A DNA stretch of 64,000 nucleotides from an uncultured Leptolyngbyaceae cyanobacterium. GTDB lineage: Bacteria; Cyanobacteriota; Cyanobacteriia; Leptolyngbyales; Leptolyngbyaceae. A program made the position numbers and the translations under genes. Positions 1-64,000 of the stretch are shown piece after piece. The DNA lies in NCBI GenBank assembly GCA_938023035.1, contig CALIDI010000021.1, positions 62,001 through 126,000 of the forward strand, written 5' to 3'. Under the pieces are notes generated by a model. The model had not been told where the DNA came from, made no database searches, and saw only the letters and a program-made list of their open reading frames with translations. How positions within the stretch are numbered: position 1 is the first letter of the stretch; the number at the start of each line of letters is the position of its first letter.

Positions 1-118
1 TAGCTGAAATAGGCTGCAGAATCATTACAAATCGCGCTTTCATTAACTGATTGCGGTAAATTCAGATAGTAATATTGTTCTCTTGGCGACCAGGTAGAAA
101 CAGGGTTAGAAACAAGCC

Positions 119-1342
119 ATGGCGTTGCAGCAGTCGGGGCCGTTTGAAAGCAAATTACTCAGGGGGGTTACTCGCTGGGCACAGCGCTGGCTAGATCGGG
201 GGCGAGTGACCTGGCGATCGCTAAAAATGGTGACCGGTTGGACGGCCCAGATTTTGGTTTATCCCCTTTATGTGGCTTTTCAGACAGGGCGCTGGCTGCA
301 CCTCCAACTCCAACAGACCACCGAAAGTCGGCGCGTGCGCTGCTACAGTTTACGGGAATCGGATCTCGATACGCGTGTGATCGCCGCACAGGAGGCCCAT
401 CCACCTGCCGATTTTTCTCTACAGCGGGTGTTGGCGGTGGTGCGGCAGGGGGTTTTGCCCCACATTCCCGGTTGGCAAAGTACCCCTATTCTTTCGGGGG
501 GGCACGTTTGGGTGAATCAACGCCCCCTACTATCGGCAGTCGATTGGGCGACCCGGCTCCCTACCAATTCCCTCTCCTCTGGGCTGACCTCAATCAACCG
601 TGAGCCTAGAGTCGTTACCCGCACAGATGCTCTAGTTGGGACAATTCGTGGTCTGGCCAGTCAGATTGCCAGCCGTGCACTGGTGTTGGTAACCGATCAG
701 AATATCGTCTTGGATATCCTGCAACCCGGACAACAGCAATTTTTGCAGCGGGTCATCGCCTGGGAAGTCGCCCATTTTTGGCGGGTGCAGCGGCTGCAAG
801 CGACCGTTAGCCACTTAGCTTGGACTCCGCGCCTCGGGGTAGATGCCCCTTGGCTACTCCGGGTCTATCTAGATGTGATGGCCTGGATGGCCCGCACGCC
901 TGTCGCGATCGCGGCCAATTTATTTCGTGAGGCCGAAACCTGGGGCGCTCTCGCGGATTCTACCTATCCCCGGGAGTCACCGACACTGGCTACACCCCAT
1001 GTTTACGCAAAACCATCTTTGGGGTCAATGAGTTCACTTTCCTGGGAGTCACCAACAGTAGCGGCCCCCTATGCCCTCCAATCACATCCGTCACACCAGA
1101 AACAGCCCCAACCGCTACCAGCGACTGTGCCCAATCCTTTTCCACGGGCAACCGCCCTGCTGCAAACACCACCGCAAACACCCTTGGCTCCACTGAATTT
1201 GGCCTCCTCCACCGACTACATTGATACCGCAGCAACCCTTGTCGGCTATTGGCGATCGCCCCTAGAGCGGTTTCTGCGCTGGCTTGATCGGTGCTTGGTC
1301 TGGTTAGAGCGCTGGCTATTTCGGGGCAGACAGCGAGAATGA
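119..1342 (+). CDS. conserved hypothetical protein, probably cyanobacterial
   Basis: A 407-residue protein that I cannot assign to a functional family. The N-terminus is basic and Trp/Arg-rich, followed by a weakly hydrophobic stretch around residues 44-62 that could be a membrane-associated helix. Residues 80-290 look like a folded domain. Residues 290-365 are rich in Pro, Ser and Thr and probably disordered. The C-terminus again has amphipathic Trp/Arg/Leu segments like the N-terminus, so both ends may lie on a membrane. The ATG at 119 has no strong Shine-Dalgarno sequence. HIP1 octamers and codon use match the neighbours, so it appears native. The next gene is psbI, 427 bases downstream on the same strand. 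Confidence 0.6.
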   Translation: MALQQSGPFESKLLRGVTRWAQRWLDRGRVTWRSLKMVTGWTAQILVYPLYVAFQTGRWLHLQLQQTTESRRVRCYSLRESDLDTRVIAAQEAHPPADFSLQRVLAVVRQGVLPHIPGWQSTPILSGGHVWVNQRPLLSAVDWATRLPTNSLSSGLTSINREPRVVTRTDALVGTIRGLASQIASRALVLVTDQNIVLDILQPGQQQFLQRVIAWEVAHFWRVQRLQATVSHLAWTPRLGVDAPWLLRVYLDVMAWMARTPVAIAANLFREAETWGALADSTYPRESPTLATPHVYAKPSLGSMSSLSWESPTVAAPYALQSHPSHQKQPQPLPATVPNPFPRATALLQTPPQTPLAPLNLASSTDYIDTAATLVGYWRSPLERFLRWLDRCLVWLERWLFRGRQRE

Positions 1343-1768
1343 CGACTTTTGCTAATGCTTTTCTAATGCTATGGGAACAAATGCCCGCTTCGTTGGTCTT
1401 AAACTTCAAGTTTTTGAGGAGGTTTATCCGCAGCGAAGGAGCGTGGATTCAATCAACTGAAAAACTGACTCGTCTGACTGACCGGCAATCTGTCTACAAT
1501 TGCGCTTCTCTATCCGTGGGGCTAACCCGACGGGTTTTCCCGGCTTTAGTGCTCTACCCAGCGTAATGCAAAAAAGCAGGCATGGTTTTCTGTATGATGA
1601 GTAGGAGTTATTTAACTGGGGTTGTTAGCCTGCCTGGTTGCTGTCATCTCTGATAAGCCAGGGGCTATTAGTTTGTTGCTCTGGCCCGCTAGGCTTGACA
1701 ACTTATGTTCGTCTAACCTGACGAGCCGAGGCGACCCATCAACATCAAAATTTTTTGGAGATCCTTCT
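1343..1768. other. intergenic region and psbI leader
   Basis: A 426-base spacer between the hypothetical gene and psbI. I see no convincing gene; short open frames here lack ribosome binding sites and family resemblance. A TATGAT hexamer at 1593-1598 is a possible -10 box for psbI but has no good -35 partner. The psbI ribosome binding site (GGAG, 1757-1760) lies at the right end. Confidence 0.4.
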
Positions 1769-1885
1769 ATGCTCACTCTCAAAATCGCCGTGTATATTGT
1801 GGTCAGCTTTTTTGTGTTGCTGTTTATCTTTGGCTTTCTCTCAAACGATCCTTCGCGGAATCCCAACCGTCGTGATCTAGACTAG
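1769..1885 (+). CDS. psbI: photosystem II reaction centre protein I (PsbI)
   Basis: A 38-residue protein matching PsbI in length and sequence. It starts [12 protein letters not shown], has one transmembrane helix at about residues 4-26, then the conserved stromal tail with the [11 protein letters not shown] pattern. PsbI is a small integral thylakoid subunit next to D1 and CP43 that helps assemble and stabilise photosystem II. The start at 1769 is fixed by homology and by GGAG at 1757-1760, 8 bases upstream. An in-frame upstream extension to 1622 exists but is not part of the conserved protein. It appears monocistronic; a different gene begins 91 bases downstream. Confidence 0.95.
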
Positions 1886-1976
1886 GCAGCAAGTGCAGGC
1901 TTTGTCTTGCAGCAGGGGCAGGCAAAAAGGCTGCCCCTCTATTGTGGTGTGAGATTTTTCTCTCTCGTTGTAACGT

Positions 1977-4958
1977 ATGCCCTACCCGGCTCTTCCCCCT
2001 GAAACATCTTCTATTGAGATTGTTACGGCTTGTCAACTCCATTCTTGCCAATCCTCTCCATTTGCGGTTGCTGAACCAAGTCAGTTACCAGTTGAGCTGG
2101 CTCAAGTAGTGCCAGAAACTTCTACACCGGATCGGGGCACTGGGGCAGAGTTCACGGTTCAAACTGCTTTATCTCCACCAGAGCCAGCCGTTGCCAGGGT
2201 AGAAGCCGTCTCTCACAGCGCTCCTGAAGAAAAGCGTGAACCACCCCAAACAGAGGCGCTGCATCTGCATGAGCCAATGGCTGAAGCGCAAGCGTTGTTA
2301 GCCCCGAGCGCCCCTTCTTTAGCAACACCGCAGCCCACGACCGTTGCCGAATTCAAGGCTAATGCCGGCCCGGCCCAAGCCGATTTGCTCAAACAAGCAC
2401 CGCCGGTAACCCGCTCAGAGTTTTCGCCGATTCCGCTGGCGGCTGTTTCTTTAAATCAGTCGCTGGTGCAGGTGGAGCAGTCGCCTGGCGCGTTCACAGT
2501 GCCGGTAGAAGCGGTTGCCCGAATGGTTCCCCCTGCGGTTGCCGTGAGTCAGCCGCCTGTCTTAGCGGGGGAAGTCCCTTCTGACTTGGCAACGCTTTCT
2601 CAGCCAGCGTCGGGGGCAGCCCAAACGCCAGATGTAACGGCGATCGCATCTGAGGAAATTACAGACGCCCTGCTCGCCCAAGTGGCGACAAAAGGGTTTC
2701 CCTGGCAGGGCTATCTCGCGGATTGGGCGGCTGCGGGCCTTGATCAAAGGGCAACCCTGCAACGGTTGGCTCAGCCTCCTGCCAGTACCAGGGTTGCGAC
2801 CCCTTCCCAGGCTAGACAACGGCTCAATCGGGTTGGGGGGCGATCGCAGCCCATTCCACCCTTGAGTGTGGCCTGGGGCCGTAGTTTACAGCGACTACCG
2901 ATTACCCAAACCCCACCCGTTGCAGCCCCCACCCTCGGAGAGCCGCCCTCAGAGGCTACTACCAATGACAACACAATTCTGATTCAACCCAATGATGCGG
3001 CCCCAGCAACGGCCTCGCCCGATACCCCAGCGATTGTCCCACCTGATTCGCCATTGCCCTCACCCGGTTCGCCATCAACTCCGAGGGGCACTGATCCACC
3101 TGTGCCGCCAGGAACAGTTGGTGTGGTTGAGTTGAGCGCTGACCGCCAGGAATATGACGATCAACGGCAAATTTTTACCGCTGAAGGGAATGTCAAAATG
3201 CGATTTCAGGGGTCTTTGCTGGAGGCGGATCGGTTACAAGTGAATCTGGTGAATCGCATTTCTGTGGCGGAGGGGCAGGTGGCCCTGACGCGCGGCAATC
3301 AGATTTTGCGGGGGAGCCGGTTTGAGTACAACTTTGTCCAGGGGATTGGCACTGTTCAGAATGCTAGTGGGGAGTTGTTTCTGTCCACTACAGATAGAGA
3401 TTTGGATATCCCCCTAGGTACAGATGTAACCCAAGGAACCGCTATTGCACGACCTTTGAGCGATCGCATCCGCGCCAACCAACCCCAAACTGTGGTCGGA
3501 GCGGGGGGGGTCACCATTGTTGTCGGGGCCGGTCGGGATGTCAATCGGGCACCAGGGCAACCGCAAACTGTGCAGGGGCAGGTGAATCGGCTGCGATTTG
3601 AGGCCGAACAAATTGACTTCAGCCCACGCGTTTATGAAGCCAAAAAAATCCAGATTACAAATGACCCCTTCTCGCCTCCTGAATTGGTTTTAAGGGCCGA
3701 GCGAGCCGTGATTACTCGCATCAACCCAAATCAAGATGAGGTTGTGGCGACTCGTCCCCGGTTAGTGTTTGATCAACGGCTGGCCATTCCTTTGATTTCA
3801 AGGATTGTGCTAGACCGTCGCCAACGCCAGCCGGCCCTTTTGCAGGTGGGCTATGACAATGGTGAACGGGGCGGCCTTTTTATTTTTCGTAGCTTTGATA
3901 TTGTGCGTTCACCCAAGGTGAATCTCACCCTGACTCCGGAAATTTTCTTAGAGAAAATTGTGTTTGGTGGATCGGGGGTGTTCCAGGGTGAAAGCTATGG
4001 GCTGAGAGCACAGTTGGGGGCCGTGCTGAGTCCGACTACGACCTTGCGCGGAAGTGCGTCGCTCCGCAGCTTAGCCTTTGATGACCTGGTAGATAGCACC
4101 CGGGCAAGTTTGCGCCTGGGGCAACGGTTGGGAACCCATACGCTGGCCTTGGAGGCTAGTTATCGCGATCGCCTGTTTAATAACTCCCTCGGTTTTCAAA
4201 CGGTGCGCAGTAGTGTGGGGGCGGTGTTTTTCTCGCCACCTATTCTCCTAGGAAAAAGTGGGATCAGCATGAGCTACCAACTAGGGGTACAGAATATTAC
4301 TGCCGATACCGATCGGCCAGATTTGCTGGCCCCGATTCGCGACAATAACCGGATTAACCTAACTCGCTATCAGGGTGCGATCGCCTTCAATCGCACCTTC
4401 CGCCTGTGGACGGGGAAACCCCTGCCAGCGACCCAAACAGAGGGGTTACGCTACACCCCCACTCCTGTTGTTCCCTATCTGGCCCTTTCAACTGGGATCA
4501 CAGGGGTAACCAGCCTATACAGTAACAGTGATACCCAGAGTAATTTGATTGGTGCGGTTGGCATTGTTGGCCAGTTTGGCCATATGTCACGCAATTTCTT
4601 TGACTACACGGGCTTTAACATCACCTACGTGCAACTGGTTGGTCGGGGCTTGTCACCCTTTTTGTTTGACCGCACGGTCGATACGCGCATTCTTTCCCTA
4701 GGGATTGTGCAGCAAGTTTATGGGCCTTTTCGAGTTGGGTTTCAAACGGCGATTAACCTGGATACCAATAACCAGATTAGTACCGACTACATCCTGGAAT
4801 ATAGCCGCCGCACCTATGGCATTATTCTGCGCTACAACCCAATTCTAGAAATTGGCTCCCTTAACCTGCGGGTCAGTGACTTTAACTGGAGCGGTGGAAC
4901 AGAACCCTTTGAGGGGGCGGATGTCACCCCTGTTGAGGGCGGCATCCGTCGCGATTAG
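1977..4958 (+). CDS. DUF3769 protein, OstA/LptD-like outer-membrane barrel
   Basis: A 993-residue protein. Residues 1 to about 370 are low-complexity and rich in Pro, Ala, Thr and Gln. Around residues 380-480 there is an OstA/LptA-like segment (ELSADRQEYDDQ..., then FTAEGNVKMRFQG), the beta-jellyroll signature seen in LPS transport proteins. From about residue 610 to the end the alternating aromatic/polar pattern fits a beta-barrel, as in the cyanobacterial DUF3769 family. The inferred role is assembly or transport of lipopolysaccharide at the outer membrane. No clear N-terminal signal peptide follows the chosen ATG, so the start is uncertain. The gene stands alone and converges with a methyltransferase gene 43 bases away. 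Confidence 0.8.
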   Translation: MPYPALPPETSSIEIVTACQLHSCQSSPFAVAEPSQLPVELAQVVPETSTPDRGTGAEFTVQTALSPPEPAVARVEAVSHSAPEEKREPPQTEALHLHEPMAEAQALLAPSAPSLATPQPTTVAEFKANAGPAQADLLKQAPPVTRSEFSPIPLAAVSLNQSLVQVEQSPGAFTVPVEAVARMVPPAVAVSQPPVLAGEVPSDLATLSQPASGAAQTPDVTAIASEEITDALLAQVATKGFPWQGYLADWAAAGLDQRATLQRLAQPPASTRVATPSQARQRLNRVGGRSQPIPPLSVAWGRSLQRLPITQTPPVAAPTLGEPPSEATTNDNTILIQPNDAAPATASPDTPAIVPPDSPLPSPGSPSTPRGTDPPVPPGTVGVVELSADRQEYDDQRQIFTAEGNVKMRFQGSLLEADRLQVNLVNRISVAEGQVALTRGNQILRGSRFEYNFVQGIGTVQNASGELFLSTTDRDLDIPLGTDVTQGTAIARPLSDRIRANQPQTVVGAGGVTIVVGAGRDVNRAPGQPQTVQGQVNRLRFEAEQIDFSPRVYEAKKIQITNDPFSPPELVLRAERAVITRINPNQDEVVATRPRLVFDQRLAIPLISRIVLDRRQRQPALLQVGYDNGERGGLFIFRSFDIVRSPKVNLTLTPEIFLEKIVFGGSGVFQGESYGLRAQLGAVLSPTTTLRGSASLRSLAFDDLVDSTRASLRLGQRLGTHTLALEASYRDRLFNNSLGFQTVRSSVGAVFFSPPILLGKSGISMSYQLGVQNITADTDRPDLLAPIRDNNRINLTRYQGAIAFNRTFRLWTGKPLPATQTEGLRYTPTPVVPYLALSTGITGVTSLYSNSDTQSNLIGAVGIVGQFGHMSRNFFDYTGFNITYVQLVGRGLSPFLFDRTVDTRILSLGIVQQVYGPFRVGFQTAINLDTNNQISTDYILEYSRRTYGIILRYNPILEIGSLNLRVSDFNWSGGTEPFEGADVTPVEGGIRRD

Positions 4959-4982
4959 ATGACTTCCCTTACGATTTAACTG

Positions 4983-5015
4983 GTCAGCGGGGGAGATTCG
5001 TCAGCGGGGGAGATT
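4983..5015. repeat. 17-bp tandem duplication at the end of the methyltransferase gene
   Basis: The 16-base unit GTCAGCGGGGGAGATT occurs at 4983-4998 and again at 5000-5015, period 17. The second unit contains the stop codon and last codons of the minus-strand methyltransferase; the first lies just past its 3' end. Confidence 0.85.
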
Positions 5016-5843
5016 GGGGCGTTGCCCTGTAATTCTGACTCCGCCAACATTACCCCGTTGGAATAAATCCTCGACCGCCTGGTAGAACTGGGCAAAGCTC
5101 TGGAACACTTCTGCACCATGAACTTGGGTGTAGTAATCGGCTTGGGCGAGAAACCGGGCGGTGCGATCGCTCACCCAGGGTCGCCATTCCTGGGTCACAT
5201 CTTCAATCACAACATTGGTAAAGCCTGCTGTTCCTAAATCTTGACGATACTGCTCCAGGGTAGGCAGGTAAGAGCAAGAAAGCGTATTCTCCAACATTTC
5301 AGTATCTGCCTGAGTCAACGGTTGCCGTTGGTAGTAGTCTTCAATATAAAAGTGGCCCCCTGGTTTGAGGACACGGGCACAGTTTTGAAAGAGCGTGGAG
5401 CGATCGGCAATATGCAAAAACACTAGCAACGAAATCCAGGCCTGAAACTGCTGCCCAGCAATGGCTAACTGATCGAGGTGTAAAAAATCGCCCAACAGCA
5501 GATGCACTTGCTCTGCTAACCCCGTGGCCCGCGTAAGCTGCACGGCTGCTTCATGCAAGTGAGGTTGTAACTCTACCCCCGTTACCCGGCAGCCGTACTT
5601 CCAGGCTAGGTAGCGCGCGGTGCCACCCACCCCCGCGCCAATATCCAGAACATGACTGGTCGCAGTCAATTGCAGCCGCTCCGCAGCCCTATCCACTGCT
5701 TGAGTGGAGCCATAGTGGTACTGATCCAATTCCAACAAATCGGGCACCAGCAATTGTTGACAATTTTTGCCCTGGGCCTGCAACTCATTCCAGATTCGGG
5801 TCACCCGATATTGATACATAGAAGCCATTGCTGCCGATGCCAT
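5001..5843 (-). CDS. class I SAM-dependent methyltransferase
   Basis: A 280-residue Rossmann-fold methyltransferase. Motif I is VLDIGAGVGGTARYLA near residues 85-100, followed by an acidic residue ending strand 2 (VTGVELQ) and a later LLVFLHIADR segment. The closest recognisable relatives are small-molecule methyltransferases of the sarcosine/dimethylglycine or tocopherol type; the substrate cannot be told from sequence. I chose the ATG at 5843 because GAGAGG sits 7 bases upstream. An ATG 11 codons earlier (5876) gives a longer, Arg/Cys-containing start with no ribosome binding site. The 3' end overlaps a 17-bp tandem duplication. Confidence 0.8.
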   Translation of the reverse strand: MASAAMASMYQYRVTRIWNELQAQGKNCQQLLVPDLLELDQYHYGSTQAVDRAAERLQLTATSHVLDIGAGVGGTARYLAWKYGCRVTGVELQPHLHEAAVQLTRATGLAEQVHLLLGDFLHLDQLAIAGQQFQAWISLLVFLHIADRSTLFQNCARVLKPGGHFYIEDYYQRQPLTQADTEMLENTLSCSYLPTLEQYRQDLGTAGFTNVVIEDVTQEWRPWVSDRTARFLAQADYYTQVHGAEVFQSFAQFYQAVEDLFQRGNVGGVRITGQRPNLPR

Positions 5844-6103
5844 TACAAACCCTCTCGCGTGTCTGCACAAGAGCATAACGTAGGTGCTGCCGTTAAGGCA
5901 GCTTAGGAATCCAGATTCACTAAGCGGTAAAACTATGCCGGGGAATCAGCACCTTAGCGCTTTACCCCAGAGATACGGAGGGCGCTGAAAGCGGGCGCTG
6001 TGTTCTCTGGGCCTCTGTGGTCAGGCCTCAGATGATAAAATCCTGATTTCTGAGTCATCCGTCTGGTTAAAACTTTAAAACTGTCTTTAGGCTCTAGTCA
6101 GGT

Positions 6104-8014
6104 CTAAGACTTGGGCAGGGCCTGACAAATTTCTTTGGCTTTGGTTGCGCTTACACCTGATTCATTGGGGCGGGTGACCAGACTACGGCACCACTGGTTT
6201 AAGGCCAGGCGGACTTCTGGGTAAACGCTTGCCTGCGTTGAGGGGACTAAAGAAGCTGCCCAGATGGCTGCACTGACTTCGCCCTGTTGCCAGCGCCGTT
6301 GGGCGATCGCCCAAATGTCTCGGCTCCAGTTGGCTATTTCTTGCTGGGCTTGGGCGTATTCGGGATGGTTCGGGGGAAGTTGGGCCGCTGCCTGGATCGC
6401 ATTCCAATAGGGGGTGGCCATTTCGCTTTTAATGTTGATCCGAGCGATCGCCAGTAGTGCCGACAAAGAAGCTGCAGAGGCCCCCTTTGCTGGATCTGAT
6501 GGACTCGTTTTTGCCGCCTCGGCCTGATGAGTTTCGGCTTTTGCCGGTGAGGGGCGATCGCCTGGTGTTATGCCATTCGCTTTTGGTTCGGGCTGTTGCT
6601 CTGAACCATCAGCGGGTGATTCCTCTGGTTTTGCCAAATCGTTCTTTGGCTCTGACGCTGGCTGATTTTGGGAAATGGCTTGATTGCCCGTTGCAGAATT
6701 AGGCTGGGTTGAAGTGGTTGGGGCAGAGGGCGCTATCGGGAAAAAAGCTGCTCGCTGCTGCCACAGCACCCCTGCTAACATCAGGGCTGCCGCAATGCCC
6801 CCAAGCAACAGAAGCCAGTTCCAGAGGCGATCAGCGGCGGTTGTTTGGGCGTCTTCTGATGCAGCAGGTGGTGCGGGCGCGGTGACTGAGATTTTTGGTG
6901 GTGCTAAAGGCTGCGGAACTGCTGGGGCCGCTTCTTGGGAAGTCGTCTGGCTAGGTTGCCAACCGGGAAGGTGAGACAGGCTCTCAGATGAACGGCGACT
7001 TGCTGCAACTTCCCCATGGGTGACAGGGCGATGATCGCGAACCTGACTCACCCCGTTACTAACCGGATCCGCAGAGTCGGCTAGATGCAGCGGCGGAGTA
7101 GGGCTTTTTCCATTTGTTGCGGCGGAAGCCATCACGGGCTTTGCCGTTGGGGCGAGGGGCACAGCCACTGGTGCAGGAGCAGGGCTAGATGAAGCGAACC
7201 GGCCTACTGAGGGCGGAAATGAAGACTGGGGGAGTGGTCTGCTGGTCGGTGGTGGAAGGTTCGCCCCTTTTCCCATTACTTGTCGTGGTAGCAAAACCTG
7301 ATAGCGTTGCTCTGGGAGGCTAACCACCACGGCCTGCTGGGGCGGTCGCCAGTATTGTTCGCTTAGTTCCGGCAAACGTATGCTCAGGTGCTGCTCTAAT
7401 TTATCCAGCGTGGTGATGCCGGGCGATCGCAGGCTTGCTACCAGGGCCGCTGTAAAAAAGCCCTGCCCCAGGGTAATCGATTCCCTCGAAAACTGCTCCG
7501 GCTTGCAGCCCAAAATGGTGGCAATCCCCGTTTGCGCAGCCGCCTCCAGAGCTTGCGCCCCGACTAATTCTTTAGAAAGGACGCCTTGACTGCGGTTCAT
7601 GTCCAGCAGTACCAGGATGTTTCGGGTGGGTAGGGTTTGCAAGCGTCGATACAGGTCAGTCAGTGGTATGGCCATTTGGGCGATCGCCCCCGGCTCCGCC
7701 TCAATAGGGAGCAAATAGTCGACTGCCTGCTGGCAGGTGCCATACCCGCTAAAAAAGAACCAGAGCGCATCCCCCGGCTGCAAATGCCGTTGTCCCAAAA
7801 GCTCTAGCCAACCTTCAATGGTTTCTCGACTGGGGTAGGTTGAGCGCCCCATGGCCGCCGGAGAAGTGTCGGTCAGCAGCAAGCAACGTTCTGGAGCAAA
7901 GCCTCCCTCCTCAATCAGAAAACGGTGCATCACCTGGGCGTCGCGCTGGGCAAAGCTCAGGGGTTGAAAATGGCGATAGTGGTTAATCCCAATGATGATG
8001 GCCCAGTGATTCAT
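6104..8014 (-). CDS. caspase-fold (orthocaspase-like) protein with a lost catalytic dyad
   Basis: A 636-residue protein. Residues 1 to about 230 form a caspase p20-like domain: it starts WAIIIGINHY and contains FFFSGYG at 87-92 and LLDMNRSQG at 136-144. Active family members have FSGHG with the catalytic His and DxC with the catalytic Cys; here those positions hold Tyr91 and Asn140. The domain is therefore expected to be proteolytically inactive. A Pro/Ala/Ser-rich linker follows (about 240-400), then one transmembrane helix (about 405-427), a second acidic low-complexity linker and a helical C-terminal domain with Trp and Gln. The C-terminal part is probably across the membrane from the caspase fold. 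The protein could be a scaffold or sensor. The gene is monocistronic. Confidence 0.85.
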   Translation of the reverse strand: MNHWAIIIGINHYRHFQPLSFAQRDAQVMHRFLIEEGGFAPERCLLLTDTSPAAMGRSTYPSRETIEGWLELLGQRHLQPGDALWFFFSGYGTCQQAVDYLLPIEAEPGAIAQMAIPLTDLYRRLQTLPTRNILVLLDMNRSQGVLSKELVGAQALEAAAQTGIATILGCKPEQFSRESITLGQGFFTAALVASLRSPGITTLDKLEQHLSIRLPELSEQYWRPPQQAVVVSLPEQRYQVLLPRQVMGKGANLPPPTSRPLPQSSFPPSVGRFASSSPAPAPVAVPLAPTAKPVMASAATNGKSPTPPLHLADSADPVSNGVSQVRDHRPVTHGEVAASRRSSESLSHLPGWQPSQTTSQEAAPAVPQPLAPPKISVTAPAPPAASEDAQTTAADRLWNWLLLLGGIAAALMLAGVLWQQRAAFFPIAPSAPTTSTQPNSATGNQAISQNQPASEPKNDLAKPEESPADGSEQQPEPKANGITPGDRPSPAKAETHQAEAAKTSPSDPAKGASAASLSALLAIARINIKSEMATPYWNAIQAAAQLPPNHPEYAQAQQEIANWSRDIWAIAQRRWQQGEVSAAIWAASLVPSTQASVYPEVRLALNQWCRSLVTRPNESGVSATKAKEICQALPKS

Positions 8015-8335
8015 TACGGATGCCCCCGTTCCTATAGGTATTAGTGTGCCCTACTTCCTCTCGTCCTACCAGTGCATCACCTAACCAATGGCTTTCATCG
8101 ATGCACGCAGGGCGATTGCCACATCGCTGTAGCAACCCGATTTTTGAATAGGCATAGCTTTGATCAGAAAGCTTGGGACAAAACTAAGTGCTCGATTGCC
8201 AATGCGGGTTAGGCGTTCTGACTCGCTATGACTATGAGAAATATGACGACAGGTATGATCCATAAGTCTGGGAGGTCAGTCTTGCCGATATTTTGAAGAA
8301 CAGCCGGAGCGACACCACGATGAACTAAGGATAAG
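8015..8335. other. intergenic region
   Basis: A 321-base spacer between cysS and the caspase-like gene, both on the minus strand. It should hold the promoter of the caspase-like gene and the 3' end of cysS. A 60-codon minus-strand frame at 8081-8263 has no ribosome binding site or recognisable family. I see no RNA gene. Confidence 0.4.
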
Positions 8336-9790
8336 CTAAGCCCGATGCCAGCGCGTTCCACCAGCCTGATCAATCAAGACAATACCCTGAGCTTGCAATT
8401 CATGCCGGATGCGATCGGCTTCGACAAAATTTTTGGCTTTGCGGGCTGCCTGGCGCTGTTCAATCAGGGCATCAATGGCGGCATCCGATAGCCCATCCGC
8501 CAAGGTGCTTACTTCTGGTTGGGCCTCTAACCCTAGGCATTGAGCCAGCTCTATCAGGGTTTGCCACTGTGACTGGAGTGCTTCTGGAGCCGTTTCAGGT
8601 TTGCCCGTATGCACGAGCAGATTCCGCTCCCGATTCACATCCTTGGCTAGGTCAAATAAGACTGCTAGGGCTGCTGAGGTGTTGAAGTCGTCATCCATTA
8701 CGGTGCGAAATTGGGCGATCGCCTCCGTTGCCTGCAAGTCTAAGGCCTCTCCCTGGCGTGGCCGCTCAGTATCCCAACCGAGTTGAGTGCCAAACTCCGC
8801 CCCAAACAATAGAGCCTCTTTCAGGGTCTGCCAGCCATTGACTGCTGCCTGCAACCCCTCAGTTGTAAAGTCAATGGGCTTACGATAATGAGCCTGCAAA
8901 ATGAACAGGCGGACGGCCATAGGGTCATACTGCTGCAACAAATCCCTGGTGAGAAAAATGTTTCCTAGGGATTTCGACATCTTTTCGCCATCCATATTGA
9001 CAAAACCATTGTGCAGCCAGTAACGAGCCAGGGGCTTGCCGGTGACGGCCTCACTTTGAGCAATTTCATTTTCATGGTGGGGAAATTGCAAATCCATGCC
9101 ACCCGCATGAATATCAATAGATTCGCCTAGCTCCTGGCGCACCATTGCTGAGCATTCGATATGCCAACCAGGGCGACCCGCTCCCCAAGGCGATTCCCAA
9201 GCAGGCTCCCCCGGTTTAGCCGCCTTCCACAGGGCAAAGTCAAACGGGTCTTTTTTCTTATCGCTCTCATCGCCCTCAACACGACCACTGGCACCTGCCT
9301 GCATTTCCTCAAGCTTGCGCCCTGACAATTTGCCGTATTTATCAAATTGCCGCACCGCATAGTACACATCCCCATTGGCGGGGTAGGCAAAGCCCTTTTG
9401 CTCCAGCTCATGAATCAGGCGTTTAATGCCATCCAGGGTGTGGGTTGCCCGGGGATACGCATCAGCCCGGAGAATATTGAGGCGATCGCTATCTTCAAAA
9501 TAAGCAGCAATGAAGCGTTCGGCGATCGCCGCCATGGTTGTCCCTTCTCGCACGGCCCGGCTCAGAATTTTGTCATCAATATCCGTAAAATTCTGCACGT
9601 AGCGAACCTGATACCCTAGCCACATCAGATAGCGCCGCACCACATCAAACACAATAAAAACGCGGGCATTGCCAATATGGAAGTAGTTATAGGCAGTAAT
9701 GCCGCAAACGTACATCCGTACCTTACCCGGTTCAATCGGCTCAAAGGGTTCTTTCCGACGAGTTAGGGTGTTGTAAATCACAAGGGCCAT
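8336..9790 (-). CDS. cysS: cysteinyl-tRNA synthetase
   Basis: A 484-residue class I aminoacyl-tRNA synthetase that charges tRNA-Cys in the cytoplasm. It starts with the family pattern LVIYNTLTRRKE and has the zinc-site Cys in MYVCGITAYNYFHIGNAR, which also contains the HIGN signature. The KMSKS loop (GEKMSKSLGN) is near residue 270. The WHIECSAM and FPHHENEIAQSE zinc-binding motifs are intact. The C-terminal DALR-like and anticodon-binding regions are present. Length is normal for cyanobacterial CysS. It is a single gene with no operon partner. Confidence 0.97.
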   Translation of the reverse strand: MALVIYNTLTRRKEPFEPIEPGKVRMYVCGITAYNYFHIGNARVFIVFDVVRRYLMWLGYQVRYVQNFTDIDDKILSRAVREGTTMAAIAERFIAAYFEDSDRLNILRADAYPRATHTLDGIKRLIHELEQKGFAYPANGDVYYAVRQFDKYGKLSGRKLEEMQAGASGRVEGDESDKKKDPFDFALWKAAKPGEPAWESPWGAGRPGWHIECSAMVRQELGESIDIHAGGMDLQFPHHENEIAQSEAVTGKPLARYWLHNGFVNMDGEKMSKSLGNIFLTRDLLQQYDPMAVRLFILQAHYRKPIDFTTEGLQAAVNGWQTLKEALLFGAEFGTQLGWDTERPRQGEALDLQATEAIAQFRTVMDDDFNTSAALAVLFDLAKDVNRERNLLVHTGKPETAPEALQSQWQTLIELAQCLGLEAQPEVSTLADGLSDAAIDALIEQRQAARKAKNFVEADRIRHELQAQGIVLIDQAGGTRWHRA

Positions 9791-10142
9791 TTTGAGTTCT
9801 GAGGTTTTAAGTTTTGAATTTTAAGCTTGCGGTTCTTTAGGAACGGCTACTGAGCAAGTTAAGGGGATGGGAAAAATTCTCTATCAATCTCTAAAGCCTT
9901 GTCAGAGCGAAAGCATACCTGTTTAAGCGCCGTTTAGCAAATTCACAAAAGCTATAATTTAGAATACCAAGCAGTCGTAAACCTATCCTGCCGCTAGAAT
10001 GCAAGAGTATGCAAGTTAAATTCCGTGGATTCTAGCTACGAGCTAGGTTAGGTTCTGCTCTAAACCTGGGGTTTCCCCACAGATAAAGCCCTCACTCTGG
10101 ACTTGGACAAGGTTAAATTTTGAAGTTTTGAGCGATCGCCCT
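9791..10142. other. divergent promoter region cysS / COG0523 gene
   Basis: A 352-base spacer between divergently transcribed genes, so it must contain both promoters. I see no convincing metal-regulator operator, riboswitch or small gene. The first codons of the plus-strand gene are uncertain (see that entry). Confidence 0.4.
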
Positions 10143-11285
10143 ATGCAATCTACAGCTTCGCCCACCAGCGCAATGGACATCCCTAAGGTAGGAATGCCCG
10201 TCACGATCATTACTGGTTTTTTAGGAAGTGGTAAAACCACTTTGCTGAACCATATTCTAACCAATCAACAGGGCGTAAAAACGGCTGTACTGGTGAATGA
10301 ATTTGGCGAAATCGGGATCGACAACGAACTGATTGTGGCCACTGATGACGATGCTGGGATGGTGGAACTCAGCAATGGTTGCATTTGCTGCACCATCAAC
10401 AACGATTTGATGGAAGCGGTCTATAAGATTTTGGAACGGCAGGAGGGCATTGATTACCTCGTGGTTGAAACAACCGGCTTGGCCGATCCCTTGCCGGTTG
10501 CGCTGACCTTCTTAGGCACAGAGCTGCGCGATCTCACTCGGCTAGATTCGATTATCACCGTTGTTGACTCAGAGAACTTCAGTCTGGATTTGTTTAACAG
10601 TCAGGCGGCTTATAACCAGATTGCCTATGGGGATATCATTCTACTCAATAAAGCCGACCTGGTGGATGAGGCAACCCTGGATCGGCTAGAGGTGCGGGTG
10701 CGCGATATCAAGCCCGATGCGAGAATTCTGCGGACAACAAAGGCCCAAGCTCCTCTGGGAATGCTGCTGAGTGTTGGGTTGTTTGAGTCTGACAGGTACT
10801 TTAACCCTGAAGAGTCGGTCTCAGGTCATCATCATGACCACTCTGAGCATCACGACTATGACCACCATGACCATGGGGAATGCGATCATGACCACGGTCA
10901 TTGTGTTCATGATCATGCGCATGGCAACGCGCACGACCAGCATCACCATCACTCTGACCACTTAGAAATGGATGGGTTTACTTCCCTCTCGATTCAGAGC
11001 GATCGCCCCTTTGACCTGCGCAAATTCCAATATTTTCTAGACAACCAGTTGCCACCCACCGTTTTCCGCGCTAAAGGCATTCTCTGGTTCAAAGAAAGCG
11101 CCAAGCGTCATGTCTTTCACCTGAGCGGCAAGCGCTTTTCCCTAGATGATAGCGATTGGCAAGGCCCTCCCAAAAATCAACTGGTGCTGATTGGGCAAAA
11201 TCTCGATCATGACAAGTTGCGCGAGCAAATTCAATCCTGTCTCTCTTTCCCAGATACTAAGCGTGGAGTTGGGTTCGGACGATGA
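10143..11285 (+). CDS. COG0523 (CobW/ZNG1-like) GTPase with His-rich loop
   Basis: A G3E-family P-loop GTPase of about 380 residues, the family of metal insertases/chaperones that includes CobW, YeiR and ZNG1. It shows Walker A GFLGSGKTTLLNH, the family hallmark CxCC metal site (NGCICCTI), Walker B-like VETTGLADP and the NKAD guanine-specificity motif. Between the GTPase and CobW C-terminal domains lies a loop (about residues 229-273) with 21 histidines plus Asp and Cys, probably a metal store or sensor. The metal is most likely zinc, by analogy with His-rich members. The start is uncertain: TTG 10128, ATG 10143 and ATG 10173 are in frame and none has a strong ribosome binding site. Confidence 0.9.
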   Translation: MQSTASPTSAMDIPKVGMPVTIITGFLGSGKTTLLNHILTNQQGVKTAVLVNEFGEIGIDNELIVATDDDAGMVELSNGCICCTINNDLMEAVYKILERQEGIDYLVVETTGLADPLPVALTFLGTELRDLTRLDSIITVVDSENFSLDLFNSQAAYNQIAYGDIILLNKADLVDEATLDRLEVRVRDIKPDARILRTTKAQAPLGMLLSVGLFESDRYFNPEESVSGHHHDHSEHHDYDHHDHGECDHDHGHCVHDHAHGNAHDQHHHHSDHLEMDGFTSLSIQSDRPFDLRKFQYFLDNQLPPTVFRAKGILWFKESAKRHVFHLSGKRFSLDDSDWQGPPKNQLVLIGQNLDHDKLREQIQSCLSFPDTKRGVGFGR

Positions 11286-11306
11286 GCAGGGTAGTGTTAT
11301 TCACCT

Positions 11307-11648
11307 ATGGCAAACTGGCAGGCCAACGGTACACTAAAAGACTTTAACCTTGGTTTATGCTTGCCTGTTCTCCACGCTCTGTTTTGTTTGGGCTTCTTGT
11401 CTTTTCTGGGCACGCGTTTGGGGTCAGGGATCATCAGAAACCAGCGATTAAGGGATACTCTTTCCCTTTGGTTGTCCACGCCGGGGGTGAGTCAGTTTGT
11501 TTTAATTGCTTTGCTCAATCTTTACCTTCCGTCTGAAAACCACTTGATTAATCGCTTCATTGATGGCTTGCTGCTCTCGGCTCTAGGAGTTTTCTTGCTG
11601 AATGTGACTTTGCTGCTTCTCTTGGTTCTTTGGCGACAGCGCCGATAA
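11307..11648 (+). CDS. small hypothetical membrane protein
   Basis: A 113-residue ORF with two or three hydrophobic segments (about residues 16-35, 60-75 and 85-107) and a short basic C-terminus. I recognise no family. It begins 21 bases after the COG0523 GTPase gene on the same strand, so co-transcription is possible. There is no strong ribosome binding site, and a 60-codon antisense frame overlaps the start. It is plausible but could be non-coding. Confidence 0.45.
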   Translation: MANWQANGTLKDFNLGLCLPVLHALFCLGFLSFLGTRLGSGIIRNQRLRDTLSLWLSTPGVSQFVLIALLNLYLPSENHLINRFIDGLLLSALGVFLLNVTLLLLLVLWRQRR

Positions 11649-11784
11649 AGGCTCTTCCTGATTGCTTTTACTGCTCTGACCCTGGAGATAAGGTAAAGCC
11701 CTCGTCAGGTTCAAGCCCTGGTAAAATTCAAAACTGGTTCCCTCTGTCCCTATTCCAGTCCCTCTTAATTTTCCTGTCTTTCCT

Positions 11785-12078
11785 GTGACTTCTGAACGTC
11801 AAATTCTCATCTGCCAGTACACCAACTGTCGTGCTAATGGTTCTGAGCAAGTTTTAGCGGCTTTTCAGACCCAGCAAGTTGCTGGTGTCGCGGTTAGCGC
11901 CTGTGATTGTCAGGGGCAATGCAACATGGGGCCAACGGTACGGGTGCTACCTGATAACACCTGGTATGCGCGGGTACAACCAGCGGACGTTCATGCGATT
12001 GTTGAGCAGCATCTAAAGGCTGGTGAACCCGTTGAGCGCTTACTGCATCCACGCTTACATCTGCGCTTCTCAGTTTGA
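11785..12078 (+). CDS. thioredoxin-like [2Fe-2S] ferredoxin domain protein
   Basis: A 97-residue protein resembling the thioredoxin-fold [2Fe-2S] ferredoxin family (as in NuoE C-terminal domains and shethna-type proteins). Conserved cysteines lie in ICQYTNCRANG near the N-terminus and in SACDCQGQCNMGP around residues 38-48, fitting a C-x4-C ... C-x3-C cluster site with one spare Cys. The end of the fold (WYARVQPADVHAIVEQHL) is typical. The GTG at 11785 is used as start. Its likely role is electron transfer in the cytoplasm; the partner is unknown. It converges with the GT39 gene 18 bases away. Confidence 0.8.
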   Translation: MTSERQILICQYTNCRANGSEQVLAAFQTQQVAGVAVSACDCQGQCNMGPTVRVLPDNTWYARVQPADVHAIVEQHLKAGEPVERLLHPRLHLRFSV

Positions 12079-12096
12079 GTTAAATCTTTTATTGAA

Positions 12097-13908
12097 TTAT
12101 TGAATTTTTTGGGGATCCAGTCTCAGTAAACGATAGCGACCCACGGTGGCTAGATCTTGCTGGGGCAGTCGCTGGGGGGATAGCGCTTTCTGACTACCGA
12201 GAACCAGCACCGAGGGCAGTGGTTTTGCCTGCTGGGCCGCATAGCTGGGAAGTTGCTCAATCGTTTCTAGAAAGGCACAGGGTTGCCGACTATAAAACAC
12301 CACGCTGGGTTTAGGGGTGCCAACCATCACCAGCGGTTCGGCGGGGCGCTGTAACTGCGCAGCCGCTTCAGCAAGCTGGCGAAGGGGAAGTTGGCGTTGG
12401 GCATCGACGATTGTCAAAGCGGGCATTAACACGAGGGCAAACAGAGCAAGAAAACCCACCAGGTTAGGAACCCAGAGCCAGGAGGGGCGACGTAACAGCA
12501 CTAAGCTAATGCAAGAAACGGCAACCAAAGCCGCGATCGCACTGGCTCGATCAATCACCCCAGCGGTTTGTAGGGATTCTGCAAGGGTGGGCAAAAGCGG
12601 ATCATCCACGAGCCATCCAGGCACAAACCTGACCACAATAGCTAAGCCAATAAAGAATAGGCTATTGACGAACCCACTCAGCTTCAACCCCCAGCTTTCC
12701 GACGTTTGATCAAACCATGTGCCCCATTGCAAGGCGACTAGCAACGTGGCGGCTGGCATCAGGGGCACCAGGTAGCTTGGTAGTTTCGTCACTGCGATGG
12801 TAAAGAAGAAAAACACGCACACAAGCCAGCACAGAGCAAACAGCCCTAAATGTTGGGTGCGCGGCTGGCGAACCCAATAGGCCCGCTGCCAGAAGCGTGT
12901 GTGGGCGATCGCGTTGGGTAAAAAGGCAGACCAGGGGGCAAACCCCCCTGCTAAAACCAAAAAGTAAAAATACCAGGGAGCGGAGTGGTTATTAACAACC
13001 CGCGTAAATCGCTCAACGTTGTGATAGCCAAAAAAAGCATCGATAAAGGCAGAGCCATTGGCCAGAGTTACCAGGACGTACCAGGGGAGGGTGAGCAGTG
13101 CAATCAGACCTAGCCCCCACCAAACCCTCATCTCACGCCATACTTGCCAGAATTGACCGGTGTAAGTCAAAAAAGTACCCACAATCAATCCGGGTAGCAC
13201 GATACCCACTGGCCCCTTCGTTAAAACGGCTAACCCAATGAAGAGATAAAACAGCCCATAGAAGACCGTTGAGCACTGGAGGGCACTATTAGAGAAGGAA
13301 ACAAGGTAACGTCTTTTGTGGCGATTGCCCTCTTGCGCCAGTGGCTGGGAAACGCCAACAGGGGCAGCGGCATACCCACAGAAAAAGCATAACAGCGCCA
13401 TACCCATGCAACCCGTCAGCACCATATCTGATACGCCGGTGCGGCCCCATACAATCGTAAGGGGATGGGTCGCATACATGCCCACACCTAAAATGGCCAG
13501 CCAGCCAGCCAGCCAGGGAAGATGGGGTTTAGCGCCGTAGTGATACAGCACATAGAGCAGCATCCCCATTAGGGTGAGGGCGGCTAAGGCTGACGGCAAA
13601 CGGGCACCCCAGGCATTTACCCCAACGACCTGATAGGCGATCGCCATCAGCCAATAGATTAAAGGCGGCTTATCAAACCGGGTTGCCTCATTAAAATAGG
13701 GAGTCACCCAATCCTGACGTACTAACATTTGTCGGGCCGCCTCTGCAAATAAGGGTTCTGTCTCATCAACTAGGCCAAAGCGACCCAAATTCCAAAAAAA
13801 GATGGTCCCACCCATTACACCGACCCAAGTCAGCATCAGCAACCAGCCCACTGGCCGATGCCGATCTAGATACTTGCTGAGTGTGGTGAAGCTGTGTCGG
13901 TAATTCAT
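12097..13908 (-). CDS. GT39/ArnT-like membrane glycosyltransferase
   Basis: A 603-residue polytopic membrane protein with about 11-12 hydrophobic segments. The first periplasmic loop has the family signature LVDETEPLFAEAARQM, containing the catalytic-type Asp-Glu, followed by the KPPLIYWL motif. Both are typical of PMT/ArnT glycosyltransferases, which move sugars from polyprenyl-phosphate carriers to lipids or proteins outside the cytoplasmic membrane. A soluble C-terminal region (about 480-603) follows the last helix. The acceptor and sugar cannot be predicted; cyanobacteria usually carry several paralogues. It stands alone. Confidence 0.88.
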   Translation of the reverse strand: MNYRHSFTTLSKYLDRHRPVGWLLMLTWVGVMGGTIFFWNLGRFGLVDETEPLFAEAARQMLVRQDWVTPYFNEATRFDKPPLIYWLMAIAYQVVGVNAWGARLPSALAALTLMGMLLYVLYHYGAKPHLPWLAGWLAILGVGMYATHPLTIVWGRTGVSDMVLTGCMGMALLCFFCGYAAAPVGVSQPLAQEGNRHKRRYLVSFSNSALQCSTVFYGLFYLFIGLAVLTKGPVGIVLPGLIVGTFLTYTGQFWQVWREMRVWWGLGLIALLTLPWYVLVTLANGSAFIDAFFGYHNVERFTRVVNNHSAPWYFYFLVLAGGFAPWSAFLPNAIAHTRFWQRAYWVRQPRTQHLGLFALCWLVCVFFFFTIAVTKLPSYLVPLMPAATLLVALQWGTWFDQTSESWGLKLSGFVNSLFFIGLAIVVRFVPGWLVDDPLLPTLAESLQTAGVIDRASAIAALVAVSCISLVLLRRPSWLWVPNLVGFLALFALVLMPALTIVDAQRQLPLRQLAEAAAQLQRPAEPLVMVGTPKPSVVFYSRQPCAFLETIEQLPSYAAQQAKPLPSVLVLGSQKALSPQRLPQQDLATVGRYRLLRLDPQKIQ

Positions 13909-14437
13909 GGAGATCCCACTATGTGATTCCTATCATGCCATTCTTTCTTCCCCTTCATCGCCAACGGCCAGACCAGTGAAAAACCCTGCACTTCTGAATA
14001 ATAATTGCCCCTGAGCAGAGCCGTCACCAACAGATTGCCGTTTGCTGCCATTCCCAGTCTTGAGAGAGCTGCCAAGGCGTTTTAGAAAGATTGCCAATCC
14101 AGTAAAGTAAGACTAAACCGATCTATGGTTAATCACGAGCAGAGTCAAAGGTTGTCTAAAGTTGTCTAAAACAGTAAAGTCCGTCTTCATTGGGTGCATG
14201 TCACTTTTATCCTCACCCTTTTCTGGTATGCCCAGATTGCTCTAATCCCTCTCCCAATTTTGGAGCGAGACTTTGAGGTGGCTCGGCTCCCCTTCTGCCA
14301 ACCTGGGAGAAGGGCTGGGGGATGAAAGCCTACAAAGGTGACCTGTTCTCTCTTCATCGAACTCCAGCCATCCTTTTTCCCCAGATTCGGTTCACAGGGT
14401 TTTCACCTTCTTTGTACTCAACTTTCTCATAAAAACC
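13909..14437. other. intergenic region with a dispersed repeat
   Basis: A 529-base spacer between divergent genes. About 150 bases are a reverse-oriented copy of repeat family R1 (14192-14343). A small direct repeat of GTTGTCTAAA occurs twice near 14151-14170. No gene or RNA is evident in the rest. Confidence 0.5.
14192..14343 (-). repeat. dispersed repeat R1, copy 1
   Basis: Reverse-complement copy of the roughly 150-bp element also present at 24304-24453, 33993-34139 and (shorter) 63822-63945. Shared blocks are GGTGCATGTCACTTTT, CCCTCACCCTTTTCTGG, GATTGCTCTAATCCCTCTCC and GGCTCGGC..CCCCTTCT. The core is an inverted repeat of CCCTTCTCCCA type; in this copy one arm is CTTCTGCCA and the other TGGGAGAAGGG. 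Confidence 0.85.
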
Positions 14438-14686
14438 ATGCAAACAAATCGTTCATCTGATGCTTCGACCTTACCAGCCCCCCTCCAAAAATTCCTGATG
14501 GAGGCTGCTCTAGGGGTGGGTGCAGGAACATTATTGATCGGTTTAGCGGCAGGGCGTTCCCTCGCAAAGATGCTCCAGGATGTAGGCAGTTTGAGTGAAG
14601 AACTCTTTCGGGGCGATCGCCTGCCGATTCTTCATGTGCAAAGCCCAAACCGAGAGCAAGTATCCGATCCCACTGCATCCGAATAA
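14438..14686 (+). CDS. small conserved hypothetical protein
   Basis: An 82-residue protein with a Ser/Thr-rich N-terminus, one hydrophobic segment (about residues 24-43, ending in a Gly-rich LLIGLAAGRSL) and a C-terminal part containing LQDVGSLSEELFRGDRLP. The mix of a short helix and a conserved-looking tail suggests a real cyanobacterial small membrane-associated protein, but I cannot assign a function. A GTACTCAA string lies about 17 bases upstream of the ATG. It stands alone, 427 bases before ppc. Confidence 0.55.
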   Translation: MQTNRSSDASTLPAPLQKFLMEAALGVGAGTLLIGLAAGRSLAKMLQDVGSLSEELFRGDRLPILHVQSPNREQVSDPTASE

Positions 14687-15113
14687 GGTCGGGGCACGAG
14701 CCGAACGCGGTCTAATGAGTGGCCGTCTCATAACCGGGTTAACTGGGAAACTCGCAAATCCTGGCCCAGGCGTGACTGGCTCTCAGTTCTCAGATCGAGT
14801 GGCAAGCTTAGTAAAGTGCAGCAGAAATGGGCTGATTGCTTGCAGTACCCACCGCTTTTTTTCATCCGCTAACTTGGCTTCAGCACTTGCCAAGTCGGCC
14901 AGCTACGCTAGTCGGTAAAAGGTTTGAGCCATTAGCCACCCGTACAAACGTTTAAATCAAGCGGACAACAGACACCTGCCAGATATTCCGTTATTTCTGC
15001 AACTTCAAAAGTGAACATTAACCTCTAGAATGTGTGGCAATATCTCCTAACAACCGATAGCCTTAGTCTATTTTTGCACTTCCCTCACTGATTTAGATTT
15101 AGAAGGTTTCCCT
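14687..15113. other. ppc upstream region
   Basis: A 427-base spacer upstream of ppc. The ppc ribosome binding site AGAAGG is at about 15101-15106. The rest contains only short open frames without ribosome binding sites; I see nothing else. Confidence 0.4.
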
Positions 15114-18100
15114 ATGGCAACAGAGTCCAGAGTGTCTCAAGAGATGGCTGTCCCCTCAGCAAATGATTTGTTTCTACGTCATCGGCTTAAGGTTGTTGAA
15201 GACCTCTGGGAATCTGTTTTGCGGCAAGAGTGTGGGCAGGAGATGGTGAAACTGCTACGGCAGTTGCGGGATATGTGTTCTCCAGAAGGACAAGCAGAAC
15301 CGGAGTTACAGAAAGAGGCCTTAAAACTGGTTGAGCAGTTGGATTTGAATGAAGCCATCCGGGCAGCGCGGGCGTTTGCTTTATATTTCCAGTTAATCAA
15401 CATTGTGGAACAACACTACGAGCAACGGGAACAGCAACAGAGCTACCGCTCGACTCGGGATACGGCAATGACAACACCAGCGACGGAGAATGTTCCGGTT
15501 TACCGCTTTACAGAAGAAGCACTGCCTGGGAGCCGTTTGGAAGCGGATCTGTTAGAAAGAAGTATGCGTCAAGCCTCGGAACGCAAAGAAACGGGTACGC
15601 TGCATCGCTTATTTCCTAAGCTGAAACGGTTGAATGTGCCGCCTCAGCAAATTCAGAATTTGATTAACCAACTAGATGTGCGTCTTGTGTTTACGGCTCA
15701 CCCCACTGAAATTGTGCGCCACACCATTCGCGATAAACAACGCCGCATCGCCAAAATCTTGAGTCAGCTTGACCTGGTAGAAGAACGCCTCACAGCCCAG
15801 GGACTACCCACTGATTCCTGGGAAGGCACAGCGCTGCGCAATCAGTTGATGGAAGAGATTTGTCTTTGGTGGCGTACTGATGAGCTGCATCAATTTAAGC
15901 CAACCGTGCTGGATGAAGTGGATTATGCGTTGCATTACTTCCAGCAGGTCATTTTTGATGCCGTACCCCAGCTTTATCTCCGATTTAATGAGGCGATGCG
16001 AGCCTCTTTCCCTGGAATGGAACCACCCCGTCATGATTTTTGTAAATTTGGCTCTTGGGTTGGTTCGGATCGCGACGGTAACCCTTCGGTTACACCCCAG
16101 GTCACCTGGCAAACTGCCTGTTATCAAAGAGGGCTGGTGCTGGAGAAGTACCTGCAATCAGTACGGCGACTGGTTGAGCTACTCAGCCTGTCGTTGCATT
16201 GGAGCGATGTCTTACCCGACCTGTTGGAGTCTCTGGAACAGGATCAAATCCATTTACCAGAAGTTTATGACCGTTTGGCCATTCGCTACCGCCAAGAACC
16301 CTATCGGCTGAAGCTAGAGTACATTTGTAAACGCTTAGAAAACACCCGCGATCGCAATGCCCAGCTCTCTCAAGTCGATGTGCTCAAACAAGATCGACAG
16401 GAACCGAATCCGGCAACGCTTTACCGCTCTGCCGATGAGTTTTTAGCTGAGTTGCGCTTGATTCAGAGCAACTTAGAAGAAACAGGGTTAACCTGTAGTG
16501 ACTTACGCACCCTCATTTGTCAGGTTGAAATCTTTGGGTTTAACCTGGCCCATCTGGATATTCGCCAGGAAAGCTCACGCCACTCCGACACGATTAACGA
16601 AATTGCCGATTACATCCAGGTGTTGCCAAAGCCCTACAACGATATGAGTGAGGCAGAGCGCACCGAATGGTTGATCCGTGAACTGAAAACGCGACGGCCT
16701 CTGATTCCCAGTGAGTTGCCCTTTAGCGAGAAAACGCGCGAAGCCATTGAAACCTTCCGGATTGTGCGCCGGATGCAGCAAGAATTTGGCCCTGCCATTT
16801 GTCATACTTACATCATTAGCATGAGCCATGATGTGAGCGACCTCCTGGAAGTGTTGTTGCTGGCAAAGGAAACGGGCCTATACGATCCAGCGACAGGAAG
16901 CGGTTCGCTGCGGGTTGTGCCTTTGTTTGAAACTGTAGAAGACTTGCAAAAGGCTCCTTCAATTCTGACCGAGTTATTTGAACTTCCTCTTTACCGAGCG
17001 TTTTTGGCCGGAGGGTACCCGGCTTTGAAGGGTGAGGCTCCACCGATTCCACCGCTGACACCGAACTTACAAGAGGTCATGCTGGGTTATTCGGATAGTA
17101 ATAAAGATTCAGGGTTTCTCAGTAGCAATTGGGAAATTCACAAAGCTCAACAGGCGCTCCAGGCGATCGCAGAAAAATACCATTTGCAACTGCGGATTTT
17201 CCATGGTCGGGGGGGCTCGGTGGGTCGGGGGGGCGGCCCAGCCTATCAGGCCATTCTGGCCCAACCCGGACGCAGTGTGAACGGGCGTATCAAAATTACG
17301 GAGCAGGGAGAAGTCCTAGCTTCCAAGTACTCTCTGCCAGAGCTGGCGATCTACAATCTGGAATCGGTCACCACAGCGGTGATTGAAACGAGTCTGCTCC
17401 GATCTGGGTTTGATGATATTCAACCCTGGCATGAAATTATGGAGGAGTTGGCGGCGCGGGCGCGCGCCCACTATCGCGCCCTGGTGTACGAACAGCCAAA
17501 TTTTGTGGACTTTTTTCATAGCGTTACCCCAATCCAGGAGATCAGCCAGTTGCAGATTAGCTCCCGTCCGGCTCGTCGCGGCGGCAAAAAGGATCTCAGC
17601 AGTCTACGTGCAATTCCCTGGGTTTTTAGCTGGACGCAGAGTCGCTTCTTGCTGCCCGCCTGGTACGGAGTGGGTGCAGCGCTCAGTGCATTTATGAACG
17701 AACAGCCCGAGGAGCACCTCAAGCTGATGCGCTACTTTTACTTTAAGTGGTCTTTCTTCAGGGTGGTCTTGTCTAAAGTGGAGATGACCCTGTCAAAGGT
17801 CGATTTGCAAATTGCCGGGCATTATGTCCGCGAGCTGACGGCTCCTGAAGATCGGGAGCGCTTTCAGCAGGTGTATGAGCAAATCGTCGAAGAGTATCAG
17901 CGGACGAAGGAGATGGTGCTGATGATTACAGGCCATGAGCGGCTGTTGGATACTGACCCAGACTTACAGCGTTCAGTCTATTTGCGGAACGGTACGATTG
18001 TTCCCTTGGGCTTTTTGCAGGTGTCGCTGCTCAAGCGCCTGCGTCAGCATACGGCAGAGACCGCGGCAACGGGTATGGTGCGATCGCGCTATAGCAAAGG

Positions 18101-18167
18101 TGAGTTGCTGCGGGGCGCCCTTCTGACCATTAACGGAATTGCTGCCGGTATGCGCAATACGGGTTAA
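15114..18167 (+). CDS. ppc: phosphoenolpyruvate carboxylase
   Basis: A 1017-residue PEP carboxylase, which makes oxaloacetate from PEP and bicarbonate to replenish the TCA cycle and supply aspartate-family and nitrogen-assimilation carbon skeletons. Diagnostic motifs are present: [13 protein letters not shown] with the catalytic His, [32 protein letters not shown] and the glycine loop [13 protein letters not shown]. The C-terminal end MRNTG is the conserved PEPC terminus. The length fits cyanobacterial enzymes, which are longer than the roughly 880-residue E. coli form. There is no plant-type N-terminal phosphorylation motif. A terminator-like hairpin follows, so it is probably monocistronic. 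Confidence 0.98.
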
Positions 18168-18588
18168 TTCAAGGCAGTTGGTTGAATGGTTGGAGGAAAT
18201 CGCTGCTCGGATCCTTTAAAGCCTCCGGGCAGCTTAGGTATTTTTGAATCAGTGCTCAGTATCGCTTTGGTTAAAAGGCTGAAGACAAAACCAGGCGCTT
18301 AAACGTCAATGCTGGCTAGATTGCTTGACTCAGGGTCACTATATTTCTCACGGTGGCTTTTTAGTATAGCCCTTGATATGTATAGCCTTTGCCGTAGGGG
18401 TTAGGTCACCTTAGCGTTCACAAATCCGTGTCATGCCGTTCTCATAACTCTATCTTCTGTTCCCTGCTCCCTATCCCCTGTTGTAACAAGGCGTTATCAG
18501 CAGCAACGGATCCGCGCCATTCTTGCAATCTGAAGTAAAAGAGCATTGCGCCAGTTTTAGCCTTGCCATTCATTTCACAACAGTGTAA
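18168..18588. other. intergenic region between convergent ppc and GH13 gene
   Basis: A 421-base spacer between convergent genes. It contains the hairpin at 18202-18233 and a TTCCCTGCTCCCTATCCCCT-type simple stretch near 18460-18480 of a kind often found in cyanobacterial spacers. No gene is apparent. Confidence 0.45.
18202..18233 (+). terminator. probable ppc terminator hairpin
   Basis: GCTGCTCGGA (18202-18211) pairs with TCCGGGCAGC (18224-18233), ten base pairs including one G-T, with a 12-base loop. It begins 35 bases after the ppc stop and is followed by TTAGGTATTTTT, a weak T tract. Confidence 0.55.
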
Positions 18589-20241
18589 TCACTGCCAGAC
18601 AAACACCTTGGCCTCATATTCTGGCAAGTCAATCAAAAGGTTATCGTCTCCAGATTCTAGACTATAGTCGCCAGTCCACTCATGCCAGGTACCCTTTTCA
18701 GGGAAGTGGGGCACATTGTAGCCCGCATAGTAGTTGTCAGAAACATTTGCCACAACGACGACCCGCGAACCCTCATCATTCCAGCGAACGTAGGCTAACA
18801 CTTGGGAATCGGGATCTTCATGGAAGAAATCAATATTCTCGGTGTAGAGTGCGTGGTTGTTCTTTCGCAGATGGATTAGCCCTTTGTAATACTCCCACAG
18901 GCCGCGGTTAAGCGCATTGCCAAGCAGCGTCCAATCAATCTTGGCCGACTCTGGGGTTTTATGCTTGTATTCACCAAACTCTTCTCCCATCCAAATCAAA
19001 GGCACTCCAACAGCCGTTATTAACAACACAGCTCCTAGTTTTGCCCGCTTAAAGGCCGCTTCATCTAAAACGCCACGATCGCCCAACTCTGCCATCAAAT
19101 GATTGTGGTCATGGTTGGTGAGATAGTTGACTACATCTGTTGCTCCTAAAAAGCCTTGACGTCTGCAATCCAAGACACTTTTGAGTTCTTCTAAATCAAA
19201 GCGATCGCCACAAATATGGGCCAGCACCGTATGGTAGAAACTATCATGCCAGCAACCATCCATTGGGCCATCGATCCCAACAATGCTGGTGGTTTCAGGA
19301 ATATGTTCAGCCACGTTATAAAAGGGCTTGGAGCCTGCGGTGCGTTTGGTTTCCTGCACTGCCCAACTCATAAAATCATAGTTGCCAATCTGTCGGGCCG
19401 CATCATAGCGAATCCCATCAATGTGGTACTCCTGAATCCAAAATCGAATCACATCGCCAGCAAAACGCCGGGCGGGGTAAACATCGAGCCTTTCATCGTA
19501 GTGCTCATAGTTAAACTCTGGCCCCCAATTGTTATCAGGATCACGGGGAGAATGGTGATACCAGTAATCATGATCAATTTGAGTCAGCGGACTGGCTGCC
19601 TCCGAATGGTTATAGATCCCATCCATCAGGATGCGGATGCCTCTGGCATGACACTCATCAATCAAGCGCTTCAGGCCGTCTGTTGTGCCATAGCTAGACT
19701 CTGTGGCAAAGAAATAGCGAGGGTTATAACCCCAACTATGATCACCGGGATATTCCTTGACCGGCATGAGTTCGATCGCGTTAATGCCCAGCTCACACAA
19801 ATAATCCAACTTCTCAATCACATGCTGGTATTGGCCACGGGCATGGGGGTCATTCTCCCCGCCCGAAAAATCGCCCACATGCATTTCATAAATGACTAAT
19901 TCCCGATCTGCCGGAAGTGGTGTGTCATCATGCTTCCACACATAGGTATCAACAATTTTCTGGCCGTCCTTAATCCGAATTACTCCATTTTGTGTTGGAT
20001 TATCAATATCGGTGGCATAGGGGTCAACAACTTCAATCCATCCATCTGGGTCTAAAAACCAACTCTTGGAGCGTAATCGAAACTTGTATTGATAAACCCC
20101 GTCCTCTAACTCAACCTGAGTAGTAAAATGGCCATCATCCTGCTTTTGCATCGGGATATCTTGCCAATCAGAAAAATCTCCAATTAGGGATACGGCGGTA
20201 TTATAGGGCGCAAACAATTGGAACTCTATATAAGTTTTCAT
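18589..20241 (-). CDS. GH13 alpha-amylase family enzyme with N-terminal CBM48-like domain
   Basis: A 550-residue alpha-glucan-active enzyme. An N-terminal beta-sandwich (about 1-95; pattern FQLFAPYNTAVSLIGDFSDW) resembles CBM48 of branching enzymes and malto-oligosyltrehalose hydrolases. The TIM barrel shows all four GH13 regions: MDGIYNHSE, DGIRYDAARQIG with the nucleophile Asp, FYNVAEHIPE with the acid/base Glu and YLTNHDHNH. A C-terminal all-beta domain ends the protein. It could be an amylase or a short branching-type enzyme acting on glycogen; the length is below that of GlgB. The ATG at 20241 has GAGAAG upstream and is preferred over a TTG 14 codons earlier. Confidence 0.88.
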   Translation of the reverse strand: MKTYIEFQLFAPYNTAVSLIGDFSDWQDIPMQKQDDGHFTTQVELEDGVYQYKFRLRSKSWFLDPDGWIEVVDPYATDIDNPTQNGVIRIKDGQKIVDTYVWKHDDTPLPADRELVIYEMHVGDFSGGENDPHARGQYQHVIEKLDYLCELGINAIELMPVKEYPGDHSWGYNPRYFFATESSYGTTDGLKRLIDECHARGIRILMDGIYNHSEAASPLTQIDHDYWYHHSPRDPDNNWGPEFNYEHYDERLDVYPARRFAGDVIRFWIQEYHIDGIRYDAARQIGNYDFMSWAVQETKRTAGSKPFYNVAEHIPETTSIVGIDGPMDGCWHDSFYHTVLAHICGDRFDLEELKSVLDCRRQGFLGATDVVNYLTNHDHNHLMAELGDRGVLDEAAFKRAKLGAVLLITAVGVPLIWMGEEFGEYKHKTPESAKIDWTLLGNALNRGLWEYYKGLIHLRKNNHALYTENIDFFHEDPDSQVLAYVRWNDEGSRVVVVANVSDNYYAGYNVPHFPEKGTWHEWTGDYSLESGDDNLLIDLPEYEAKVFVWQ

Positions 20242-20805
20242 TGGCTTCTCACTTTGATGGGATCTGTAACTGGCCCAAGCCAATTATTCGAGTTTGCGCT
20301 GGTTAAGTAATCTCTCAAAGGGGAGATGAGTCTTCTCCCAAAGGAAAGACTTATAGGACTTTGTTTAGCAACCCTTCGGACAGTTTTTGTGAAAATGCTG
20401 AAAACCTTTGTCACTCCGTCCGTTTTAGCCCTTATCCGAAGTTAGGAAAGAGCAGAGAGGAGACAGAATAGAGGCTTGTCATGCCCGCAATCCCTCGCTC
20501 TCTTTGGGAGAGGGACTTTGAATCTGGTACCCCTGCTCACAAACTTGGGAAGAAGGGGCATAGCTCTGGCGAGCGTTCAAGAAATTCCAGAAAGGGAGAT
20601 GAGGATGGCTTAGGCTAGTCTAGAAATTTCTGCTTTTCTGTACTAGAAAGACAAAACCTGATTTTTCAGGTTGCGGAAGGCTCTGGTTGGTTTCAGTCCG
20701 TATAGGTAGATTTGACTGCATAGAGTTGCGGTTACCGCCGGACATTGGAAAATGTCCTCTCATTTCAAATGCCTTCTAAGAGATTCTCTGCTTCTAAGAT
20801 AATGG
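20242..20805. other. intergenic region with repeat R2
   Basis: A 564-base spacer between the 3' end of the serine hydrolase gene and the start of the GH13 gene, both on the minus strand. It contains the repeat at 20507-20633 and presumably the GH13 promoter near 20250-20400. I see no gene or RNA. Confidence 0.45.
20507..20633 (+). repeat. dispersed repeat R2, copy 1
   Basis: This 127-base stretch aligns along its whole length with the reverse complement of 34558-34680. Shared blocks include GAGAGGG.CTTTGA, the GCRTTCAAG-like middle, GGGAGATGA, TGGCT.AGG and AGTC.AGAAATTTCTGC. The left part also resembles the T-rich/C-rich half of repeat R1, so R2 may be a composite or a diverged relative. 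Confidence 0.7.
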
Positions 20806-22539
20806 CTAATGGGGAACTACCGCTTCGGCAGCGAGGCCGCTCGCTGCATCTGCTTGTCGTAGGGGGTTGGGTTGGGCTGACAGGGCCGGAGTTGGAGTCG
20901 AGGTCTCTGGGGCACTGACTGGCGGTTGAGTGAAATGCTGATAGGTTACTTGAGAGGCTTGCTGAATTAAGTTATAGGCTCGTTGGTCATTACGAGGCCG
21001 TTTTACAAACACAGAGATAGCATACCGTTTGCCATTGGCCAGATTTACTAGACCAGCATCTCCTAGACTAATCGCGATTGTACCGGTTTTATGGGCAATT
21101 GTGGCATCGGCTCCTAGACCCTGGGGCAGTAGACTATTGTTAACGGTCTTGCGCATAATGCCAAGAAGAAGGTCGCGCGATCGGGTCGAGAGCAGATCGC
21201 CATTCCCCACTTTGGCCAGCAGCAAAGCCATATCCTTTGCGGTAGAGACGTTTGTGCCTTCAATGTCAGGGAGAAAGTTACGAACTACTGTATTTGTCAG
21301 CCCCCAGGCTTTGAAGCGCTCATTCAGTACGGCTGCTCCCCCCAACCGATCAATCAGCATATTGGTCGCAGTATTGTCGCTAATGGTGATCATTTTGGTG
21401 GCCGTCTCTAAGGCCGAAAATTTCGTCCCCACGGGGCGAAATTGCATGTCTCCCGCTTCTTTGGCGACTAGCTCTTGCCGCATTACCAGCATTTCATCCA
21501 GTTGAATTTTGCCGGCATCCACGTCTTCAAAAAAGGCGACTAGGATGGGTATTTTGATCACACTGGCGGCAGCTAGGGCAACGTCTCCATTCAAATCGGC
21601 ATAGGCACGGGTATCCAGATCGAGGACAAAGGTGCCAGCCATTATCCCCCCTGCTCCTGCCGCATCCCCATACCGGGCCGCGACTTCTTTCAGGGCCGTT
21701 TGCAGTTGGGGCAATGGCTGCTTTGGAAAGATTGCAGTGCTTCCTGGTTTCTCTTTGCCACTATTGACAGCGGCGATCTTAACGGCATTTTCTCCTAGAG
21801 ACGCATCTGCAGGAGCACGGCTAGCCGGATCCCAAGCCGAAAGTACTGTGCCTGCCAGCACTCCTACCCCGATGCTAAAAATTACCATGCGAGCTGCATA
21901 GAGAAGTGCTTTAAACCCTGGTCCATGGGGGCGGGGTGGTTTCCGTTTTCTCGGGGCTGGAGTTGGCGCATTTTGCGATCGCTGACGCAGCAATTGCTCT
22001 GGGTCTTTGGAACGGCGACGACGCAGGGATTGTTCTGACAATGGCTTACCTGGGCGATCGCGCGATCGTTCAGATTTAGCCGCCCTCTGCCCGTAGTGAC
22101 CTTGCGGAATTCTAACTGCGGGAAGGTCTAAAGCCTTTTCTGGTTCCCTCACATAGAGGGATTTCTGGGGCAAAAAATTGGAATTGGGGTAAGCGGTTGC
22201 AACCTCAGTCTCGATGTGAATGAAAGAGGAAGATGATTGACTGGGGGGGAGCGTTACTATCGTTGGTTTAACTTGGTGAAAGCGGGCCTTAGAGGAGGAA
22301 GAAGTCGCGGGTGCCGGTAATTTTTGCAGCGCCCGTTCCCTAGCTAACCAGTCGCGGGTGGATAGCTCTGCCGCAGGCTTACGTCGGTATTGTGCTAACT
22401 CATCTGGAGGTAAAGGGCGAGTCGTGTAACCATTTGCCTGAGAAATGCTGCGAGCGCGATCGCCAGTTTTTTGTGGCTCATAAGAAGCGCGGTAACCACG
22501 ATTACGCTGTTTGGGTGGCAGATCGCGAGCATTTGGCAT
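20806..22539 (-). CDS. membrane-anchored serine hydrolase, class A beta-lactamase/PBP fold
   Basis: A 577-residue protein. Residues 1 to about 205 are a basic, Ser/Pro/Arg-rich cytoplasmic region. A single transmembrane helix follows (about 214-236). The extracytoplasmic domain has the three active-site motifs of the beta-lactamase/PBP clan: SVIK with Ser326 and Lys329, SDN at 387-389 and KTG at 484-486. The omega-loop region lacks the usual ExxLN pattern of true class A beta-lactamases, so a peptidoglycan-related or other serine hydrolase role is more likely than resistance. Start ATG 22539 has GGAGAGGAG upstream; an earlier in-frame ATG at 22581 is rejected. The C-terminal 40 residues are Pro/Thr/Ala-rich. 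Confidence 0.85.
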   Translation of the reverse strand: MPNARDLPPKQRNRGYRASYEPQKTGDRARSISQANGYTTRPLPPDELAQYRRKPAAELSTRDWLARERALQKLPAPATSSSSKARFHQVKPTIVTLPPSQSSSSFIHIETEVATAYPNSNFLPQKSLYVREPEKALDLPAVRIPQGHYGQRAAKSERSRDRPGKPLSEQSLRRRRSKDPEQLLRQRSQNAPTPAPRKRKPPRPHGPGFKALLYAARMVIFSIGVGVLAGTVLSAWDPASRAPADASLGENAVKIAAVNSGKEKPGSTAIFPKQPLPQLQTALKEVAARYGDAAGAGGIMAGTFVLDLDTRAYADLNGDVALAAASVIKIPILVAFFEDVDAGKIQLDEMLVMRQELVAKEAGDMQFRPVGTKFSALETATKMITISDNTATNMLIDRLGGAAVLNERFKAWGLTNTVVRNFLPDIEGTNVSTAKDMALLLAKVGNGDLLSTRSRDLLLGIMRKTVNNSLLPQGLGADATIAHKTGTIAISLGDAGLVNLANGKRYAISVFVKRPRNDQRAYNLIQQASQVTYQHFTQPPVSAPETSTPTPALSAQPNPLRQADAASGLAAEAVVPH

Positions 22540-23039
22540 AGATACACTCCTCTCCAGGGGGATCTCCAAGTCAGGACACATTGTAGACCATCTCTTGAAA
22601 ATCGTTAAAAAGCGGTAATTTTCTTGATGATCTGGTACGATTCAATACCTCTTTATCAATGTTCCAACGTATAGGGCTACTACCTCAGAGGGGTTTAATC
22701 CCTCAAAGAGGCTGTTAACCAGATTTGCTATGGCTATAGCCACCGGATTGAGGAAGAGTGATCCCCAATAGACTCAGCAAATACGAAAGAGAAGAGAGAA
22801 AAGAGAGAGGTGCCTACATCTCCTGAATCCCCAATGGACGTAAAGCAATCTGCCGATAGCTGTATCCAAACCTTCGGTAGGGCTACGCAACAATTTCTAC
22901 CCCTCCAGATCCTACCCTTCCATATGGAAGCAGCGACCTCTGCGGCGGGGTCGCAAGTCAGGCATTGCAAGTTCTAAAATAAAATGCGCCCAAAAGCCGG
23001 GGTCACCATTTTGGGCGATCGCAAGGGGCCTGCAATCGC
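22540..23039. other. intergenic region with a repeat R3 copy
   Basis: A 500-base spacer between two minus-strand genes. It contains the R3-like repeat at 22727-22845 and a TTTATCAATG/CCTCAAAGAGG stretch to its left. I see no gene. Confidence 0.45.
22727..22845 (+). repeat. dispersed repeat R3, copy 1
   Basis: Begins GCTATGGCTATAGCCACC, followed by GGATTGAGG, a purine-rich middle and CCTGAATCCCC. Similar diverged sequences are at 27012-27122, 43797-43885 and 45530-45620. CCCCAATAGACTCA is shared exactly with the 43.8-kb copy. Confidence 0.6.
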
Positions 23040-23852
23040 TCAGCTTAAACGGGTTGAATCGCTACCAATCGCCCATTCCACCTGGCTAAGAATGCCCCGC
23101 AACATCGCTAATTCGTCAACCGACAGTTGGCTACGTCCAAACAGACGGCGAAATTTTTGCATGCGACTATTGGCGGTATGGGGGTAGAGGTAGCCAATGG
23201 TTCGTAAAACCGATTCAAGCTGCTGGTAAAACCCCTCCAATTGCTCCAGCGCTGCTGGGTCTGCGGTTTCCCTAGGAAGGGCAATCGCTGTTTCTGAGGG
23301 GATTGCTGCATTCAAATGGGCATCGGTGGGTTGCGCGATTGTTGAGGTGGCGATCGCCCACTGGTAGAGTTCATAGCTACAAACTGCAACGGCCTGGGCC
23401 AGGTTCAGCGAAGGATAAACCGGATTAGTGGGAATCTGGATAAAGCGTTGGGCATAATTCAATTCGTCGTTACTTAAGCCCCGATCCTCTGGCCCAAATA
23501 GCAACGCCCCCTGAATGGGGGTGGCTTCGGCACCCAGTAGCCAGGGTAGGGCCTGATGCGGAGTTTCTAGTTTAGTATGGAGGGTGCGGGGGCGGGCAGT
23601 GGTGGCGATCGCCCGCTGACAGCCTTGCAATGCTTCGGGCAGCGCATCAACCACAGTGGCGGCTTCCAGCACATCCCCAGCATGAACAGCCATTTGTCGA
23701 GCATCCTCACCCAAGTGATTGCAACCAGGCTGAACAAGAACCAGATGCCGCAGGCCAAAGTTTTTCATCACACGGGCAACCATCCCCACATTGCGGGCAC
23801 CGGCTGGTTCGACCAATACAATCCGAACGCGTTCAAGCACAGCAGTTGTCAT
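23040..23852 (-). CDS. trmJ: TrmJ-type tRNA 2'-O-methyltransferase
   Basis: A 270-residue SPOUT methyltransferase of the TrmH family group 1. Motif 1 is LVEPAGARNVGMVARVMKNFG, motif 2 LLFGPEDRGLSN and motif 3 IPTNPVYPSLNLAQAVAV, together forming the trefoil-knot SAM site. TrmJ methylates the ribose of residue 32 in tRNA anticodon loops. The extra C-terminal helices (about 180-270) match TrmJ rather than the shorter TrmL. The protein acts in the cytoplasm as a dimer. The ATG at 23852 starts directly at the conserved region. A DUF2256 gene lies divergently 93 bases away. Confidence 0.9.
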   Translation of the reverse strand: MTTAVLERVRIVLVEPAGARNVGMVARVMKNFGLRHLVLVQPGCNHLGEDARQMAVHAGDVLEAATVVDALPEALQGCQRAIATTARPRTLHTKLETPHQALPWLLGAEATPIQGALLFGPEDRGLSNDELNYAQRFIQIPTNPVYPSLNLAQAVAVCSYELYQWAIATSTIAQPTDAHLNAAIPSETAIALPRETADPAALEQLEGFYQQLESVLRTIGYLYPHTANSRMQKFRRLFGRSQLSVDELAMLRGILSQVEWAIGSDSTRLS

Positions 23853-23945
23853 CCAGCAATGATTCAGTGATAGCCTGATATCTAGAACATACGAAAGCCA
23901 GCAGGTTATTGCTACCCCTTATCACCCTACACCGGCCTTGCTGTT

Positions 23946-24116
23946 ATGGGACGCTCTAAATCGAATTTGCCTACAAAAATCTGTCCAGTTTGTCAGCGTC
24001 CCTTTGAGTGGCGGAAAAAATGGGCTGACTGTTGGGACGAGGTGAAATATTGCTCAGAACGTTGTCGCCGCCGGCGCTCTAATGCCAGTGAAAGTTCCAC
24101 CGATTCGTCGCATTAG
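23946..24116 (+). CDS. DUF2256 zinc-ribbon small protein
   Basis: A 56-residue protein with the layout of the DUF2256 family: a Lys-rich start, KICPVCQRPFEWRKKW, then YCSERCRRRR. Four cysteines in CxxC ... CxxxC form a probable zinc site. Trp-rich spacing between the two Cys pairs (WADCWDEVKYC) is typical. Function is unknown; family genes in cyanobacteria are often next to photolyase-like or RNA-modifying genes, and here it diverges from trmJ. The ATG at 23946 is the only start that keeps the family N-terminus. Confidence 0.85.
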   Translation: MGRSKSNLPTKICPVCQRPFEWRKKWADCWDEVKYCSERCRRRRSNASESSTDSSH

Positions 24117-24540
24117 CGTATCGCTTTCCCGAAAATTTTTCGATGTTGCCTAACCAAGGGATGAGGGCGAACGGGGTGATTCATTTGGTGATTCATCTTC
24201 AGATGCAACAACGTTAATTTTTCCTGGAAATAGCCGCAGCCTTTTAGGTTGCGATTGGTGCTGCCGAAACGACCCACAAAATTAAGGCTAGCCGAGAGAG
24301 CATACCATCTTTGCAGGCCCTCATTTCCTAGGCCCTGCTCTCAACCTCAGGGCAGGGGAGCCGAGCCATCTCAAAGTCCTTCTCCTAATTTGGGATCGGG
24401 ATTAGAGCAATCCGGGCATACCGGAAAAGGGTGAGGGCAAAAGTGACATGCACCTGCTGACTGACTCCTCTAGTGAGGGGCAGTTCTGATTGATAGCGGC
24501 CTGGTATAATCTGCCCGTTGTGTTGTTTCTGCAAAATCTC
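24117..24540. other. intergenic region with repeat R1
   Basis: A 424-base spacer dominated by R1 copy 2 (24304-24453). The remainder holds no evident gene; the promoter for the secreted small protein must lie in or just after the repeat. Confidence 0.45.
24304..24453 (+). repeat. dispersed repeat R1, copy 2
   Basis: Plus-oriented copy: CAGGCCCTCAT...CTCTCAACC...GCCGAGCCATCTCAAAG...GATTAGAGCAATCCGGGCAT...GAAAAGGGTGAGGGCAAAAG...TGACATGCACC. The 3' half is nearly identical to the copy at 33993-34139; the palindromic core is more decayed. Confidence 0.85.
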
Positions 24541-24891
24541 ATGTTGCAATCTCTACACTGGATGGCTGCTGTTGCCAGTATGGGCTATCTCTTCATAGGG
24601 TTGCCAATAGCGCAGGCAGAGCCTCCCGGTGTTGCTTACACTCGAGGCGAGTGGGAAGTACCCACAGCAGTTTGTCTGGAAAAGTTTACAGGGGCGCTAG
24701 GGCAACTCCGTTTTGAGCAAATCGAAAAACTTGATGACACGAGTGTGCAAGGATTCAGAGGTGACTACATTACAATGGTTGTCTGCGACTCTGCTGCTAC
24801 GGGTGCTGTCAATTATGCCATTATTGTAGCCGGGCCGGAGGCGGAGCAGGCCGGAAAAATTGCAGAAGAAGTCGCCCAAGCATTGGAGTAA
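24541..24891 (+). CDS. small secreted hypothetical protein
   Basis: A 116-residue protein starting MLQSLHW with a hydrophobic segment to about residue 25 and a plausible signal-peptidase site after AQA. The mature part is about 90 residues with two cysteines that could form a disulphide. I recognise no family. An in-frame upstream TTG (24490) would add 17 residues but spoil the signal peptide. The stop is only 5 bases before the start of the isoaspartyl peptidase gene, so the two are probably co-transcribed and possibly translationally linked. Confidence 0.6.
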   Translation: MLQSLHWMAAVASMGYLFIGLPIAQAEPPGVAYTRGEWEVPTAVCLEKFTGALGQLRFEQIEKLDDTSVQGFRGDYITMVVCDSAATGAVNYAIIVAGPEAEQAGKIAEEVAQALE

Positions 24892-24896
24892 CGAGT

Positions 24897-25838
24897 GTGC
24901 AGCCAAAACTAATTATCCATGGTGGGGCCGGAAGTTCCCTGAAGGGCAAAGGTGGAGTTGAAGCCGTGCGGCGATCGCTCCATGAAATTGTCGCACAAAT
25001 CTATACTCAGCTTGCAGCAGGTCTCTCTGCCACTGAGGCCGTGGTTCGGGGGTGCCAACTGTTAGAAGATGAACCCCGGTTTAACGCGGGGACGGGGTCA
25101 GTGTTGCAATCCGATGGCCAGATTCGGATGAGTGCGGCGTTAATGGATGGGAACCTGCAACGGTTTAGCGGTGTGATCAACGTTGCCCGCATTAAAAACC
25201 CCATCATGCTGGCTCAGTATCTGCAAACCTCTGAAGATCGGGTGTTATCCGATTATGGCGCGATGGAATTAGTGCGAGAACTCGGTTTGCCCAGCTACGA
25301 CCCGCTGACAGAAATTCGCCTCCAGGAATGGCTGCAAGAGCGAGAAGGTAACTTCTCCAGAGAAATGGCTGGGGTGATTGCAGAAGCGGAACTGATCGAT
25401 ACCGCCCGGAGGGGGACGATTGGAGTTGTTGCTCTGGATATGCAAGGTCGCATTGCCGCAGGAACCTCCACCGGCGGCAAAGGCTTTGAACGGATTGGGC
25501 GTGTCAGTGACTCTGCCATGCCAGCAGGAAACTACGCTACGGCCCAGGCAGGAGTCAGTTGCACCGGGATTGGTGAAGATATTATCAATGAGTGCCTGGC
25601 TGCTCGCATTGTTATTCGGGTTGCCGATGGCATGCCATTGGCCGCAGCCTTTGAGAAATCGATGCAAGAAGCTCAGCAAAATCAGCGGGATCTCGGCGCA
25701 ATTGGCCTGGATGCGACAGGGGCGATCGCCTGGGGCAAAACTAGTGAAGTGCTCCTAGCGGCCTACCATACCGGTGAAGCGATCGGGGACACTTTGGAAT
25801 GGCAGAATGGTGCCTTGACAGGTAGCCTTTTAGGCTAG
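24897..25838 (+). CDS. isoaspartyl peptidase / L-asparaginase (Ntn hydrolase)
   Basis: A 313-residue plant-type asparaginase, family T2. The precursor cleaves itself before Thr174 in RRGTIGVVALD, giving alpha and beta subunits; Thr174 then is the nucleophile. Other signatures are IHGGAGS at the start, FNAGTGSVL near 62-70, AGTSTGG and the GIGEDII segment in the beta subunit. These enzymes hydrolyse isoaspartyl dipeptides and asparagine, in cyanobacteria also linked to recycling beta-aspartyl-arginine from cyanophycin. The GTG start at 24897 gives the family N-terminus. No cyanophycin genes lie nearby. Confidence 0.92.
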   Translation: MQPKLIIHGGAGSSLKGKGGVEAVRRSLHEIVAQIYTQLAAGLSATEAVVRGCQLLEDEPRFNAGTGSVLQSDGQIRMSAALMDGNLQRFSGVINVARIKNPIMLAQYLQTSEDRVLSDYGAMELVRELGLPSYDPLTEIRLQEWLQEREGNFSREMAGVIAEAELIDTARRGTIGVVALDMQGRIAAGTSTGGKGFERIGRVSDSAMPAGNYATAQAGVSCTGIGEDIINECLAARIVIRVADGMPLAAAFEKSMQEAQQNQRDLGAIGLDATGAIAWGKTSEVLLAAYHTGEAIGDTLEWQNGALTGSLLG

Positions 25839-26328
25839 GGCGGCTACGCAGAATTCAAACTATCCGAGAACAGGCAAGCTCCCAAAAAGTTCAACAATCA
25901 AAACATTCAATCGAGTTGAAAAGTACCCGGTGGTTAAACCCGCAACGAGATAGACGGGGCCTGCGCAAACGTCAGCCCCTCAGAGATTGGGTTAACCGCT
26001 CTATTGTCGGGTTTCCCTCACCATCGCGACAGAATGGCTGAGCTGATTGACTGACAAAACCTGGGCACCGGGCGGTTGAAACCGCTGCGACATCAACAAA
26101 GTCAGGCGCTGCCTCTCTACCCTTACCGAAAACCCGCGCAGGCAGGTTTTGCATCTGTAGGCGCGGCTTCCAGCCGCCAGCGAAAAAGTTTTGTCAATCA
26201 ACGAGGTGGCTGAGATAGCCAAAGGAAGATAGCCAATAAAACTAGACAAATAAAAAGGGTCTAGCTTGGTAGCTAAACCCCTTCTCGCTAAGCGTTAGCG
26301 TTCACAACACCGAATACGAACCCTAGCG
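25839..26328. other. intergenic region with three GC-rich hairpins
   Basis: A 490-base spacer between convergent genes. Its right half holds a hairpin cluster (see 26072-26177). The left half shows no gene or clear signal. Confidence 0.45.
26072..26177. repeat. cluster of three small palindromes
   Basis: Three hairpins occur in about 105 bases. GCGGTT/AACCGC at 26072-26077 and 26080-26085; AAAACCCGC/GCAGGTTTT at 26129-26137 and 26142-26150 with one mismatch; GCGGCT/AGCCGC at 26163-26168 and 26172-26177. A similar AAAACCTGCCTT/AAGGCGGGTTTT pair lies at 42283-42343. This layout resembles the palindromic intergenic repeats common in filamentous cyanobacteria. Confidence 0.65.
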
Positions 26329-26817
26329 CTAGCTGAGTGCAACATGGCTCCGGTCATAGGTTGCCCAAAAACTGGGATTCACCTTGCCTTGAATGTGATT
26401 CCAGTAAGCGCTCAGGTCTGTATTAATGCCTGCTTCTTGAGCAGTGCGATTAAGCATCACTTGCTGACGCTGCTTGGTAATCCGGTGGTGATTTTGTAAC
26501 AGTTCCCGTGCCCGTTCTTCAACCGAAATTGTTGCCACGGGTGACACAGCGTTCGCTGCTTTGGTTTCGACTGGAGCCTCAACCTCCGGAGTGGCTGCGT
26601 AGGCAACCCCCCGATACTTCAACACGGCCCCCGCAGGGATGGATGAATGATTAACAGCCGGTTGGGCTTCGTAGGTTGCACCGCGGTAGCGGAGAATCGC
26701 GTTCAAAGATTGGGTTTTGGCTTTGGCATCTTGACGAACCTGGGCTGCATGGAATTTGGAATCCGTTACTTGAGCCGGTGCCATTTCATAGCTGATGCCA
26801 CGGTAGGTAAGTTTCAT
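26329..26817 (-). CDS. DUF4278 protein with three YRG repeats
   Basis: A 162-residue protein of the cyanobacterial DUF4278 family, function unknown. It has three copies of a short unit: LTYRGISYEMAP at residues 2-13, LRYRGATYEAQP around 42-53 and LKYRGVAYAATP around 66-77. The C-terminal half (about 95-162) is helical and charged. No membrane segment or signal peptide is seen, so it is probably cytoplasmic. AGGAGG lies just upstream of the ATG. It appears monocistronic. Confidence 0.85.
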   Translation of the reverse strand: MKLTYRGISYEMAPAQVTDSKFHAAQVRQDAKAKTQSLNAILRYRGATYEAQPAVNHSSIPAGAVLKYRGVAYAATPEVEAPVETKAANAVSPVATISVEERARELLQNHHRITKQRQQVMLNRTAQEAGINTDLSAYWNHIQGKVNPSFWATYDRSHVALS

Positions 26818-27232
26818 AGGTCGCCTCCTAGTTGAATGTTGAGTTTCAGTTATGAGGCGCGTTCCTTCGAGAATGAATCTCTACTTCCGTCTTCCTAACA
26901 TCAACCCTATGAAACTAGGCCGAGAAGGAAGATGAACGATTTATTTCTCATTTCTGTATCTATTATTACAGAAATAATTGGAAAATGTCTAGCCGTTTGA
27001 AAAATTTACAGAGCGATTGCCATAGCCACCAGATTGAGGACGGAGTGCCGGGGCACCCCTAGCGAGGGATAATGCGCTCACACCTTCTGAATCCCTCATG
27101 GACTCAGAAAAAAGAACAGAGGAAAGAGGGGGTAACCTCGAATCGGTGGGTGGTAAAGTCGTGCTCTTATGAGAAGATGGCAGACTAAAAGCTTCACTAC
27201 ACAGTTCCCACTGGATGATGGGGAAGAAGGCC
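26818..27232. other. divergent intergenic region with a repeat R3 copy
   Basis: A 415-base spacer between the DUF4278 gene and the alpha/beta hydrolase gene, divergently oriented. It holds both promoters and the repeat at 27012-27122. No small gene was seen. Confidence 0.45.
27012..27122 (+). repeat. dispersed repeat R3, copy 2
   Basis: Starts GATTGCCATAGCCACCAGATTGAGG, then GGAGTGC and an inner inverted repeat (CGGGGCACCCC), CTTCTGAATCCC and ATGGACTCA. It matches the 22.7-kb copy best over the first 25 bases and around TGAATCCC. Confidence 0.55.
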
Positions 27233-28096
27233 ATGCGGGCAAAAATTCGGGATACAGAAATCTATTTTGATGTGGAAGGTTCTGGTCTTGTGGCGGATGG
27301 CGATCGCATGCGCGAAAAGCCCGTTGCTTTTCTAGTACATGGGGGGCCGGGGGCTGACCATACAGGGTTTAAGCCCACCTTCTCACGGCTGAGTAATCGG
27401 ATGCAATTGGTCTATTTTGACCATCGCGGTCAGGGGCGATCAGCTCGTGGCGATCGCGCCACCTACACCCTGGAAAATAATGTGGAAGATATGGAGGCGT
27501 TACGCCAGTATCTTGGTCTAGAGCGGATTGTGGTGATTGGTGGCTCTTACGGAGGAATGGTAGCCCTGACCTATGCCAGTCGCTACCCCCAGCAGGTTTC
27601 GCATCTGATTGTGATAGCAACGGTGGCGGATGCCCGCTTTTTAGAACGGGCCAAACAAAACTTGGCGGAACGGGGCACACCCGATCAGCAGGCGATCGCT
27701 GCTGCCCTGTGGGAGGGTAATTTTCGGGATGCGGATCATTTGAAGGAATATTTTCGGCTAACCCGTACTCTTTACTCTGTCACTGCTCGCCCCAACGACC
27801 CAGCACCGCAATCTTGGGAGCGGGCGATTCTCTCCCCCGATGCCATTAATCAGGCGTTTGGTGGCTTTTTACGCACCTACGATATCCGCGACCAGTTACC
27901 TAACATCACGGCACCCACCCTAGTGATTGCAGGCCGCCATGACTGGATCTGTCCCCCGGAATTTTCAGAAGAAATAGCCGCCCTGATTCCCAAAGCTGAC
28001 CTTCGCATTTTTGAAAACAGCGGCCATGCTGTGCGTGCTGATGAGCCAGAGGCTTTGCTAGACGCGATCGTGGGCTTCATTGTCTATAAACAGTAG
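27233..28096 (+). CDS. alpha/beta hydrolase, proline iminopeptidase-like
   Basis: A 287-residue alpha/beta hydrolase. The oxyanion-hole motif is HGGPGADHTGF, the type seen in prolyl aminopeptidases and tricorn-interacting factors. Next come YFDHRGQGRS and the nucleophile elbow GGSYGGM (Ser), then a C-terminal Asp in GRHDWICPPE and the catalytic His in NSGHAVRADEP. A cap domain lies between about residues 140 and 210. It may be an N-terminal Pro-releasing peptidase or another esterase; substrate is not predictable. I prefer ATG 27233, with GGGGAAG upstream; in-frame ATGs at 27215 and 27218 would add six or five residues. Confidence 0.85.
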   Translation: MRAKIRDTEIYFDVEGSGLVADGDRMREKPVAFLVHGGPGADHTGFKPTFSRLSNRMQLVYFDHRGQGRSARGDRATYTLENNVEDMEALRQYLGLERIVVIGGSYGGMVALTYASRYPQQVSHLIVIATVADARFLERAKQNLAERGTPDQQAIAAALWEGNFRDADHLKEYFRLTRTLYSVTARPNDPAPQSWERAILSPDAINQAFGGFLRTYDIRDQLPNITAPTLVIAGRHDWICPPEFSEEIAALIPKADLRIFENSGHAVRADEPEALLDAIVGFIVYKQ

Positions 28097-28159
28097 AAAG
28101 CCTGTCGGTACTTTTGCCTAACCGTTTCGTGGCCTGACGGAAGTACACCAGGACGCACG

Positions 28160-28466
28160 GTGAAGGCACTGGTGATTCCTGTGGAAGTTCCCTGCCACCA
28201 CCCTCAACCCCACTCTCTAGAACCCGTTAGTCTCAATGCCATCCTGCCCGAAGAACTGCTCCGGCCCGCAGACGGGAGTCAGCCCATGGGGTGGTTGCTG
28301 GCTTACCACCCTGCCCATTGACATCCCCCCACGGCTCTATCAAGCTGTGCAGGGAGACAGCTACCGATGGCTGAGCAAACGCTGCTCTTTCACCTGCAAA
28401 AGTGGTTGCCAGACAAAAGTGGTTGCCAGAATGACATTTGAACCGATCCCTTACTGCTCGGTCTGA
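28160..28466 (+). pseudogene. IS4-like transposase remnant (C-terminal part)
   Basis: Frame 1 from about 28160 reads VKALVIPVEVPCH...LRPADGSQPMGWLL, and after a one-base shift near 28301 it continues LTTLPIDIPPRLYQAV, then GDSYRWLSKRCSFTCKSGCQ to a stop at 28466. The WLLLTTLP...YxxRWxIExxFxxLKSGC pattern is the C-terminal region of IS4-family transposases. The N-terminal two thirds, terminal inverted repeats and any intact frame are missing, and LSKRCSF replaces the usual catalytic-Glu segment. This is an old decayed fragment between the hydrolase and SLH genes. Confidence 0.7.
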
Positions 28467-28492
28467 AAGCCTCTAGAAAATGCCTGACCCAT

Positions 28493-29584
28493 TCACTTTT
28501 TATGGTCTTGGGTACTTTTATGGTCTTGGGTACGGGTTAACACCGTGTAGAGTAATGCTGCTGCATCAGCCCGGGTCATGGGGCGATCGGGCTGAAGTTG
28601 GTTGGCTTCTGGGGTGTTATTAAGGAGATTAGTCGCGATCGCGGCTGCCACTTTCTGCCTGGCATAGGGAGGAATGCTTTGCCAGTCTCGATAGCGCTTG
28701 ATCCAATGATGTGGCTTGGCTGGCACGGGTAAATCCAGCCCGTTTGCGATCGCCATCACGGCCTCCAGTCGAGAAATTGCTTGAGTTGGCAGAAATCTTT
28801 GCTGGGGATAACCATTCATAAATCCGCGCGTGTAAGCAGTTTGAATGGCTCCGTAAGCCCAGTGCTGGGTTGGCACATCGCGAAAGTCGCCGCGATCGCG
28901 GCGCGGAGGCCAATCCACGACTCTATCTAACAGCACTGCAAACTCAGCTCGACTGATCGCCCGATCCGGTTGAAAGGCTCCATCTTGAAACCCAGCAATT
29001 ATATTTCGCTCTGCCAGAGTACTAATGTAAGTAGTCGCCCAGTGATCAGCAGGGACATCCACAAAACGCTGGGATGATTGGGTGGGGGCAGGCTGCGCAG
29101 GTGGAGAGGCAGACTGGGGCAAGCGCTGAGGCAATTTTGAAGAAATCGAATTGGGAGCCGGCACCTGCGCAGGTGGAGAGGCAGACTGGGGCAAGCGCTG
29201 AGGGGCCGGTTTTGTACGCGGTTGGTTAGGTGCTGCGGGGGGAGGCGGTGGCAGCACTGGCGGCAGCTCAGCGGGGACGGGTAGTAATTCTAAGGGAGTG
29301 GGGACACTTTGAGGTGTCGGTGCTTGAGCAAGGGGGGAGTGAGTCGGCACCGGCCTTGGTAGAGGTAGCTTTTCGGCTTCCTTATCTCTGCTCAAGAAGG
29401 AGTTGAGCCATTCTTCCCAGGTTAATCCACTGCGTTGGTGCAAAGACCAAGCCAAAATGCCCCCCAAGCCGATGACTGCCAGGAGAGTAGCCACAGTTTC
29501 AGAACGGCGATTGTGGGTAGCTAGCTCACGGTGTGGGCGATCGCGCCAGAAAAGACGCGATTTTGGCAACCATGGCATTGGCAT
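28493..29584 (-). CDS. SLH-domain protein with Pro-rich linker
   Basis: A 363-residue protein. A cytoplasmic N-terminus is followed by one transmembrane segment (about 32-48), a long Pro/Ala/Gln-rich linker (to about 165), and three S-layer homology repeats (about 168-355; FVDVPADHWATTYI, FRDVPTQHWAYGAI and a third ending in TRADAAALLYTVL). SLH domains bind pyruvylated cell-wall polymer, so the protein may link the cytoplasmic membrane and the peptidoglycan. The linker contains an exact 39-bp DNA duplication and the C-terminus an 18-bp one. The gene is monocistronic. Confidence 0.85.
   Translation of the reverse strand: MPMPWLPKSRLFWRDRPHRELATHNRRSETVATLLAVIGLGGILAWSLHQRSGLTWEEWLNSFLSRDKEAEKLPLPRPVPTHSPLAQAPTPQSVPTPLELLPVPAELPPVLPPPPPAAPNQPRTKPAPQRLPQSASPPAQVPAPNSISSKLPQRLPQSASPPAQPAPTQSSQRFVDVPADHWATTYISTLAERNIIAGFQDGAFQPDRAISRAEFAVLLDRVVDWPPRRDRGDFRDVPTQHWAYGAIQTAYTRGFMNGYPQQRFLPTQAISRLEAVMAIANGLDLPVPAKPHHWIKRYRDWQSIPPYARQKVAAAIATNLLNNTPEANQLQPDRPMTRADAAALLYTVLTRTQDHKSTQDHKK
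28498..28533. repeat. 18-bp tandem duplication at the 3' end of the SLH gene
   Basis: TTTTATGGTCTTGGGTAC occurs twice in tandem (28498-28515 and 28516-28533). It encodes the repeated TQDHK at the C-terminus and is in frame. Confidence 0.9.
29093..29203. repeat. 39-bp direct repeat inside the SLH gene linker
   Basis: An identical 39-base block occurs at 29093-29131 and 29165-29203 (72-base period). It encodes two copies of PQRLPQSASPPAQ in the Pro-rich linker, consistent with a recent in-frame duplication. Confidence 0.9.
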
Positions 29585-29618
29585 AGGGCAGCAGTAATAG
29601 GGTGGGTAAATCGAGAAG

Positions 29619-30707
29619 CTATACAGTAGCTGTCGCTTGTATCCCCAGCTCTTGGATCAGACGATCCGTATCAAAATGTTCGGCCATCATTTGGTTGATG
29701 CAGCGCACCTTGACGGGTTCATTCACACGCACCTGCCCAAAAGCTTGATCCACAATTTCAACCGTTGTCAGCGTGTCGTAATCGACCGAAAGAATGGGAA
29801 TTTCTAGATCTTCAGCACGGCTAATAATAGCTGGTGCAGGAGGCATATGCCCCGTCAAAATTAAGCATTGAGTAGAAGTTTCCAGGGCAGCCAATTGAAT
29901 ATCTGCCCGGTCGCCGCCCGTAATCACCGCCATATTCCGCCCCTTGCGGAAGTACTTTAAGGCAGAGTTAACATTCATCGCACCAATGCTCAAACTTTCG
30001 ACCATTAAATCCATTCGATCCGGGCGACACAACACCTCTGCCTGCAACAAATGGACTAACTCGCCAACACTAACGCTACGCAGCAGAGCACTCCGGGGCA
30101 TTAAGCCAAAAATGGCAATACCATGCTGCTCCAGGTAGGGCTTGACCACCTCATGGACTTCTTCAATCCGATCCTCGGGAATGTCATTGATAAAGACCCC
30201 CAGCAGGCGATCGCCTAGCCGCTGCTTTGCCGAAATCAGGGAACCCACAATCAGCAAACTATGAAAACGGGCCACCAACAACACCTGGCAATCAATCAAC
30301 TCTGCCAACTGTACTAGGGATAAATCAAATAAAGTCCCCTCTTCCATATTGGCCGGGCCTTCCACCAAGACGACATCAGCATCCTGGTCAGCCAGAGATT
30401 TCAGCAACACCTGAGGGTAATCGACCTGGTCTTCGCCGCTGACCCGCTTCCGAATGGTAGCTTGATCTAGGAACAACACACTAGGCAGTAAGCGCTCCGA
30501 TGACAAACGCATGGTGTTAGCAATGAATTGCACATCTTCATCAATGTCTGTCGTGTAAGAGCTACTCCAGCAAGTACCCAATGGCTTACTGTAGGCAATG
30601 TCTGCACCTCGATCTTGAAGCTGTTGAGCGATTCCCAGAATCGTTGCAGACTTACCACTGTAAGCCTCGGTAGACCCAACCAGCAAGTACTTGGCGGACT
30701 TTGGCAC
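29619..30707 (-). CDS. phosphotransacetylase family protein (BioD-like + DRTGG domains)
   Basis: A 362-residue two-domain protein. Residues 1 to about 200 form a BioD/CobQ-like P-loop NTPase: LLVGSTEAYSGKSATILG is the modified Walker A and VVLVEGPANMEEG a Walker B-like strand. Residues about 215-330 are a DRTGG domain (VITGGDRADIQLAALET). This arrangement matches proteins usually annotated in cyanobacteria as phosphotransacetylase family, equivalent to the N-terminal part of long Pta enzymes but without the catalytic Pta domain. A regulatory or ligand-binding role is likely. GTG start at 30707; the next gene upstream is on the same strand 156 bases away. Confidence 0.8.
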   Translation of the reverse strand: MPKSAKYLLVGSTEAYSGKSATILGIAQQLQDRGADIAYSKPLGTCWSSSYTTDIDEDVQFIANTMRLSSERLLPSVLFLDQATIRKRVSGEDQVDYPQVLLKSLADQDADVVLVEGPANMEEGTLFDLSLVQLAELIDCQVLLVARFHSLLIVGSLISAKQRLGDRLLGVFINDIPEDRIEEVHEVVKPYLEQHGIAIFGLMPRSALLRSVSVGELVHLLQAEVLCRPDRMDLMVESLSIGAMNVNSALKYFRKGRNMAVITGGDRADIQLAALETSTQCLILTGHMPPAPAIISRAEDLEIPILSVDYDTLTTVEIVDQAFGQVRVNEPVKVRCINQMMAEHFDTDRLIQELGIQATATV

Positions 30708-30862
30708 GCGCTCACTCCTAGCAACTCTACATGAACCTTAAGCCATCGACTGACCGCAGGGGCGATCCACATCTGTAATCATTCTAAGACTATCGCACTT
30801 GCCCAAGTGTGATTTATCAGGGACTACCAACATAGCAGGAATTCTTTTTCCCAGAATGCTCC

Positions 30863-32239
30863 CTAGACCACGCGTCGTTGCTTGATACACTCGGCATACC
30901 AGTAATAGCTGGCCTTTGGGATGCGTTGTTGGCTGGTGTAATCAACGTAGGTGAGGCCAAAGCGGCGATCATAGCCCCAGGCCCATTCAAAATTGTCCAG
31001 AAAGCTCCAGAGGAAGTAACCCTGCAAGGGATACCCCTCGCTCACAGCACGCTCCGCCGATCGCAGATATTGCCTCAGGTAAAGAATTCGCTCAGTATCA
31101 ATCACTTCTCCCTGAGAATTCACGGTATCCCAGGCCGCGCAGCCATTTTCTGCAACCATAATGGGTAAGTTTGGTTGCCCCAAGGTTGCGGCGATATGGC
31201 GCACTCCCCAATACAACGCATCGGGTAGCAGCCAGAGCCAAGGCATGTGTAGCCGGGGGTAGTGCTCTTGAAAAGGGAGGTCTTCATAACCGCGCTCATT
31301 ATCGGCGGCTCGGACATAGATCCCTGTGTAAATATTCAGTCCAAGGGCATCGAGGGGCTGGTGAATGTTCCTTAAGTCGCCATCTCGAATCTCTGGGGCA
31401 TCGGCCCCTAGGTCTTTCAGTAGTTGAGGACTATAGGCTCCCGTCAGGGCGGGCCACAAAATGCCTCCATTCGTTCCCAAATAAGGCATTGCTTTGTAAG
31501 CAGCATGAATATTTGCAGGAGTTTCACTGATTGGCACTGGGATCAAGGGATTATCGACCAGAGCAATAGAGCAGGGACGGGGGGATGCTGCACGGATGGC
31601 CTGACAGCCCAGGCCATGGGCTAATAAGGCATGATGGCTAGTCTGCCAGACCTCTCGATTGGTTTTTACCCGAATGCCAGGGGCATGGGGTGGATCGCCT
31701 GTATGGGAGTAGCCCAGATGGGTAAAGCAAAAAATTTCGTTGAGGGTCATCCAATGCGTGACCCGATCGCCCACATGCTTGACGACGATGGCGGCATAGT
31801 CAGCAAAATCAGCGGCCATCTCGCGACTCTGCCAGGAGCCATACCGATCTTCGAGGGCCTGGGGACTGTCCCAATGAAAGAGCGTGATATGGGGAGTGAT
31901 GCCAAATTCCAACAGCGTATCGACCAAGCGGCGATAAAAATCTAACCCCGCCAAATTTGGCTTGCCTCTACCATCCGGCAAGATGCGACACCAGGAGACA
32001 CTGAAACGATAGTGGCGGACGCCTAACTGAGCCATTAGACGGATATCAGCCTTGTAGTGGTGGTAATGATCGCAGGCGATCGCCCCAGTGTCACCGTTCA
32101 GAGTCTTACCAGGGCGAGCACTAAACGTATCCCAGACACTAGGCTTACGCCCATCCACCTGGGCAGCACCCTCAATTTGATAGGCCGAAGTGGCCACACC
32201 CCACGCGAAATCTTTGGGAAATTGGGAATTTTTCGACAT
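30863..32239 (-). CDS. GH1 family beta-glucosidase
   Basis: A 458-residue family 1 glycoside hydrolase. FPKDFAWGVATSAYQIEGA opens the barrel; the acid/base Glu168 is in TLNEIF and the nucleophile Glu364 in VAENG. Substrate-binding motifs RFSVSW, HWDSPQ and WSFLDNFEW are present. It hydrolyses beta-linked glucosides such as cellobiose, in the cytoplasm (no signal peptide). An imperfect long inverted repeat lies upstream (32298-32333). It appears to be a single gene. Confidence 0.95.
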   Translation of the reverse strand: MSKNSQFPKDFAWGVATSAYQIEGAAQVDGRKPSVWDTFSARPGKTLNGDTGAIACDHYHHYKADIRLMAQLGVRHYRFSVSWCRILPDGRGKPNLAGLDFYRRLVDTLLEFGITPHITLFHWDSPQALEDRYGSWQSREMAADFADYAAIVVKHVGDRVTHWMTLNEIFCFTHLGYSHTGDPPHAPGIRVKTNREVWQTSHHALLAHGLGCQAIRAASPRPCSIALVDNPLIPVPISETPANIHAAYKAMPYLGTNGGILWPALTGAYSPQLLKDLGADAPEIRDGDLRNIHQPLDALGLNIYTGIYVRAADNERGYEDLPFQEHYPRLHMPWLWLLPDALYWGVRHIAATLGQPNLPIMVAENGCAAWDTVNSQGEVIDTERILYLRQYLRSAERAVSEGYPLQGYFLWSFLDNFEWAWGYDRRFGLTYVDYTSQQRIPKASYYWYAECIKQRRVV

Positions 32240-32297
32240 TGACTTTACTTCAGATAGATTAAAACTTGGTTAGAAAGCGGCAGGGGCGGATAGCTGA

Positions 32298-32333
32298 GAC
32301 GAGTCCAGAAATTTCCGTCTGGCTGGACTCGTC
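32298..32333. repeat. perfect 11-bp inverted repeat upstream of the beta-glucosidase gene
   Basis: GACGAGTCCAG (32298-32308) and CTGGACTCGTC (32323-32333) pair perfectly around a 14-base loop. The left arm and loop also match the AGTCCAGAAATTTC core of repeat R2. It sits 59 bases upstream of the beta-glucosidase start, so it could be a transcription signal or just a repeat fragment. Confidence 0.7.
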
Positions 32334-32458
32334 GATTTAGAATTGTGGGCGGTTCGAGCAAAAGCGGGTCTTAAGTCATTTGGCAAAAGCGCTCCCAAAA
32401 CCTGCTGAAGTTGTATCCTTGTATCCATCCTCGCAAACTTTAATCATGTATTTCTGTC

Positions 32459-33259
32459 GTGGCCAAGGCTGATTCCCCCTCTTTCGATTGGCGTTACTTC
32501 CTCAGCGTTGTTCACGCCCTACCGCTGCGGGAGATCTGTATTGAGCTCAGCAACCAGTTGCCAGGATCGGGGCGGCAACATTCCCGGCGCTGGCTCGCGG
32601 CAGCGGCTGGGGCGATCGCCCTATTTTTCTGGAATGGTCGGTTATGTTTGGCTTTAGGCGTTGGAGCGATCGTCACCGGCCTGCTCTCCTCCCAGTCCCG
32701 CGAGTTCATCCCTTTGCAGTTAACGCATCTGCAACGTCGATTTGAACAACTTCATCCATCAACCTCCCTGGCACTGGTAGGCGGCTGCACAGGCTTTATC
32801 ACTTATCTGGCCACTTCCATTTGGGTTGAAAGCCAAAGTCATTGGTTAGCCGCCGGTATGCTATTGCAGGGGGTAGGAACCGTTGCCGCCCTAGCTGTAT
32901 TGACACATCACATCGCCCAACGATCCGTTGCCGAGCCGAAGCAAACCCAGTCGCTGTCGGTCGTTGACTTAACCGATGAAGCCCCCCTGCGACGGCTGAT
33001 TGCTGTGCGGCAACTCACTCAGATGGCAATAGAGTTAGAAATGAACCATCCCCAACGGCAAGAATTACTCGACTACCTGCATTTAATGGAGCGCTACGAA
33101 ACAGAACCACTAGTTCGCGCAGCCGTGCGTTCAGGTTGTCAGCAATTGGCCCCGACCCGGCAGTTACACCCTGGGTCTCAACCCCAAATGCGAGTTTATT
33201 CATCCAGTCGGCAGTTACAAAAACAACGAGGTGAACGTATTCCTGCCCATGAATGGTAG
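32459..33259 (+). CDS. conserved hypothetical membrane protein
   Basis: A 266-residue protein with three or four hydrophobic segments (about residues 43-75, 99-120 and 127-147) in the first half and a helical, charged C-terminal half (about 165-235) that ends in a basic tail. The segment LRRLIAVRQLTQMAIE resembles helical-repeat (HEAT/armadillo-like) packing. I cannot name the function. The GTG at 32459 is the first start in the frame. The RNase D-like gene converges 43 bases away. Confidence 0.6.
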   Translation: MAKADSPSFDWRYFLSVVHALPLREICIELSNQLPGSGRQHSRRWLAAAAGAIALFFWNGRLCLALGVGAIVTGLLSSQSREFIPLQLTHLQRRFEQLHPSTSLALVGGCTGFITYLATSIWVESQSHWLAAGMLLQGVGTVAALAVLTHHIAQRSVAEPKQTQSLSVVDLTDEAPLRRLIAVRQLTQMAIELEMNHPQRQELLDYLHLMERYETEPLVRAAVRSGCQQLAPTRQLHPGSQPQMRVYSSSRQLQKQRGERIPAHEW

Positions 33260-33302
33260 GTCGGGGATGGAAGCACCCCTGGCAGAGGTGTAACGTTTCG
33301 GA

Positions 33303-33926
33303 TCAATGCTCAAAAACCCCTTGGTAGTGTAGCAAGTCTAACGTTGCCAAAGTAGGTAAGCAGTGAAAGCAATCCTGGGCTAGTTCCCAGCGCTCTTCTC
33401 GCTGCAACATAGCGGCTAGCTTTTGGTAGGCCGGAATTAGGTAACGTACATCGTTGGCCGCATAACGCAGTTGCTCTTCACTCAGGTTTGCAGCATTGCC
33501 CCAGTCAGAGCTTTGGGCGCTTTTGTCGAGTTCGACCTGCTCTAACTCTAAAATCAGGTCTTTTAAGCCGTGCTTGGGTGAATAGGTGCGAGCTAGTTTG
33601 CTTGCCACCTTTGTACAGAAGATGGGGCGAACTCGAATGTCGAGGTGGTATTGCAGGGTAGCTAAGTCAAAGCGAGCAAAGTGAAAAATTTTTAGAATAT
33701 GGTCTGCCTCCAGCAACCGTTTGAGGTTAGGGGCTGCATGTTGGCCTTTTGCAATGCGGACAGCCGCACCAAAATCATTGGCATCGCATAATTGCACCAG
33801 ACAGAGGCGATCGCGCTGAGGGAGTAGCCCCATGGTTTCTGTATCCACTGCTAACTCACCGACCTGCCAGTAATGCTCTAGTTCAGCACTTGATAAGTCA
33901 CCATCACACACTCGGAAGTTATTCAT
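33303..33926 (-). CDS. RNase D-like 3'-5' exonuclease
   Basis: A 207-residue DEDD-superfamily exonuclease. ExoI is AVDTETMGL (Asp, Glu), ExoII lies in FHFARFDLATLQYHL (Asp) and ExoIII is YAANDVRYL, with Tyr and Asp of the DEDDy type. It lacks the HRDC domains of full-length RNase D and equals the catalytic domain only, the common short cyanobacterial form. The likely role is 3' trimming of structured RNA in the cytoplasm. It is a single gene. Confidence 0.9.
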   Translation of the reverse strand: MNNFRVCDGDLSSAELEHYWQVGELAVDTETMGLLPQRDRLCLVQLCDANDFGAAVRIAKGQHAAPNLKRLLEADHILKIFHFARFDLATLQYHLDIRVRPIFCTKVASKLARTYSPKHGLKDLILELEQVELDKSAQSSDWGNAANLSEEQLRYAANDVRYLIPAYQKLAAMLQREERWELAQDCFHCLPTLATLDLLHYQGVFEH

Positions 33927-33992
33927 TCAATCGTCTCAGCCAACGGGTAAACAAGTGATACCGACCTAAATCTAAACAAAGAACCGAGAGCC

Positions 33993-34139
33993 TGTCACCT
34001 CTTCAGGCCCTCATCCCCCAGCCCCTTCTCCCAACCTGGGAGAAGGGGGGCCGAGCCATCTCAAAGTTCCAATTTGGGAGAGGGATTAGAGCAATCCGGG
34101 CATGCCAGAAAAGGGTGAGGGCAAAAGTGACATGCACCC
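33993..34139 (+). repeat. dispersed repeat R1, copy 3 (best preserved)
   Basis: Contains a perfect inverted repeat, CCCCTTCTCCCA (34022-34033) and TGGGAGAAGGGG (34037-34048), with a 3-base loop. It then reads GCCGAGCCATCTCAAAG, GGGATTAGAGCAATCCGGGC, GAAAAGGGTGAGGGCAAAAG and TGACATGCACC, nearly identical to the 3' half of copy 2 and to copy 1 in reverse. Confidence 0.88.
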
Positions 34140-34557
34140 CAAAGAACCTGACACATACCCAATTGAACGCTGGGCACTACTGGGCTTCTGCTAGCCAAAA
34201 TTACACATCCAAAATGGTACAAGTATCCCCAACATCCTACGATTAAATCCCCTTTTCAACCCAAAGCAATTTTTAGAAAAGATCTAGCCCTGCAACATCG
34301 CACCCTTTGACTCTGCTCAGGGCATCCCTTCGGCACCGTTTGGCTCCTTTCGCCTTTGCTCAAGACAAGTTGATCGGGGCAGGGTTAGCTGCACTTCCTT
34401 GCGCCTGTGTTGCTGTCGTCTCTCCCAAAGAGAGAAAGTTTGTACCACAGCAGAAATGACTTACTAATCTAGGAACCTTGCAACGTAGATACACTGAGCC
34501 TTTTTCACTTTGAACGTTGTCATTTTGAATTCCACGTAGCGGTACCAGTACAACACG

Positions 34558-34680
34558 GCAGAAATTTCTGGACTCACCTCAGCCACTTTCATCTCCCTTG
34601 CTTGAATGTGCTTGAATGCCTGCCAAGGCGATGCCTTGCTCCTATCAAAGGGAGCCAGATCAAAGCCCCTCTCCCACGCT
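34558..34680 (-). repeat. dispersed repeat R2, copy 2
   Basis: The reverse complement aligns with 20507-20633 from the GGGAGAGGG/CTTTGA end to AGAAATTTCTGC. The middle is diverged but keeps the same order and near-equal length (123 versus 127 bases). The AGTCCAGAAATTTC core also occurs at 32302-32315. Confidence 0.7.
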
Positions 34681-35396
34681 TTGGAGGAGGGGTTAGGTGA
34701 GGGTAGTTAGACTGATGCCTTAGTCCATTAGCCAGTTATTTGTTAGCTAGAAATCTACTAAGCACTCGACCCGTTTGAGATGACAACCGAAGGTGATGTT
34801 AATTTAAGTTTAGATAAATAATATTTAAGTTTAGATGAAGAATGTAACAGCAAGGATCCGACTGCAAGCCTGGCATTGCAGGGCTGCTGCTGGCTAAAAT
34901 CGCCAATCGTTCAAGCAGCTCACCCCATATCCAAAGCTTAAAATAATATGAAATTTATTGGCATATGGGAGCAGGCTTTACCCTGGAGATCAGCAACTTG
35001 CCGCAAAGGTATCGACTGAAGTCCGCCTAAGCAGTAGCTGGATTCAGTTTGCCATTCTTATTAGGAGAGCCAGCCGCATAAAGGAGCTTTTTACCCTGTA
35101 GCAAAAGCACAAATACATAATTCTTTATTTGCAACGTGAGCGAATTCACGGTCGTTAGGTCAAGTCTAATTCTTTAAACTGAAGAAAGTCAGAGCCTGCT
35201 AGCTTGCGACAACAAGGAAGCAATCCTGAGGGGACAAACCACTGTTTAAGTTGTCTGGTTTTTCATCTATTCTCAGAAAGTAACTAGATCCATTCGTTCC
35301 TTCTGTTCGTTAATTGTTGGTTCAATGTCGTGTTTTCAATGGCTACGGCCTCTCCCTAAGGAATTTCTAACTAAGATGAGTACTGAGTAGCTCATT

Positions 35397-35801
35397 ATGC
35401 CAATCTCAACTGTGACGCCCTTTCCTACACCTTCTGTGCCCGATGTGGAGCCACCCATGCCCTATGCTGACATGATTTTGGGTGCTGCTGTCTTCGATTT
35501 AAATGGTTTACCCAAGGAATACTTCATCACCCCTGAAACGGCTAACATGAGCTGGGTTCAGACGATTTTTCAAGCGTTAGGTCTGCGATCGCTGTTGATG
35601 GCATCTCTACAGCTCGAAGGATTTCAACACGCCACAATTCGAGGAGATGAGTTTTGCGCAATCGTGGTAAAGCAGCGCTCTCAATACACGGCTTTATTAC
35701 TCAAGCAGCAAGAAGAATTACTTGCTGAATCCCTCATTCAATGGGCTCAAACCTTTCCACTCAATGAGCTAAGGCATGACCCCCGGTTTAAGGCGGCCTG
35801 A
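35397..35801 (+). CDS. conserved hypothetical protein, possible roadblock/LC7-like fold
   Basis: A 134-residue protein. After a Pro-rich N-terminus (to about residue 22), the segment DMILGAAVFDLNGLPKEYFIT starts a beta-strand/turn pattern seen in roadblock/LC7 (MglB-like) proteins, followed by an alpha helix with SWVQTIFQALGLRSLL and strands around 80-105. If so, it could modulate a small GTPase. The next gene, converging 13 bases away, encodes a GTPase but in the opposite direction. Assignment is tentative. Confidence 0.6.
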   Translation: MPISTVTPFPTPSVPDVEPPMPYADMILGAAVFDLNGLPKEYFITPETANMSWVQTIFQALGLRSLLMASLQLEGFQHATIRGDEFCAIVVKQRSQYTALLLKQQEELLAESLIQWAQTFPLNELRHDPRFKAA

Positions 35802-35814
35802 TTCTCAGGTCTCT

Positions 35815-37116
35815 CTAGTGCTGTCGAAAGCGTTGCTTAGCCTGCTCAAAGGATTCTCGCATAACAGCTTGAATTTGCTGCGCATCGGGCTTTTTGCCAC
35901 CGAGCAAGTCGCCAAAGTAGACACATGCTGTCTCACCTAAGGCCCAGGTATAAGCTCCTGCCCAGGATGCTGCTACGACACTCCCAAAGCCAGGCACAAA
36001 TTTAATTAACTCACGCCCAACCGCCTGAGCCAAAAAGCCGCCTGCGATCGCGCTAACGATTCCCCCCGCCTGAGAGGGGCTAATAGTTTGGCCATACAAC
36101 CGACCGAGTAAACCCACCAGCGATACCTGCAAAGCGGTTAACACCGGCATGGTTGCAAAAGGAAGGGGCACTGCCGCCAGTGTTGCCGCCATCACAGCAA
36201 AGGGCAAAATGTAGCGTCTACCGGCATTGCGGTAGATAGCACCCAGTTGTCGAGCGGGTTCACCCTCTAGCAGTTGTTGAATTGCCCTAGCTTCGGCATC
36301 TGGTAAAAGTTCTGCTAGGGCATCAACTAACGCCTCTAACCCATAGAATACGGGAGTGTAACCATCTTCCTCTAAGGTAAAATCAATCAGAACAGAGCGG
36401 TCATACAACCCGGCAAACGCTTGCTGGATGGCTGCATAGGGATGAGTTATGGCCTCCCATTCTGGCGGATAACTGGGGTGCTGGCTAACAGAAGCAGGAT
36501 AGACCTCATGTAAACAGGTCACTGCTAGTAAACAGGGAAGGGTAGGATATCGCCGACGAATTTGACTGGCAATTTGGTACAGGCTATCGACCGCAAAGTC
36601 GGCGATTTTAACAGTCAACACCATAACCTGCGCCTGGGCCTGCTCAGGCTGAGCCAATTCTGTCAGCAACTCATCCACAACAGTGGCTGTTTCCTGGGCA
36701 ACGTCTCCTAGACCGACCGTATCCATAAAAATAAGCAGGGGCAAGTCGGCGGTGGGATAGGTATAACGTTTAATATGACGGGTATAGGGGCGAAACCCCT
36801 CTCCCACAATTTCTCGGCTCACCCCCGTTAGCCCTCGGATGATCGAGCTTTTGCCCGCTTGAGGCTTACCTAGCAAAAAAGCTTCCGTGGTAGGCAACTC
36901 GCGGCGAACCCGTTCCAGAATGGCCTTGACCTCGATATCACTGACCGAAAACCAATCCTTCAGCGATCGCTGTAACCATTGCGCAGGCAAAAATCTTGTC
37001 CAACCTTTAATCCCTCCCACACCAGAAGAGAGAGAATCGCTAGAACGTTCACAGGAAGACTGCTCGCCTAAACCCGCAGCTTCTTCATTAGACCGAACTG
37101 GCGCTGGTTCAGCCAT
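35815..37116 (-). CDS. Era-like GTPase with C-terminal DUF697 membrane domain
   Basis: A 433-residue protein. Residues about 75-270 are a P-loop GTPase with G1 in LLGKPQAGKSSIIRGLTG and G3 DTVGLGD; a G4 NKxD is not obvious (LAVTCLHE occurs instead), which suggests altered nucleotide specificity. The C-terminal third (about 300-400) has hydrophobic helices with Gly-rich turns typical of DUF697/YcjF-type domains. The likely location is the cytoplasmic membrane; the role is unknown. The DUF2973 gene begins 22 bases upstream in the same direction and may be co-transcribed. Confidence 0.8.
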   Translation of the reverse strand: MAEPAPVRSNEEAAGLGEQSSCERSSDSLSSGVGGIKGWTRFLPAQWLQRSLKDWFSVSDIEVKAILERVRRELPTTEAFLLGKPQAGKSSIIRGLTGVSREIVGEGFRPYTRHIKRYTYPTADLPLLIFMDTVGLGDVAQETATVVDELLTELAQPEQAQAQVMVLTVKIADFAVDSLYQIASQIRRRYPTLPCLLAVTCLHEVYPASVSQHPSYPPEWEAITHPYAAIQQAFAGLYDRSVLIDFTLEEDGYTPVFYGLEALVDALAELLPDAEARAIQQLLEGEPARQLGAIYRNAGRRYILPFAVMAATLAAVPLPFATMPVLTALQVSLVGLLGRLYGQTISPSQAGGIVSAIAGGFLAQAVGRELIKFVPGFGSVVAASWAGAYTWALGETACVYFGDLLGGKKPDAQQIQAVMRESFEQAKQRFRQH

Positions 37117-37138
37117 ACACTAACGCACTAGAGAATGA

Positions 37139-37441
37139 CTAGGAATCATCACGGGTTTCATTAGACACCCCTGGAGAGGATTCAAAAATCGCATCTAACT
37201 GCTCGCGGGCATCCTCAACCGTCATCGAGCGCATCACCAAGAGCGGCTCATCAATCACATTGCCTTTTGCGTCAAGCAACTCTGGATGGGTTGCTGAGCG
37301 ACTTTTTACCCCAGAAGCCGGGTATGCCGTGTTTCCGCGTTGGGGGTCAAAGCCCAGCGTCATCAGGTTACGAATCAAGTTACTAACCGCCAAAACCGCT
37401 AGCACAGTGAAAGCAATAACGTAAAGCAGGTGCAGTAACAT
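37139..37441 (-). CDS. DUF2973 small membrane protein
   Basis: A 100-residue protein with one N-terminal transmembrane helix (about residues 3-25), then a soluble tail with HPELLDAKGNVIDEPLLVMRSM, the DUF2973 signature. The function is unknown. In cyanobacteria this gene typically sits beside a DUF2605 gene, as here, in the order DUF2605 then DUF2973 on the minus strand. The DUF697 GTPase gene lies 22 bases downstream. Confidence 0.88.
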   Translation of the reverse strand: MLLHLLYVIAFTVLAVLAVSNLIRNLMTLGFDPQRGNTAYPASGVKSRSATHPELLDAKGNVIDEPLLVMRSMTVEDAREQLDAIFESSPGVSNETRDDS

Positions 37442-37796
37442 AGAAAATTCCTCAATTCTCGGTTCAGTAATCTTTCTTTCTTAAAAAGGTGAGTTGTTGC
37501 TCAGACTGGCGGACTAAGGTAGAACTTAGACAAGTGCATAACCTGAAGCGACGCTGAGTGCCAGAAGTTGCTCCTCAGATTTAGCGTATTCAACGCATTC
37601 AATAAACATAAGAATGTCAATGACAAAGAACTGGGTAAAACCTATGGCAACCCCAGTTTTAATCAGAATCCTACCATTAGCACCTCTAGTTTTACAGATT
37701 TTCCCTGAGAACTCTACCCCTTTGGGAAAACAGCAGAAATTGAGCGGTGCAAGGTAGCCGGACTTCGACCTATCTCTATCTCGCTGAAGGCTTTCC
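37442..37796. other. intergenic region between DUF2605 and DUF2973 genes
   Basis: A 355-base spacer. A 107-codon minus-strand frame spans it and runs into the DUF2605 gene in another frame; it is not credible (see rejected list). No other signal stands out. Confidence 0.4.
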
Positions 37797-38114
37797 TTAC
37801 TGGTTTGCTTGTTCTTGGCGAAACCTAGTTGCGACCCCCCAACACTCATGCACTAAATGATGCCAGGGAGCCATGACCGCAGTGTCAACCCCAACTTGCC
37901 CAGCGGTCGCCTTAAACAGCATTTGAGCAGCACTGACCTGCTGCTGTGCGGCTATGACCCGCGCCAACAGATCGGCTTGCGCTTCCGCTCCTAAAAAGGA
38001 AATTTCATTAGCTTCTAGTAGTGTGCGCGATCGCCCAAACCAATACTGAAAGTCATCTAACAGCGGTTCTAGCAAATTCTTAAGCAAATCCGATTCTGAA
38101 TTTGGTTGTGCCAT
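37797..38114 (-). CDS. DUF2605 protein
   Basis: A 105-residue soluble helical protein matching the cyanobacterial DUF2605 family (LLEPLLDDFQYWFGRSRTLLE, then the Gln/Ala-rich helix and PWHHLVHECW near the end). The function is unknown, and conservation plus pairing with DUF2973 suggests a shared membrane-linked role. There is no transmembrane segment. The thrS promoter lies divergently upstream, 215 bases away. Confidence 0.9.
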   Translation of the reverse strand: MAQPNSESDLLKNLLEPLLDDFQYWFGRSRTLLEANEISFLGAEAQADLLARVIAAQQQVSAAQMLFKATAGQVGVDTAVMAPWHHLVHECWGVATRFRQEQANQ

Positions 38115-38329
38115 TGGTGATTACAGGAATTTAGCTAACGGCCCTCATCCATATTAACGCTTTTTAAGTTTCTTTACAAATCTTCAACTCAATCCTTTCA
38201 ATCCTTGTTTTGTGTCCGAACCGGATTCCTGCCGATGAGCAGTCAGGCTTCCACGCCAGACGATAAGATAAAAGCGCAGATCTGCACTTTTTAGCAGAAT
38301 TCACCCTTTTGAAAAATTAGTAGCCGCCA

Positions 38330-40147
38330 ATGTCTGCAGAGCCATCTCATCCTTCTCCCAAAGTTTATCTGCCCAAAACCAGCGAGTCTGAGTCTCTTAA
38401 ACAGATTCGCCATACCACTTCTCACATCATGGCAATGGCCGTGCAAAAGCTGTTTCCTAAGGCGCAGGTCACCATTGGCCCCTGGATTGAGAATGGCTTC
38501 TACTACGACTTTGATAGTCCAGAACCCTTTGCTGAAAAGGATTTGAAGGCCATTAAAAAAGAAATGGTCAAAATCATTCGACGTAATTTGCCCGTGATTC
38601 GCGAAGAAGTTAGCCGAGAGGAGGCTGAGCGCCGGATTCGGGCGATTAACGAACCTTACAAGCTCGAAATTCTGGCCGATATTCAGGAAGAGCCGATTAC
38701 GATTTATCACCTGGGCGAAGAGTGGTGGGATCTCTGTGCAGGGCCTCATGTGCGTAGTACGGCTGATATTAACCCTGATGCGTTTGAGCTAGAGAGTGTA
38801 GCGGGTGCCTATTGGCGGGGAGATGAGACCAAAGCCCAACTACAGCGGATTTATGGCACTGCCTGGGAAACACCAGAGCAACTGGCCGAATATAAGCGGC
38901 GGAAGGAAGAGGCGCTGCGGCGCGATCATCGCAAACTCGGGAGGGAGTTGGGTCTCTTTATCTTTGCAGACCCGGTTGGCCCTGGTTTGCCGTTGTGGAC
39001 GCCAAAGGGTACGGTTTTGCGATCAACCCTGGAGGATTTTCTTAAACGGGAGCAACTGAAGCGTGGCTATTTGCCGGTGGTGACTCCCCACATTGGGCGA
39101 GTAGATTTGTTCAAAATCTCTGGCCACTGGCAGAACTATAAGGAAGATATGTTTCCAATGATGGCTGAGGATGATAGGGTGCGCCAGCAGGAGCAGGGGT
39201 TTGTTCTGAAGCCGATGAATTGCCCCTTCCACATTCAGATTTATAAGAGTGAGTTGCGCTCCTATCGAGAGTTACCTATGCGGCTGGCGGAGTTTGGCAC
39301 GGTCTACCGCTATGAGCAATCGGGGGAGTTGGGCGGTCTCACCCGGGTGCGCGGGTTCACGGTCGATGACTCTCATTTGTTTGTCACCCCTAGCCAGTTA
39401 GAGGATGAATTTCTGAAGGTGGTGGATTTGATTCTGGCGGTCTTCAATAGTTTACAGTTGAAAAATTTCCGTGCTCGCCTCAGTTTTCGTGACCCCAGCC
39501 TGAAGAAATACATCGGCTCTGATGATGCCTGGAATAAGGCGGAGTCTGCCATTCGAAAGGCAGCCGAAAGCTTGGGTTTGCCGACGTTTGAGGGTATCGG
39601 GGAAGCGGCTTTCTACGGCCCCAAGCTTGATTTCATCTTTCAGGATGCCCTAGAGCGCGAGTGGCAGTTGGGGACGGTGCAGGTTGATTACAATCTGCCA
39701 GAGCGGTTTGATCTAGAGTATGTCGCCGAAGATGGCAGCCGCCAACGTCCGGTGATGATTCATCGGGCACCCTTTGGCTCTTTGGAGCGGCTCATTGGTA
39801 TTTTGATTGAGGAGTATGCGGGCGACTTTCCCCTCTGGTTGGCCCCGTTACAGGCTCGCTTACTGCCCGTCAGTGAGGAGCAGTTGACCTTTGCCCATTT
39901 GGTGGTGAATCAAATGCTGGCACTGGGTTTGCGGGCAGAGGTCGATACTAGTGGCGATCGCCTCGGTAAGTTGATTCGCAATGCGGAGAAAGATAAGGTG
40001 CCAGTGATGGCGGTGGTGGGTGCCAAGGAAGTAGAGGCCAATTCCCTGAGCATTCGTACCCGTGCTGCTGGGGAGCTAGGTTCCCTGCCTGTGACGGAGG
40101 TACTGGAACGCTTAAGGGTAGCAAACGAAAGCCATGCTAATTTTTAA
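38330..40147 (+). CDS. thrS: threonyl-tRNA synthetase
   Basis: A 605-residue class II synthetase lacking the N-terminal TGS domain, as is usual for cyanobacterial ThrRS. The editing domain starts at IRHTTSHIMAMAV and contains the editing-site pattern up to CAGPHV. Catalytic-domain motifs include the zinc Cys in MNCPFHIQIYKS, motif 2 GTVYRYEQSGELGGLTRVRGF and motif 3 in PFGSLERLIGILIEEY. The anticodon-binding domain ends the protein. The stop overlaps the convergent methyltransferase gene by 11 bases. Confidence 0.97.
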   Translation: MSAEPSHPSPKVYLPKTSESESLKQIRHTTSHIMAMAVQKLFPKAQVTIGPWIENGFYYDFDSPEPFAEKDLKAIKKEMVKIIRRNLPVIREEVSREEAERRIRAINEPYKLEILADIQEEPITIYHLGEEWWDLCAGPHVRSTADINPDAFELESVAGAYWRGDETKAQLQRIYGTAWETPEQLAEYKRRKEEALRRDHRKLGRELGLFIFADPVGPGLPLWTPKGTVLRSTLEDFLKREQLKRGYLPVVTPHIGRVDLFKISGHWQNYKEDMFPMMAEDDRVRQQEQGFVLKPMNCPFHIQIYKSELRSYRELPMRLAEFGTVYRYEQSGELGGLTRVRGFTVDDSHLFVTPSQLEDEFLKVVDLILAVFNSLQLKNFRARLSFRDPSLKKYIGSDDAWNKAESAIRKAAESLGLPTFEGIGEAAFYGPKLDFIFQDALEREWQLGTVQVDYNLPERFDLEYVAEDGSRQRPVMIHRAPFGSLERLIGILIEEYAGDFPLWLAPLQARLLPVSEEQLTFAHLVVNQMLALGLRAEVDTSGDRLGKLIRNAEKDKVPVMAVVGAKEVEANSLSIRTRAAGELGSLPVTEVLERLRVANESHANF

Positions 40148-40784
40148 TGGTTGGTGGAAGCTTTTTGCGCGCAACGATGTGAAAAAGATGCCAGTGTTTC
40201 TGCTCTCTAATTGCTGTAACGCCCGGGTGTTCTTCTTCCTCTAACCACTCAACCTCGAAGGTCTGGAGCAGGGCTTCAACCTGTTCACGACTGTGGTGGG
40301 TTCGGTTGGGGAACTTCACCCAGGAGTCACGATCGCCAAACAGTTGGCCACAGAAGCGTCCTCCTGGCTGGAGTGCTGTAACAATGGTGTCCCACAAGTG
40401 CGGAAAATTGGCAGGGGGACAGAAGGTAAGGCAAAAGCTAGCATTGATCAAATCAACCGCAGGGGGTAAGGTCAATTCTTCAAAGCGGATTCGTTGTGTT
40501 TGTAACCGGGCAGGCTGAAGGTCCGGGCGTTTGAGTAGGCGGTCAAAGGCTTCCTGTTCCCCATCAATGGCTAAAACACGCCAGCCCCGGCGCAGCAATT
40601 CTACGGTGTCGCGTCCATCTCCACAACCCAAATCTACGGCCAAGCGGGGTGCAGTAGAGGGTGGTTCTGCGTCGAACAGATCTAACGCTTTAAGCAGGGT
40701 GTCGCGGGGTGGGCGACCTTCCACTGCTTGATAGTAGGTCGCCCAGTGCTGCCCGGAGAAGATAGGATCAGTCGATTGAGTCAT
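40137..40784 (-). CDS. class I SAM-dependent methyltransferase at the end of the nif operon
   Basis: A 215-residue Rossmann-fold methyltransferase with motif [17 protein letters not shown] and the acidic residue after strand 2 (LAIDGEQEA). Later segments ([23 protein letters not shown]) resemble Tellurite-resistance TehB/small-molecule methyltransferases. The substrate is unknown. The ATG at 40784 overlaps the fdxB stop as ATGA, so the gene is probably translated with fdxB; a TTG start 12 codons earlier lies inside fdxB and is rejected. Whether it works in nitrogen fixation is open. Its 3' end overlaps thrS by 11 bases. Confidence 0.82.
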
Positions 40785-41083
40785 AAGCCAGCGATCGCTA
40801 ACTCTGCATGGGTCTGGCAATCTTTAGGGCACACTCTGGCACAGGCTTCACAGCCCACACAATTATCAACATTGGTGATTGTCATCACCTTGCGCTCAAT
40901 TTCATCTTCCTCTTCATCATCAACAAATTCACCCTCTTCATTTAACGCCCGCAGAGCCATTACGCCTCGCCCACAAACTTTTAGGCATCGGCCACAACCA
41001 ATGCAGCGTTTAATATCAATTGCCTGCAAGAATCTGGGAGTCCAAACTTTGCCGCCGAATGTGATTCCTGTGAATGTGGTCAT
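40781..41083 (-). CDS. fdxB: nif-specific ferredoxin III (FdxB)
   Basis: A 100-residue bacterial-type ferredoxin. The first cluster motif is [16 protein letters not shown] and the second [16 protein letters not shown], enough for two [4Fe-4S] clusters. An acidic insert ([16 protein letters not shown]) separates them, as in the nif-linked ferredoxin III family. It likely passes electrons in nitrogenase cofactor biosynthesis or to the Fe protein. GGAGAACACAATC precedes the ATG, the same 13 bases as before fdxH. The stop overlaps the methyltransferase start (ATGA); the NafY-like gene ends 12 bases upstream. Confidence 0.92.
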
Positions 41084-41095
41084 GATTGTGTTCTC

Positions 41096-41827
41096 CTAAA
41101 CAAGGGCTTTGTAGTTTTTGACCCGATCGCCATCTGCCACTCCCAAAATTTTGGCGAGCCAAGGTGGTGGAGAAACCGCGATCGCCTGCTGTAATTCAGC
41201 TAATATTTCTCTGGCGGCACCTCCCTGTTCTTTTTTAATCGGATAAATGCCCGCTTGCACAACCTTTGCGGCTGCTGGCCCACCAATCGCGACGATATAC
41301 ACAACAGCACAATCTCGAATCAAGCTGACTCGAAAGGCATTTTTATCATCAGATAAGTCTGCTTCAATCGCTGAGCGAATGTCAATGAGCCGTATTTCTT
41401 TGGTAGATAACTGATAGATCAAATATCGTAAACAGGAGCCAAAATGGCCATCTAATCGTTCTCCTTGATTGGATGCGATCGCCACTCGAATGGAATTAGG
41501 CATCTCACCTTCTTGGTAAGTCTCAATCGCTGCTAGCTGCTCAATAGCATCGATTTCACCCCAAAGAATTCGAACAGCACTTTTGAGTATTGCAATATCT
41601 GATGCATTTGCATCTTCTCCATGTTCCTCTCCATCCAGCTCATAGGTTTGGCCAAGTGCTGTTTTGAGGTTGGTAACGGTGATCCGACTCAAACTGACTT
41701 CATCCAGGTGGCTTCCCAGATAGGTCTGTAGAGCCTCGATGAACTCAGCAATCGAGTATTCAGGAAATAACCTTGAGGCGAGGGCAATTCTCAAGGCAAC
41801 TTCATTGGAAATTGGTTGGTTAGCCAT
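41096..41827 (-). CDS. NafY/NifX-family nitrogenase cofactor protein
   Basis: A 243-residue protein with two parts. Residues about 5-95 resemble the N-terminal helical domain of NafY-type proteins, which bind apo-dinitrogenase. Residues about 112-225 are a NifX/NifB C-terminal-like domain (SIRVAIASNQGERLDGHFGSC, later VVYIVAIGGPAAAKVV), which binds NifB-co or FeMo-co. The His-Phe-Gly-Ser site matches NifX, whose sequence reads NSHFGSA. The likely role is a cofactor carrier or apo-protein chaperone during nitrogenase maturation. The ATG at 41827 is preferred over a TTG 7 codons upstream. It precedes fdxB. Confidence 0.82.
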   Translation of the reverse strand: MANQPISNEVALRIALASRLFPEYSIAEFIEALQTYLGSHLDEVSLSRITVTNLKTALGQTYELDGEEHGEDANASDIAILKSAVRILWGEIDAIEQLAAIETYQEGEMPNSIRVAIASNQGERLDGHFGSCLRYLIYQLSTKEIRLIDIRSAIEADLSDDKNAFRVSLIRDCAVVYIVAIGGPAAAKVVQAGIYPIKKEQGGAAREILAELQQAIAVSPPPWLAKILGVADGDRVKNYKALV

Positions 41828-41919
41828 TAGAGATCTTTCCGAAATCAACGTTTGAACATAAATTGCCTAGCCCCACTCAATCTCCTCAACCCTGATGGGA
41901 GACTGGCAAAACCACCTGC

Positions 41920-42177
41920 TTAATGCGGTTTAACAATGCGGACATAAACAGCGTTAATCATCATTTCGTTGAGCGTATGGCGCTGAGTGCCCACCCGAAT
42001 AATAAACCGGGGAAAGCGCTGCTCTAGGGTGATGGTTTGACCAGGGATGAGGCCCATTTTTCTAAAGCTTTGGGCAGTCGCATCGTGCAACGTTCTAATT
42101 TGTTTGATGACCCCCTGTTCACCTGCCTGGAGTAGCTTTAACGATGAACCTTGAACTGAGAATCCGGTTGTTAGCAT
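41920..42177 (-). CDS. feoA: FeoA-domain protein
   Basis: An 85-residue SH3-like FeoA protein: LLQAGEQGVIKQI at the start, then SFRKMGLIPGQTITLEQRFP and the terminal VYVRIV. FeoA assists the ferrous transporter FeoB in iron uptake at the cytoplasmic membrane. No feoB lies nearby, so here it probably serves nif-linked iron supply or regulation, as FeoA-type genes often do in cyanobacterial nif clusters. AGAGGAGC lies 6 bases before the ATG. Confidence 0.9.
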   Translation of the reverse strand: MLTTGFSVQGSSLKLLQAGEQGVIKQIRTLHDATAQSFRKMGLIPGQTITLEQRFPRFIIRVGTQRHTLNEMMINAVYVRIVKPH

Positions 42178-42820
42178 AAAGTTAGCTCCTCTAGAGTCGG
42201 CATTCTAATTGGTTGAAAAAACGACTGAGCCCTCTGATACTCCGTCTTTCAAGTGGGCAACTTAAGTCACACCTGGGTTACTAAAACCTGCCTTCGCGGC
42301 CTAGATAGGTTAAGGCTTTCTGTAACCCACAAAGGCGGGTTTTGATTGCCTAAATCGGTAGTCCTATTGAACTGTCAGAAGGGAAGAGGGGCTGTGCTCC
42401 TAGGCAGGAGGTTCCACACCTTCCACTTCCGAAATCATTTTCAATTTCATTGCGCTTAGCTACTCAGTGGCGGTTTTAACCGTTCAGAAGAAAGGATTTG
42501 TCAGTCAACCTAGTCGGCATTAGTAGCCTTCCATTGGGAAAAGTTTGGGGATCCGTGAACCGTCAAAATTGAACCCTCATTCACTTGCTGGTGCCAATGA
42601 CCCGCTCAATTTCATTTGACGAGCCAACAGTCTACCAGGGGAATGCTGCAAGGCTGCTAATGCACTGATACCACTGCTGCTTTACCTAAACGTCTTGTTG
42701 GCATGTTCAGGACACTTTTACTCCCAACTCTTTGGCTGAGGTAGACGGATAGTTGAGGAATCGACGTCAACAAAGTTAATCGTACTGAATAACCCAAGAC
42801 AGGCAAACAGATTCCAGGTC
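42178..42820. other. spacer between fdxH and feoA
   Basis: A 643-base gap in the minus-strand nif block. It holds the inverted-repeat element at 42283-42343 and ends with the feoA ribosome binding site. No credible ORF was found on either strand. A second promoter for feoA and the genes after it could lie here. Confidence 0.45.
42283..42343. repeat. 61-bp element with 12-bp inverted ends
   Basis: AAAACCTGCCTT (42283-42294) pairs with AAGGCGGGTTTT (42332-42343) with one G-T. It resembles the AAAACCCGC/GCAGGTTTT hairpin at 26129-26150. On the minus strand it lies between fdxH and feoA and could act as a terminator or processing site. Confidence 0.65.
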
Positions 42821-43120
42821 TTAAACTAAGTAGGCTTCCTGATGGGTGCGGATGGTGCAATTAGAACGTGGATAAGCCACACAAAGCAGAACAAAGCCCT
42901 TGGCAATTTGCTCTTCATCTAAAAAGACCTGTTCAGATTGATCCAATTCACCTTCAACGACTTTGCCAACACAACTGGAACAGGAGCCGGAATGGCAGGA
43001 GAAGGGTAAATCTAAGCCCTGTTCTTCAGCCGCTTCCAGAATTGTGGTTGTGTCTTCGACAGGAATTGTGAGATCGATCGCGCGTTTTTTGTTGATTAGA
43101 TGGACTTGATAGGTCGCCAT
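42821..43120 (-). CDS. fdxH: nif-type plant-like [2Fe-2S] ferredoxin (FdxH)
   Basis: A 99-residue ferredoxin very similar to FdxH of diazotrophic cyanobacteria: [18 protein letters not shown] at the N-terminus, [15 protein letters not shown] with three cluster cysteines, and [12 protein letters not shown] near the end. FdxH donates electrons to the nitrogenase Fe protein. The lysine pair near residues 10-11, thought to favour NifH contact in the family, is present. The ATG at 43120 is preceded by GGAGAACACAATC; an earlier TTG frame extension (MENTI) overlaps that ribosome binding site and is rejected. Confidence 0.95.
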
Positions 43121-43258
43121 GATTGTGTTCTCCAAGGATAGAGGATGGGGGATGGGGTACAGGGAACGGCCTGAGGCAGATTTGCGATCGCTAACTTGTC
43201 TAAATGTGTAGGGCTATTGTGATAGCCAGACAAACCCTTGTCATCAGGCGGCACTTCC

Positions 43259-43627
43259 CTAGCTGCACGGTACCCCTGTGGGTGAACAATCCCCTGCCTT
43301 AAAGGATTGCCCGCAACCGCAGGATTCGGTAGCATTGGGGTTGCTGAACTTAAACCCGCTTTGGGTTAAGCCCTCAATATAATCAATCAACACGCCATCG
43401 AGTAAAGGCGCACTCTTGCGATCGATATAGATCTTGACTCTTCCTTCCTGCAAAATATCATCGGGTTTGGGTTCGCTGGTGATATCTAGGGCATACTGAT
43501 AGCCACTACAGCCACCATCTGTTACCGAAACGCGGACTCCCCGTTGGGCGGAATTTTCACCCTTCGCCGAGCCTTGCAGAAATGTCCGTAACCGTAGTTC
43601 AGCAATTTCCGTCAAAAATATCGTCAT
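43259..43627 (-). CDS. hesB: HesB/IscA-type Fe-S assembly protein
   Basis: A 122-residue A-type carrier protein. The conserved cysteines are in VSVTDGGCSGYQYAL and ESCGCGQSF. It accepts Fe-S clusters from NifU and passes them to nitrogenase components. The C-terminus after CGCGQSF is about a dozen residues longer than the usual IscA end, which is typical for cyanobacterial HesB. It lies between the 59-codon ORF and fdxH on the minus strand. Confidence 0.93.
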   Translation of the reverse strand: MTIFLTEIAELRLRTFLQGSAKGENSAQRGVRVSVTDGGCSGYQYALDITSEPKPDDILQEGRVKIYIDRKSAPLLDGVLIDYIEGLTQSGFKFSNPNATESCGCGQSFKAGDCSPTGVPCS

Positions 43628-43979
43628 ACAACCTCCAGTGAGAGTAGAGAGATAAAAGTAAAGAGATAAGGGTAGAGAGACTTGAGATCGTGGATGTAAT
43701 CAATCGAAAAGCTTAGAACTGTACCACCGAGGCAGAAGGAACATCGAGTGATGCCTGTGTGCCCTCTGGGGCTGTGGGGCAAGGTTTCAGGTAATCTAGC
43801 TATAGCTAAGCTGGTGGGGGTGGAGTGCAGGGGTGTCCCCCAATAGACTCATCAACCTGGCGATCTCGACAACATCCTGATTCTTTAGTGAATTGCGTGG
43901 GCACAATGGATGCGAGCAAGACAGAACCGTGAGCAGTGGCTGTGACGCAGGTTATATCGCTGCGCACAGACAGGAATCA
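43628..43979. other. spacer between hesB and the 59-codon ORF
   Basis: A 352-base gap containing the R3-like repeat (43797-43885) and a run of AGAGATAA-type direct repeats near 43645-43675. No credible coding region was found. Confidence 0.45.
43797..43885 (+). repeat. dispersed repeat R3, copy 3
   Basis: TCTAGCTATAGCTAAGC, GGTGGAGTGCAGGGG, then CCCCAATAGACTCA, which is identical to the string in the 22.7-kb copy, and CATCCTGATTC. It is a weak match to the start of the 27.0- and 45.5-kb copies. Confidence 0.5.
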
Positions 43980-44159
43980 TTAAGATCCCGACAACAATCC
44001 AATCACTAATTTGATCAATAGGGGGGCGTAGACCATGCTAAGCAGGAGACAAAATCTTCCTAGGGAGGTCAGAAATAGTCGCATCACATCATCTGATAAC
44101 TTGAGGCCACTGTGCAGAAGTGCTATCGCAACAACCAGAGTCATCATTGAAACCAGCAT
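43980..44159 (-). CDS. 59-residue hydrophobic ORF overlapping the hesA 3' end
   Basis: An open frame of 59 codons (MLVSMMTLVVAIALLHSGLK...) ending in TAA at 43980. It has two hydrophobic segments (about 1-16 and 36-57) separated by a charged turn with SDDVMR, so it would be a small hairpin-like membrane protein. The hesA C-terminal codons contain GGAGGA, 7 bases ahead of the first ATG (44159); an alternative ATG at 44147 forms an ATGATG overlap with the hesA stop TGA. No family is recognised. It could be a nif-linked membrane peptide; conservation is untested. Confidence 0.5.
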   Translation of the reverse strand: MLVSMMTLVVAIALLHSGLKLSDDVMRLFLTSLGRFCLLLSMVYAPLLIKLVIGLLSGS

Positions 44160-44941
44160 GATGCTTCCTCCTGAGTGTTAGATTCTGCAAGGCGACGACT
44201 TTTCGCGCCACAGACCGGACAGTTTGGGTCATGATAAGGCCGCCGCTTGGCAAACTCAGCGCGGCTCAAATCCATCGTTAATAATTGGGAATACAACGGC
44301 GTCCCCAAACCTGTAATCAGCTTAATGGCCTCTAATGCAGTGAGGCAGGCTAATGTTCCCGAAACGGCCCCTAGCACCCCAAAGCCACGTTTATCCCAAT
44401 CAGGTTTTTCAGGGAAAATACAGGACAAACAGGGCGTTAAACCTGGAACAATGGTGGTCAGGTAGGCATCCATATCATTCATAGCGGCTTCAACCATTGG
44501 TTTGCCCCAGCGCACACAGGCGGCATTGAGCAACTCTCGCTCCACAAAGTTATGGGCGCAATCCAACACGACATCAGCAGATTGTACAAGCGCATCTACG
44601 TTCTTATCTGTCACGTAGTCACAAATTGCATCAATCTGTACATCTGGATTAATCGCTTCCAGGGTGGCTTTTGCCTTGAAGACGCGGGGCTTACCCACCC
44701 AGTCGTGGGTCATCAAAACCTGGCGATTCATGTCATCCAGTCGCAGTTCCCCCCCCCGCAGGAGAATAAGGCGTCCGACCCCTGCCACTGCCAGGTAGAG
44801 TGCTGCTGTTGCCCCAAGTCCACCCACTCCAGTGACCAAAACCGTTGTATCTTTCAGTCGCTGCTGCGACTCTTCACCAAACCCAGGCAGCATGATTTGA
44901 CGACGATAGCGCTCTAATTCAGTTGGTGTCAGGGGTTGCAC
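44144..44941 (-). CDS. hesA: HesA, ThiF/MoeB-family adenylating enzyme
   Basis: A 265-residue E1-like protein. The ATP-binding motif VTGVGGLGATAALYLAVAGVG is near residue 35; R-x-x-R-x type residues RYRRQIMLPGF precede it. Zinc cysteines pair in LSCIFPEK and CPVCGAK. HesA is common in cyanobacterial nif clusters and probably serves Mo- or S-related steps of nitrogenase maturation, though the substrate is uncertain. The last codons contain a Shine-Dalgarno-like GGAGG for the overlapping 59-codon ORF. nifW lies upstream, 34 bases away. Confidence 0.92.
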   Translation of the reverse strand: MQPLTPTELERYRRQIMLPGFGEESQQRLKDTTVLVTGVGGLGATAALYLAVAGVGRLILLRGGELRLDDMNRQVLMTHDWVGKPRVFKAKATLEAINPDVQIDAICDYVTDKNVDALVQSADVVLDCAHNFVERELLNAACVRWGKPMVEAAMNDMDAYLTTIVPGLTPCLSCIFPEKPDWDKRGFGVLGAVSGTLACLTALEAIKLITGLGTPLYSQLLTMDLSRAEFAKRRPYHDPNCPVCGAKSRRLAESNTQEEASCWFQ

Positions 44942-44975
44942 GTTGCTATCTCCACTCAGTCATTTGGGGTTAAAG

Positions 44976-45293
44976 TTAATCGGAGCCAATTTCAGACAGT
45001 AAAACCACATTCTGGGGTTTGTCATTGAACACCTTGAACAGCTTTTCGTTCAGGGGTGAAGAGGTCGTAAAGGTGTTATAAGCCTGTTCCAGTGCTGCCT
45101 GGTAACGCTTCAGCTTCTCGGATTCATCTAGATCTGGAGATTCTGAGTCAATAGCTTTGATGAGAGAGGAAAACTTCTGGAGAATATGCAGCCGATTCAC
45201 ATTAACAAATTGTGGATCATAAGGAAGTCCGAAGAATTCAAGGTAATCTTCTGCATTAACCAGGCGATTAAATTGAGCCAGGGTTTTACTCAT
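44976..45293 (-). CDS. nifW: nitrogenase stabilising/protective protein NifW
   Basis: A 105-residue helical protein matching NifW (FNRLVNAEDYLEFFGLPYDP, then the conserved RLHILQKFS and FTTSSPLNEKLFKVF). NifW helps MoFe protein maturation and protects it from oxygen. The start overlaps the DUF683 stop by 4 bases (ATGA), indicating translational coupling. Both lie on the minus strand between the DUF269 gene and hesA. Confidence 0.95.
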   Translation of the reverse strand: MSKTLAQFNRLVNAEDYLEFFGLPYDPQFVNVNRLHILQKFSSLIKAIDSESPDLDESEKLKRYQAALEQAYNTFTTSSPLNEKLFKVFNDKPQNVVLLSEIGSD

Positions 45294-45511
45294 GGTTTCT
45301 GCTCCCGTTGCTTTAGCTGAGTTTTGAGTTGATCGATCTGCCGATAGATCTGGTAGGTCTCTGTTGCAGCTTCAATCAAACGTTCATAGTCGGTGGGTAA
45401 TCCTTCTGCTAGATCATGGAGATCCATTTTCATTTGGCCGGCTTTACTGTTCAGGCGCTTGATTTGATTTTTGAGTTCCTCAGTGGTGAGAATTTCTGTT
45501 GTTTGACCCAT
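45290..45511 (-). CDS. DUF683 (CCE_0567-like) small protein
   Basis: A 73-residue coiled-coil-like protein of the DUF683 family, conserved in nif clusters next to nifX/nifW. The pattern LKNQIKRLNSKAGQMKMDLHDLAEGLPTDYE matches the family. Relatives are metalloproteins with two antiparallel helices; the exact role in nitrogenase maturation is unknown. The stop overlaps the nifW start by 4 bases. The ribosome binding site GGAGG is present just before the ATG (GGAGGATTC). Confidence 0.92.
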   Translation of the reverse strand: MGQTTEILTTEELKNQIKRLNSKAGQMKMDLHDLAEGLPTDYERLIEAATETYQIYRQIDQLKTQLKQREQKP

Positions 45512-45529
45512 GAATCCTCCATTTTTTAA

Positions 45530-45620
45530 GTCGATTGATAGCCATAGCTAGCTGATTGAGGCCGGGGTGCAAGGGGGAAAGACTAGCTAGGGGCACTACC
45601 CCCTCACCCCCTTAACCTTC
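45530..45620 (+). repeat. dispersed repeat R3, copy 4
   Basis: Contains GATAGCCATAGCTAGCTGATTGAGG, GGGGTGCAAGGG, then a GGGGCACTACCCCCTCACCCCC stretch with internal inverted symmetry. It sits between the DUF269 and DUF683 genes, inside the nif operon. Confidence 0.55.
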
Positions 45621-45690
45621 AATGCGGCAGGCAACCTGGCAATCACTATCGATCTTTGATTTGCCTTTTTAGCCGTCAGAAATCTAAACC

Positions 45691-46158
45691 TTAGAGCCTG
45701 CCAACTTCAGGAAAGCGGTTTGCCAGATTAATGCCAGATTCAATTATTTTTTGGCCCTCTGCCTCTAGCTTTTCCAGAGAGTCAAACCCAAACCGTTGGG
45801 CATCCCGCAGGGTTTTGGAGACGACTAGCAGGCGACCAGAAAAAACCAGTGCCCAGCCAAATCCCTCATGGCTTAAGTCGATGACGACCTGACAAAGGAG
45901 TCCGGTTTTTTCTTCAATTTGGTGGGCGATCGCCCGGTAGAATGCCAAAATCCGTCCTTTGGTGATAGGGTCTACATCCCCTTCTACCGAAATTTCGCGT
46001 TTCTGAGCTTTACTGACCACATAGGGTTTCAGCAATAATTCATCAGACCAGTTGCGATAGGTGCCGTAGGGATCGTTGGCACGAATTTGTTGGACGATCG
46101 CCTTCAAGAAGGGGCTATTTGCTGTATCCGTTGGAGTTGGAGTTGTGGTAGCGGTCAT
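45691..46158 (-). CDS. NifX-associated DUF269 protein
   Basis: A 155-residue protein of the NifX-associated nitrogen fixation family (DUF269): FLKAIVQQIRANDPYGTYRNWSDE, then VEGDVDPITKGRILAFYRAIA and SHEGFGWALVFSGRL. It is a regular partner of NifX in nif operons; the biochemical role is unproven. The start overlaps the nifX stop by 4 bases (ATGA), so the two are translationally coupled. A 179-base gap with an R3 repeat separates it from DUF683. Confidence 0.93.
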   Translation of the reverse strand: MTATTTPTPTDTANSPFLKAIVQQIRANDPYGTYRNWSDELLLKPYVVSKAQKREISVEGDVDPITKGRILAFYRAIAHQIEEKTGLLCQVVIDLSHEGFGWALVFSGRLLVVSKTLRDAQRFGFDSLEKLEAEGQKIIESGINLANRFPEVGRL

Positions 46159-46574
46159 AGGGTTACTTCTTCCTTTGTATCATCAAGTTCATCTAGGGCG
46201 GGACTACGTTGCAACAAGGCTTTTCTCAGCCAAGGTGGGGGACTACCGTTCAGGGTTTGCACCAGTTTCGTCAGAACATCTGTAATTTCTTGTTCTTCCG
46301 ACTGGGCTTTGATGGGGGTAATGTGCTGCTTGATCAGGCGTGCTGCTGCACTCCCCCCAATCGTTGATACATAAACGATAGTGCAATCATGAAGCGCTTC
46401 AATTTTGGGCAATAATTTATCTTCGTTGCCATCTTCATTTAAGTTGCCATCAAACTTTAAGGTTTCAACAAATCGATAGTCTGTTTGATTGACCTCATAC
46501 ACATCAATTTTTTTAGCTGATCCGAAGTGGGAATTGATATGAATGTTGTCACTGGTTGTGAAGGCAATTTTCAT
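46155..46574 (-). CDS. nifX: nitrogenase cofactor carrier NifX
   Basis: A 139-residue NifX protein. It starts MKIAFTTSDNIHINSHFGSAKKIDVYEV, with the His-Phe-Gly-Ser cofactor-binding region, and continues with VYVSTIGGSAAARLIKQHI. NifX shuttles NifB-co and VK-cluster precursors to NifEN. The ATG at 46574 has an ideal ribosome binding site (AAAGGAGGAG), so a 20-codon longer frame is rejected. The C-terminus after about residue 115 continues as a charged tail. It lies 120 bases after nifN. Confidence 0.95.
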   Translation of the reverse strand: MKIAFTTSDNIHINSHFGSAKKIDVYEVNQTDYRFVETLKFDGNLNEDGNEDKLLPKIEALHDCTIVYVSTIGGSAAARLIKQHITPIKAQSEEQEITDVLTKLVQTLNGSPPPWLRKALLQRSPALDELDDTKEEVTL

Positions 46575-46694
46575 GGGATCTCCTCCTTTAATTAAGATGG
46601 AAGGTGATGAACCTGCTGTTTTGAATGATTTCACCTACTCAAAATCTAAAACTCAAAACCTTCTGGTAAGCCATGGTGGAAATAAGCCTGCTGC

Positions 46695-48059
46695 TTAAAA
46701 AGCTTGAAACACAGAAAATTTTTCACTTTGCATTTTGCATTCCGCGTAGGGGTACGCGTGCCGGACATGATTTTCTTCCTGTTCTAAAAACAAATTACCC
46801 AGGTCAAACAGCAACTGCATAACGCCACGATAGCCAACGGTGCAGCGTTGACCGTTGCCGAGGCGATCAAAAATGGGAAAGCCCAGACGATAGAGGGGGC
46901 TGTGCAGACGACGGGCGATCGCCGCGACATTAGAGTTACCAATCAACAAATCAGAGCCAGCGGCCAACTGCTCAAAGTCTTCCAAATCGCCAATGACGAC
47001 CGTTTCTACCGGGAGTCTTTCCAGCAATGGGGATTTGGTAGTGGTCACGGCTGCCTGAACCTCTGCCCCCATGCTTTGCAGAAAGTAAACCGTTGACCCG
47101 AGCAAGTCGGGTTCTAGTGCCAGGGATACCCGTTTGCGTCCAAAAAAGAAGTGGGTATCCAGCATGGCATCTTGCAGTTGAGTCCGCTGGCGACGATATT
47201 TATCGGGGACAGGCAACCCACTCAAGTCTGCCAATCCCTCTAAGAAGTTATCCACCGCATCCAGAGTATTCAAACTAGGAAAGACCTCATAGGGAATGCC
47301 GAACCGCGTCTGTAGGGCCTCTGCGGCATTTCGCATACTCTCGCCCAATGCCAGCGTGTAAACCGAACTGCCAATTTCCCGCAGCTCTGCCAAGCTGGTG
47401 CCGCCACTGGTAACCGTGTTGTAAGAGTCATCTAAATGCCCATCTAGGGAGAGAGACAGGTCAGGAACCGCGATCGCGCTCAAGCCAAAGGCTGCCACGA
47501 TTTCTTTAATTTCCTGGACATCTCCTGGTGCAAAGGCAGAACTGATCAGAAGCGTGATTTGATCGGGGCGGGTTTCTCCGGGTTGGGGCAACTCCCTGAG
47601 AATGCTTTCAACCGTCGCCGCAAAACCATCCTGTAGCGCACCTTTGAAATCTGGTGTAGAGACAAAGACGATGGGTAAATCATGGAGTTCAGGATGACGT
47701 TTACGAATAGTTTGCAAAATCCCTGTCATATCATCCCCACGGGTTTCGGTTAATCCCGTGGTGCACAGTCCAATCATCGACGGCTTTGACTTTTCCACTA
47801 ACGTCAAAATGGCCTGCTCAACATTTTCTTCACCCCCCAGGATTGTGCTGACTTCGGTCATGGCAGTGGTTGACAGAGGAATGGCCTCCCGAAAGTGGCG
47901 GACGAGCATGACTTTGGCAAAGGCGGTGCAACCCTGGGAGCCATGAAACAGGGGCATGATACCTTTGAGTCCCAGAAATGCCAGGGCAGCACCCAGGGGC
48001 TGGCTCTGCTTGAGGGGATTGACCGCAACGGATTTTCTTGGTGTTGTAATAGTTGCCAT
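46695..48059 (-). CDS. nifN: nitrogenase FeMo-co scaffold subunit NifN
   Basis: A 454-residue NifN. Cluster-site and family motifs are KQSQPLGAALAFLGLKG, FHGSQGCTAFAKV, LCTTGLTETRGDD and SLNTLDAVDNFL. NifN pairs with NifE as the scaffold that completes FeMo-co. The ATG at 48059 overlaps the nifE stop by one base (TAATG). The last 24 residues (HVRHAYPYAECKMQSEKFSVFQAF) fall outside the usual NifN end and are encoded by sequence matching a non-coding repeat at 34499-34546. The true functional C-terminus may be near residue 430. Confidence 0.95.
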   Translation of the reverse strand: MATITTPRKSVAVNPLKQSQPLGAALAFLGLKGIMPLFHGSQGCTAFAKVMLVRHFREAIPLSTTAMTEVSTILGGEENVEQAILTLVEKSKPSMIGLCTTGLTETRGDDMTGILQTIRKRHPELHDLPIVFVSTPDFKGALQDGFAATVESILRELPQPGETRPDQITLLISSAFAPGDVQEIKEIVAAFGLSAIAVPDLSLSLDGHLDDSYNTVTSGGTSLAELREIGSSVYTLALGESMRNAAEALQTRFGIPYEVFPSLNTLDAVDNFLEGLADLSGLPVPDKYRRQRTQLQDAMLDTHFFFGRKRVSLALEPDLLGSTVYFLQSMGAEVQAAVTTTKSPLLERLPVETVVIGDLEDFEQLAAGSDLLIGNSNVAAIARRLHSPLYRLGFPIFDRLGNGQRCTVGYRGVMQLLFDLGNLFLEQEENHVRHAYPYAECKMQSEKFSVFQAF

Positions 48060-49438
48060 TAAATGACCTCCGTATCCCACGGGGCTGGTTTGCGAACTTG
48101 TGCCCAAACTGGGCTATACAGAGCTTCTTCTAGCTCTCGGGCCATTTCCACCATGCCGACATAGCCCGCATAGGGATGGTGACGCTCTTGGTTGATGTCG
48201 AGAAAAGGAATTTTGGCTTTCAGCGCAGTGTACTGGTTCCGCCCACCGGCAATCAGCATGTCAGCTTTGGTTTGGGCAATTACCCGCAGAAGTTCCTGGG
48301 CATTGCCTTTTTCCAGCATGATGCCGTCTTGACCCAATAATTCTCTAATGCGGGCCTTATCTTCTTCGGTGCTTTTCTTGGTGCTGGTGGCGCACACTTC
48401 CATACCCAGATCTTTTGCCGCAGAAATGATGGACCAGCTTTTTACTCCGCCGGTGTAAAGCACCACGCGCTTGCCTTTCAAGCGAGCGCGATAGGGTGCC
48501 AGCGCATCATCTAATCGATGGGTTTCTTCGGTGATGAGTTGTTCGACTCGTTGTTGCAAATCCGCATCCCCTAACCTGGCAGCAATATTGCGCAAACAGC
48601 GGTTCATGTCGGCCACCCCGTAGAAAGATTCTTCGATATAGGGAATGCCGTAGCGCTCCTCCATTTTGCGGGCCATGTTGATCAGGGCTTTGGAGCAGAT
48701 CATCACGTTGAGTTTAGCCCGGTGGGAGCAGGCAATATCCTGATAGCGCCCATCGCCGGTAATTTGAGCCAAAACTCGAATTCCCAATTTCTCAAACAGG
48801 GGCAACACACCCCACAGTTCGCCGGCAATGTTGTACTCTCCAATCAGGTTGATGTCGTAGGGGGTGGTATACTCTGGTTCCCGTGTGCCGACCACATATT
48901 CCAGCAGACTTTCTCCTCCGACCCGGTTGCCTAAATTTTTACTGCCAATAAACCCAGGAGAATTTACAGGAACAACAGGCACGCCGGTCTTCTCTGCCGC
49001 TTTCTGGCACACGGCATCTAGGTCATCCCCAATCAGGGCAGTGACGCAGGTGGAGTAGACAAATACGGCGGCGGGATTATAGCGCTCTTTTACCTCCAGA
49101 ATGGCTTTGTAGAGCTTTTTCTCACCACCGAAGATGACATCATTTTCATTCAGGTCAGTTGTGAAGCCCATTTTGTAAAGCATTGGGCCAGAAGAAAGGC
49201 TGCCACGACTGCCCCAGGAGTTTCCAGCACAGGCGATGGGGCCATGCACCAGATGGGCGGCATCCGTAATCGGCACCAGGGCAATCATCGCTCCATCAAA
49301 GGCGCAACCTCCTTGGGCAGCTCCAGGTTGGGCTACCTGAGTGCAGGATTTATTCTTACCTTTGCCTTCTTTTTTGTGATTGTGTTCACAAGCCGACTCG
49401 CTCAGGAGTTCGTTGATTTTGCCTTGAGTGAGTTTCAT
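48059..49438 (-). CDS. nifE: nitrogenase FeMo-co scaffold subunit NifE
   Basis: A 459-residue NifE. The N-terminus has [31 protein letters not shown], followed by [30 protein letters not shown] and LFVD-like motifs typical of NifE. Together with NifN it forms the alpha2beta2 scaffold that receives NifB-co and hands FeMo-co to NifDK. The gap upstream (263 bases to the Mo-dependent-nitrogenase family gene) probably contains a promoter, because it is the largest gap of the nifE-nifX section. nifN overlaps its stop by one base. Confidence 0.96.
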
Positions 49439-49701
49439 GGAAGTAGGAGGGGTAAAGGGGTGGAGAGGGATAACTGAAGGAAGTGGTGTTGCTTAATGAA
49501 GGGATGAATTGGGGGGCTATCCAGATTCAGCAACGTCAAGGAAGCTTTTTAGATCTCAGATTTTTACAGAAGGGGATAGAGGTTAGAGGGCAGAGAACCG
49601 GATAAAAAAGACTGGAGGATCGAGGTTTGCGTTTCTTCATTTGTCCTAACTGTTATGGCTGTTGCCATTCAAGACATCTGAGGTTGAGCATTTCAGATGG
49701 A
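49439..49701 (-). promoter_or_regulatory. nifE upstream region
   Basis: A 263-base spacer before nifE on the minus strand. A separate nifE promoter is likely from the gap size, but I cannot point to a definite -10/-35 pair, and no NtcA-type GTA-N8-TAC site was found. Confidence 0.3.
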
Positions 49702-49995
49702 TTAGCAGATGTATTTTTCAATGTCTTCACCGCAAACATCTGAGAGATAGCTAAGGGCGCGAAAGCGGAGGGAAACAAATTCGTTGTAGAAGGGGTTCAG
49801 TTCACACAGGGGCGGGGTATGGAAGGGGTGGCCGAATAGGGTGAAGCGACGCTCGAAGGGGCAGGTGCAGGGAATCAGTTGACAGATCAGATGGGCAACA
49901 CGCGGGTTATGAATTTCGAGGCGATCAATCCAGTGGCGGATGGGTGTGAGAAAACCAACGAGAGGCGAGGTAGAGGGATGGAAAAGAGTAGCCAT
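49702..49995 (-). CDS. Mo-dependent nitrogenase family protein
   Basis: A 97-residue protein matching the cyanobacterial Mo-dependent nitrogenase C-terminal domain family: LFHPSTSPLVGFLTPIRHWIDRLEI, then the conserved VAHLICQLIPCTCPFERRFTLFG and LPPLCELNPFYNE-type segment (here FHTPPLCELNPFY). It contains six cysteines, two of them in CTCPFER. Despite its name it is not part of the nitrogenase enzyme itself; its function is unknown. It lies between nifK and nifE, separated from nifK by a stable stem-loop. Confidence 0.88.
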   Translation of the reverse strand: MATLFHPSTSPLVGFLTPIRHWIDRLEIHNPRVAHLICQLIPCTCPFERRFTLFGHPFHTPPLCELNPFYNEFVSLRFRALSYLSDVCGEDIEKYIC

Positions 49996-50022
49996 AGGAA
50001 GGAAAGGGGGATAGGAGGTAAA

Positions 50023-50067
50023 GGCGGGTTGACAATCAGATTTGATAACGATTGATTGAAACCCGCC
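50023..50067 (-). terminator. long stem-loop after nifK
   Basis: On the minus strand GGCGGGTT (50067-50060) plus CAATCA (50058-50053) pair with TGATTG (50038-50033) plus AACCCGCC (50030-50023), about 14 base pairs with a small internal bulge and a 14-base loop. It starts 14 bases after the nifK stop. A TTTACC follows, with no long T run, so it may be an RNA-stabilising or partial-termination structure for nifHDK rather than a full terminator. Confidence 0.6.
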
Positions 50068-50080
50068 CGTACAGGGGAGA

Positions 50081-51619
50081 TTAGCGAATCAGGTCATAGG
50101 AGATGTCTGTTTTCGCTGGGATGATGGTGTTGCGATCGAGTTCATCCAGGATTGTGTTCACCACCCAATTCAGAATGTTGATGGTGCCCTGGTAGCCGTA
50201 AGTGGCGTAGCGGTGCAGGTGATGGCGATCGAAGATGGGATAGCCAATTCGCACCATAGGGGTGTGGGTATCGCGCCATAGGTATTTGCCGTAGGAGTTG
50301 CCGATGAAGAAGTCAACGGGTTCTGTGAACAGCAAGGAGCGCATGTGCCACAGGTCTTTACCACCCCAGATGGTAGCACCGGCCCCAAAGGGGCTGGAAT
50401 CGAGCAGGGCACGTAGCTCTGCTTCAAACTCTTCGTTGCTGTTGGTTACCACAATGTGTATGGGTTCTGCACCCACTTCTAACAAAAATTGGGTTAAACC
50501 AATCACTAAATCAGGATCCCCATAGTGAGCAACCTTTTTCCCATGTAACCAAGCTTGAGAGTCTGTCAAAGCATCTACTGCGCGACCCCGTTCTTCTTCT
50601 AGCTCTTTGGGAATGGGCTTGCCGGTTAAGGCAGACAATTTCATTAAGAACTCATCGGTGCCGCGAATCCCAACAGGGCGATTCACGTAGGTCTTTTGAC
50701 CCCACTCTTTCTCGATATATTCACGAGTTTTGATGGTGGAATATGCCTGGAAGGCGATTGTGGCTTCTCCATTAATTGAATCTGCCGCATCTTCTAGCTT
50801 TGTCCCACCTGGATACATGTTGTATTCCCCAGTATTGGGAGAATCCAAGTATTCTGAATTGTCTGCTAGTAGCGTGTAGTCAATGCCCATCAACGTGGCA
50901 ATGCGCTTGATTTCTCGCAGGTTGCCAATGTAGGTTTCAAATCCAGGGATGAAGTTGATCTTACCGTTGGTACTTTCTGCCTTTTTGTCTTTGGTCAGGT
51001 TGGTCAGAATCCCCTTCATCATGTTGTCGTAGCCCGTGATGTGGGAGCCGACAAAGCTGGGGGTGTGGGCATAGGGCACTGGAAATTCTTGCGGTACTGA
51101 CCCCGCTGTCTTAGCGTTGGTGATGAAGGCTTGCAGGTCATCTCCGATGACTTCTGCCATGCAGGTGGTGCAAAGAGCAATCATTTTGGGCTTATACAGG
51201 TTGTAACTGTTTGCCAGGCCCTCAATCAAGTTGTTTTGTCCACCAAAGACTGCTGCATCCTCAGTCATGGAAGACGAGACTGCCGAGAAGGGTTCTTTAA
51301 AGTGCCGAGTGAAGTGGCTGCGGAAATAGGCAACACACCCCTGGGAACCATGGACAAAGGGCAGGGTACCTTCAAAGCCAACGGCTGCCAGGATAGCACC
51401 GAGGGGCTGACAAGCTTTAGCAGGGTTAACAGTTAGTGCTTCCCGGGCAAAGTTTTTCTCCCGGTATTCCCAGGTTTTTGTCCACTCTGCCGTTTGAGCT
51501 ACTAAGTCGGGATCATGTCCGCCTTCAAACTCTTTCTTTGCAGCAAACAGTTCCTGATATTCGTCCTGGTGGAATAATTCAGCGTGATCTTTGATGCGAT
51601 CGATGTTGTTCTGAGCCAT
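50081..51619 (-). CDS. nifK: nitrogenase MoFe protein beta subunit NifK
   Basis: A 512-residue NifK. P-cluster cysteines are Cys70 ([11 protein letters not shown]), Cys95 ([10 protein letters not shown]) and Cys153 ([13 protein letters not shown]), at the same numbers as in Azotobacter. LALSLPVHGSQG-type and [11 protein letters not shown] segments follow the family. NifDK is the catalytic component that reduces N2 to ammonia. The ribosome binding site GGAG precedes the ATG (GGAGAACATCCATC), similar to those of fdxB and fdxH. It lies 114 bases after nifD and is followed by the stem-loop at 50023-50067. Confidence 0.98.
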
Positions 51620-51733
51620 GATGGATGTTCTCCAAAGTTGATCAGGGAGGGGGGAGGGAAGGGGATAGGGGGGAGGGACAGGGGCGGAGCCAGAAGTTTA
51701 AGGCTCAATCACCCTGTGCCCTCATCACCCCGT

Positions 51734-53218
51734 TTACTCTTCAGTTGTTTTCCACGGTGCACCAATCAGGCTCCAGGTGGGGCTGTTGAGTGCGAGATCC
51801 ATATCGCGGGCGAAGATGGCGAAGCCGTCGTAACCGTGGTACGGCCCAGAGTAATCCCAGGAGTGCATTTGGCGGAAGGGAAGCGCCATTTTTTGGAAGA
51901 CATACTTTTCTTTGATGCCAGAAGCTACCAGGTCAGGCTTCAGTTCTTTAATGAATGCTTCAAACTCATAGGCGGAAACGTCATCGTAAATCAGGGTGCC
52001 GTTTTCCACGTAGTGTGTAGTGCGCTTATAGTCGTCGTTGTGCCCAAACTCATAGCCTGTGCTGATGAGCTGCATTCCTAGGTCATGGAAGGCGGGAACA
52101 ACGTGGCGGGGACGCAATCCTCCTACCATTAGAGCCACCGTTTTGCCTTCTAAGCGGGGACCGTATTTGGCAATCACGGCTGCGGTTTGGGCTTCGTATT
52201 TGGCGATGACGGCTTCTGCCTTTGCCTGGATGGTTTCGTCGAAGCGGGCGGCAATGGTTCTGAGGGATTCGGCAATTTGGGTTGGGCCAAAGAAGTTATA
52301 TTCCAGCCAGGGAATCCCGTAGGCTTCTTCCATATGGCGGGAGATATAGTTCATTGAGCGGTAGCAGTGAACCAGATTCAGCTTTACAGAAGGGGTGTTA
52401 ATCATCTCATGCAGGGTGCCATCCCCTGACCACTGAGCCACTACCCGCAGACCAATTTCTTCTAAAAGAATGCGGCTGGACCAGGCATCTCCACCAATGT
52501 TGTAGTCACCGATGATAGCAATGTCGTAGGGAGTGCCCTCAGGAGCAGTTCCCTCTTTTTTGGCTTTGTCATATTGAGGGAAAACCCAGTCGCGCACCGA
52601 ATCGTTGGCGATGTGGTGTCCCAGGGATTGAGAGACTCCCCGGAACCCTTCGCAACGGACAGGAACGACTGTTTTGCCAATTTCTCTAGCAGACTTTTTG
52701 GCGACAGCTTCAATGTCATCGCCAATCAGTCCAATTGGGCATTCTGATTGAATAGAAATGCCTCGGTTGAGGGGGAATAGTTCTTCGAGTTCGGTGATTA
52801 GTTTGGCTAGTTTTTTGTCTCCTCCAAACACAATGTCGCGTTCCTGGAAGTCGGAGGTAAATTGCATGGTACCGAAGGTATCAATGCCGGTGGTGCCAAT
52901 GTAGTAGTTGCGACGACCCGACCAGGAGTAGTAACCACAACCGACAGGCCCGTGACTGATGTGAATCATGTCTTTGATGGGGCCCCAAACGACGCCTTTA
53001 GACCCGGCGTAGGCACAACCGCGAGTCGTCATGGAACCGGGAACCGATTTGATGTTGGACTTGACGCCGCAATCAGATTTGCCTTCTTCGTAAACATTCA
53101 GATGCTTTTCCCGTTTTTTCTTGGCTTTATCGGGATAGGCTTCCAGAACTTCTTTGATCAGTTCTTTTTTCGTAACAACGGGATTCTCTTCAAGAGTAGC
53201 GGATTCGGGAGGTGTCAT
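51734..53218 (-). CDS. nifD: nitrogenase MoFe protein alpha subunit NifD
   Basis: A 494-residue NifD. P-cluster cysteines are Cys68 ([10 protein letters not shown]), Cys94 ([11 protein letters not shown]) and Cys160 ([14 protein letters not shown]); the FeMo-co Cys is in LVHCYRS and the FeMo-co His in [13 protein letters not shown]. The gene is intact with no inserted element, unlike the nifD of many heterocyst formers. ATG 53218 is fixed by homology and by GAGAGG 7 bases upstream; a 36-codon longer frame reading into Ser/Pro-rich sequence is rejected. A 172-base gap separates it from nifH. Confidence 0.98.
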
Positions 53219-53390
53219 AGTCTGCCTCTCTGGATAGTGGGTAAAGGATGGAGGGGAAGAAGGAGAGGGGAGGGGTGGAAGAGTGGAGAAGTGGAGGGGT
53301 AAAGGGGCGGAGCAATCATTACCCATCGCCCCCTTTACCTAATCACTCCATCACCCCGTTCCCTTCAGGGCCGGTGATCTGTCGGAACTA

Positions 53391-54317
<927 letters not shown>

Positions 54318-54393
54318 TTATGAGTGGACATCAGTCAACCAGTGTTAGCTAGCTACAAATCAGGATGTTGTAGACGACTGGGTTAGGGGGTTG

Positions 54394-54422
54394 GGTGCGA
54401 TCGCACCAGGGGGCGATCGCCC
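54394..54422. promoter_or_regulatory. two HIP1-centred palindromes in the nifH leader
   Basis: GGTGCGATCGCACC (54394-54407) and GGGCGATCGCCC (54411-54422) are perfect 14- and 12-bp palindromes, 3 bases apart, about 110-130 bases upstream of the nifH ATG. HIP1 sites are common in this genome, so this may be chance, but each extends beyond the core octamer. They could form RNA hairpins in the leader or affect the promoter. Confidence 0.5.
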
Positions 54423-54568
54423 AACCGGGATAGATAAAATTTGGGGATTGTTCATGAATTAAAGGGACAGGGTTAGAGATAAGAGTGTGGTAGGGCGAAG
54501 AGGGGGTCGGGTAATTTCCCGACTTCTTCTCGTCTTCCACTCACTCACCGATTCCTCCACACCTTGAC

Positions 54569-55450
54569 TTACTCCACAGCTTCAACAACAAGGCTGGGTG
54601 AGACTCGTTCTTTGATGCGGACTTCGATTGCGTTTTTGAGCGTTGCCATACTGCTTTCACAGGAACCACAGGCACCTTTGAGAATGACTTTGACCACGTT
54701 GCCCTCGAGGTCATAGAGGTCAACATCACCTCCATCTGCGAGTAAGACAGGGCGCACTTCTTGTAAGACAGCCTGGATGAGTGCAATTTTTTGAACGGTT
54801 GTGAGGGGATGAGTAGGATTTAACCCAACTTCGGCAGTGATGCGAGCAGCTGTTGCTTCTTTTTCTTGCTGAATGGCGAAGAGAATATCTTCAATATCGA
54901 CTAGACAGGAGCCACATCCACCACCTGCTTTGACATAGCTAGTGACTTGTTCAGCGGTGGTTAGATTATTTTCAATGATGATGCGGCGAATGCGATTATC
55001 ACTCACGCCATAACAGGAGCAAACTAGAGCACCTTCATCTTCTTCGTGATGTTCAATTTCAATGCCGCGATATTTAAAGATCGCAGCTTCTAGTGCTTCC
55101 TTTCCCATCACAGAGCAGTGCATTTTCTCTTCTGGCAAGCCTCCCAGAAAATTAGCAATATCTTGATTACTGACTTTTAGAGCTTCATCTAGAGTCAGTC
55201 CTTTAATCATCTCAGTTAATGCAGAAGAAGAGGCGATTGCGCTGGTGCAGCCAAAGGTTTGAAAGCGAGAATCGAGAATTTTATCTGTATCGACTTCAAT
55301 CTTGAGGTGTAGTCTAAGTGCATCACCACAAGCAATGCTACCAACTTCACCAAAGACAGTTGCAATACCTGGTTCGTTTGTTGCTTCTATCACTCCCTGA
55401 TTGCGGGGATTGTAGAAGTGCTCCATTACTTTTTCGGTATAGTCCCACAT
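54569..55450 (-). CDS. nifU: Fe-S scaffold protein NifU
   Basis: A 293-residue three-domain NifU. The IscU-like domain has Cys in IACGDALR, FGCTSAIASSSALTE and KMHCSVMGKEA; a central BFD-like [2Fe-2S] domain has VCSCYGV and GGGCGSCLVDIE; the C-terminal Nfu domain carries CGSCESSM. NifU assembles [4Fe-4S] clusters with sulphur from NifS for NifH and NifB. ATG 55450 starts MWDYTEKVMEHFYNP, the conserved N-terminus, with AGGAAAC upstream; a 21-codon longer frame is rejected. It lies between nifS and nifH. Confidence 0.97.
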   Translation of the reverse strand: MWDYTEKVMEHFYNPRNQGVIEATNEPGIATVFGEVGSIACGDALRLHLKIEVDTDKILDSRFQTFGCTSAIASSSALTEMIKGLTLDEALKVSNQDIANFLGGLPEEKMHCSVMGKEALEAAIFKYRGIEIEHHEEDEGALVCSCYGVSDNRIRRIIIENNLTTAEQVTSYVKAGGGCGSCLVDIEDILFAIQQEKEATAARITAEVGLNPTHPLTTVQKIALIQAVLQEVRPVLLADGGDVDLYDLEGNVVKVILKGACGSCESSMATLKNAIEVRIKERVSPSLVVEAVE

Positions 55451-55604
55451 GGCGGTGTTTCCTGAAGAATAGAGGAGGAGAGGGGGAAGGGGAAGAAGAT
55501 AGAATCCAGACATTCAAAATGACTTTTGACGAAGTCGCTAAGGCATTGGTAAAACCTGTCTGCACGACTGATAATACTCAAAACCTAAATATTTGATCAC
55601 TTGG

Positions 55605-56810
55605 TTACGCTGTTGCTGTAGTAACTTCTTCTCTTCCTTTTAACCACTCTGCGTCGTCACTGTTGAAAGGTGACATTACCCGCAGGCGCTCAATGATGTC
55701 AGGGAGAATTTCAAGAACGCGATCAATTTCGACTGTAGTGGTATATCGAGAAAGGCTGAAGCGAATGGAGCCATGTAAGGTGGTGTAAGGAAGCCCCATG
55801 GCTCGTAACACGTGGGATGGCTCTAAAGAACCTGATGTGCAAGCTGATCCAGAGGATGCGCATACCCCAAATTTGTCTAAGGATAGAAGAATAGCTTCTC
55901 CTTCGATGTACTTGAAGCCAATATTGGTGGTGTTGGGAAGACGATTTTGGGGATCGCCGTTCACTTCACAATCAGGAATTGTCGCGAGGATGCCTTTTTC
56001 TAAACGATCACGCAGTTTCTTTTCTTGGGGGATATCGGCGAGATGCTCCTGAGCCAGTTCTGCCGCTTTGCCTAGACCAATAATGCCAGCCACGTTCTCG
56101 GTTCCGGCGCGGCGTCCGCGTTCCTGGTGTCCTCCAATCAGCAGGGGACGAAAGCGAAATCCCCGTCTGACAAACAGCGCTCCTACACCTTTGGGCGCGT
56201 GTAATTTGTGGCCGGAGATGGTCATCAAATCAATCACACTTGTTTTCATATTCAGGGGTAGTTTTCCGGCAACCTGCACAGCATCGACGTGGAAGGTGGC
56301 ACCGTATTCTTTGGCGATCGCGCCTGCTTGCTCTACGGGAAATACTGTGCCCGTCTCGTTGTTGGCATACATCATTGAAACCAGGGCCGTATTGCCTGTC
56401 ATCGCCGCTTCCAGTTCCATCAGGTCTACCTGTCCCTTGCGATTAACAGACAGGTAAGTGACCGTGTAGCCCTGCTTTTCCAGTTGTTTGAATAGGTTCA
56501 AAACACAGGCGTGTTCGACCTGGGTGGTAATCAGGTGTTTGCGATCGGGTTGGGCAGCTAGGGCAGCTCGAATCGCGGCATTGTTGCCTTCGGTGCCACA
56601 ACTGGTGAAGATGATTTCAGATTCCTCTGCTCCCAACAGCGACGCAACTTGAAACCGGGCATGTTTCAGGGCTTTGCTGACCTGCCCACCAAAGCGATGC
56701 ATGGAAGAAGGATTGCCATAGTACTCTGTCAAGTAAGGCAGCATTGCCTCTAGGACTTCTGGATCTACTTTGGTTGTGGCGTTGTTATCAAGATAAATGA
56801 CTGGGTTCAT
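55605..56810 (-). CDS. nifS: cysteine desulfurase NifS
   Basis: A 401-residue PLP enzyme that removes sulphur from cysteine for NifU. The PLP Lys is in TISGHKLHAPKG; the catalytic Cys lies in SSGSACTSGSLEPSHV; the opening MNPVIYLDNNATTKVDPEV is the conserved start. The ATG at 56810 overlaps the fdxN stop by 4 bases (ATGA), indicating coupled translation. An in-frame upstream extension inside fdxN is rejected. nifU starts 154 bases downstream. Confidence 0.97.
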   Translation of the reverse strand: MNPVIYLDNNATTKVDPEVLEAMLPYLTEYYGNPSSMHRFGGQVSKALKHARFQVASLLGAEESEIIFTSCGTEGNNAAIRAALAAQPDRKHLITTQVEHACVLNLFKQLEKQGYTVTYLSVNRKGQVDLMELEAAMTGNTALVSMMYANNETGTVFPVEQAGAIAKEYGATFHVDAVQVAGKLPLNMKTSVIDLMTISGHKLHAPKGVGALFVRRGFRFRPLLIGGHQERGRRAGTENVAGIIGLGKAAELAQEHLADIPQEKKLRDRLEKGILATIPDCEVNGDPQNRLPNTTNIGFKYIEGEAILLSLDKFGVCASSGSACTSGSLEPSHVLRAMGLPYTTLHGSIRFSLSRYTTTVEIDRVLEILPDIIERLRVMSPFNSDDAEWLKGREEVTTATA

Positions 56811-57190
56811 GAATGGACTCCCACCAGTGTAGAAGGGTGTAATTGTCTGGATAAGGCTTGTGAGTAGCGCTCGAACCAATGTTTCCAATAATCAGACTGG
56901 GAGTTTGCTTTTAACCGTGAGATCAGTGCGTTGTAGGTTGTGAACCAGTTATCCCAGTAGTTGTTAGTCAAATGAGCGCGCGACCGCGGGAAAACGGTCA
57001 AACTGGGAACGCATCCTCCAGTTGTTGGGCAGACAGCCCAGCACTGAGGCATTGAGTAGTGACCTACACAATCATTACAGCGTTCAGGATTGATTTGATA
57101 GTGTTGTTCGTTTTGGGTAATTGCCCCAGTTGGGCAAGCAGATTGACAACGATGACATTCAATACATTGGCTGGTGATAATGTAGGTCAT
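56807..57190 (-). CDS. fdxN: nif ferredoxin FdxN
   Basis: A 127-residue 2[4Fe-4S]-type ferredoxin. First motif QCIECHRCQSACPTGAI, second CNDCVGHYSMPQCWAVCPT, with the extended spacing typical of FdxN. FdxN supplies electrons for NifB or other cofactor steps. The tail (about 65-127) holds two similar Trp/Tyr-rich units, YWDNWFTTYNALISRL and YWKHWFERYSQALSRQL, a feature of cyanobacterial FdxN proteins. It lies 81 bases after nifB and overlaps nifS by 4. Confidence 0.95.
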   Translation of the reverse strand: MTYIITSQCIECHRCQSACPTGAITQNEQHYQINPERCNDCVGHYSMPQCWAVCPTTGGCVPSLTVFPRSRAHLTNNYWDNWFTTYNALISRLKANSQSDYWKHWFERYSQALSRQLHPSTLVGVHS

Positions 57191-57271
57191 AACAACCTCC
57201 TAATTCAGTTTTGAGTTCTCAACAACGAGTGATGAGTTTGATGATCTAACTCATCGCTCAAGTCTCACGCT

Positions 57272-58750
57272 TCAAAACTCTTGAATGTGCTGGTCGTAAA
57301 ACTCCCTTGCCACTTTTTCAATCACATCGTAGGCTTCAACCACGTGCAAACCAGCCTCTCTTAGCTCAGCCTTCGGGCATTCGCCTACCTTAGAAACCAG
57401 AATTGCTTTGCAATCTGCGATCGCCTGAATCACATATTCCAGCGTGGCATCTTCGCCATAACCGCCCTGACAGTATTGGTCAATCTTGCGGTGTCCCACA
57501 AATTTAGCTTCGTTGGCATCGACTTCAAAGATCTGGAATTCTTTGGCGTGACCAAAATGCTGGTTGACAATGCCGCCGCCCTTGGTTGCCACTGCCACCA
57601 GGATTTTGGGACTGTTTTTGATGCGCTCACTGGGTTTGACTTTGGCTTTTGCCAGCTTGATTTCTTCTTTGAACCGCTCAATGCCCGCGTGAACTTCCCG
57701 CCGTAGTTCCAGATCGTACTGTTCTGGCATCTCCATAAACTTATCTTTGGTGAATTCTTGGCTGCGATCTTCGCCCAGCAGCCCAACGGCATCGGCACGA
57801 CACTGGCGACAGTGGCGCATCATCTTCATGTTGCTGTCAGCGCACTTGTCTTGCAGCTTTTTCAGTTCCTTGGGCGTAGGCCCCCGCTGCCCCGTTAAAC
57901 CAAAGTAGGTGCCGTGTTCCGGTGCCGAAATCAACGGCATAATATTGTGCAAAAAGGCCCCCTGTTCTCGGATAACCCGATCAACTTCCACCAGGTGCTC
58001 ATCATTGATGCCCGGAATCATGACCGAATTGACTTTGCACAGAATATCGGCTTCCCGCAAGGCCTGTAAGCCTTCCATTTGTCGCTCATGCAAGATCCGG
58101 GCAGCTTCCAGCCCTTTATAGCGTTTGCGGCGATAGTGAACCCAGGGATAAATCTTTGTCCCAATTTCTGGGTCTACCATGTTGATGGTGATGGTGACGT
58201 GATCCACATTCAAGGCTTTGATGCGATCGACGTAATCGGGCAACATTAAACCATTTGTTGAGAGACACAGTTTAATATCTGGTGCTTTATCGGCAATCAA
58301 CTCAAAGGTGCGAAATGTCTTTTCAGGATTCGCCAAAGGATCCCCTGGCCCTGCAATTCCTAACACAGTCATTTGGGGAATCTTGCCTGCAATCACCAGC
58401 ACCTTATGGGCGGCTTCTTCTGGCGTCAGCAACTCACTCACCACACCCGGGCGGCTTTCGTTAGCACAGTCATACTTGCGATTGCAGTAGTTGCATTGAA
58501 TGTTGCAGGCAGGAGCAACAGCAACATGCATCCGGGCATAGTGGTGGTGAGCTTCTTCACTGTAACAGGGATGCTTCGAGATTCGATCCAACATCCGCTG
58601 ATCTAGATTGGCGCTTGTATTGGGATTAGTGCTGCAACCACAGCTATCAGCACTTTTTTTCTGCGTCACCGTATTTTTAGTGATCGTAATGTCTGTAACA
58701 GTCTGAGCCGCAGGGTTAGAGAGCAGTTCTGAAGATGGAGGTGGTGTCAT
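57272..58750 (-). CDS. nifB: FeMo-co biosynthesis radical SAM protein NifB
   Basis: A 492-residue radical SAM protein that fuses two [4Fe-4S] clusters and inserts the central carbide to make NifB-co. The radical SAM motif is Cys82-x3-Cys86-x2-Cys89 (CNIQCNYC). Further cluster residues are in [14 protein letters not shown] and the [14 protein letters not shown] motif. The C-terminal domain (about 385-485) is NifX-like ([23 protein letters not shown]). It heads the minus-strand nif block and faces the shared 1.1-kb upstream region. ATG 58750 fits the family. Confidence 0.98.
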
Positions 58751-59877
58751 TGACTTTCGGCAGGGTTAAGTGGATAGTGCCACGGAGAAAAACGTCTGCT
58801 TGTGGTCTCTGAGAAAGCGCTTGAAGTCACCCGGTACAGACAATCCACCGCTGTGGACTAGAGGCTGCATTTATCTATGAAAATGCATTTGCTGGTGCTG
58901 TGGTATCAGTGACTTCTTTGCGGCTTAGCTTAATTGACAGAGTGTGATGCAGTTGCGTTATCCTCACATCCCATCTCCTAGCGAGAAGCCTAAATTTGAG
59001 CGTTGGTTGGAAGAACCTGTGCTTCTGCTGGGGAGCGTTGAGTGATTGGCGTTATGAGAGTTATAGCAGCCGCTCAATGTCACCCAAATGAGGCAAAGCC
59101 GGTAAGAGTTATTGAATTCATTAGACCGTACTCAAACTGACAAACCCAGCCTAGATCGGGCCTCGATTTTTTTATCGGGTTAGGGTACGAGTATTTTTTA
59201 GATAGGGCACAAGCATTTTTTAAGTTGGGTAGCGGTATTTTCTGTACTCAACTCAAAGGTCGAAAAAATAAGGATTCAGGGATAATTCCAGCTTCTTTAG
59301 AAATTTCAAAGGCTGTACTCAAAATATCGTCAAAATCATTCAAAGCTAGGTTTAGAGAGCATCATTTGACTGTTTTGTCAGCTTTCGCTTTACCACTTTT
59401 AAGCAAAGACTTGGGGAGAAATCCTACAGATACGCCACAGCAATATCTAAATTTCAGTTCTGTATTTAAAGTAGCACTTTCCTAAAAATAAGAGGGGTTA
59501 TCACAATTATTTTCACTTTTGTTCATGTCGAACAAAGTTATAGTATAAATAGACGCATTTGATACAGTTTTATTGATTTGAGTACAGACTCTGGTATCAG
59601 ACTGGCCCGGTGATTAACTTTCTGAAAAGGTCGCCAGTGCTTGGTTTTGGTATGAGTACTCAAATACTGACGCCTCTGCTAGTTAATACCAGTCCCCATT
59701 CTCGAAAATTCTCGTCCCTTAACCTAAAAAAAAAAAGAAAGCTTCTCTGAGTAAGGATTTGGGGGCTGAGTACAACTCTAGTAATTCAATAACTCTGACA
59801 CAGGTGGCTGAATCTGCGTTGGTTCTGCCTGCCTGATATAAGCAGGACAACAGAACACCGTTTTTAATCTGAAAGTA
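58751..59877. promoter_or_regulatory. divergent nifB-nifP control region with GTACTCA motifs
   Basis: A 1127-base spacer between divergent nif blocks. GTACTCA or its complement occurs at 59128-59134, 59244-59250, 59315-59321 (plus orientation) and at 59579-59585 and 59767-59773 (complement). A perfect palindrome TGAGTACTCA lies at 59653-59662. Three of these are the exact decamer CTGTACTCAA: 59242-59251, 59313-59322 and (complement) 59578-59587. The A/T-rich middle, including a TATAGTATAAAT string near 59540-59551, could hold core promoter elements. I propose the motif as an activator-binding site, perhaps for a CnfR-type regulator. No credible gene lies here. Confidence 0.55.
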
Positions 59878-60657
59878 ATGCAGCCTCCTTCTCCTCCAAT
59901 CCTAATTTCCCTGCCGGGATCTTTACCCAAGAGCCTTTCTGAGGAACTGGAGTACCCACCAAAGGCTGTGAACTTCATCTGCGATCGCCTGTTTGAGGGC
60001 TTCCATGGCTTGAGAACGGCCTGGCAAACCCTGAGGGAAGATTTCTGTATCATCTTTGATCGCGATCCGGCAGCCCATCACTGGCTAGAAGTGGTCAGTT
60101 GTTACCCTGGTTTTCATGCAATTGTCTTGTACCGTTTGGCGCACTGGCTACATCTTCGGCGGATAATGCTCATCCCCCGGCTGATCTCTCACCTGACCCG
60201 ATTTCTCACTGGGATTGAGATTCATCCTGGTGCGGTGATTGGTAAAGGAGTTTTTATCGACCATGGCATGGGTGTGGTAATTGGGGAGACTGCGATCGTG
60301 GGTGACTACTGCCTGATTTATCAGGGGGTCACCCTGGGTGGCACAGGTAAAGAAACAGGCAGACGTCACCCTACCTTAGGTCAGCATGTAGTCGTGGGCG
60401 CAGGTGCCAAGATTCTTGGCAATATCCAAGTTGGTGACTATGCCCGCATTGGAGCTGGATCCATTGTGTTGCGAGATGTGCCCTCCCATTGCACTGCTGT
60501 CGGAGTGCCCGGTCGTAATATTTGTCGAACCAATACACAAACCTGCCCCCTTGAGCACGAACAAGTTCCTGATGTTGAAGCGGTTGCAGTCAAAGCATTG
60601 CTTGATCGACTGGAACTGTTAGAGCAACAAATTCACCAGTTAACTCAGAATCGTTAA
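59878..60657 (+). CDS. nifP: serine O-acetyltransferase of the nif cluster (NifP)
   Basis: A 259-residue CysE/NifP-type enzyme. The N-terminal helical part (about 30-90; HWLEVVSCYPGFHAIVLYRLAHWL) is followed by left-handed beta-helix hexapeptide repeats: IHPGAVIGKGVFIDHGMGVVIGE, VTLGGTGKE, HPTLGQHVVVGAGAKILGN. It makes O-acetylserine for cysteine, feeding sulphur to NifS. It is the first gene of the plus-strand nif block; the control region lies upstream. About 30 residues precede the first conserved helix, so the true start might be slightly later. Confidence 0.95.
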   Translation: MQPPSPPILISLPGSLPKSLSEELEYPPKAVNFICDRLFEGFHGLRTAWQTLREDFCIIFDRDPAAHHWLEVVSCYPGFHAIVLYRLAHWLHLRRIMLIPRLISHLTRFLTGIEIHPGAVIGKGVFIDHGMGVVIGETAIVGDYCLIYQGVTLGGTGKETGRRHPTLGQHVVVGAGAKILGNIQVGDYARIGAGSIVLRDVPSHCTAVGVPGRNICRTNTQTCPLEHEQVPDVEAVAVKALLDRLELLEQQIHQLTQNR

Positions 60658-60698
60658 TTACCTTTATCTTCCCTAACCCTGTCTGTGAGGTAATCCTA

Positions 60699-60995
60699 AT
60701 GTCTTCCCTGCCCTCTGCAAAACCTGGTATTCCCCAGGTTGATACCCTGCCAAATTTTCAGACTTCTATGACCCATGTTGTTTCCGTCCCACGGGGCGAT
60801 CGCTGGCGGATTTATCATCGCCTCCAGGAATTGATGATTCCCTGCTGGTGCTTGCCTGATGGCTCGCTACGAGTCGAAGTAAAACACAGTATCGCGGCCA
60901 TTCTATTACGCAGTGTTGTACAGCAGTTTATTGCCCCTCGCATAGAGATGGTGAACTGGCTAGAGCGATGTTGGACTGCTGATCAGCCCAGGTGA
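60699..60995 (+). CDS. Asr1405/Asl0597-like small protein of the nif cluster
   Basis: A 98-residue protein resembling the Asr1405/Asl0597 family, found between nifP and nifV in Nostoc-type nif clusters. The conserved core is PRGDRWRIYHRLQEL, PCWCLPDGSLRVEV, then LLRSVVQQF. Its biochemical role is unknown. The N-terminal 30 residues look variable. GAGGTAAT lies before the ATG at 60699. It follows nifP by 41 bases, so it is probably in the same transcript. Confidence 0.78.
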   Translation: MSSLPSAKPGIPQVDTLPNFQTSMTHVVSVPRGDRWRIYHRLQELMIPCWCLPDGSLRVEVKHSIAAILLRSVVQQFIAPRIEMVNWLERCWTADQPR

Positions 60996-61108
60996 TAGAG
61001 ACAGTGGATGATCTTGCACACCTCTGAGTTGTGCCTGCCCTCCTGCCCTTCTCTCTCGACGTTCCCTTTCCTCTTTTCTCAATTCTTTTACTCTTAGGAA
61101 ATCGCAAA

Positions 61109-61657
61109 ATGACACAAGCACAGGCACTCGTACAAGAATTTGGCCAGGTTCAAGTCAATCCGGTTGCCTTGGGGCAGGAAGTGACAATTCCAGTGTGTGA
61201 GGGCTTAAATATTGCCCTTGCCAGTTTTCAAGGGCTTTATTTGCAATATCAAAAGCATCACTTTGTGATTGAAGGCGCAGAATTTTACTCCTTGCATGAG
61301 TTTTTTGCAGAAAGTTATGGCCAAGTGCAAGAATACGTGCATCAAATCGGAGAACGGTTGAATGGCTTGGGAGGTGTTCCTGCAGCGAGTTTCAGCAAGT
61401 TAGCTGAACTGTGCTGTTTTACTCCCGAAGCTGATGGCAGTTTTACTGCTCGGCAGATGGTGGAGCATGATCTGGAAGCTGAACAGGCCATTATTGATGT
61501 TTTACGGCGACAAGCAGCCCAGGCAGAGAGTATTGGCGATCGCGCCAGCCGCTACCTCTACGAACAGTTTCTACTACAAACGGAAGAACGTGCCTTTCAT
61601 TTAGCCCATTTTCTGGCAGAAGACAGCTTGATCTTTCCCTTTGTGGGTCGCGCCTGA
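61109..61657 (+). CDS. Dps-like ferritin-family protein
   Basis: A 182-residue Dps-fold four-helix protein. The N-terminal helix and pattern [24 protein letters not shown] resemble the Dps dimer interface. Ferroxidase-type residues include His in [18 protein letters not shown] and Glu/Asp nearby. Dps-like proteins store iron and remove peroxide, which suits oxygen-sensitive nitrogenase. ATG 61109 has AGGAAA upstream; an in-frame 26-codon hydrophobic extension is rejected. Similar dps genes lie in nif clusters of other non-heterocystous cyanobacteria. Confidence 0.85.
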
Positions 61658-61790
61658 AGCGATTCTGGATGCCAGGGCTGAGATTGCGGTGGCGAGCCAG
61701 CAAATCTCTTTACCAAGATGATCAATCTGGCTATTGCTTTGAAGTCAAAACTCATCCCAACTGATTCCCCTTTTCATTTAGGAGACCACC

Positions 61791-62009
61791 ATGGGTAGCA
61801 ACACGCCCCTGATTCAGTTTTTACACCATGAATTGGCAATTTCAGCCGCAGAGATGGATGTGTTGTTACGCCATCCGGAGTTAGCCTATGCACCATTGCC
61901 CATGCTGCTTTGGCAGTATGGGCTGATATCGTTACAACAGCTTGCCCAGGTTTTTGATTGGCTAGAAGCCCAATGTGATCAGGCTCAAAGTTTGATGGAT
62001 GCAACTTAG
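61791..62009 (+). CDS. DUF2949 small protein
   Basis: A 72-residue protein matching DUF2949: LIQFLHHELAISAAEMDVLLRH, then LPMLLWQYGLISLQQLAQVFDWLE. It is a small helical, cytoplasmic protein of unknown function. AGGAGACC precedes the ATG. It lies between the Dps-like gene and the 38-codon ORF, in the plus-strand nif block. Confidence 0.85.
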   Translation: MGSNTPLIQFLHHELAISAAEMDVLLRHPELAYAPLPMLLWQYGLISLQQLAQVFDWLEAQCDQAQSLMDAT

Positions 62010-62018
62010 GAGGTTCCC

Positions 62019-62135
62019 ATGTTAGAGACGTTTGTAATAGCAATGATGTTTTGTTTTGTGATGCCCTTGCTTTATAAATTGATGCTGCTGTGGATTGGGC
62101 ATGAACTCGCTCACCCTCATACCAAACGAGACTGA
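62019..62135 (+). CDS. 38-residue membrane peptide ORF before nifV
   Basis: A 38-codon ORF: MLETFVIAMMFCFVMPLLYK, then a hydrophobic LMLLWIG and the polar tail HELAHPHTKRD. One transmembrane segment (about residues 4-30). It has a textbook ribosome binding site, AGGAGG at 62008-62013, spaced 5 bases from the ATG. It starts 10 bases after the DUF2949 stop and ends 4 bases before the nifV ATG, which is what a real operon gene would look like. No family is recognised; function unknown. Confidence 0.6.
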   Translation: MLETFVIAMMFCFVMPLLYKLMLLWIGHELAHPHTKRD

Positions 62136-62139
62136 TTCT

Positions 62140-63291
62140 ATGAATTTATCACGACCAGCAACTTCTGTTCAAATTAACGATACAACTCTGCGAGACGGAG
62201 AACAGGCAGCCGGCGTTGCCTTTAATCTGAAAGAAAAAATTGCGATCGCGACCTTTTTGGACTCGATTGGTGTGCAGGAACTAGAGGTCGGCATTCCGGC
62301 GATGGGTAAAGAAGAGGAGGCGTCAATCCAGGCGATCGCAAACCTAGGGCTAAAAGCTCAACTACTGGGTTGGAATCGGGCAACGATCTCTGATGTTCAA
62401 GCGTCTCTTCGCTGCGGGTTACAGCGCATTCACGTTTCTGTACCGGTTTCAGAAATTCAGATTGCGGCAAAGTTTCATGGCCAGAGGCAGGTCATGTTAG
62501 CCCGCCTCTATGATGTGATGGCCTTTGCCCTTGATCACGGGTTGAGCGTGTCGGTAGGGGGTGAAGATTCTTCTAGAGCCGATGAATCCTTTCTCCTAGA
62601 TGTGGCACGCTTTGCCCAAGACTGGGGTGCCTTTCGATTTCGTTTTTGTGACACGGTGGGCGTGCTCGATCCATTAATCACTTACCACAAAGTTCGCCGC
62701 CTAGTTTCTGGTCTGGCGATTCCGGTCGAAATGCATACCCATAACGACTTAGGTCTGGCAACCGCCAATGCTTTAGCTGGCGTGCGGGCCGGGGCACTCT
62801 CGCTCAATACCACTGTAAATGGTTTGGGTGAACGGGCCGGTAACGCGGCTCTGGAAGAGGTTGTGATGGCGCTGAAATGCATCTATGGCATTCAGGTAGG
62901 GATTGATACCCGGCGGTTGCTGGAGTTGTCGCGTCTAGTGGCAACGGCCTCTAACTGCCCAGTACCCCCGTGGAAAGCCATTGTGGGCGAAAACACCTTT
63001 GCCCATGAATCGGGTATTCATGCCCATGGTGTGCTGCAAAATCCTGTGACCTATGAACCCTTTGCGCCAGAAGATGTTGGCTGGGAGCGCCGCTTTGTTG
63101 TGGGTAAACATTCGGGTCGGCACCTGGTATTAAGTGTGTTGCAACAGCAGGGCATTGTTCTCAGTTCTGAAGAGGCTGAGTCGGTGCTAGAAGCGGTGCG
63201 ACACCAAGCGGTCGAGGCAAAACGCAGCCTCACCACTGAAGAACTATTGCGTTTAATTCCCCAAGCGAGGTCTTACGCCCATGCAATCTGA
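62140..63291 (+). CDS. nifV: homocitrate synthase NifV
   Basis: A 383-residue DRE-TIM metallolyase that condenses acetyl-CoA and 2-oxoglutarate into homocitrate, the organic part of FeMo-co. The motifs are INDTTLRDGEQAAGVAF at the start, the metal site HTHNDLGLATANAL and the GLGERAGNAALEEV loop. The ATG at 62140 is set by the 38-codon ORF that ends just before; an upstream frame (62095) overlaps that ORF. The stop overlaps the nifZ start by 11 bases. Confidence 0.97.
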   Translation: MNLSRPATSVQINDTTLRDGEQAAGVAFNLKEKIAIATFLDSIGVQELEVGIPAMGKEEEASIQAIANLGLKAQLLGWNRATISDVQASLRCGLQRIHVSVPVSEIQIAAKFHGQRQVMLARLYDVMAFALDHGLSVSVGGEDSSRADESFLLDVARFAQDWGAFRFRFCDTVGVLDPLITYHKVRRLVSGLAIPVEMHTHNDLGLATANALAGVRAGALSLNTTVNGLGERAGNAALEEVVMALKCIYGIQVGIDTRRLLELSRLVATASNCPVPPWKAIVGENTFAHESGIHAHGVLQNPVTYEPFAPEDVGWERRFVVGKHSGRHLVLSVLQQQGIVLSSEEAESVLEAVRHQAVEAKRSLTTEELLRLIPQARSYAHAI

Positions 63292-63544
63292 TGAAATTGA
63301 AATCGATTCCCCACCTGTTTTTGAAATTGGCCAGAAGGTGCGATCGCGCAAATTGATTCGCAATGATGGGACTTTTCCTGGTAAAGATATTGGCGCAATC
63401 CTAGCTAAAAAGGGAGATGTAGGTTATGTCATCAGCATTGGCACTTTCTTACAAAGTTCCTATATCTATGCTGTTCACTTTATGACCACAGGAAATATTG
63501 TCGGCTGCCGTAAGAAAGAACTTGAACTTGCTGAGGAAATCTAA
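63281..63544 (+). CDS. nifZ: nitrogenase accessory protein NifZ
   Basis: An 87-residue NifZ. The SH3-like core is PVFEIGQKVRSRKLIRNDGTFPG, then GDVGYVISIGTFLQSSYIYAVHF. NifZ helps form the second P-cluster pair of MoFe protein. The start overlaps nifV by 11 bases and the stop overlaps nifT by 1 base (TAATG), so all three are translationally linked. Confidence 0.95.
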   Translation: MQSDEIEIDSPPVFEIGQKVRSRKLIRNDGTFPGKDIGAILAKKGDVGYVISIGTFLQSSYIYAVHFMTTGNIVGCRKKELELAEEI

Positions 63545-63747
63545 TGAAAGTGATGCTGCGCCAAAATGCTGCTGGACATCTTGTTGTCTATGTTGCGAAA
63601 AAAGACCTGGAAGAGGAAGTAGTCAAAGAAGTGGAAACTGAAACTGAAAAAATTTACACGTTGGCTAATGGTTGGGAACTCGCGATCGCCAGTGAAGAAA
63701 TCCCCGCAGCGTTTCCTAAAACTGTAGAAGCTCGGCGCGTTGCTTAG
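63544..63747 (+). CDS. nifT: nitrogen fixation protein NifT/FixU
   Basis: A 67-residue NifT. It starts MKVMLRQNAAGHLVVYVAKKDLEE and contains LANGWELAI, the family end. The function is unclear; deletion in other bacteria has little effect. The ATG shares its A with the nifZ TAA (TAATG). It is the last gene of the plus-strand block; a copy of repeat R1 lies 75 bases downstream. Confidence 0.95.
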   Translation: MKVMLRQNAAGHLVVYVAKKDLEEEVVKEVETETEKIYTLANGWELAIASEEIPAAFPKTVEARRVA

Positions 63748-64000
63748 AGAAAACCAGTAGGAAGCTCGAAGAATGGCCAGCGAATAGAGCTTAACTTTGA
63801 GAAGAAGTTGGTGGGTGTATGTACCTTTACAGGCCTTCATCCCCCAGTCCCTTCTCCCAAACTAGGAGAAGGAGAGCCGAGCCATCTCAAAGTCCCTCTC
63901 CCTCCTTGGGAGAGGGATTTCGGGTGAGGGCAAAAGCAGTGAGCGTGGCAAGGGCTTTCAGCATTTTCACAAAAAATGTCCAAAGGATTGCCCTAAGACG
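63748..64000. other. region after nifT to the window end
   Basis: A 253-base non-coding stretch. Half is R1 copy 4. No strong terminator is evident beyond the palindromic core of the repeat, which could serve as one for nifV-nifT. The last 50 bases show nothing recognisable. Confidence 0.45.
63822..63945 (+). repeat. dispersed repeat R1, copy 4 (shorter form)
   Basis: Reads CAGGCCTTCATCCCCCAGTC, CCTTCTCCCAAACTAGGAGAAGG (palindromic core), AGCCGAGCCATCTCAAAG, CCTTGGGAGAGGGATTTC, then GGGTGAGGGCAAAAGC. Compared with copies 1-3, it lacks the AGAGCAATCCGGGCATGCCAG block and the TGACATGCACC end. Confidence 0.85.

Follow-up and report, generated by a model that had tools for sequence, protein, structure and literature searches.

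On the plus strand of the window (the whole stretch of DNA that we analyzed, 64,000 nucleotides from an uncultured Leptolyngbyaceae cyanobacterium), nifP is followed by genes for an Asr1405/Asl0597 family protein, DpsA, and a DUF2949 protein, and then by nifV, nifZ, and nifT (Table 1). We assigned these identities by profile search (cysE/nifP, the Asr1405 family, DpsA, PF11165 for DUF2949, nifV, NifZ, and NifT). A minus-strand cluster that runs from nifB to hesA diverges from nifP. The same divergent nifB/nifP layout was reported in Leptolyngbya boryana, where CnfR activates both promoters (PMC5943405). We also note a second stretch that resembles the DUF2949 gene elsewhere in the genome (G000:C4:106249-106320, locus L002; 76% identity over 72 bases).

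The spacer between the DUF2949 gene and nifV contains a small ORF, which encodes the peptide MLETFVIAMMFCFVMPLLYKLMLLWIGHELAHPHTKRD. The initial annotation of this DNA had placed an ORF between these two genes, with an AGGAGG Shine-Dalgarno sequence, a start 10 bases past the preceding gene, and an end 4 bases before nifV. Our coordinates agree (the gap from the DUF2949 stop codon to the ATG is 9 nt and the gap from the TGA to the ATG of nifV is 4 nt), and both neighbors were identified by profile. It had also described one transmembrane helix and a polar tail. Hydropathy and AlphaFold2 likewise predict one hydrophobic helix that is long enough to span a membrane, and AlphaFold2 places it at residues 2-31 (mean pLDDT of 84). 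Across 49 homologues, there are no lysines or arginines before the hydrophobic segment and 133 after it, a contrast that is partly built in because the start of the protein is very short. By the positive-inside rule, this suggests that the N-terminus is outside and the C-terminus is inside. Given these predictions, the product very probably spans the membrane.

Table 1. Features of the window around the small ORF.
Feature	Coordinates	Strand	Remarks
97-aa ORF	49702..49995	-	between nifK and nifE
nifB	57272..58750	-	divergent from nifP
nifP (cysE type)	59878..60657	+	first gene of the module; profile match; divergent from nifB
Asr1405/Asl0597 family protein	60699..60995	+	module partner; NF045598
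dpsA (ferritin-like DpsA)	61109..61657	+	module partner; profile match
DUF2949 protein, 72 aa	61791..62009	+	module partner; PF11165; 9 nt upstream of the small ORF
Shine-Dalgarno AGGAGG	62008..62013	+	5 nt 5' of the small-ORF ATG; shares bases with the DUF2949 stop codon
small ORF, 38 aa	62019..62135	+	ATG start, TGA stop; predicted single transmembrane helix (about residues 3-26), then a polar, basic C-terminal tail
nifV	62140..63291	+	profile match; no clear Shine-Dalgarno of its own in the window
nifZ and nifT	63281..63747	+	profile matches; NifT at 63544..63747, with its own Pfam family

Recurrence, selection, and family relationships

To ask how often such an ORF occurs, we collected about 115 nifV loci from across the class and extracted the region upstream of the gene. 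Of these loci, 71 have a comparable spacer, by which we mean that a co-oriented nifP, asr1405, dpsA, or DUF2949 gene lies 100-900 nt upstream of nifV. We counted a spacer as positive if it contained an ORF of 26-56 amino acids with an ATG start, a Shine-Dalgarno sequence, and a strongly hydrophobic 17-residue stretch. The initial annotation had suggested comparing the DUF2949-nifV spacer across cyanobacteria as a check, and this comparison bore it out: a qualifying ORF, with a Shine-Dalgarno sequence and one predicted membrane helix, is present in 49 of the 71 spacers, whereas dinucleotide-shuffled versions of these spacers would yield 0.25. The reverse strand of these spacers gave 1/71, and the other intergenic spacers of the same loci gave 0/74. 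The 49 positive loci are related to each other, so they are not 49 independent events, but the controls are equally related. A conserved ribosome-binding site with an open frame at the same place far exceeds chance expectation.

The initial annotation had also staked its claim on finding the ORF conserved in close relatives that keep this gene order, and the ORF passed this check. Searching the order, we identified a 38-residue peptide at the equivalent position in G011 that is 63% identical to the window's, and G013 and G015 gave weaker matches in the region 5' of nifV. Reading the spacers of further Leptolyngbya-like genomes directly revealed peptides of the same design, and homologous peptides are present in many relatives. 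The Shine-Dalgarno site is retained in most of the homologues.

The small-ORF frame is under purifying selection, which acts on the encoded amino acids. Between the window and G011, dS is 0.96 and dN is 0.25 (Nei-Gojobori method). Pooled dN/dS ratios by the same method are 0.19-0.47 in four groups, and are rough in the more distant groups because synonymous sites are near saturation. Among 19 Nostoc-type genomes, the ORF is free of gaps, neither the start codon nor the GAGG core varies, and pN/pS is 0.35 in the real frame as compared to 0.83 and 1.81 when either of the other frames is read. In the Nostoc-type genomes, the stretch 3' of the ORF varies as little as the ORF or even less (variability of 0.101 versus 0.05-0.15 for the three codon positions), which implies that there is a regulatory element there too. 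We noticed the motif GTTnnCTGnCATACAGAT between the small ORF and nifV at L214:3332-3349 (+) and at the corresponding position in some 30 loci from Nostocales; the sequence around it is better conserved than the small ORF. The motif is retained even in loci where the small ORF has been lost, and it may be a promoter or regulatory site for nifV.

We sorted the peptides into a Leptolyngbya type, a Nostoc type, an Oscillatoria type, and a unicellular type of 26-32 amino acids. When we compared profiles, the Leptolyngbya type aligned end to end with the Nostoc type (probability 83%) and with the Oscillatoria type (90%), and there was no direct match between the Nostoc-type and Oscillatoria-type profiles (2.5%). 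From these alignments, the three types are probably homologous. The peptides have a recurrent design: a start resembling M-[LIF]-x-[TS]-L, then a hydrophobic stretch with a polar residue and next an aromatic one near its end, and then a basic, polar tail. Outside of the membrane segment, the sequence drifts quickly. The unicellular-type ORFs are found in the spacer between asr1405 and nifV in unicellular types with small genomes (L122, L123, L125, L127, and L128); they have Shine-Dalgarno sequences and encode nearly all hydrophobic residues, and these peptides may be non-homologous to the window's.

The Leptolyngbya-type profile also matches genomes that were absent from the set used to build it (G028, 3.4e-7; G020, 2.7e-6; G022, 1.3e-4; and Pseudanabaena-type genomes, 0.004-0.08), and the strong held-out matches lie in the nifP module. 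We took weak profile matches outside of nif clusters (E > ~0.01) to be noise; in the ones that we inspected (L163, L165, and L166), we saw no intact ORF of this family near nif genes. Searches of Pfam and NCBIfam gave no match above the curated cut-offs that was common to the family, and only sporadic matches of single members. A search of solved structures gave a single match (E = 8.3), which we attribute to chance. We consider the small ORF to represent a new family of a known kind, and the finding to be real and of moderate interest.

Gene tables appear to omit the small ORF, which the initial annotation called a gene of a kind usually missed. On a plasmid of Pseudanabaena sp. ABRG5-3, the small ORF MTETLVVSCLVLITTYFQDYMMRRMLNIDEEESHRQPK lies downstream of cysE, in a stretch with no annotated gene (in the PLSDB table, which is incomplete). 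In a published gene table, the orthologues of asr1406 and nifV have consecutive record numbers (PMC2821919), which suggests that no gene was called between them. We found no named small ORF at this place in the open-access literature that we searched, and the locus goes unmentioned in the main text of a proteogenomics paper on Nostoc PCC 7120. Of three nifP-like matches on plasmids, two turned out to be ordinary cysE loci.

Linkage to the nifP module, and loss

The small ORF does not always stand before nifV as it does in the window; there are several arrangements. In G028, G020, and G022, the order is nifP-asr1405(-dpsA), the small ORF, a gene of about 100 amino acids, and then nifE and nifN. 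G112, G203, G173, and G283 have nifP, the small ORF, a similar gene of about 100 amino acids, and nifE, while the small ORF of G043 and G067 follows dpsA and precedes nifT. We also note that the 97-aa ORF between nifK and nifE in the window is similar to the 99-aa ORF that lies downstream of the small ORF in other clusters; ORFs of the 99-aa type are annotated elsewhere as Mo-dependent nitrogenase C-terminal domain proteins.

Among 80 named genomes, the small ORF is present in 39 of 55 loci with a nifP/asr1405/DUF2949 context and in none of the 24 copies of nifV that lack this context (the one remaining locus is truncated). Across the whole class, it is present in 59/90 loci with the module context and 0/25 without; this comparison is partly circular, as the profiles were partly built on these loci, but circularity does not explain the contrast with the paralogous copies of nifV. 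Because the small ORF stays with the module when nifV is elsewhere, we view it as a member of the module (nifP, asr1405, dpsA, DUF2949). Neither DUF2949 nor dpsA is an obligate partner, as there are contexts without one or the other. The proposal that this is a likely real nif-operon gene holds in that the frame is conserved and under purifying selection, with one correction: it is the nifP-asr1405-dpsA-DUF2949 module, and not nifV, that the ORF is stably associated with.

The small ORF is absent from G008, G016, several Nostocales, and many Oscillatoria-type loci with short spacers. The locus in G016 is otherwise intact, and an alignment with G020 and G022 shows that the front of the ORF was deleted and that the tail region was left behind as a relic between dpsA and the 99-aa ORF (L250, reverse complement, ~4048-4200). 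Since the small ORF has been lost in several lineages of nitrogen fixers, it is accessory and not essential for nitrogen fixation in general. The gene order in G016 is the one that was published for Leptolyngbya boryana (nifP-orf84-dpsA-orf99-nifE; PMC6428710, PMC5943405). The published NK7 deletion spans this interval and has low activity, but deleting nifP by itself leaves just 22% of the activity, so the loss of nifP largely accounts for the phenotype of NK7. Just upstream of nifV in L066, a Nostoc-type small ORF has an apparent frameshift at its start (there is in-frame sequence without the usual ATG), and several Oscillatoria-type genomes have short tandem repeats where the small ORF would be (in the dpsA-nifV spacer of L071).

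Possible role of the microprotein

The small ORF is almost certainly a real gene, and the nifP transcription unit would then include it as a protein-coding gene. The nifP promoter is under the control of CnfR in L. boryana (PMC5943405), so we expect the small ORF to be expressed along with nitrogenase; for the window, we infer this from the layout, and co-expression from the nifP promoter would mean that cells make the product at the same time as the other nif proteins. At about 40 residues, this microprotein would insert into the membrane by its one helix, so that the N-terminus lies outside and the short basic tail faces the cytoplasm.

We propose, with a probability of roughly 0.5, that the product serves a membrane complex as an accessory subunit or modulator. 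Proteins with so little soluble part mostly act by packing on a larger membrane protein, which is why we favor this role; SliP4 (PMC12850537) is an instance from cyanobacteria. The helix would pack against a larger membrane complex that is needed for nitrogen fixation and would tune its activity, assembly, or stability. Candidates include a respiratory or electron-supply complex, or a transporter for iron, molybdate, or sulfur. The fast drift outside of the membrane segment does not indicate one conserved partner surface, which argues against an accessory subunit. A more specific suggestion, which we offer tentatively, is that these peptides form a nif microprotein family specific to cyanobacteria that docks on a membrane complex and fits it to what nitrogenase needs in cells that produce oxygen, be it a supply of electrons, the removal of oxygen, or the uptake of metal or sulfur. 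Such a family could have been overlooked so far because its members are too short for annotation and drift too fast for ordinary searches.

The main rival to the accessory-subunit reading is that the helix is a membrane anchor, which would tether NifP, Asr1405, DpsA, or the DUF2949 protein to the membrane and place the supply of cysteine or iron there. The small ORF accompanies exactly these four genes through rearrangements, all four proteins are predicted to be soluble, and the tail is predicted to be cytoplasmic. But none of the four is constant (some loci pair the small ORF with just nifP or just asr1405, and some lack DUF2949 or dpsA), and the tail is short and poorly conserved. We think that an anchor is unlikely, if still worth considering.

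Alternatively, the ORF might be a leader peptide or act by translational coupling, so that it mainly delivers ribosomes to nifV and its amino-acid sequence is of little importance. This would fit the window, where the stop codon nearly abuts a nifV that has no clear Shine-Dalgarno sequence; the distance is similar in G011, and the ORF overlaps the start of nifV in G032 and G025. However, the ORF persists where nifV is not adjacent (before the gene that precedes nifE, or before nifT), it is about 165 nt or more from nifV in Nostocales, and there is selection on the protein sequence, all of which makes this improbable. We reject a nifV leader peptide as a general explanation, since the small ORF is not always directly upstream of nifV and accompanies 0/24 and 0/25 of the nifV copies that lack the nifP module. 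In Leptolyngbya-type genomes, it is plausible that coupling to nifV adds a local effect, because there the stop codon and the start of nifV are within a few bases of each other or overlap.

There might also be no single family: ORFs for single helices could have arisen repeatedly in this spacer, or they could be a side effect of some DNA or RNA element that is conserved. The types are strongly divergent, with no direct match between the two most distant profiles, and the conserved stretch after the ORF in Nostocales would suit a conserved element. We give this little credence given the frame-specific purifying selection within types, the conserved Shine-Dalgarno sequence and start, the 0/74 control spacers, and the end-to-end profile matches. 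A chance ORF with no product is strongly disfavored by the enrichment, selection, and conservation results, even though the ORF is short and hydrophobic and has no homologue in curated libraries.

The small ORF has some practical relevance. Work toward nitrogen-fixing crops includes the transfer of cyanobacterial nif clusters to other phototrophs, guided by gene lists that derive from annotation. A conserved gene of the nifP unit that these lists omit would be a candidate for a component that the transferred clusters lack, or should at least be used as a control. The small ORF is also a case of a fast-evolving membrane microprotein that is recognizable only by its position, its ribosome-binding site, and its helix.

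Among known proteins, NifT/FixU is, like the small-ORF product, a small protein from nif clusters with no assigned function, but it is distinct from that product, is of a soluble type, and has a Pfam family to itself (Table 1). CydX, KdpF, AcrZ, and MgtR are proteins of about 30-50 amino acids with one helix; they are often encoded beside or within the operon of a larger membrane protein, which they modulate. The small-ORF product resembles them in size and in having a single predicted helix, and we saw no sequence relation. Norf4 from Synechocystis 6803 (31 amino acids) likewise has one predicted membrane helix, was missed by earlier annotation, and is widespread in cyanobacteria, but its sequence is extremely conserved, in contrast to the fast drift of the small-ORF family, and the paper states no link to nif (PMC5126843). 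SliP4 (first named HliR1), a 37-amino-acid protein from Synechocystis 6803, is another protein of about 40 residues with one predicted membrane helix (PMC12850537, PMC5126843), and its position upstream of a functional gene, sodB, which was noted in the 2016 paper (PMC5126843), is a further likeness. SliP4 differs in that it is induced by high light, its neighbor is sodB instead of a nif gene, and homologues were reported only in Synechocystis. SliP4 aids the association of NDH1 with the photosystems (PMC12850537), and by analogy, it could be a precedent for how the small-ORF product acts.
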